Made by a program: the position numbers and the translations under genes. Shown in pieces: positions 1 through 24,645 of a stretch of 24,645 nt of DNA (its first letter is position 1; each line of letters opens with the position of its first letter). Where the stretch lies: the IMG/VR virus record IMGVR_UViG_3300027782_000349, positions 1-24,645 of that record; one strand, 5' to 3'. A model generated the notes under the pieces. That model was not told where the DNA came from and made no database searches. It was given only the letters and a program-made list of their open reading frames with translations. The stretch is from a virus.

Positions 1-41
1 GGTAATTTCGAACCGCCTTACAACGCTAGCGTCAGGCGCGC

Positions 42-75
42 ATGAGTCTCAACAAGAGACGCAATTGAGACTCAT
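42..75. repeat. 11-bp inverted repeat upstream of the terminase genes
   Basis: An exact 11-base inverted repeat, ATGAGTCTCAA at 42-52 and TTGAGACTCAT at 65-75, flanks a 12-base loop. A shorter competing pairing exists inside it (GTCTC at 46-50 with GAGAC at 56-60). It lies in the only non-coding stretch before the packaging genes, about 90 bases upstream of the small terminase start. It could be a hairpin that ends or attenuates upstream transcription, or a repressor-type operator. No T-run follows it, so a classical intrinsic terminator is unlikely. The rest of 1-164 holds no gene and no convincing -35/-10 pair; TATATG at 105-110 is the only -10-like word seen. Confidence 0.45.
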
Positions 76-164
76 TTAAGACCAAGAAATCCAAAGCTGA
101 CCATTATATGCCCGAAAACACCTATTTGGCCTTATTTGCCGTAAAAGCAGGCTAAATTGCCCAC

Positions 165-647
165 ATGGAGCCTGTTACGACTAAAGAGCTGTCCCAAACC
201 CTTGGGATCACCATTGGCCGCATCTCTCAGCTCAAGACAGAAGGGCGTTTTGCAGGATGTTTCACGGTTCAGCGCAACCGCATCCTTTGGGATGAAGAGA
301 AGGCTGTGGACGCCTACAAGAACGCCAACCCCAGCACATCGATCTCACCTGACCGGCTTGCTACATCTGCGCTGGACATCCCAACGTTCAACGAAAGCAA
401 GGCCAAGTCTGAGCATTTTCGCGCCGAGTTGGCACGGCTTGAACTTGAGACAAAGGAGGAACAGTTGGTGGAAGCCAGCCGCGTGGAGCGCGAAGCGTTT
501 ACGGTGGCCCGCAGCGTCCGTGATGCGTTGAACACCATCCCAGACCGGGTATCCAACCAACTGGCTGCCGAGAGTGACCCGGTAATCATCCACAAGAATC
601 TCAGCGAAGAGATCCGCAAAGCACTGGAGAGGTTGACCGATGCGTGA
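165..647 (+). CDS. Terminase small subunit (lambda Nu1-like)
   Basis: This is the DNA-recognition subunit of the packaging motor. In lambda-type phages it binds the cos or pac region and brings the large subunit to the genome. The 160-residue protein starts with a putative winged helix-turn-helix at about residues 5-50 (TTKELSQTLGITIGRISQL). A charged helical segment follows at about 85-160, rich in Glu, Arg and Leu, as expected for oligomerisation and contact with the large subunit. Size and position directly before a GpA-type large terminase support the call. The start ATG at 165 puts the HTH at the very N-terminus. Its upstream ribosome site is weak (CAGG near 149). The stop overlaps the start of the large subunit by 8 bases, so translation is probably coupled. 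Confidence 0.82.
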   Translation: MEPVTTKELSQTLGITIGRISQLKTEGRFAGCFTVQRNRILWDEEKAVDAYKNANPSTSISPDRLATSALDIPTFNESKAKSEHFRAELARLELETKEEQLVEASRVEREAFTVARSVRDALNTIPDRVSNQLAAESDPVIIHKNLSEEIRKALERLTDA

Positions 648-2544
648 TGGTGCTCAGATCTACAAACAGGCGTTCCTGAATGGCTTGAAGCCTGACCCTG
701 ACCTGACGGTCAGTGAATGGTCGGATTTGTACAGGATGTTGTCCAACAAGGCATCAGCAGAGCCTGGGCCGTGGCGTACCGATCGCACGCCTTACCTGCG
801 GGAAATCATGGACTGCATGTCCGCCAACAACACCACGCAGAAGGTGGTCTTCATGGCTGGTGCGCAGTTGGGCAAGACCGAGGCAATCAACAACGTGGTG
901 GGGTACATGATTGCCCACGCGCCTGGCCCGGCGTTATTTGTGCAACCAACGATTGAGATGGCCAAGCGTCTCAGCAAGCAACGCTTGGATTCATTGATTC
1001 ATGAAACGCCATGCCTTGCGGATAAGATCGCGCCAGCCAGGAGTCGGGATAGTGGGAACACAATGTTCAGCAAGGAGTTCCCAGGGGGGATCCTGCTTCT
1101 TACTGGTGCAAACAGCGCTACTGGTCTTCGCTCTGCTCCTTGCCGGTGGGTACTGCTTGATGAGGTGGATGCTTTTCCGTCCGACGTTGAAGGTGAAGGA
1201 GACCCTTGTGCATTGGCTGAACGTCGTGCATCCACTTTCAGTCGGCGAAAGATCATCCTGACTTCAACGCCAACTGTCAAAGACATGTCTCGGATTGAGA
1301 CTGAGTATTTGGCTAGCGACCAGCGCCGCTTCTTTGTGCCGTGCCCACATTGTGAGCACAAGCAGTGGTTGCAATGGAAAAATTTGCAGTGGCGTGATGG
1401 CGATCCAAAAACCACGGCTTACGTGTGCGAAAGCTGTGGCGCCCACATCCCCGAGCATTTCAAGTCGGAGATGCTACGCAAGGGTGAATGGCGGGCAACT
1501 GCGACGAGTGAAGATCCGCGTACCGTTGGGTTTCACCTGTCCTCGTTGTACTCCCCACTTGGCTGGAAGAGCTGGGAGGAGATTGTCATTGAGTTTTTGC
1601 GCAGCAAAAATGATGCTCCGCTGCTCAAAACTTTTGTCAACACCGTGCTTGGCGAGACGTGGGAGGAGGAAGTCGGGGCAAGGCTTGGTGCTGAAGGTTT
1701 GGCCGAGCGTGCCGAGTTCTACCCGGCCAGTGAAATCCCGCGGGATGCGTCGATCGTCACGGCTGGCGTTGACGTGCAGGACAACCGCGTGGCCGTTGGC
1801 ATTTACGCATGGGGCACTGGTGAGGAGTGCTGGCTGATCAGCCACGGGGAGGTTTACGGCGATCCAGCAAGTGGCAAGTTGTGGGAACAAGTTGATGACC
1901 TCGTACTAAGGGACTATCCAAGGGAAGGTGGTGGGTCTACCCGCATTTCGGCTGTTGGCATTGACTCTGGGGGACATTTCACCTCAGAGGTTTACGCTTA
2001 CGCCCGCAGCCGTCGCGGTGATGGTGTGTTTGCTTTGAAGGGGCAGTCGGTCCGTAACAAACCGCCTATTGGGAAGCCTTCCAAGGTGGATATTAACTAC
2101 AAGGGAAAAGTGCTCAAGAATTCAGCGGAGGTGTTTCCGGTCGGTAGCGACACGATCAAAACAACGCTGTTTGGCCGCATGAAGCACAACGAGCCGGGGC
2201 CGGGTTACATCCACTTTCATGCCGAGGCTGGTCTGGAGTACTTCAAGCAATTGACGGCTGAACGGCAGGTGGTGCGGTACGTCAAGGGATTCGCCATTCG
2301 CGAATGGAAGAAGAAGGCAGGCGATCGCAACGAGGCGCTGGATTGTTTTGTGTATTCGTTTGCGGCCTTGAATTATTTGTACATGCGATTCAACCGGACC
2401 ACGATATTTGAGCAGTTTGCGCGTAAGCTGGACGCTGAGCCTGTCAAGGCTAAAAAATCAGAGCCAATACCGATAGAATCCACCTATCGGCCGCAACGAC
2501 AGCGTAGGGCCCGCGCCTCTTCATCATTCGTAACAAACTGGTGA
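640..2544 (+). CDS. Terminase large subunit (lambda GpA family)
   Basis: This is the ATPase and nuclease of the packaging motor, which docks on the portal, pumps DNA into the prohead and cuts concatemers. The 634 residues are full length for the GpA family. The ATPase half carries a Walker A variant GAQLGKTE at 74-81, a Walker B segment VLLDEVD at 171-177 and a coupling motif ILTSTPT at 206-212. A zinc-binding pair follows, CPHC at 235-238 and CESC at 263-266, a GpA feature. The nuclease half has acidic residues at the expected places: D378 (GVDVQD), D442 (GIDSGG) and D568 (EALDC). A good ribosome site GGAGAGG lies at 626-632, inside the small subunit gene. The C-terminus is basic, and the stop overlaps the GTG start of the next gene. 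Confidence 0.95.
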   Translation: MRDGAQIYKQAFLNGLKPDPDLTVSEWSDLYRMLSNKASAEPGPWRTDRTPYLREIMDCMSANNTTQKVVFMAGAQLGKTEAINNVVGYMIAHAPGPALFVQPTIEMAKRLSKQRLDSLIHETPCLADKIAPARSRDSGNTMFSKEFPGGILLLTGANSATGLRSAPCRWVLLDEVDAFPSDVEGEGDPCALAERRASTFSRRKIILTSTPTVKDMSRIETEYLASDQRRFFVPCPHCEHKQWLQWKNLQWRDGDPKTTAYVCESCGAHIPEHFKSEMLRKGEWRATATSEDPRTVGFHLSSLYSPLGWKSWEEIVIEFLRSKNDAPLLKTFVNTVLGETWEEEVGARLGAEGLAERAEFYPASEIPRDASIVTAGVDVQDNRVAVGIYAWGTGEECWLISHGEVYGDPASGKLWEQVDDLVLRDYPREGGGSTRISAVGIDSGGHFTSEVYAYARSRRGDGVFALKGQSVRNKPPIGKPSKVDINYKGKVLKNSAEVFPVGSDTIKTTLFGRMKHNEPGPGYIHFHAEAGLEYFKQLTAERQVVRYVKGFAIREWKKKAGDRNEALDCFVYSFAALNYLYMRFNRTTIFEQFARKLDAEPVKAKKSEPIPIESTYRPQRQRRARASSSFVTNW

Positions 2545-3119
2545 CCATCCTTGTTCCAGAACTGATTTACGCCGGGGACACGGTTATTTTTGACGTGCCC
2601 GAGTTTACGGATGCGATTGGCACCACCATCTCCAGCGGCACCTATACGTTGAAGTGGTACGCCAGAACCAATACTGCATCTGAAGGCACCACCATTACTG
2701 CTGCCGCCGAAAGCACAGGCTGGCGGGTGACGGTGCCAGCCGCCACAACTTTGGCCTTTGATGCTGGGTTGTGGACCTGGCAGGCAATCGCTTCTTATTC
2801 CACGTCGCAGTACACCGCAGGCCGCGGCCAGTTCACCGTCAAAGCAAGCGCGGCTTACACCGGTACACCCGGTGCGTTTGATGACCGCTCCCGCGCTGAA
2901 ATCGATCTTGGCTATGTGGAGGCCGCTATTCGTACCTTGGCGCAGGGTGGTGCGGTCCAGGAGTACACGATTGGCAACCGCAACCTCAAGCGTTACAAGA
3001 TGCCTGAGCTGTTGCAATTACGTGATGTGCTCAAGGCTGAAGTTGACAGGGAGCGAAGAGCTGAAAAGATTAGGCAGGGACTTGGCAACCCTGGAGTCGC
3101 TCGCGTGAGGTTCACCTAA
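2541..3119 (+). CDS. Head-tail connector: beta domain fused to gpW-like domain
   Basis: The 192-residue protein has two parts. Residues 1 to about 105 are beta-rich, opening with AGDTVIFDVPEF and containing WTWQAIASY and GRGQFTV. Residues about 120-192 are helical and end in GNPGVARVRF, a pattern like the end of lambda gpW, the small protein that sits under the portal and lets the tail join. Position between terminase and portal is the gpW position in lambda (A-W-B). Lambda gpW is only 68 residues, so the N-terminal domain is an addition; I recall similar fused proteins in other phages but do not know the extra domain's role. The start is GTG at 2541, overlapping the terminase TGA. The stop TAA overlaps the portal ATG. 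Confidence 0.72.
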   Translation: MTILVPELIYAGDTVIFDVPEFTDAIGTTISSGTYTLKWYARTNTASEGTTITAAAESTGWRVTVPAATTLAFDAGLWTWQAIASYSTSQYTAGRGQFTVKASAAYTGTPGAFDDRSRAEIDLGYVEAAIRTLAQGGAVQEYTIGNRNLKRYKMPELLQLRDVLKAEVDRERRAEKIRQGLGNPGVARVRFT

Positions 3120-4678
3120 TGGCTTTCTTTGGTTTCGGTCGCGTCTCCAGCGTCCAGAAAGATCTACGCAAGGCGCAAGAGCGCAACGCAAATCTCAAGC
3201 GTGCATATGCAGCCGTTACAAGCAATCGACTTACATCTGATTGGATCAGTCTTGGCACAAGTGCCGACAGTGAAATCAAAAATAGCCTCAGGCTGCTTCG
3301 AAATCGCGCTCGCCAGTTGGTTCGTGATTCTGACTTTGCCAAGGCGGCATTGAGAGCTGTTCGCAACAACGTGGTTGGCACGGGCATTAAGCACCAAGCG
3401 CAGGTGCAATTCCAGCGTGGCGGCAAGCTTGATGATCGGATCAACCGGTTGATTGAAAAAGCATGGGATGAATGGACGTGTGCTGACACCTGCCACGTTG
3501 CTGGTCAATTGAGCTGGCAGGACATCCAGCGGCTGTCGATTACTTCGATGATCGAATCAGGCGAAGTTTTTATTCGTCTGGTCAACCAAACCTTCGGTGA
3601 CAGCAAGGTTCCGCTTGGTCTTGAAGTGCTTGAAGCTGATCTACTTGATGACGATTACACCGGCGTCGAAGCAAACGGCAACCGCGTCCGCATGGGCGTT
3701 GAAATTAACGAATGGGGCCGTCCAGTTGCCTATCACTTCCTGCGCACGCACCCTGGTGACTACCAATTCATTGGCACTGCGGCTGTAGTCAAGAGGCGAC
3801 AACGCATCCCTGCAAAAGATGTCATCCACCTGTATTCCATTGAGCGCCCCGGCCAGACTCGTGGCGTCACAGGATTTGCCTCAGCAATCATGCGTCTCCG
3901 CAACCTAAGTGGTTACGAGGAGGCTGAGATTGTGGCTGCACGGGCATCGTCAGCAATGATGGCGTTTGTGCGCACGCCAGACCAGGAGCTGTTTGAAGAC
4001 GGCAAGTTCCAAGATGATTCGGTCCTTGATTTCTCTCCCGGTTCAATCCGTCGTTTGGCACCTGGAGAGGAGATGCAATTCTTCTCGCCTAACCGGCCTG
4101 ACGATGCGTTTACGCCTTTTGTGGCGCAGATGCTTCGTGCCGTTGCTTCGGGTGTTGGCTGCTCCTACACCCAAGTCAGTTCTGACTTCAGCAAGAGCAA
4201 TTACAGCTCTTCACGGCTTGAGCTGCTGGAAACGCGGACGCATTACAAAACTTTGCAACAGTATTTGGTTGAAGCATTGTGTGAGCGCGTCTACGAGCGT
4301 TGGTTGGAAATGGCTGTTATGGCAGGCGTGTTGAATCTGCCTGGCTACGAGATCGATCCTGAGCGCTATGAGGAGTCCAAGTGGATTCCCCCTGCTGCTC
4401 AATTTGTGGACCCACAGAAGGAAGCTGATGCTTACAAGTCATTGATTCGGAACGGCATCATGACTCTTTCCCAGGTCATCGCCTTACATGGCGGTGATTT
4501 TGAGGAACAGATGCGTCAGCGGGCGCATGAGCTGGCGTTGGCCGATGAGCTTGGCATTGTGCTTGATAGTGATCCCAGTCAGGTCAGTGGATCTGGCATA
4601 CAACAGCCGCAAATGGTGGAAGATACCGCTGAACCCGATAATCTGGAAGAAGATGAGGTTGAGGAACTAGATTCATGA
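3119..4678 (+). CDS. Portal protein (lambda gpB family)
   Basis: The portal is the dodecameric ring at one capsid vertex through which DNA enters and leaves and to which terminase and tail attach. The 519-residue protein matches the lambda portal family in size and in recognisable segments: an N-terminal RNARQLVRDSDFAKAALR region, GTGIKHQAQ, and the conserved SSDFSKSNYSSSR stretch followed by a long helix at roughly residues 350-390. The C-terminal 50 residues are acidic and low in complexity (DNLEEDEVEELDS). A ribosome site GTGAGG lies at 3105-3110. The stop overlaps the ATG of the protease-capsid gene by 4 bases. No separate lambda gpC-type protease is present; that job is taken by the HK97-type protease in the next gene. 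Confidence 0.93.
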   Translation: MAFFGFGRVSSVQKDLRKAQERNANLKRAYAAVTSNRLTSDWISLGTSADSEIKNSLRLLRNRARQLVRDSDFAKAALRAVRNNVVGTGIKHQAQVQFQRGGKLDDRINRLIEKAWDEWTCADTCHVAGQLSWQDIQRLSITSMIESGEVFIRLVNQTFGDSKVPLGLEVLEADLLDDDYTGVEANGNRVRMGVEINEWGRPVAYHFLRTHPGDYQFIGTAAVVKRRQRIPAKDVIHLYSIERPGQTRGVTGFASAIMRLRNLSGYEEAEIVAARASSAMMAFVRTPDQELFEDGKFQDDSVLDFSPGSIRRLAPGEEMQFFSPNRPDDAFTPFVAQMLRAVASGVGCSYTQVSSDFSKSNYSSSRLELLETRTHYKTLQQYLVEALCERVYERWLEMAVMAGVLNLPGYEIDPERYEESKWIPPAAQFVDPQKEADAYKSLIRNGIMTLSQVIALHGGDFEEQMRQRAHELALADELGIVLDSDPSQVSGSGIQQPQMVEDTAEPDNLEEDEVEELDS

Positions 4679-7107
4679 GTAGGTATTTTCGAGAGCTTGC
4701 CAAACGCGCAAAGGTAGGCGATAGCGAAATCAACCTGATGCCAACTGAAGGCATGAGGACTGAAGCGAAGCGCTACAAAGATTGGAAAGCAGACGGCAAA
4801 GCAGGCGGCACGGACGTTGCCGCTAGTCGGGCCAACCAGATCTTGTCTGGCGAAGAGTTGTCGCCTGCCGTTGCAATCGAAATGAACGCATGGTTTGCTC
4901 GCCACGAAGTTGACAAAAAAGGCAAAGGGTTTACTCCTGGTGACAACTACCCGTCTCCTGGTCGGGTAGCATGGGCGGCATGGGGCGGAGACGCCGGACA
5001 ATCGTGGAGCGCCATGAAATCATCTGCCATTAAAAAAGCACAGGAGCGATCCATGGAACCAATCATTGAAGGTCGTCCCTATCCAAATGAGCACGCCGCT
5101 CGTTTGAAAGAACCGGGGCAGTACGACTCGATTCGTCGCGTAAACAATGAAGGCGGCGAAGGTGTTGATTTTATTTACGGCATTAAAGATGGCACGTCTG
5201 AAATCCAAGCCATTCGTTTTGACGCAGATCGGTTTTCTCCTGCCGAAGCGCGCAAATGGTTGACTGACCATGATTTTAATGCAATTAGTTTTGAAGCTGC
5301 AACCATTGAACGCTCCGAAGAAGAAATGCGCAAAATTGAAGGCGAATCGTTTCAGCGTGCGCTGGTAACTGATTTTCGTGCTGCTGGCGAGGAACGCACC
5401 ATTGAGTTTCCTTTTGCCTCTGAGGCTCCTGTTGAGCGTTATTTCGGCATGGAAGTACTGAGCATGGATGAGAGCGCCATGGACCTCAGCCGCCTGAACG
5501 ATGGCGCCCCGCTGCTGTTCCAACATGATCCTGATCGGATCGTTGGCGTTGTCGAGCGTGCCTACATCAAAGACAAGCGCGGCTATGCCAAGGTCAAGAT
5601 GGCCAACAACGACCTTGGTCGTGAGATGCAGGAATTAATCAAAGACGGCATTCTCCGCAATGTCAGCTTTGGTTACAGGATTAACTCGATGGAAACAGAC
5701 AACAGCACTGACCCAATCACGTACCGCGCTACGTCATACCAACCGTTCGAAATCTCGCTGGTGACCGTGCCTGCTGATCAATCAGTAGGCATAGGTCGAA
5801 CTCTTACTATTAGTGAGAGTTCAACTACGGCCTCAGCCGTGACCAATTCACCTCTCTCGGAGTTAAAACCCGTGGAACCCACCTTCGACATGGAGGCGAT
5901 CCGCGCTGAGGCCGCACAGGCCAAGGCAAAGGAGCTTTCAGAAATGATTGCCCTAGGCAATCGCACCAACAACAGCGACATGGCCCAGGAGTTCATCACG
6001 AATTCCCGTGGTCTTGATGAGCTGCGCACTGCACTTCTTGAAAAAATGAGCACTCCCGCCCAGCCTGTGGACACCACAGTCGCCGACATCGGCCTTTCCA
6101 AAGAGGAGACCCGGTCTTTCTCTTTCCTTCGCGCCATTAACTACCTGGCCAACCCTGCTGATCGCCAAGCGCGTGAAGCTGCTGGCTTTGAAATTGAAGC
6201 TTCCGAAGCTGCTGCCGCCAAGCTTGGCCGTCAGAGCCGTGGCATCACGATCCCCCAGGAAGTGCTTCGCCGCGACCTGAGCGTTGGCGTAGCTACCGCT
6301 GGTGGCAACTTGGTTGCTACCGAGCTGGACTCTGCTTCCTTTATTGACCTGCTTCGCAACGCTTCCGCCCTTGATCAGGCTGGCGCCACCGTGCTGACCG
6401 GTTTGGTTGGCAACGTTGCAATTCCTCGCCAGTCTGGCGCTGGGACCGGTTACTGGGTGTCGGAGGCAGGTGCTCCTACTGAAAGCCAGCAGACCGTCGA
6501 TCAGGTCAGCATGACCCCTAAGACGGTTGCTGCTTTCACTGATTACAGCCGCCGCCTGATGCTTCAGTCTTCGATCGACATCGAGAACATGGTTCGCCGT
6601 GATCTTGCTGCCGTTCTCGGCCTGAAGATTGACCTTGCTGGTCTTTACGGCACTGGTTCCAACAGTGAGCCTTTAGGTCTGAAGAACACCACCGGAATCG
6701 GCACTGAAGACTTCGCCGCTGATGCTCCTACCTTCGCTGAGGTGGTTGCAATGGAATCTGACGTTGCCGCTGCCAACGCTCTGCTCGGTTCGCCTGTTTA
6801 TCTGATGAATGCTGCCATGCGCGGCAATCTGAAGACCACGAAGAAGGACGCTGGCTCTGGCATCTTCATCATGGAGAACGGTGAGGTCAACGGTTACCGC
6901 GGCGTGCTGTCCAACCAAGTGGCATCGAATGATCTCTGGTTCGGTAACTTCGCCGACTTGATCATCGGTTACTGGTCTGGCCTGGACATCATGGTGGACC
7001 CCTACACCAACAGCACCAGCGGCACCGTTCGCGTGGTTGCAATGCAGGATGTTGACGTGGCCATCCGTCATCCTGAATCCTTCAGCCGTGGTAACAACAC
7101 TCTCTGA
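4675..7107 (+). CDS. Prohead protease fused to HK97-type major capsid protein
   Basis: One 810-residue frame carries four segments. Residues 1-125 form a small domain with ARHEVDKKGKGF and GRVAWAAWGGDAGQSW, a module seen in other phage proteins whose role I do not know. Residues 128-215 form a second accessory domain (HAARLKEPGQYD, SEIQAIRFDADRFS). Residues 225-380 are an HK97-family (S78) prohead protease, with H284 in LLFQHDPDRI, S331 in NVSFGY and the EISLVTVPAD segment at 359-368; H284 and S331 sit where the catalytic His and Ser are expected. Residues about 400-520 look like a helical delta (scaffold) domain. Residues about 520-810 are the HK97-fold capsid protein (TAGGNLVATELD, GNVAIPRQSG, YGTGSNSEPLGL). 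The product is probably cleaved to release mature capsid subunits. Internal starts at 5053 and 5872 may give shorter products. The frame is intact across all joints, so it is not a broken gene. Confidence 0.9.
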   Translation: MSRYFRELAKRAKVGDSEINLMPTEGMRTEAKRYKDWKADGKAGGTDVAASRANQILSGEELSPAVAIEMNAWFARHEVDKKGKGFTPGDNYPSPGRVAWAAWGGDAGQSWSAMKSSAIKKAQERSMEPIIEGRPYPNEHAARLKEPGQYDSIRRVNNEGGEGVDFIYGIKDGTSEIQAIRFDADRFSPAEARKWLTDHDFNAISFEAATIERSEEEMRKIEGESFQRALVTDFRAAGEERTIEFPFASEAPVERYFGMEVLSMDESAMDLSRLNDGAPLLFQHDPDRIVGVVERAYIKDKRGYAKVKMANNDLGREMQELIKDGILRNVSFGYRINSMETDNSTDPITYRATSYQPFEISLVTVPADQSVGIGRTLTISESSTTASAVTNSPLSELKPVEPTFDMEAIRAEAAQAKAKELSEMIALGNRTNNSDMAQEFITNSRGLDELRTALLEKMSTPAQPVDTTVADIGLSKEETRSFSFLRAINYLANPADRQAREAAGFEIEASEAAAAKLGRQSRGITIPQEVLRRDLSVGVATAGGNLVATELDSASFIDLLRNASALDQAGATVLTGLVGNVAIPRQSGAGTGYWVSEAGAPTESQQTVDQVSMTPKTVAAFTDYSRRLMLQSSIDIENMVRRDLAAVLGLKIDLAGLYGTGSNSEPLGLKNTTGIGTEDFAADAPTFAEVVAMESDVAAANALLGSPVYLMNAAMRGNLKTTKKDAGSGIFIMENGEVNGYRGVLSNQVASNDLWFGNFADLIIGYWSGLDIMVDPYTNSTSGTVRVVAMQDVDVAIRHPESFSRGNNTL
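5042..5055 (+). promoter_or_regulatory. Putative internal ribosome site and ATG start
   Basis: AGGAG at 5042-5046 precedes an in-frame ATG at 5053 (codon 127 of the 810-residue frame) by 6 bases. The start falls exactly between the first accessory domain and the second. Initiation here would give a 684-residue protease-capsid product lacking the N-terminal domain. The motif could also arise by chance from the coding sequence. Confidence 0.45.
5859..5874 (+). promoter_or_regulatory. Putative internal start for free major capsid protein
   Basis: GGAG at 5859-5862 precedes an in-frame GTG at 5872 (codon 400) by 9 bases. The GTG lies in the linker between the protease and the delta-domain-like helix (VEPTFDMEAIRAEAAQ). 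Initiation here would give a 411-residue capsid precursor, close to the usual length of free HK97-type capsid proteins. This would solve the stoichiometry problem of a 1:1 protease-capsid fusion. Confidence 0.4.
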
Positions 7108-7109
7108 TC

Positions 7110-7301
7110 ATGAAGATTCGCATCCTTAGGCAAACAATCGCCGGCGGTTGCGTGGTTCGTATGGGGGATGTCATTGAGGCATCCCCTGACGACGCCAGAC
7201 TTCTGATTGGTATTGGTAAGGCTGAACAAGTTATCGAGGCTCCGGTTGAAGAGCCAATTAAGACCACACCTACACCTTCCAAACGGAGGAAACCACAATG
7301 A
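7110..7301 (+). CDS. Small phage protein between capsid and head genes
   Basis: The 63-residue protein has a compact N-terminal part (MKIRILRQTIAGGCVVRMGD, then DARLLIGIGKAEQV) and a Pro-, Thr- and Lys-rich tail. Short proteins with this pattern, a few strands then a conserved stretch on residues left in a 'D-A-x-x-L-I-x-x-G-K-A' motif, are common just after capsid genes in many phages. Their role is not known to me; head assembly or head completion is suggested only by position. It starts 2 bases after the capsid stop and overlaps the start of the next gene by 4 bases (ATGA). Its tail region encodes the strong ribosome site of that next gene. Confidence 0.65.
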   Translation: MKIRILRQTIAGGCVVRMGDVIEASPDDARLLIGIGKAEQVIEAPVEEPIKTTPTPSKRRKPQ

Positions 7302-7678
7302 CCGTCCTTAACCTTGGGACTAAAACAACCCAAATCGCTCTGTTCCCTACTGCCGTTGGTGCTTCTACCACCACTGGTAGCGCCATTGATTTGCAAGGCT
7401 ACGAAGGCGACATGGTCGTTCTTCTTGACGCTGCTGCCGGTGGCGCCAGCATCACCTTTGCTGTCAAGCTAACCAGCTCTGACACTTCTGGTGGTACCTA
7501 CACAGACGTCACCGGCGGTGGTTTTACAACCACAACCGCCAACACTGCTTCCCGCCAGAAGCTGTATGTCAATGTCACCGACATTAAGCGTTTCGTCAAA
7601 GTCTCGCTGACTGTTGCTGGTGGCACTGGCACCGGTGCTCTTTCCGTCCAAGGTCTGGCTTCTGCCAAGTACGGCTAA
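7298..7678 (+). CDS. Probable head decoration-type protein
   Basis: The 126-residue protein is rich in Thr, Gly, Ala and Val, with alternating patterns typical of an all-beta fold (ASITFAVKLTSSDTSGGTY, FVKVSLTVAGGTGTGALSV). It has no signal peptide, membrane segment or catalytic motif. Its ribosome site GGAGG at 7285-7289, 8 bases before the ATG, is one of the strongest in the window, which suits a protein needed in many copies. The place after the capsid gene is where decoration or head-stabilising proteins (lambda gpD, for example) are found in related phages. The sequence itself does not resemble gpD in any way I can see, so decoration is inferred from position, composition and expected expression. 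Confidence 0.55.
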   Translation: MTVLNLGTKTTQIALFPTAVGASTTTGSAIDLQGYEGDMVVLLDAAAGGASITFAVKLTSSDTSGGTYTDVTGGGFTTTTANTASRQKLYVNVTDIKRFVKVSLTVAGGTGTGALSVQGLASAKYG

Positions 7679-7683
7679 TCGCC

Positions 7684-7962
7684 ATGGCGTTAACTGAAGA
7701 TCTAGGAATGTTCCTTGCTGATTTTGGCGTCACCTGCGTGGCTGGCGCCGTAACAGCAAATGGAATTCTGGATACTCCAAGCCAGGTAATCAGCGATGGG
7801 ATGGTCTTAACGACTGACTACACGCTGACCGCTAGATCTTCAGATTTTGGTAGTCTCGTTCGCGGTGGTTCAATCACTGTGGGCGGGACTGCTTTTACTG
7901 TTCGGGAGACAATGCTGATTGACGACGGAGCTTTTGTTCAAATTGCACTGCAAAAGACATGA
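7684..7962 (+). CDS. Head-tail joining protein (lambda gpFII-like)
   Basis: The 92-residue protein resembles the gpFII/Gifsy-2 type head completion family. It has an N-terminal LTEDLGMFLADFGVT helix, a strand with GILDTPSQV, and a C-terminal barrel with GSITVGGTAFTVRE and a final VQIALQKT strand. In lambda, gpFII binds beneath gpW and forms the surface on which the finished tail docks. Position between the capsid and tail terminator genes fits. The start ATG at 7684 follows the previous stop by 5 bases, and the stop overlaps the next ATG (ATGA). Confidence 0.68.
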   Translation: MALTEDLGMFLADFGVTCVAGAVTANGILDTPSQVISDGMVLTTDYTLTARSSDFGSLVRGGSITVGGTAFTVRETMLIDDGAFVQIALQKT

Positions 7963-8597
7963 GCGCAACATTAAATACAAATAGCCGTGCGGATTGGGCG
8001 AGTATTAACCCAGTGCTTGCGCAGGGTGAAGCTGGCTATGAATTGGATTTGGGTAATTTAAAAATTGGGGACGGGCGCAAGGCTTGGAGCAGCTTGCCCT
8101 ATCATGGCTCGCCTGGGCACTGGGGATCGTTTTATGACACAACTTCCCAGACTGCCACTGCAAACACTCCAACGGCAATCAAGTTACGGTCAACTGATAC
8201 GTTAAGCCGTGGCATCCGAATTGAATCAGAATCGCGCATAACGTTTGAGCGGACTGGCGTTTACAGCATTATTTATTCAATTCAATTTAGTAACACAGGA
8301 TCTAGTATCTACGATTCAGATATATGGTTGCGAAAAAACGGCGGCGGCACTGCTGGCAATTTGACAAATACTAATACACGTTTTAGTGTAATTGCAAAAC
8401 ATGGAAGCATTGAAGGCAATATTGTCGGCACCGTAAATTACGTTTTGCGTGTTGAGGCCAACGATTACTTGGAATTGATCTGGGCAACTTCAAGCGCTGA
8501 AGCATATATTCATGCAGAAGGCGTTCAAACAAGTCCCTTTGCCCATCCAGGCATTCCAGGCATTATCTGCACAGCCACTCAAGTTGCTTCCGCATAA
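7959..8597 (+). CDS. C1q/TNF-like adhesin or head-fibre protein
   Basis: The 212-residue protein has two domains. Residues 8-50 are the short head-binding module found at the start of many phage fibre proteins (WASINPVLAQGEAGYELD, KIGDG, WSSLPYHG). Residues about 56-208 look like a C1q/TNF-type jelly roll: a SFYDTTSQTA opening, FERTGVYSIIYSIQFS in the middle, a repeated-strand pattern, and a GIPGIICTATQV end. Such folds form trimers that bind host surfaces. The gene sits between head-joining and tail-terminator genes, not in the tail-fibre cassette, and is visibly richer in A and T than its neighbours. It may decorate the head or neck, and it looks like a late addition. Host-surface binding is inference from the fold. 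Confidence 0.65.
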   Translation: MSATLNTNSRADWASINPVLAQGEAGYELDLGNLKIGDGRKAWSSLPYHGSPGHWGSFYDTTSQTATANTPTAIKLRSTDTLSRGIRIESESRITFERTGVYSIIYSIQFSNTGSSIYDSDIWLRKNGGGTAGNLTNTNTRFSVIAKHGSIEGNIVGTVNYVLRVEANDYLELIWATSSAEAYIHAEGVQTSPFAHPGIPGIICTATQVASA

Positions 8598-8599
8598 CC

Positions 8600-9025
8600 A
8601 TGGCTGATACCCGCCGCGAATTGATCCTGAGCCGCATCAAGACAAACCTTGACGCAGTTACGGGTGCAACCGTCTACCGCAGTCGCGTGGAGCCGCTGTC
8701 ACGTTCGGAGGTACCAGCCGTCATTGTTGAGCCGGTCAACGACAACCCGGTTGGCACCAGCTTTTACGACAAGCTTGACTGGACAATGCGGGTGCGGGTC
8801 ACCACGTTTGTCCGGGCCGCTACGCCAGACGACACGTCAGACACGTATTCGCAGCAAGTTCACGCATTGCTGATGGCGGATCAGACGCTGAACGGTTACG
8901 CCCTTGATCTGCTGCCCGACCGCACAGACTTTGCAATGTACGAGGCTGATATTCCTGTTGGTATGATTACCCAAGACTTCTTGGTGCGATACCGCACAAG
9001 TCGCACCAACCTAACTTCTGCCTAG
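8600..9025 (+). CDS. Tail terminator / minor tail protein (gpU-like)
   Basis: The 141-residue protein fits the tail terminator family in size, order and pattern: an N-terminal helix (RRELILSRIKTNLDAV), VYRSRVEPLSRSEVPAVIVEP, a DWTMRVRVTTFVRA strand and a helix with SQQVHALLMADQTLNG. In lambda, gpU caps the tail tube when it reaches the length set by the tape measure and forms the head-binding end. The gene lies directly upstream of the tail tube region, as U precedes V in lambda. No separate gpZ homologue is visible, so this protein may also do that work, or gpZ may be absent. Specific family membership is judged from pattern only. Confidence 0.7.
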   Translation: MADTRRELILSRIKTNLDAVTGATVYRSRVEPLSRSEVPAVIVEPVNDNPVGTSFYDKLDWTMRVRVTTFVRAATPDDTSDTYSQQVHALLMADQTLNGYALDLLPDRTDFAMYEADIPVGMITQDFLVRYRTSRTNLTSA

Positions 9026-9029
9026 CACC

Positions 9030-9182
9030 ATGGCTAAGATTGAAAAGGAAATCCCTATCCCTGGAGTGGGCGGCAGTTATCTGTACGACCCTAAGACTGG
9101 GAAGCTTACACTGACTACAACCACTCCTGCTTTACAGAACAATGGCTCTGACACGGAAGAAGTTTCTGCTCGCGAAGATTGA
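9030..9182 (+). CDS. Small 50-residue ORF overlapping the tail tube gene
   Basis: An ATG 4 bases after the previous stop opens a 50-codon frame: MAKIEKEIPIPGVGGSYLYD, then PKTGKLTLTT and an acidic tail. The first 34 codons lie upstream of the tail tube start and read like a real small protein (Gly-Tyr-Asp-Pro turn, beta hairpin). The last 13 codons overlap the tail tube gene in another frame. No clear ribosome site is seen, so it would depend on coupling to the terminator gene. Without it, 9026-9141 would be an unusually large gap for this operon. Function unknown; it may also serve to couple translation into the tail tube gene, which lacks a clear ribosome site of its own. Confidence 0.55.
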   Translation: MAKIEKEIPIPGVGGSYLYDPKTGKLTLTTTTPALQNNGSDTEEVSARED

Positions 9183-10083
9183 GGCTACCTACGGGACTGA
9201 TTCAATCCCTGTTGGCGGTAGCAATGCCATTCAAGTCACCAATCTTGAGGTGACTCCTATCGAGTCAGACAACGTTCAGGCGGCGTCATACCAAGGCTTC
9301 ATTGGTAACAGCACTCGCGGAACGTTGGTTGCCAACAAGCGGGTTTCGGTAACTTTTGAAGTTGAACTGGGTGGTTCTGGAACCGCTGGTACTGCACCTG
9401 CTTTTGGCCCGCTGCTTCAAGCTTCCGGCATGAGCGAAGTGGTTGTAAGCAGCACATCTGTTACCTATGCAGGCGTAAGCGCTAGTTTCTCCAGTGCTTC
9501 CTTGTACTGCTTCTACGACGGCACTCGCCATAAGATCACTGGTGCCCGTGGCACGGTGACCTTCAACATGACGGCTGGGCAGTTCCCGACCGCCAGCTTC
9601 CAGTTCATCGGGATCTACAACGCTCCTGACGGCACGGCTGCTTCTGGTACTTTTACGGTTGCCAACCAAGCTGCTGCACTGGAAGTCAACGACACCAACG
9701 TCACCACCTGCACATTCCACGGCGTTACAAGCACTCGCCTTGAAAGCATTGACCTTGCGCTGAACAACACACTTCTTTACAAGGAAACCGGTTCCAGCCA
9801 AGAAGTGCTGATTACTGACCGTGCCGCTGGTGGCACCGCAGTGATCGAGGCACCTGCCGTGGGCACCACCGATTTCTTTGCCAAAACCGTTGCATCTGCG
9901 ACCGCAGCAAGCACCATCGTGCTGGGCGCTACCGGTGGCAACATTGTCACGCTGAACGCACCGCAGACTGACATCACTGGTTGCAGCTACGGCGACACCA
10001 ACGGTGTTATCTCGCTGTCCATGCCCTACTTGGCACTTCCTACCACAGCAGGCAATAATGAGGTGAGCCTAGTTTTCACCTGA
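9142..10083 (+). CDS. Major tail tube protein
   Basis: The 313-residue protein polymerises into the tube through which DNA passes. It opens with MALTRKKFLLAKIEATYGTD, a common opening of phage tail tube proteins, and continues with strand-rich segments (VTFEVELGGSG, GARGTVTFNMTAGQFPTASF) typical of the tube fold. It is followed by the G/GT chaperones and the tape measure, the normal order. Thr, Ser, Ala and Gly are abundant and there is no membrane segment. It is longer than lambda gpV (246 residues); residues about 165-313 may hold an outer domain. The ATG at 9142 lies inside the preceding small ORF and no strong Shine-Dalgarno is visible, which is odd for an abundant protein. Confidence 0.85.
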   Translation: MALTRKKFLLAKIEATYGTDSIPVGGSNAIQVTNLEVTPIESDNVQAASYQGFIGNSTRGTLVANKRVSVTFEVELGGSGTAGTAPAFGPLLQASGMSEVVVSSTSVTYAGVSASFSSASLYCFYDGTRHKITGARGTVTFNMTAGQFPTASFQFIGIYNAPDGTAASGTFTVANQAAALEVNDTNVTTCTFHGVTSTRLESIDLALNNTLLYKETGSSQEVLITDRAAGGTAVIEAPAVGTTDFFAKTVASATAASTIVLGATGGNIVTLNAPQTDITGCSYGDTNGVISLSMPYLALPTTAGNNEVSLVFT

Positions 10084-10089
10084 TTCTGC

Positions 10090-10416
10090 ATGGCATTCGT
10101 TCTCAAAAAGGTTGCATCTTACAAATGGCCCGTCACGGTGGAAACACCCATCGATGGCGGCAAGTTTGAAAAAACTACGTTTGATGCAACCTTTCGCAAG
10201 ATGAGTCGATCGGCGTTTAACAATCTGGTTGAGGAAGGCGACGATGCCTTGCTTGATCAGATTCTTGAAGGCTGGGATGGCATTAAGGACGAAGACGGAA
10301 AGGATGTGCCTTTCACACAAAAAACCAAGCAAGAACTTTGCGATGATCCGTATGTGGTCAGGGCGCTGATCAACGCATACAGCGCAAGCGTGCTTGGAGC
10401 GCCTGCAAAAAACTAG
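10090..10416 (+). CDS. Tail assembly chaperone G (short product)
   Basis: The 108-residue protein corresponds to lambda gpG, a chaperone that coats the tape measure while tail tube subunits assemble round it and that is absent from the finished tail. It has a beta-rich N-terminal half (VLKKVASYKWPVTVETP, FDATFRKM) and a helical, acidic second half (DDALLDQILEGWDGI). It begins 6 bases after the tail tube stop. The last codons GCA AAA AAC before TAG contain the slippery heptamer that makes the longer GT product. In lambda, the ratio of G to GT matters for tail assembly, and the same is likely here. Confidence 0.85.
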   Translation: MAFVLKKVASYKWPVTVETPIDGGKFEKTTFDATFRKMSRSAFNNLVEEGDDALLDQILEGWDGIKDEDGKDVPFTQKTKQELCDDPYVVRALINAYSASVLGAPAKN

Positions 10417-10757
10417 AAGCCGCAGCTCAGTATTGGGCACAGGGCGGCGTTGCAGACGAACGTGAGGTTGACCTCAAAGCACTGGGTGCATCTGAGGAGC
10501 AAATTGCTGCGGCACGCCTAGAGGCGGCTGAGCAACACTGTGAGGTTTGGGAGGAAAACTGGGAAATTGTCGCCATGTTCTTGCGCATGGGAACCCAGTG
10601 GAACGTCAGCATGGCTGGCCTTACTGGCTTAAACTACCCATCACTAGACTGGCTTTGTAGACTGTATGAAGTGAAGGAGCCGCTTGAGATGTTTGAAGGC
10701 ATCCAGGTCATGGAATCAGCGGCCCTGCTCTGCCTTAATAGCAAGCGTGCAAAGTAA
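10090..10757 (+). CDS. Tail assembly chaperone GT (-1 frameshift product)
   Basis: A -1 shift at A AAA AAC joins the G frame to an open frame that has no start codon of its own near its beginning. After the slip, translation continues from CTA at 10413 with LEAAAQYWAQGG and runs 114 codons to TAA at 10755-10757, giving a product of about 222 residues. The T part contains VWEENWEIVAMFLRMGTQW and SMAGLTGLNY, which closely matches the DUF1799-type pattern found in phage proteins before tape measure genes. In lambda, the T domain of gpGT recruits tail tube protein to the G-coated tape measure. The TAA overlaps the tape measure ATG (TAATG). An ATG at 10575 exists inside the T frame but would cut off half the domain. 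Confidence 0.88.
10407..10413 (+). promoter_or_regulatory. Programmed -1 ribosomal frameshift site (A AAA AAC)
   Basis: The heptamer A AAA AAC is in the correct phase (zero-frame codons GCA AAA AAC) and sits directly before the TAG of G at 10414-10416. A Shine-Dalgarno-like GGAG at 10396-10399 lies 7 bases upstream, and a possible G+C-only 5-bp stem (GCCGC at 10419-10423 with GCGGC at 10444-10448) starts 5 bases downstream. Both elements are of the kind that raise frameshifting in bacterial genes; the stem is weak. Confidence 0.88.
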
Positions 10758-13471
10758 TGGCAGCAACCGAGCAAAAATTTAATATCAAGGTTGCTACGCA
10801 GGGGACAGAAACTCTGACAACCTTGAAGGCCAAGCTGGCCAACCTAGGCAAAGAAGTCAACGCGACCAAAACTGGTTTTCAAGGCGCAGCAGCAGAAATT
10901 AAAAAAGTTCAGTCAAGCAGTGATCAATCTGTAAATTCTTTGCGTAATTTTGCGTCTTCTTGGCGTGAACTGGCCAATAGCGTCAGTGTTACAAGCAAAG
11001 AATTTCGTGACTACACACGAGAGGCCGAAAAGGCTGAGCGTGCTGCGGCAAAATTTTCTACTACGCAAGGCAAAGGTGGCCGACTTAGTGGCGCCGCAAA
11101 GATTGCGGGTACAGTAGCTGCTGGCGGTGTGTTTGGTGGCCCTGAAGGCGCCATTGGCGCCCTTGGGGGTGGAATCATTGGCGGAGTACCAGGCGCAGCT
11201 GTTGGCGCGGCATTTGGCGCTCAGCTTGGTCAATTGCGCCAGCAAGCCGCAGCGCTAAGCACATTTGTTGCAGAAATTAATAAATCTAGAATTGCCTTGG
11301 CTGGAGTCAGCAAGGACCAACAAGATTATGGCAAATCAATTAAAGACGTAACTGCGCTGTCTAGGGATTACTTGTTGCCGATTGGCCAAGCAACCAGTCA
11401 ATACACAAAACTTAAAGCTTCTGTTGTTGGCGCTGGTCTTGGAACAAAAGAAACAACAGCAGTCTTTCGTGGTATTGCTGCCGCAGTGGTTGCAACTGGT
11501 GGATCAACCGAAGATTTAAATTCAGCACTAAGAGCAACATCTCAAGTATTTAGCAAGGGCAAGGTTTCTGCCGAAGAATTGCGACAGCAGATCGGGGAAC
11601 GCCTTCCTGGTGCTTTTACAATTTTTGCTCAATCTCTTGGCAAAACTCCTCAAGAATTAGACAAAGCACTAGAAGATGGCAAGGTTACGCTGGCAGATTT
11701 TTATACGTTTACGCAAGAATTATTAAAGCGATATGGGTCCACCGCTGAAATCCTTGCCAAGGCTCCAGAGAACGCTGGCGCTCGATTAAAAGTAGCCTTG
11801 TCAGTAGCCGGTATTCAATATGCGGGTTTTTTCCAAGTGGTTGGGGCAGGGTTTCAAAATCAAGCAACACAACTTGTTGAATGGGCGTTAAACAATGAAG
11901 TAGCAATCAAACGCGTTGTAACCGTATTTGCAATTGGTTTCAATGAACTCAGCAAGGTTGTCACAACGTTTGCTAAATTCTTAGTTGGAGTATTTAATGC
12001 AGCCTTTACTTTATTGCTTGGAAACTTAAACACAGTCATGCAGCGAGTTGAGAATGCAATCAACCGTATGAAAGCGGCGCAAAAATTAACTCCTGGAAAA
12101 ATTCAACAATTTCAACAGGAAGCGCAAGCCGCAACAAATAAAAAATTTGGTGGCCCTGGCGGGCTGTTTACTTTTGCGCGAGCAGGAGAAGCAGAACCGT
12201 ATTACAATAAATATTTTGATAATTTGGTTGACACGGCTACCAAGTCTACTGGAGCTGAAAAATATACCAATAAAATTCAAAACATTTTATTCCCTGATTT
12301 TAACCCATCTTCGTTTGGGGCGGGCGTTGGGGCTGTTGTTCCGACTGGTGGCGATGGAGAAACTAAGGGAAGCAAGGCAGCCGCAAATGCTGCCAAGCGT
12401 TTGGCCGAGCGAACCAAGAAACAACTTGACGCAGCATTCAAATTAAATGTATTGGCTAATGAAAAATTAGACGTTCAAATGTCCATGACTGACGAAGAAA
12501 AACTTCAAGCCGAACTTGAAAAAGTAGCGGTTGAACGACGTCTTAAATTTACCGAATTGCAGAAAAAAGCACTTTCACAAACAGAGCGAGAACTTCTTGC
12601 AAGCGCTCAACTTAGCACAATTCTTACAGATAACGACAAAGCAGAAAAAGCCAAACAAGAATTGCTTACTAAGCAAACCGCAGAACTGTATCTGCAAATT
12701 GGTTTGGCCGATGTCCTTGGCAAGAAGTTTCAAGCTGCTCTTGGCGGGGCGTTTGGCGGCGATAGCACTGCTGGCCGGTTCAGAACTGATTTGAATCTCA
12801 TGCCCGGCCTGACTGGCGGTGAGATGGGAGCGTACTACGATGATCTGCAAACAAAATTTAAAGATCTTATTAGCACGTCCAACCAAGTCAAAGAAGCTGC
12901 TAATTCAATTGGCACTGCTTTTGGCGAAACTTTTAAAGGATTGATCACTGGTTCCATGGGAGCGCGTGAAGCTTTTGCCGGATTCTTCCAAAGCATTGCC
13001 AACCATTTTGCAGACATGGCATCTCGCATGATTGCAGATTACATTCGAATGCAAATTATTGGTCTTGCTCAACAATTCTTGCCATCCATTGGCGGCATTT
13101 TTGGTGCTGGTGGACCAACAAATTATTCAGGTGCTTTTGGTGGAGGCGGCCTTGGATCAAGTCAATTCATGCCTGGTGTCCCGTCTTTGGTTGGCAGCAG
13201 GGCCGTAGGCGGCCCCGTTGCAGGCAGTGGAGCGTATTTGGTTGGCGAGCGCGGTCCTGAAGTGTTTATGCCTGGTCGTAGTGGCACAATCGTTCCAGGT
13301 GGAGGCATGGGTGGCGCCAACGTGACGGTCAACGTGGATGCAGGTGGCACTAGCGTCCAAGGCGACCAAGCACAAGCCAAGCAATTGGGTGTTGCCGTTT
13401 CGGCTGCTGTTCAGGCAGAATTGGTCAAACAGCAACGCCCTGGTGGTTTGCTCTCTGGCACGCGACGCTAA
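10757..13471 (+). CDS. Tail tape measure protein
   Basis: This protein sets tail length and is thought to be ejected with the DNA, helping it cross the cell envelope. Of 904 residues, 1-105 are helical and charged. Residues 110-158 are a glycine-zipper-like hydrophobic stretch (GAIGALGGGIIGG) that could insert in membrane. Residues about 180-335 form the conserved tape measure N-terminal domain (LRATSQVFSKGKVSAEELRQ, IGERLPGAF). Coiled-coil-prone segments follow at about 555-640. The C-terminal part has the lambda-family segment GSMGAREAFAGFFQSIANHF, and near the end GERGPEVFMPG. At the usual rise of about 0.15 nm per residue, a tail of roughly 130 nm is expected. The gene is visibly richer in A and T than those around it. 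Its ATG overlaps the GT stop. Confidence 0.93.
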   Translation: MAATEQKFNIKVATQGTETLTTLKAKLANLGKEVNATKTGFQGAAAEIKKVQSSSDQSVNSLRNFASSWRELANSVSVTSKEFRDYTREAEKAERAAAKFSTTQGKGGRLSGAAKIAGTVAAGGVFGGPEGAIGALGGGIIGGVPGAAVGAAFGAQLGQLRQQAAALSTFVAEINKSRIALAGVSKDQQDYGKSIKDVTALSRDYLLPIGQATSQYTKLKASVVGAGLGTKETTAVFRGIAAAVVATGGSTEDLNSALRATSQVFSKGKVSAEELRQQIGERLPGAFTIFAQSLGKTPQELDKALEDGKVTLADFYTFTQELLKRYGSTAEILAKAPENAGARLKVALSVAGIQYAGFFQVVGAGFQNQATQLVEWALNNEVAIKRVVTVFAIGFNELSKVVTTFAKFLVGVFNAAFTLLLGNLNTVMQRVENAINRMKAAQKLTPGKIQQFQQEAQAATNKKFGGPGGLFTFARAGEAEPYYNKYFDNLVDTATKSTGAEKYTNKIQNILFPDFNPSSFGAGVGAVVPTGGDGETKGSKAAANAAKRLAERTKKQLDAAFKLNVLANEKLDVQMSMTDEEKLQAELEKVAVERRLKFTELQKKALSQTERELLASAQLSTILTDNDKAEKAKQELLTKQTAELYLQIGLADVLGKKFQAALGGAFGGDSTAGRFRTDLNLMPGLTGGEMGAYYDDLQTKFKDLISTSNQVKEAANSIGTAFGETFKGLITGSMGAREAFAGFFQSIANHFADMASRMIADYIRMQIIGLAQQFLPSIGGIFGAGGPTNYSGAFGGGGLGSSQFMPGVPSLVGSRAVGGPVAGSGAYLVGERGPEVFMPGRSGTIVPGGGMGGANVTVNVDAGGTSVQGDQAQAKQLGVAVSAAVQAELVKQQRPGGLLSGTRR

Positions 13472-13839
13472 TGGCTGCTTTTGATGATGCAACGGTAGGA
13501 GTGGCTACAGGCCAAACCACACCAGACTTTGGGGCCAAACGCCGCAGCGAACCCAAGGTTACAAAAGTTCAATATGGTGATGGATATGAAATGAGAGCAA
13601 TTTTTGGTTTAAATCAAAGTCCCAAGATGTGGGATCTTACGTGGAGCGCCAAAAGCAATTCAGTTGCTGATGCTATTGAGGCATTTTTTGAAGCACGTGG
13701 CGGACAGGAATCTTTTACTTGGACGCCAATTGACGAGGCAACAGCTTATAAATTTGTTGTTGAAAGCTGGGATCGCGATTTTCAATACGCTGATATTTGC
13801 ACAATTACGGCTACCTTCCGCCAAGTATTTGAACCCTGA
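13471..13839 (+). CDS. Minor tail protein M (gpM-like)
   Basis: The 122-residue protein matches the phage minor tail family of lambda gpM: KVQYGDGYEMRAIFGLNQSP near the start of the domain, then WDLTWSAKS, an AIEAFFEARGGQESFTWTP stretch, and a final TITATFRQVFE strand. In lambda, gpM joins the tail-tip complex around the distal end of the tube before the tube polymerises. The gene overlaps the tape measure stop by 1 base (TAATG) and the gpL-like gene by 1 base (TGATG). Confidence 0.88.
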   Translation: MAAFDDATVGVATGQTTPDFGAKRRSEPKVTKVQYGDGYEMRAIFGLNQSPKMWDLTWSAKSNSVADAIEAFFEARGGQESFTWTPIDEATAYKFVVESWDRDFQYADICTITATFRQVFEP

Positions 13840-14732
13840 TGGCATACGCAAGCTGGACTGCCACTACCAGTTACGCCGTCGGTGCCATTGTCCGCGCCAC
13901 GACGGTGCAGGATTTTGGCTTGGTGTTCAAATGCACCACAGCGGGCACTTCTGGTGCATCTGCACCGGCATGGCCAACGCTGATTGATGGCACTACGGTT
14001 GATGGCACGGTTACCTGGACGGGGATCAGTGCGGTCTACGAAGACCTCAGCGTGCTGGAACCGAACGCCATCATCGAGCTGTTCCAGCTGCACCTTGACG
14101 CCACGCTGCATGGCACTGGCGACATCTTTTACTTCCACAACGGCGTGAATGCTGCCGTGACCGGCAACGTGGTTTGGAACGGCCAGTCTTATGTGCGCCT
14201 GCCGCTTGAGGCCACTGGCTTTGACTACAGCAGCAGCGGCAGCCTGCCACGCCCAAAACTGGCCGTCAGCAATATCGGCAGCAGCATTACGGCATTGCTG
14301 CTTCAGGTCAACCTGATCACCACAGGCAACGACCTCGGCGGCGCAAAGGTTGTTCGCATCCGCACGCTTAAAAAGTATCTGGATGGTGCAGCCGGTGCCG
14401 ATCCCCACGCCAAATTCCCTGACGAGATCTGGTATGTAGACCGTAAGTCAAACGAAAACCGCGCTGTTGTCGAGTTCGAGCTGGCCAGCAAATTTGATCT
14501 TGTGGGCGTGATGCTTCCACGGCGTCAGGTCATTGCCAATGTTTGCCAGTGGATCTATCGCGGTGGCGAGTGTGGTTACACCGGCAGCAACTATTGGAAC
14601 GCTCAAGATCAAGTTGTCGGCACTTTGGCTTTGGATGCGTGCGGCAAACGGATTTCATCCTGCAAGTTACGGTTTGGCGCCACGGCTGAATTACCATTTG
14701 GCAGTTTCCCTGGCGCGGGTCTATCCAAGTGA
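13839..14732 (+). CDS. Minor tail protein L with extra N-terminal domain
   Basis: Residues about 66-297 match lambda gpL, a tail-tip protein. Four cysteines near the C-terminus, C236 (NVCQW), C245 (GECGYTG), C268 (DACGK) and C275 (SSCKL), are spaced by 9, 23 and 7 residues, and lambda gpL is known to bind an iron-sulfur cluster through four conserved Cys in this region. Residues 1-64 are additional: WTATTSYAVGAIVRAT, CTTAGTSGASAPAWP and DGTVTWTGI, a small aromatic-rich module of the kind found in carbohydrate-binding and fibre proteins. A sugar-binding role is inference. The protein is longer than lambda gpL (232 residues) by about this domain. The stop overlaps the next ATG (the start at 14729 lies within ...AAGTGATAA). 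Confidence 0.85.
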   Translation: MAYASWTATTSYAVGAIVRATTVQDFGLVFKCTTAGTSGASAPAWPTLIDGTTVDGTVTWTGISAVYEDLSVLEPNAIIELFQLHLDATLHGTGDIFYFHNGVNAAVTGNVVWNGQSYVRLPLEATGFDYSSSGSLPRPKLAVSNIGSSITALLLQVNLITTGNDLGGAKVVRIRTLKKYLDGAAGADPHAKFPDEIWYVDRKSNENRAVVEFELASKFDLVGVMLPRRQVIANVCQWIYRGGECGYTGSNYWNAQDQVVGTLALDACGKRISSCKLRFGATAELPFGSFPGAGLSK

Positions 14733-15442
14733 TAATCAGCAAAGCACTACAAACAACAATCCTGGAGCACGCGCAAGCTGAGGATCCACGCGAGTGCTGC
14801 GGCTTGGTTGCTGTGGTCAAGGGGCGCAAGCGGTATTTTCCCTGCACCAACCTGGCCGATACACCCGACGAGCATTTTGTGCTCAGTGGCGAGGATTACG
14901 CAGCAGTTGAGGATCAAGGCGAAATCGTGGCCATCGTCCACAGCCACCCAGCAACCAATCCCAATCCAAGTCAGGCGGACCGCGTGGCCTGCGCAAAATC
15001 CGGCTTGCCGTGGTTCATCATCAATCCGAAGACTGGTGGCTCCAGCCTGACGCTGCCCGAGGCATACGAGTTGCCGTACGTGGGCCGGGAGTTTGTGTTT
15101 GGCGTAGTGGATTGCTACACGATGTGCCGGGACTGGTACGGCAAAGAATTTGGCCTCCAGCTCAGCGACTACAACCGCCGCGACAAGTTTTGGGAACGTG
15201 GCGAAGACCTGTACCTAGACAACTTCCATCGTGAAGGCTTCCACAAGGTGCCGTTTGAGGAGCTGCAATACGGCGATGCCTTACTGATGCAGCTTGGCTC
15301 CAGCTTGCCTAACCACGCAGCCATCTACATTGGCGACCAGCAGATCCTGCACCACGTTCAAGACCGACTTAGCAGTAGGGACGTGCTGGGCGGCTACTAT
15401 ATCAAGAGCACTGCCATGGTCCTACGGCATGAAAGTCGTTAA
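14729..15442 (+). CDS. Tail-tip peptidase K (JAMM + NlpC/P60)
   Basis: The 237-residue protein has the two-domain plan of lambda gpK. The first half is a JAB1/MPN-like metalloprotease with E22 (PRECCGL), HSHP (H71, H73), S81 and D84 forming the JAMM motif, so the metal site looks complete. The second half is an NlpC/P60 domain with catalytic Cys C129 (GVVDCYTMCRDWY), H196 in NHAAIYIGD and H208/H209 in ILHH. Such proteins are thought to process tail-tip proteins and cut peptidoglycan during assembly or entry. The start is not ATG: the frame begins GTGATAATC at 14729, so the first codon is GTG, overlapping the gpL stop. The end overlaps gpI by 14 bases. Confidence 0.9.
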   Translation: MIISKALQTTILEHAQAEDPRECCGLVAVVKGRKRYFPCTNLADTPDEHFVLSGEDYAAVEDQGEIVAIVHSHPATNPNPSQADRVACAKSGLPWFIINPKTGGSSLTLPEAYELPYVGREFVFGVVDCYTMCRDWYGKEFGLQLSDYNRRDKFWERGEDLYLDNFHREGFHKVPFEELQYGDALLMQLGSSLPNHAAIYIGDQQILHHVQDRLSSRDVLGGYYIKSTAMVLRHESR

Positions 15443-16085
15443 GGTCTACGGCGCCCTACGCAAGTATTTGGGGCAATGCCGTTTCCAGTTTGAAGCCGAC
15501 ACACCAGCGCAGGCGATCAAGGCATTGTGCGTCAACTTTCCTGGCCTGGACAAGTGGCTGCTGGATAGTGAGCAGGATGGTGTTGCATACCGCGTCAGCA
15601 TCGGCAAGGAAAAAGTTACCGAAGATGATCTATCGCCATTGGTAATGCCTTGGAGTGAACGCCAAGTTTTCAGCATTACGCCTGTAATTGCTGGCGCTGG
15701 CGGCATTGGTGCAAAAATTGGTATTGGCATTGGTTTAATTGCAATTTCTTTTTTGCTTCCAGGCGCCGGTATTTTTGGTACTACCAGTATTTTTGGAGCA
15801 AGTGCTGCTACTGCTGGAGCTGCTGGTTTTGCAACTGCATTGGGTACTGCATTTAGTGCAATTGGTGCATCATTGATTTTGGGTGGCGTAGCACAACTTA
15901 TTTCACCACAGCAAACTTATTCAAGTACAGAACGTGGTAAAGATGCAGCACGATTTGAATCGTTTACTTTTTCAGGCGTTACCAACACTGTGCAGCAAGG
16001 TATGCCAGTTCCGATTGTTTATGGCCGTGCCTACATTGGTTCGGCTGTGATCAGCAGTGGTCTTGACGTGGATCAACTGATATGA
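15429..16085 (+). CDS. Tail assembly protein I (gpI-like)
   Basis: The frame is open from further upstream, but ATG at 15429 gives the expected N-terminus MKVVKVYGALRKYLG, a ubiquitin-like opening typical of gpI, and a 218-residue product of the family's length. Residues 1-80 are the gpI beta-grasp domain (ITPVIAGAGG at its end). Residues 80-155 are a long Gly-, Ala- and Ile-rich hydrophobic stretch (IGIGIGLIAISFLLPGAG). The C-terminal GMPVPIVYGRAYIGSAV motif is typical of the family. Lambda gpI is needed to assemble the tip with J but is not found in the mature virion. It overlaps the K gene by 14 bases and the J gene by 4 bases (ATGA). Confidence 0.87.
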   Translation: MKVVKVYGALRKYLGQCRFQFEADTPAQAIKALCVNFPGLDKWLLDSEQDGVAYRVSIGKEKVTEDDLSPLVMPWSERQVFSITPVIAGAGGIGAKIGIGIGLIAISFLLPGAGIFGTTSIFGASAATAGAAGFATALGTAFSAIGASLILGGVAQLISPQQTYSSTERGKDAARFESFTFSGVTNTVQQGMPVPIVYGRAYIGSAVISSGLDVDQLI

Positions 16086-19000
16086 GCACTTATCGTTCGA
16101 TTCAAGGTTCCGGCGGCGGCGGTGGCGGCGGCGGCTGCTTTCTTGGCCGCACTTTGGTGCGCACACCTGATGGTGAATGCCAGATTGACCAGCTAAAACC
16201 TGGCGATCAGGTTCTTAGTTTTGACGATCATGGCATCATCAAGGCTGGCACCGTGCTCAAAGTGCATGAGCATGAGAATGAGCGCGTCATTCGTTATGGC
16301 CTGTGGGGTGGCACGTTTCTTGATGCTACGCCCAACCACTGGGTACTAAATCAATTCAATGCCTTTGTTGAGATCGGCACGTTAGGCGCCGATGATTGCT
16401 TGGTGGATGAAAACAATCACCTGCGGCCAATTGTTAGCAAAACAGATTTATGTAACGGCACGGTTTATAACCTGACAGTTGAAGGACACCACACATTTAT
16501 TGCTGGTGGCATCCGTGTCCACAATGCTGGCCTTGGTGTAGGCATTGCAGGTTCTGGCGGTGGTGGTGGCAAGGGCGGCGGTGGGCAAGCTTACGTTCCA
16601 ACCGAATCTGACGACTCACTCCAGTCAGTTCAATACGGCAGCGTTCTTGACCTGCTTAGTGAAGGTGAAATTGAAGGCATTGAAGGTGGTGTCAAAGGCA
16701 TTTATCTTGATGGCACGCCAATTCAAAGCAGCACTGGCACAGATAACTTTACAGGTTACACAGTGGTTACCCGTAATGGCACGCAGGCACAAGCATATAT
16801 TCCAAACACCAACGGCACAGAGTCAGAAAAAGGCGTAAACGTAGAAGCCACTGCCAGCACCTCAGTTACTCGCACAATTAGTGACACGGATGTTGACCGT
16901 GTGCGGGTTACGGTCCAGATGCCAGCTTGCCAAATTATTGAAGATGACGGCGACATTGTTGGCAACAGCGTAGACATTCAGATTCAAGTTCAATACAACG
17001 GTGGCGGGTTCACAACTGTTGTAGCTGACACCATCAGCGGCAAAACAACCAACAGTTATCAGCGCGACTACATGCTGACGCTGAGCGGTGCGTTCCCGGT
17101 TGATATTCGCTTGGTGCGTATCTCGCCAGATTCTGGCAGCGCACGCAATCAAAACCGCACTTACCTTTACAGCTACACCGAAATCATTGATGAAAAACTG
17201 CGCTACCCAAACAGCGCATTAACTTTCCTGCGGTTTGATAGCCGCCAGTTCAACAGCATTCCGTCCCGCAAATACTTGGTGCGGGGCATCAAGATCCAGC
17301 TACCCAGTAACGCCACGGTCGATACCACTAACTACCTTGGCCGCGTCACGTATTCCGGCGTGTGGGATGGAACTTTTGGCGCTGCTACATGGTGTGCAGA
17401 CCCAGCGTGGTGTTTATGGGATCTGCTGACCAATACCCGCTACGGAGCATCCATCCCCGCCAGCAGCTTAGATCGCTACGACTTTTATTCAATCAGCCAA
17501 TATTGCAACGGCCTGGTCAGTGATGGCAAAGGCGGCCAAGAACCACGCTTCCTGTGCAACCTGCTGCTTAACAGCCGTGACGAGGTTTATAACGTCATCC
17601 AAGAGTTCACGGCACTATTCCGTGGCATTGCCTACTACGGTGCTGGCACCTTGGTTGTCAACCAGGACAGGCCATCAGATCCGCAATACGTCATCACTGC
17701 TGCCAACGTAATTGACGGCATTTTTAACTACTCAGGCACATCACAGAAAGCACGCGCCAGCACCGCAACTATTGGATACCAGACCTACGAAGGCTTAGGT
17801 GAAGTCGAATTTGAGTACGTTGAAGATGCTGCGGCAATCGCCAAGTACGGCATCATCAACCGTGATGTCAAGCTGCTCGGTTGCTACAGCCAGGGGCAAG
17901 CGCACCGCGCTGGCAAGTGGACGCTTCTGAGTGAGCAGAACCTTACTGAAACCGTCACGTTTGCAGTGTCCCTGGACAGTGGAATCGTGTTGCGTCCCGG
18001 CATGGTCATCAGTGTTGCCGACTCAATGAAGGCTGGTTCGCGTCGTGGTGGCCGGATCAGCAGCGCAACCACAACCACGGTCACAATCGACAGCACTGAA
18101 GATCTGAGCGTCATCGTTGCGAATGGCGCAACACTCACAGTCATGTTGCCTACTGGCTCGGCTGAACTGCGTCCTATCCAAAGCATCAGTGGCACGGTTG
18201 TCACGGTCGGTAATGCGTTCAGCGAGGCACCCAACGCTCAAGGTATTTGGGTTATTGAAACGACAGACGTCGAGCTGCAAACATTTCGTGTTATCACAGT
18301 TACTGAGTCAGAGCCTGGCGTTTATGGCGTAACAGCACTGGCGTACAACTCAACCATTTACGACGCAATTGAAAATAATCTACAAATTCAACCGCGTGAC
18401 ATTACAAGCCTTTCGACAATACCAGACCCAGTTGGAAATATTGCTGGCACCGAACACTTGTATCAAGATGGCAACAGTGTATTAACAGCATTTGACCTTA
18501 GCTGGATCGCGCCTAAAAATGTCAGTAGTTTCCGCATACAACACAGGTTAAACAATAATAACTGGATTACGTTTGAAACCACATCGCCATCGGCGCGAAT
18601 CAACAGCCTTATTGCTGGCACGCTTCAAGTTCAAATTCAATCAATTAGTAGCATTGGCAAGGCCAGTCCAATTACAGCAGCATCCTTTTCTATTACAGGC
18701 AAAACTGCCCTGCCAGGAGACGTTCAAAATCTTACCATCGAGCCAATTAACGCCAACAGCGCCAGGCTGCGCTGGAGCCAGACGGTTGACCTTGACGTGG
18801 CAGTTGGTGGCACCGTTCACATCCGCCACAGCAACTTGACCGATGGCACAGCAACCTGGAGCAATTCGGTTGACCTGATCCCAGCAAAAGCTGGTGCGGC
18901 CACAGAAGCCATTGTGCCATTGGTGGAAGGTGAAATCCTGGTCAAGTTTGAAGATGACGGCGGCAGGCAATCAACCAATGAAACCAGCGTCATTGTTGAT

Positions 19001-19813
19001 TTCCCTGATGCGCTTGGGTATTTCCCAATTCAGGTGCGCCGTGAAGATCAAGACGCCCCACCATTCCAGGGCACAAAAACCAATGTTTTTTACAGCGATA
19101 TTTTTGATGCGCTCTGTCTCGACGGCAGTTCGTTTATTGATGACATTCCAAACGTAGACTTAATTCCCGCGTTTGATTGGCTTGGCAATGTCCAGGCAAG
19201 TGGCACATACAACTTTGCCAATGCGCTTGACCTTGGCACTGCTTATGCTGTTGACTTGAAGCGGTACTTTGTCACCCGTGGTTTCTACCCTAGCGACCTG
19301 ATTGATTCAAGACTGGAATTGATTGACCTATGGGATGACTTTGATGGCGGCGTGATTGATGCAGTCAACGCAAAACTTTACATGCGTGCGACAAACGACA
19401 ATCCTGCTGGCACGCCCACATGGACCGCCTGGCAGGAATTTGTTAATGGCACCTTCAACGGTCGGGCATTTGAGTTCAAAGCAGAACTGACGTCAACCAA
19501 TGCATCCCAGAACATTTTGATCGACGGTTTGGGATACGAGGCAACGTTCCAGCAACGGCAAGACCAAAGCACGGCAACCATTGCCAGCGGTGCTGGCGCC
19601 AAGACGGTGACCTTCGACAAGGCGTTTTACACGGCTGGTGGGACAAGCCTCCCAAGCGTGGGCATCACAGCGCAAAACATGGTCAGTGGTGACTACTTCA
19701 CGGTTGGCACCATTACGGGCACCACGTTTACGGTTACCTTCCGCAACAGTGGTGGAACTGCTGTTGACCGCAATTTCACCTACACCGCGACTGGGTATGG
19801 CAAGGCACTGTAG
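16082..19813 (+). CDS. Tail-tip host specificity protein J with Hint insert
   Basis: J is the central hub and host-binding protein of the tail tip. The 1243 residues are laid out as follows: a short N-terminus ending in eight Gly (11-18); an intein-like Hint domain, C19-N148; a second Gly-rich linker to 169 (GSGGGGGKGGGG); the conserved J start YVPTESDDSLQSVQYGSVLD at 171-190; hub domains to about 770, including the segments VDRVRVTVQMP and TYSGVWDGTFG; two fibronectin-III-like domains at about 781-872 and 878-975; and a C-terminal receptor-side region, 980-1243, ending in a strand-rich module (SGDYFTVG, ATGYGKAL). Lambda J is 1132 residues, so the excess is close to the 130-residue Hint insert. 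ATGA overlap with I gives coupling. The C-terminal part is the likely determinant of host range. Confidence 0.92.
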   Translation: MSTYRSIQGSGGGGGGGGCFLGRTLVRTPDGECQIDQLKPGDQVLSFDDHGIIKAGTVLKVHEHENERVIRYGLWGGTFLDATPNHWVLNQFNAFVEIGTLGADDCLVDENNHLRPIVSKTDLCNGTVYNLTVEGHHTFIAGGIRVHNAGLGVGIAGSGGGGGKGGGGQAYVPTESDDSLQSVQYGSVLDLLSEGEIEGIEGGVKGIYLDGTPIQSSTGTDNFTGYTVVTRNGTQAQAYIPNTNGTESEKGVNVEATASTSVTRTISDTDVDRVRVTVQMPACQIIEDDGDIVGNSVDIQIQVQYNGGGFTTVVADTISGKTTNSYQRDYMLTLSGAFPVDIRLVRISPDSGSARNQNRTYLYSYTEIIDEKLRYPNSALTFLRFDSRQFNSIPSRKYLVRGIKIQLPSNATVDTTNYLGRVTYSGVWDGTFGAATWCADPAWCLWDLLTNTRYGASIPASSLDRYDFYSISQYCNGLVSDGKGGQEPRFLCNLLLNSRDEVYNVIQEFTALFRGIAYYGAGTLVVNQDRPSDPQYVITAANVIDGIFNYSGTSQKARASTATIGYQTYEGLGEVEFEYVEDAAAIAKYGIINRDVKLLGCYSQGQAHRAGKWTLLSEQNLTETVTFAVSLDSGIVLRPGMVISVADSMKAGSRRGGRISSATTTTVTIDSTEDLSVIVANGATLTVMLPTGSAELRPIQSISGTVVTVGNAFSEAPNAQGIWVIETTDVELQTFRVITVTESEPGVYGVTALAYNSTIYDAIENNLQIQPRDITSLSTIPDPVGNIAGTEHLYQDGNSVLTAFDLSWIAPKNVSSFRIQHRLNNNNWITFETTSPSARINSLIAGTLQVQIQSISSIGKASPITAASFSITGKTALPGDVQNLTIEPINANSARLRWSQTVDLDVAVGGTVHIRHSNLTDGTATWSNSVDLIPAKAGAATEAIVPLVEGEILVKFEDDGGRQSTNETSVIVDFPDALGYFPIQVRREDQDAPPFQGTKTNVFYSDIFDALCLDGSSFIDDIPNVDLIPAFDWLGNVQASGTYNFANALDLGTAYAVDLKRYFVTRGFYPSDLIDSRLELIDLWDDFDGGVIDAVNAKLYMRATNDNPAGTPTWTAWQEFVNGTFNGRAFEFKAELTSTNASQNILIDGLGYEATFQQRQDQSTATIASGAGAKTVTFDKAFYTAGGTSLPSVGITAQNMVSGDYFTVGTITGTTFTVTFRNSGGTAVDRNFTYTATGYGKAL
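16136..16525 (+). other. Mini-Hint (intein-like) domain inside J
   Basis: The 130-residue domain (J residues 19-148) has every core Hint element: Cys1 at C19 (CFLGRTLVRTPDG), IDQLKPGDQVLSFD at 35-48, the block B TxxH at T83-H86 (DATPNHW), block F VEGHHTFIAGG at 133-143, and block G ending in His147-Asn148. No homing endonuclease is inserted. The residue after Asn148 is Ala149 rather than Cys, Ser or Thr, so canonical splicing by attack of a +1 nucleophile cannot occur. Bacterial intein-like (BIL) domains have the same property and undergo N- or C-terminal cleavage or alternative splicing. Both ends lie in glycine tracts, which would tolerate cleavage, excision or permanent retention. Confidence 0.88.
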
Positions 19814-19841
19814 ACTTGTGAAACAACGAACCGGCTAATCG

Positions 19842-20423
19842 GTGGCAACCCACGATTACGTCATAGCCAACGGCACAGGTGCAGCGGTCAGATCTGATCT
19901 GAATGATGCGCTTGCGGCCATTGTCAGCAATAACAGCAGCAGCACAGCGCCTGCTACGACCTACGCCTACCAGTGGTGGGCCGACACGACCACCGGCCTG
20001 TTGAAGCAGCGCAATGCTGCTAACTCGGCGTTCGTAACGATTGGCACGCTGGCCAGCACCAACCTTGGCCTTGCATCACTGGCAGGCGCCACTTTTACAG
20101 GTGACGTGATCCTTGGCACGACCACTGCACTGGAACTGCCAGACGGCACAACTGGTCAGCGGCCTGGTTCCCCGGTCAACGGGATGATCCGTTACAACAC
20201 CACACTTAGTACGTTCGAGGGTTACAAAAACGCTGCATGGGGCGCCATTGGCGGTGGAGCAACTGGCGGAGGATCTGACGACGTGTTCTATGAGAATGGA
20301 CAGACGGTCACAACCAACTACACTTTGACCACCAACAAAAACGCAGTGACAGCTGGCCCAGTTACGGTAAACTCAGGCGTAACCGTCACGATTCCCAGTG
20401 GCTCAAGCTGGGTGGTGGTGTAA
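19842..20423 (+). CDS. Tail fibre-type protein
   Basis: The 193-residue protein starts with GTG at 19842 and opens with MATHDYVIANGTGAAVRSDL, followed by ALAAIVSNNSSS and YQWWADTTTGLLKQRNAAN, a segment found at the start of many cyanophage-type fibre proteins. A second recognisable segment, GQRPGSPVNGMIRYNTTLS then FEGYKNAAWGAIGGG, is a common fibre beta-module. The C-terminus is a repetitive Thr/Val strand pattern (VTVNSGVTVTIPSGSSW), as in beta-helical adhesins. No enzyme motif is seen. It begins the fibre cassette downstream of J. No strong ribosome site is visible before the GTG. Confidence 0.75.
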   Translation: MATHDYVIANGTGAAVRSDLNDALAAIVSNNSSSTAPATTYAYQWWADTTTGLLKQRNAANSAFVTIGTLASTNLGLASLAGATFTGDVILGTTTALELPDGTTGQRPGSPVNGMIRYNTTLSTFEGYKNAAWGAIGGGATGGGSDDVFYENGQTVTTNYTLTTNKNAVTAGPVTVNSGVTVTIPSGSSWVVV

Positions 20424-20426
20424 GTC

Positions 20427-20882
20427 ATGCCAATTTCAATCGCTGGCTCTGGAACCATTACCGGCATCTCGGCTGGTGGGTTGCCTGACGACTGCATCAC
20501 CACGGCGGAGATTGCTGCCAACGCTGTCACCACCGCCAAGCTTGGTTCCGCTGAACAATCGGGCCTGTGCAAAGCGTTTGTGAACTTCAACGGCACCGGC
20601 ACCGTGGCAATCCGCGCTAGCTACAACGTGAGCAGCATTACGGATAATGGGGCTGGGGACTATACGGTGAACTTCACGACGGCGTTGGCGGATGCTAATT
20701 ACGTTACAACAGGCAGTTGTCAGCGCGAATCTGGTCAGCCCGAAGGGATCCTAACTATTTATTCTAATAATTCAAGTGGAGCACTTGTTAGTCCAACAAC
20801 CACAGCGGCGCGAATCAATACTTCTGTGCGCACAGGAGGCCCGATTGATTCTGCCTTTGTCAACGTCGCCATTTTCCGGTAA
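20427..20882 (+). CDS. Tail fibre-type protein
   Basis: The 151-residue protein begins MPISIAGSGTITGISAGGLP and DDCITTAEIAANAVTTAKL, a collagen-adjacent repeat style (TAEIAANAVTTAKL) common in fibre shafts. The second half carries KAFVNFNGTGTVAIRASYNV and GAGDYTVNFTTALADANY, a conserved small domain found at the end of many phage fibre or adhesin proteins. It probably forms a trimer together with the neighbouring fibre proteins. It starts 3 bases after the previous stop and has no clear Shine-Dalgarno. Confidence 0.72.
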   Translation: MPISIAGSGTITGISAGGLPDDCITTAEIAANAVTTAKLGSAEQSGLCKAFVNFNGTGTVAIRASYNVSSITDNGAGDYTVNFTTALADANYVTTGSCQRESGQPEGILTIYSNNSSGALVSPTTTAARINTSVRTGGPIDSAFVNVAIFR

Positions 20883-20888
20883 CCCATC

Positions 20889-21305
20889 ATGAAACGAATC
20901 ATCTACCAATCTGAATCTGGCGGTGTTGCGGTCATCATCCCCACCGAGTCAGTCGAACTGGCGCTAAAGGATGTGCCCGAAGGCGTGCTCTACGAGATCG
21001 TCGATGTTGCTGACATCCCCAGCGACCGCACCTTCCGTGGTGCCTGGGTCATCGGTGACTGCTGCATTGAGCACGACCTGGGCCAGTGTCGCGTCATTGG
21101 TCACCAGATGCGCCGGGCACAACGCAACGCAGAGTTTGCCCCGTTTGACGAGATCATCGCCAAGCAAATCCCAGGTGCAGACGCGCTTGCAGCCGAAGAG
21201 GCCCGTCAAGCCATCCGCGAGAAATACGCCTTGATTCAGGACGCCATCGACGTTGCTGAGGATCCTGACACCATCAAACTCGCCCTGGAGGCCAACCAAT
21301 CATGA
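20889..21305 (+). CDS. Fibre-associated accessory protein of unknown function
   Basis: The 138-residue protein opens with MKRIIYQSESGGVAVIIPTE and continues with EIVDVADIPSDRTFRGAWV, a pattern I recognise from small proteins next to tail fibre genes in several phage groups; whether it is a chaperone or a structural part is not known to me. The second half is helical and charged (RAQRNAEFAPFDEIIAKQI, EEARQAIREKYALIQDAID). It is not a membrane protein. It is set between two fibre genes and overlaps the next start by 4 bases (ATGA), so it is made with them. A fibre assembly role is inferred from position. Confidence 0.62.
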   Translation: MKRIIYQSESGGVAVIIPTESVELALKDVPEGVLYEIVDVADIPSDRTFRGAWVIGDCCIEHDLGQCRVIGHQMRRAQRNAEFAPFDEIIAKQIPGADALAAEEARQAIREKYALIQDAIDVAEDPDTIKLALEANQS

Positions 21306-21925
21306 GCCCTGTACGTCTTAACGGCTCAACATCGGGTTACACCGAACTCTCCGCCCCAGCCGTGGCGGGTTCCAACACGCTGCTGTTGCCGACGGGTGCG
21401 GGTAGCGCCTACCAAGTGGTGCGTAACGGTGCCACCGCAGGGTCGCTGGAGTTCACCGACAAGATTGTCAGCGGCACCGCGCAGAACAGCACCAGCGGCA
21501 CCAGCATTGACTTCACTGGCATTCCGAGCTGGGTGAAGCGGGTGACGGTGATGTTTAACCAAGTTAGCACAAGTGGTTCAAGTCATTTGCTAATACAAAT
21601 TGGCAATGGATCAATTATTTCATCTGGGTATCCAACTTCGACAAGTTGTGTCATTAACAATGCACCCTCCCCTTTCTTTATCTCATCAAACAGTGGTTTC
21701 ATACTTTATAATGGTGCAGCGTCAAATGTTTATAACGGAGCAATGTTGATAATGAATGTTACGTCTAACACTTGGACAGCGCAGCACACTATAGGTGGCA
21801 ATGATACGAGCAGATTTGGAGGCGGTAGTCTTGCCCTCTCCGGCACCCTAGACCGCGTTCGCATCACCACCGTGAACGGCACCGACACCTTCGACGCCGG
21901 GTCGATAAATATTATGTATGAATAG
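21302..21925 (+). CDS. Tail fibre / receptor-binding-type protein
   Basis: The 207-residue protein starts with a fibre-like attachment module (LNGSTSGYTELSAPAVAGSN, TLLLPTGAGSAYQVVRNG), common at the N-termini of marine phage fibres. The rest is Ser-, Thr-, Gly- and Asn-rich with strand patterns (SIDFTGIPSWVKRVTVMFNQ, HTIGGNDTSRFGGGS), ending in TTVNGTDTFDAGSINIMYE, a typical end for an adhesin jelly-roll domain. The central part (bases about 21560-21790) is visibly richer in A and T than the flanks, which suggests that the receptor-binding part was exchanged while the ends stayed. Its 3' end overlaps the HNH gene by 8 bases. Confidence 0.7.
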   Translation: MSPVRLNGSTSGYTELSAPAVAGSNTLLLPTGAGSAYQVVRNGATAGSLEFTDKIVSGTAQNSTSGTSIDFTGIPSWVKRVTVMFNQVSTSGSSHLLIQIGNGSIISSGYPTSTSCVINNAPSPFFISSNSGFILYNGAASNVYNGAMLIMNVTSNTWTAQHTIGGNDTSRFGGGSLALSGTLDRVRITTVNGTDTFDAGSINIMYE

Positions 21926-22433
21926 CATGAAACCACATATCACCCTAGACCGATTAAAAGAGCTGGCACACTATGACCCAGCTACAGGGCAGTTTGTGTT
22001 GAAGAAACACCGCAAAGGAACCACCAGAAAGATTGGTGATGCACTGGGAAGTAAGAAAAAACCTGGCTACTTAGAAGCTTGCTTTGACCAGCGTATCTAC
22101 CTTTTGCATCGGCTGGCTTACTTCTACATGACAGGAGAGGTACCCCAAACTGTTGACCACATCAATAGCAACGGGATGGACAACAGGTGGGACAACCTAC
22201 GGTCGGTCACCCATCAGCAAAACATGGAAAACATAAAGAAAATGCGCCCCGACAATACGACCGGCTACAGGGGTGTGCACAGGTGGCACGGCAAGTATCG
22301 TGCCAAGATAGTAGTCAACAAAAAGCAAATCCACCTTGGCACATTCTCAACAGCAGAGGAAGCGGCAAAAGCTTATGAGGCTGCCAGGCCAAGCATCCAC
22401 AGTTTCTACGTCCCTCAGGAGGTGATCCGATGA
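21918..22433 (+). CDS. HNH endonuclease with AP2-like DNA-binding domain
   Basis: The 171-residue protein is a free-standing homing-type nuclease. The N-terminal part has LLHRLAYFYMTG at 62-73 and the HNH core with D80-H81 (VDHINSNGMDNRWDNLRSV), N93 and N102. The C-terminal part, 114-155, is an AP2/ERF-like DNA-binding module (TGYRGVHRWHGKYRAKI, HLGTFSTAEEAAKAYEAA). Such genes spread between phages by cutting sites that lack them. It lies between two fibre genes and overlaps both (8 bases before, 4 bases after), so it is fitted exactly into the operon. An alternative ATG is at 21927. The C-terminal codons contain the ribosome site for the next gene. Confidence 0.9.
   Translation: MNSMKPHITLDRLKELAHYDPATGQFVLKKHRKGTTRKIGDALGSKKKPGYLEACFDQRIYLLHRLAYFYMTGEVPQTVDHINSNGMDNRWDNLRSVTHQQNMENIKKMRPDNTTGYRGVHRWHGKYRAKIVVNKKQIHLGTFSTAEEAAKAYEAARPSIHSFYVPQEVIR
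22417..22428 (+). promoter_or_regulatory. Extended Shine-Dalgarno (AGGAGGTGATCC)
   Basis: Twelve bases, AGGAGGTGATCC, are fully complementary to the usual 3' end of bacterial 16S rRNA (GGATCACCTCCT). The core AGGAGG lies 7 bases before the ATG at 22430. The site sits inside the last codons of the HNH gene and serves the following fibre gene. It is by far the strongest ribosome site seen in the window. Confidence 0.85.
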
Positions 22434-23371
22434 GCACAATTAACGTTTCAAACCTCGCCGGACCTTCTAGCACCGGCACTGCTGCAATCCTGGCCAGCGT
22501 CAATGGTGGTTCTATTGCTGGTAGCCGGAACCGCATCATCAATGGCACGGCAGCAGTAGATCAGCGTAATACTGGCGCTTCTCAAACTTTTACCGCAGCC
22601 GCTGCTTTGGCCTATAGCGTTGATCGTTGGTACGGCTATTGCACAGGTGCAAACGTCACGGGCCAACGAGTAACAGGTGCCACAGCTGGTCAGTTTTATT
22701 ACCGATTCACAGGAGCTGCCAGCGTCACGGCTATCGGTTTTGGGCAACGGATTGAGCAACTCAACAGTGCCGACCTTGCCAGCAGTACCGCAACGCTGAG
22801 CGTTGACCTTGCCAACTCACTGCTAACGACTGTCACCTGGACAGCGTATTACGCAACCACTGCTGATACCTTTGGCACGTTGGCCAGTCCCACTCGGACG
22901 CAGATTGCCACTGGCACGTTTACTGTTACCAGCACTGTCACCCGGTACAACACCAACATCAGCGTTCCAGCAGCGGCCACTACCGGTATCGAGATTGTGT
23001 TCACGGTTGGCGCTCAAACTTCCGGCACCTGGACAATCGGCAACGTCCAACTTGAACCCGGCACCGTCGCGACTCCTTTTGAGCGCAGGTCGTATGGGGC
23101 GGAGTTGGCGTTGTGTCAGAGGTATTTCTTTAAAGGCATCCAAGGTGCTTCTGGATACGGAACAACGGGGGGTCTATATGGTCAATACAATAGAACCGCA
23201 GTTACAATGCGTACTGCACCTACAGGCACTATTAACTTAGATGCCGGAGGTAATTGCAGCAGTCCAGTAATTGATAATTTATCGGTTGATAGATTTAGAG
23301 CTTATGTAACTGTTGGGTCATCCGGTGGTTTTGATGCTCAAATTACAGTCACCTTGTCCTCTGAGCTGTAA
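22430..23371 (+). CDS. Tail fibre protein with carbohydrate-binding-like domain
   Basis: The 313-residue protein has an N-terminal SNLAGPSSTGTAAILASVNG attachment segment, then NRIINGTAAVDQRNTG and YSVDRWYGYCTG, the hallmark opening of a jelly-roll, carbohydrate-binding-like domain found in many phage fibre proteins. It ends around WTIGNVQLEPGTVATPFERR and ELALCQRYF. A shorter variable tip follows at about 235-313, rich in Gly, Tyr and Asn (GYGTTGGLYGQYN), which may contact the receptor. The start overlaps the HNH stop (ATGA) and uses the extended Shine-Dalgarno at 22417. This is the largest fibre gene after J and a candidate main receptor-binding protein. Confidence 0.78.
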   Translation: MSTINVSNLAGPSSTGTAAILASVNGGSIAGSRNRIINGTAAVDQRNTGASQTFTAAAALAYSVDRWYGYCTGANVTGQRVTGATAGQFYYRFTGAASVTAIGFGQRIEQLNSADLASSTATLSVDLANSLLTTVTWTAYYATTADTFGTLASPTRTQIATGTFTVTSTVTRYNTNISVPAAATTGIEIVFTVGAQTSGTWTIGNVQLEPGTVATPFERRSYGAELALCQRYFFKGIQGASGYGTTGGLYGQYNRTAVTMRTAPTGTINLDAGGNCSSPVIDNLSVDRFRAYVTVGSSGGFDAQITVTLSSEL

Positions 23372-23377
23372 CTAACC

Positions 23378-23611
23378 ATGACCTACCAACTCACCTCCGG
23401 CAACACCATTCTCCGTCTTGCGGACAACGCCTTCATCCCACCCGACCCCGCCAACATCGATTATGCCGCCTACCTGGAGTGGGTCGCAGCTGGCAACACC
23501 CCCGAGCCTGCACCCGAACCTGTGGCCCCGGTTGAACTGACGCCTGCTGAGAAGTTGGCAGCATCTGGGTTGACGGTGGATGAACTGAAGGCGCTGCTGG
23601 GCCTTGACTGA
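23378..23611 (+). CDS. Small fibre-associated protein
   Basis: The 77-residue protein carries ILRLADNAFIPPDPANIDY and AAYLEWVAAGNTPEPAP, the conserved pattern of small proteins found after tail fibre genes in many phages, followed by a Pro-rich linker and a helical end (LTVDELKALLGLD). It resembles the C-terminal part of tail fibre assembly proteins. A role as fibre chaperone or tip component is inferred from position. It starts 6 bases after the fibre stop and ends with TGATGG, so its TGA overlaps the ATG of the next small gene. Confidence 0.68.
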   Translation: MTYQLTSGNTILRLADNAFIPPDPANIDYAAYLEWVAAGNTPEPAPEPVAPVELTPAEKLAASGLTVDELKALLGLD

Positions 23612-23748
23612 TGGCAGTACGCGCAAAGGCTGGTGCATCACACATCACCCACCAGCCGGGTGCTCCAAAGCTTACAAATCAAGGTCAAGGAAAACGGTCG
23701 CGGCCTAACCACGGTCGAAAGAAGCGGATTGGGCAAGGAAAACGCTAA
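23611..23748 (+). CDS. Small basic protein (45 residues)
   Basis: The ATG at 23611 overlaps the preceding stop by 1 base and opens a 45-codon frame: MAVRAKAGASHITHQPGAPK, then GQGKRSRPNHGRKKRIGQGKR. About a third of residues are Lys, Arg or His, and the GKRSRPNHGRKK segment recalls a small Arg/Lys-rich protein widespread in cyanophages. It could bind nucleic acid; no function is known to me. Its TAA at 23746-23748 overlaps the stop of the opposite-strand HNH gene. The tight overlap with the previous gene and the biased composition argue that it is real. Confidence 0.68.
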   Translation: MAVRAKAGASHITHQPGAPKLTNQGQGKRSRPNHGRKKRIGQGKR

Positions 23749-24245
23749 CAATTTTCCCCAAAAAATTTAATTTCAGCCTGCCTCCGAACACTGGCAGCCT
23801 GCTCAACGGTAGCAAAACTGCCTAGGTGTATAGTTTTTTGATTTACTTTTATTTGTGCATAAAATACATTATCGCGCTTATTGTAACTAACTCCACGAGT
23901 GCCAGTTGTATTGTGCCCATATAGACCTCCATTTATTGAATTTAATTGATATTCAACTAAGCGCAAATTAGAAGGAGTATTATCGTATTTATTGCGGTTT
24001 ATGTGGTCAACAAGAAAATTGCCGGGATCAACTTCGTTGTATATGGCGTAAACAATACGCTGGACCGTATAGTAATAACCATCAATTGCGGCTACCCAAT
24101 ACCTTGTATTTTTTGTCCCGGCGGGCAATCCAGCTTTTAAGCGACCTCGGGTTATTTTATTGCGAAGTCCACTTGGAGAATACTCGTCAAGGTCAAAAAT
24201 TTCTTTTAGCCTATCCACGCTTGGGAGTGGTCTAAACTTTGGCAT
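23745..24245 (-). CDS. HNH endonuclease with AP2-like domain (antisense)
   Basis: This is the only gene on the - strand. From ATG at 24245 it gives 166 residues; an in-frame TTG at 24260 would add five. The HNH core has D80-H81 (LVDHINRNKYDN), N93 (SNLRLV) and N102, the same residue numbers as in the forward HNH protein at 21918. The AP2-like part at 115-152 includes TGTRGVSYNKRDN and HLGSFATVEQAASVRR. The two proteins share plan but not close sequence, so they are not recent copies. The gene is visibly richer in A and T than its neighbours. It has its own near-consensus promoter upstream and meets the small basic gene stop to stop with a 4-base overlap. It is probably a mobile insertion in the late operon. 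Confidence 0.88.
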   Translation of the reverse strand: MPKFRPLPSVDRLKEIFDLDEYSPSGLRNKITRGRLKAGLPAGTKNTRYWVAAIDGYYYTVQRIVYAIYNEVDPGNFLVDHINRNKYDNTPSNLRLVEYQLNSINGGLYGHNTTGTRGVSYNKRDNVFYAQIKVNQKTIHLGSFATVEQAASVRRQAEIKFFGENC

Positions 24246-24267
24246 CGCTTGGGTACGCAAGTGGTCA

Positions 24268-24294
24268 TGGACAGGTGCGCCAACACGCTGTCCA
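24268..24294. repeat. Inverted repeat at the antisense HNH promoter
   Basis: TGGACAG at 24268-24274 and CTGTCCA at 24288-24294 form a perfect 7-bp stem. It extends by GTG (24275-24277) with CAC (24284-24286) past a one-base bulge, leaving a 6-base loop. It spans the expected start of the antisense HNH transcript, so it may be an operator or a 5' leader hairpin. No T-run follows on the + strand, so it is not a clear terminator of the fibre operon. Confidence 0.6.
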
Positions 24295-24298
24295 CAAA

Positions 24299-24327
24299 AT
24301 TATAAGGCCAAGGCTGACATCGGTCAA
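24299..24327 (-). promoter_or_regulatory. Sigma70-type promoter for the antisense HNH gene
   Basis: On the - strand, TTGACC (24327-24322) is followed by a 17-base spacer and TATAAT (24304-24299). This is 11 of 12 matches to the consensus, with ideal spacing. Transcription would start near 24292 and reach the HNH ATG at 24245 after a leader of about 47 bases. It allows the HNH gene to be expressed independently of the late + strand operon. Confidence 0.75.
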
Positions 24328-24381
24328 GCGGCCAAGGCAAAGGCTGAACCTTGCTAAAATAAGGGCACCTAATAGCCTGCC

Positions 24382-24624
24382 GTGTCAACCCCTGAACCAC
24401 AACCAGGGTTTTGGCGCGGCGTCCGTCAGGAAGCTTTGGCTGGCATCGTAGTTTTAGCAGTCGGCAGTGCTGGCGCTGGTATTTTTTACCTCTGCTACAC
24501 CGTCCCAACCAAGCTGGACGACGTGCTCAGCAACCAGCAACTGATCCAAAAAAAGCTTGGTGACGTTGAAGACAAGGTGCTCGACCACGACGTGCGTATT
24601 ATCAAGCTGGAACTCCGGCGCTAA
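24382..24624 (+). CDS. Small membrane protein, possible holin or lysis accessory
   Basis: The 80-residue protein starts with GTG at 24382. Residues about 18-40 (ALAGIVVLAVGSAGAGIFYL) form one membrane segment after a short N-terminus with WRGVRQE. Residues 43-80 are a charged helix with heptad spacing (LDDVLSNQQLIQKKLGDVED), probably a coiled coil. Small single-span proteins with such tails are found at the start of lysis modules, after the tail genes, in many phages. A holin role is inferred from size, topology and place only; no endolysin is inside the window to support it. A TAAAAT at 24355-24360 could be a -10 element, but no -35 matches it. Confidence 0.6.
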   Translation: MSTPEPQPGFWRGVRQEALAGIVVLAVGSAGAGIFYLCYTVPTKLDDVLSNQQLIQKKLGDVEDKVLDHDVRIIKLELRR

Positions 24625-24645
24625 GCTGGGCAAAACCACCTTTTC

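Follow-up and report, generated by a model that had tools for sequence, protein, structure and literature searches.

A putatively self-removing, A-type-BIL-like Hint cassette in the poly-glycine N-terminal tail of the phage tail-tip protein J

BUBL BILs separate ubiquitin-like domains within a polyprotein, and the bacterial intein-like (BIL) domain of C. thermocellum reportedly has Ala at the +1 position. Described BILs belong to bacterial proteins, where they are located in variable regions (PMC7765530, PMC5874633). Type-A BILs contain Cys1 and a C-terminal His-Asn pair and have no nucleophile at +1 (PMC4031507). In the route proposed for them, a thioester forms at Cys1, the Asn cyclises, and the amine released in this step attacks the thioester; cleavage products are often in the majority (PMC4031507). 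Ligation by aminolysis was proposed for the C. thermocellum BIL, and splicing of the Magnetospirillum BIL was obtained only after its +1 residue had been changed to Cys (PMC4031507).

The current work concerns a Hint domain near the N-terminus of gene J, the tail-tip or hub gene of a virus. The window, that is, the whole stretch of DNA analysed, contains 24,645 nucleotides (IMG/VR record IMGVR_UViG_3300027782_000349, positions 1 to 24,645). Its relevant features are as follows.

14729-15442, plus strand: further feature listed, upstream of the gene I homologue
15429-16085, plus strand: homologue of gene I (type: tail assembly protein I), with the conserved motif PVIAGAGG after its N-terminal part
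16082-19813, plus strand: gene J, tail-tip/hub protein of 1243 codons, with the Hint domain near the N-terminus
16082-16135, plus strand: N-extein MSTYRSIQGSGGGGGGGG, 18 residues, the last part being the first poly-Gly tract
16100-16135, plus strand: tail motif copy 1, IQGSGGGGGGGG, the uninterrupted site in Hint-less relatives
16136-16525, plus strand: Hint/BIL domain, 130 residues from Cys1 to His129-Asn130, endonuclease insert absent
16136-16138, plus strand: Cys1 codon, predicted nucleophile of the N-S acyl shift, conserved in 162/162
16328-16339, plus strand: block B TxxH (T-P-N-H), with Thr65 and His68 each in 162/162
16463-16492, plus strand: block F VYNLTVEGHH, with the invariant His119
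16520-16525, plus strand: C-terminal His-Asn, predicted site of Asn cyclisation, conserved in 162/162
16526-16543, plus strand: C-flank AGLGVG, with a non-nucleophilic Ala at +1 and an invariant Gly at +2
16544-16585, plus strand: tail motif copy 2 (IAGSGGGGG), then K-GGGG, the counterpart of the native tail of J in Hint-less relatives
16610-18060, plus strand: hub core of J, with which the Hint-blind sampling was run and the core tree built

With the C. thermocellum BIL (PDB 2LWY), the J-Hint shares an endonuclease-free mini Hint fold, Cys1, His-Asn, a non-nucleophilic +1 residue and a variable host region. It differs in being located in a phage hub, at a fixed site among poly-Gly repeats and with AGLG at +1 to +4, and in being present or absent between near-identical genes. 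Unlike that of the BUBL BILs (6Y75, 6TMM), the N-extein of J is a Gly-ended tail of 4-21 residues (median 14 in relatives) with no ubiquitin-like domain. Class 1 mini-inteins (gp41-1, RecA, DnaB) have the same fold and the catalytic blocks A, B, F and G, but the J-Hint has no +1 Cys, lies outside a conserved active site, and matches mini-inteins with lower profile scores than the BIL. PT-HINT (PF07591) is named for pre-toxin proteins, whereas no toxin part was seen in the protein studied here, the rest of which is hub. The J of cultured lambda-like phages shares the core of window J, and searches with three J-Hint domains did not find the Hint domain there. No report of a Hint domain in J was found among the searched papers on Hint domains and inteins, BILs, phage tails and J.

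An earlier note, made by reading the sequence, had claimed a complete Hint domain inside J at 16136-16525. The domain occupies exactly these coordinates, with 130 residues in frame in an ORF of 1243 amino acids, and the note had placed Cys1, the TxxH (TPNH, domain residues 65-68), the terminal His-Asn and the +1 Ala correctly. Positions 16082-16525 translate as MSTYRSIQGSGGGGGGGG followed by CFLG...RVHN, and the Ala codon is at 16526-16528. The profile search that the note proposed, in which the domain was matched by Hint, PT-HINT, intein_Nterm and intein_Cterm, upheld the Hint/BIL identity, as did the closest solved structures, which are BIL domains. NCBIfam intein_Cterm gave 24.8 bits against a cut-off of 15.6, and Pfam PT-HINT (PF07591) gave 33.1 bits on the isolated domain and 27.3 on the whole of J, with a gathering cut-off of 27.7. 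The best PDB match by profile was 2LWY (E=4.5e-7 with a single sequence, 5.1e-15 with a 37-member profile); Tetrahymena BUBL BIL2 and class 1 mini-inteins scored behind it. The AlphaFold2 model of the domain has a pLDDT of 89 and a pTM of 0.85, with values below 50 in two flanks only. In a Foldseek search with this predicted fold, BUBL BIL2 and 2LWY led the solved families; the best match was the BUBL BIL (PDB 6Y75, 6TMM; E=8e-11), and 2LWY had TM scores of 0.81/0.86. The top viral model in Foldseek was an uncultured-virus protein of 1016 residues named 'putative gp62'. Since gp62 of Burkholderia phage Bcep176 is J, the Hint-J architecture may already be present in databases without discussion.

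On pairwise and profile scores, predicted fold and motifs, the domain is classed as A-type-BIL-like. It has a compact Hint fold of 130 residues without endonuclease, a nucleophile (Cys) at position 1 and an intein-like C-terminal His-Asn (each in 162/162 distinct domains) and a non-nucleophilic +1 residue (A, K or G) in 159/161, the others being one Ser and one Thr. The part of J that houses it, the poly-Gly N-tail, is non-conserved and varies among relatives. Other classes of Hint domain were considered and rejected. A type-B BIL would lack block G, and RVHN is conserved here. A class 1 intein needs Cys, Ser or Thr at +1 and is expected in a conserved functional site; the window has Ala, the family has Ser or Thr in 2/161 only, and the site is a Gly-rich N-tail. 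Class 3 inteins have no nucleophile at position 1 and use a WCT motif instead, and Cys1 is invariant here. A hedgehog Hog domain has a sterol-recognition region and no terminal Asn step; here a terminal His-Asn is found and the J hub follows directly.

Downstream of the Hint domain, J is a lambda-type gpJ (Pfam FNIII-A_GpJ, 3.6e-38; PHROG central tail fiber J, 5e-233), and the sequence joining the Hint domain to the hub core is AGLGVGIAGSGGGGGKGGGG. Homologues of L, K (JAB and NlpC/P60) and I are located upstream. The capsid gene of the window has weak DNA similarity to the Synechococcus siphophages S-CBS1 and S-CBS3. In the single ORF at 4675-7107, the capsid protein and an S78-type prohead protease are fused, and a small protein with an Mtd_N (major tropism determinant N-terminal) domain is encoded at 7959-8597, between the capsid and tail tube genes. 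A free-standing HNH endonuclease gene (HNH_3, weak AP2) is located among the tail fibre genes at 21918-22433.

IMG/VR was scanned with the domain, with hub cores and with a short internal motif, which gave 162 distinct complete domains, all on uncultured virus contigs. Cys1, Thr65, His68, His119, His129 and Asn130 are each present in 162/162, although the internal-motif set was picked by TPNHWVLN, so that block B was partly selected for, while Cys1, block F, block G and +1 were not. Cys1 and the His-Asn are thus not freely lost, and the residues for both half-reactions are invariant, which supports the self-processing that had been expected. The +1 residue, readable in 161 domains, is Ala in 147, Lys in 7, Gly in 5, Ser in 1, Thr in 1 and Cys in none. 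The absence of a +1 nucleophile, noticed before in the window, is therefore a real conserved state (Ala, Lys or Gly in 159/161 distinct domains). Gly is found at +2 in 161/161 readable domains and at -1, before Cys1, in 160/162. Of the residues that the earlier note had named for checking, Cys1, TxxH and HN are conserved, and Ala is the +1 residue in 147/161.

Twenty-five columns are conserved at 99% or more, reaching well past the active site; recent spread or an additional role may account for this. Median dN/dS is 0.049 for the Hint domain versus 0.050 for the hub core (the compared pairs lack independence, and some approach saturation), and by this measure the two appear to be under equal purifying selection. 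Only two damaged Hint copies were seen, both in otherwise open J genes: one has lost the first 18 model positions in frame (L228), the other part of block F (L211).

By BLAST, 214 of 229 Hint-bearing ORFs match the core of window J. Among the other 15, several are cut off within or just past the Hint domain, others run into sequence resembling a J tail or the start of the core, and a few have a Lys+1 tail and then a different hub type. Wherever it can be read, the downstream protein is a J-type hub. Nine loci (L171, L179, L188, L197, L205, L220, L266, L267, L270) have the different hub type and a Hint domain with Lys at +1 (KGGGK); AGLG is missing from them and the domain lies within a GGKGG/KGGGK-like tract. 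The Hint domains of these nine may represent an independent insertion. Five further loci (L194, L216, L226, L229, L269) contain divergent J-Hints, in which Gly at +1 followed by G[HY]R.. stands in place of AGLG.

A Tblastn search with three J-Hint query domains found no Hint-bearing J among 50,697 cultured-phage records; the Hint matches, each below 36% identity, fell exclusively in helicases, terminases and proteins that are hypothetical or lack annotation. As 1486 of these records gave a J-core alignment covering 80% or more of the query, J-Hints are so far a feature of uncultured phages. Many uncultured aquatic phages carry the domain. In the genome collection the single match was a contig of a cyanobacterial MAG (L083).

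Hint-blind scans were conducted with the J core minus its N-terminus, and the Hint state of each match was assigned by profile search. The 80 contigs nearest to the window core included 39 with Hint, 39 without and 2 truncated; a second query, a J core that falls outside the group of the window in the core tree, gave 39 with, 37 without and 4 truncated. Both samples consist of the nearest neighbours of two queries, near-copies among them, and do not amount to a census. The core tree requires 17 or more changes of Hint state, of which at least 7 are forced by well supported branches. In two pairs (L038/L101 and L162/L153), cores that are 99.2% identical (4/483 residues differ) have opposite Hint states. 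An empty, Hint-less tail reads, for example, MSTYRSIQGSGGGGGGGGKGGGGGG, and that of AG-345-A17, a single-cell marine virus, MTDAPKNIIGSGGGGSPPPPP. Because the Hint domain is missing from about half of the nearest, even near-identical, J genes, assembly of J and function of the tip do not appear to need it. The suggestion in the earlier note that a switch in the hub could time tip maturation is, given the same genes, not supported.

In the DNA alignment of filled and empty alleles, the junction is located within the tract of Gly codons. The native J tail motif is IxG[AS]GGG, and the poly-Gly tracts beside the cassette repeat it. Since IxG[AS] flanks the Hint domain on both sides in 139/162, the parts of the filled gene can be ordered as start, first tail copy, Hint, AGLG(x), second tail copy and hub. 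AGLG was found in 0/77 Hint-less tails, which implies that it is gained and lost together with the Hint domain. The two flanks of one locus are more alike than shuffled ones (second motif residue 33% versus 18%; 0/2000 shuffles reached the observed value; relatedness not removed).

In one pair of loci (L218/L264), DNA identity is 0.92-0.97 in the Hint domain and 0.83-0.88 in the 60-base flanks, and falls to 0.65 just upstream and 0.62-0.71 downstream. The reverse swap was seen in another pair (L242/L190), with a Hint identity of 0.61 inside close flanks of 0.82-0.88. From these identities, the cassette appears to move as a DNA island bounded by Gly-codon tracts, and such islands fit a cassette that is transferred and lost when poly-Gly codon repeats recombine. 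A homing element was rejected: the domain has no endonuclease insert, and the free HNH gene at 21918-22433 had no relative in any fetched locus, though flanks were limited; this gene was likewise set aside as the mobilising agent.

The reading that best covers these observations, and which we hold to be probable on balance, is that the poly-Gly N-tail of J houses a mobile A-type-BIL-like Hint cassette which has no endonuclease and is kept catalytically intact, and for which we infer self-removal. The domain is very probably catalytically active. By the known chemistry of type-A BILs, Cys1 and the Gly-ended N-extein would form a thioester, and cyclisation of Asn130 would free the C-side as Ala-Gly-Leu-Gly-J. 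The new amine could then attack the thioester, giving ligation by aminolysis; alternatively, hydrolysis of the thioester would end in cleavage. Both Hint junctions are flexible Gly, and the +1 residue, mostly a small non-nucleophile or Lys, has Gly after it in every case. Correct folding and intact residues do not guarantee activity, as such a domain may react slowly or not at all between its natural flanks.

Whichever way the reaction ends, the Hint domain would leave J, and the remaining tail would be equivalent to that of Hint-less relatives (IxG[AS]GGGG-K-GGGG). The ligation product would read M..IxGSGGGG-AGLG.. plus the native-type tail, and the cleavage product AGLG.. plus the native-type tail. 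That Hint is absent from most J in virions is likely. The chance that the ligated form is the main product is put slightly below even, and that of the cleaved form at the same level. The tryptic peptide diagnostic of unprocessed J would be VHNAGLGVGIAGSGGGGGK; ligated J is predicted to give SIQGSGGGGGGGGAGLGVGIAGSGGGGGK, and cleaved J AGLGVGIAGSGGGGGK at the protein N-terminus.

The window contains no in-frame ATG, GTG or TTG from the His-Asn to the hub core, and such codons are absent in 110/183 loci and present in 73/183; in the listed examples of the latter, the +5 Val or Leu codon is the candidate start, as GTG or TTG. With no start codon behind the Hint domain, Hint-free J would most simply be made after translation. 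Translation restart was rejected for the window and judged unlikely in the 73/183 relatives that have such a codon. The cassette would persist by removing itself, being gained and lost by recombination at repeated Gly tracts and dispensable to J.

The near-half frequencies in two groups could instead reflect selection for a condition-dependent benefit. The Hint domain would then be a functional processing module that gives J a distinct mature tail, either an AGLG- end or a longer ligated one, favoured in some hosts or conditions, and selection rather than self-removal would hold it at intermediate frequency. The strict conservation of both the Cys1-side and Asn-side half-reactions and of AGLG at +1 to +4 is consistent with this, as is the occurrence of Hint in roughly half of the J genes sampled from two distant groups, and hub variability is described as concentrated in the J N-terminus, close to the cell surface (PMC13243795). 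However, Hint-less J genes with near-identical cores are equally common and have the same tail minus AGLG, which makes such a module rather unlikely. Because of these near-identical genes, we rank a self-removing passenger above a conditional benefit.

More narrowly, self-removal could involve C-terminal cleavage only: the N-extein and Hint would form a self-removing leader, and the chemistry of the N-junction would be irrelevant. The C-flank past AGLG does resemble the start of the native J tail, and the N-extein is short and variable, but Cys1 and the block-B TxxH, which serve the N-side thioester, are invariant and Gly is kept at -1 in 160/162. If the Asn side alone mattered, Cys1 and the -1 Gly would drift, and no drift is seen; this favours use of the N-side reaction as well, though a structural reason for Cys1 is possible, and cleavage at the C-terminus alone is considered unlikely. 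As a further idea, the Hint thioester might carry the Gly-ended J tail (IxG[AS]GGGG), which is similar to the Gly-rich stretch behind the ubiquitin-like domain of gpI, and hand it over to an amine of a protein at the tail tip or on the host surface. Such a transfer device is quite improbable; if true, it would mean covalent tip crosslinks or tagging, like Gly-ended ubiquitin-like domains followed by BILs.

N-terminal J extensions are known in other phages (PMC13243795), and the Hint domain might accordingly be kept in the virion as an inert decoration of the tail tip; this is very improbable, as Cys1, both His and the His-Asn are present in 162/162, which pure structure does not need, and damaged copies amount to only two. 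A conventional class 1 mini-intein whose +1 nucleophile had drifted away in the lineage of the window alone would agree with the matches to intein profiles and mini-intein structures and with an intein-like presence/absence polymorphism, but it hardly merits consideration. The absence of +1 Cys is general, with Ser or Thr in two members only, which refutes a loss confined to the window lineage; the site is a variable Gly tail rather than a conserved active site, and BILs are the top sequence and fold matches.

The favoured cassette would be an apparent self-processing element in the lambda-type tail hub, which is among the best studied parts of viruses. Hundreds of natural variants and matched Hint-less genes make two open questions directly testable. 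One is whether BILs that lack a +1 nucleophile undergo splicing or cleavage in their natural context; the other is how such domains spread without a homing endonuclease, here apparently via recombination at poly-Gly codon repeats. If active, these domains would also offer protein engineering processing domains of 130 residues that are nucleophile-free and Gly-flanked.

A related motif is found in the neighbouring gene. In most loci, gpI homologues contain P-V-[ILV]-x-G-A-G after their N-terminal part, and the PVIAGAGG of window gpI resembles the IxG[AS]GGG tail of J (16097-16135). Lambda gpI has PRVAGAKSGG and Bcep176 gpI has PVIIGSKSGG, while the J tail of Bcep176 reads ISGAKGGGGGGGGG; these are related Gly-Lys variants. 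The JAB domain of gpK was proposed by Iyer et al. 2006 to cut gpI at the Gly that ends its ubiquitin-like domain (PMC1779556). By its resemblance to this possible peptidase site, the J tail may also be a site for gpK (JAB), a point offered here as a lead.
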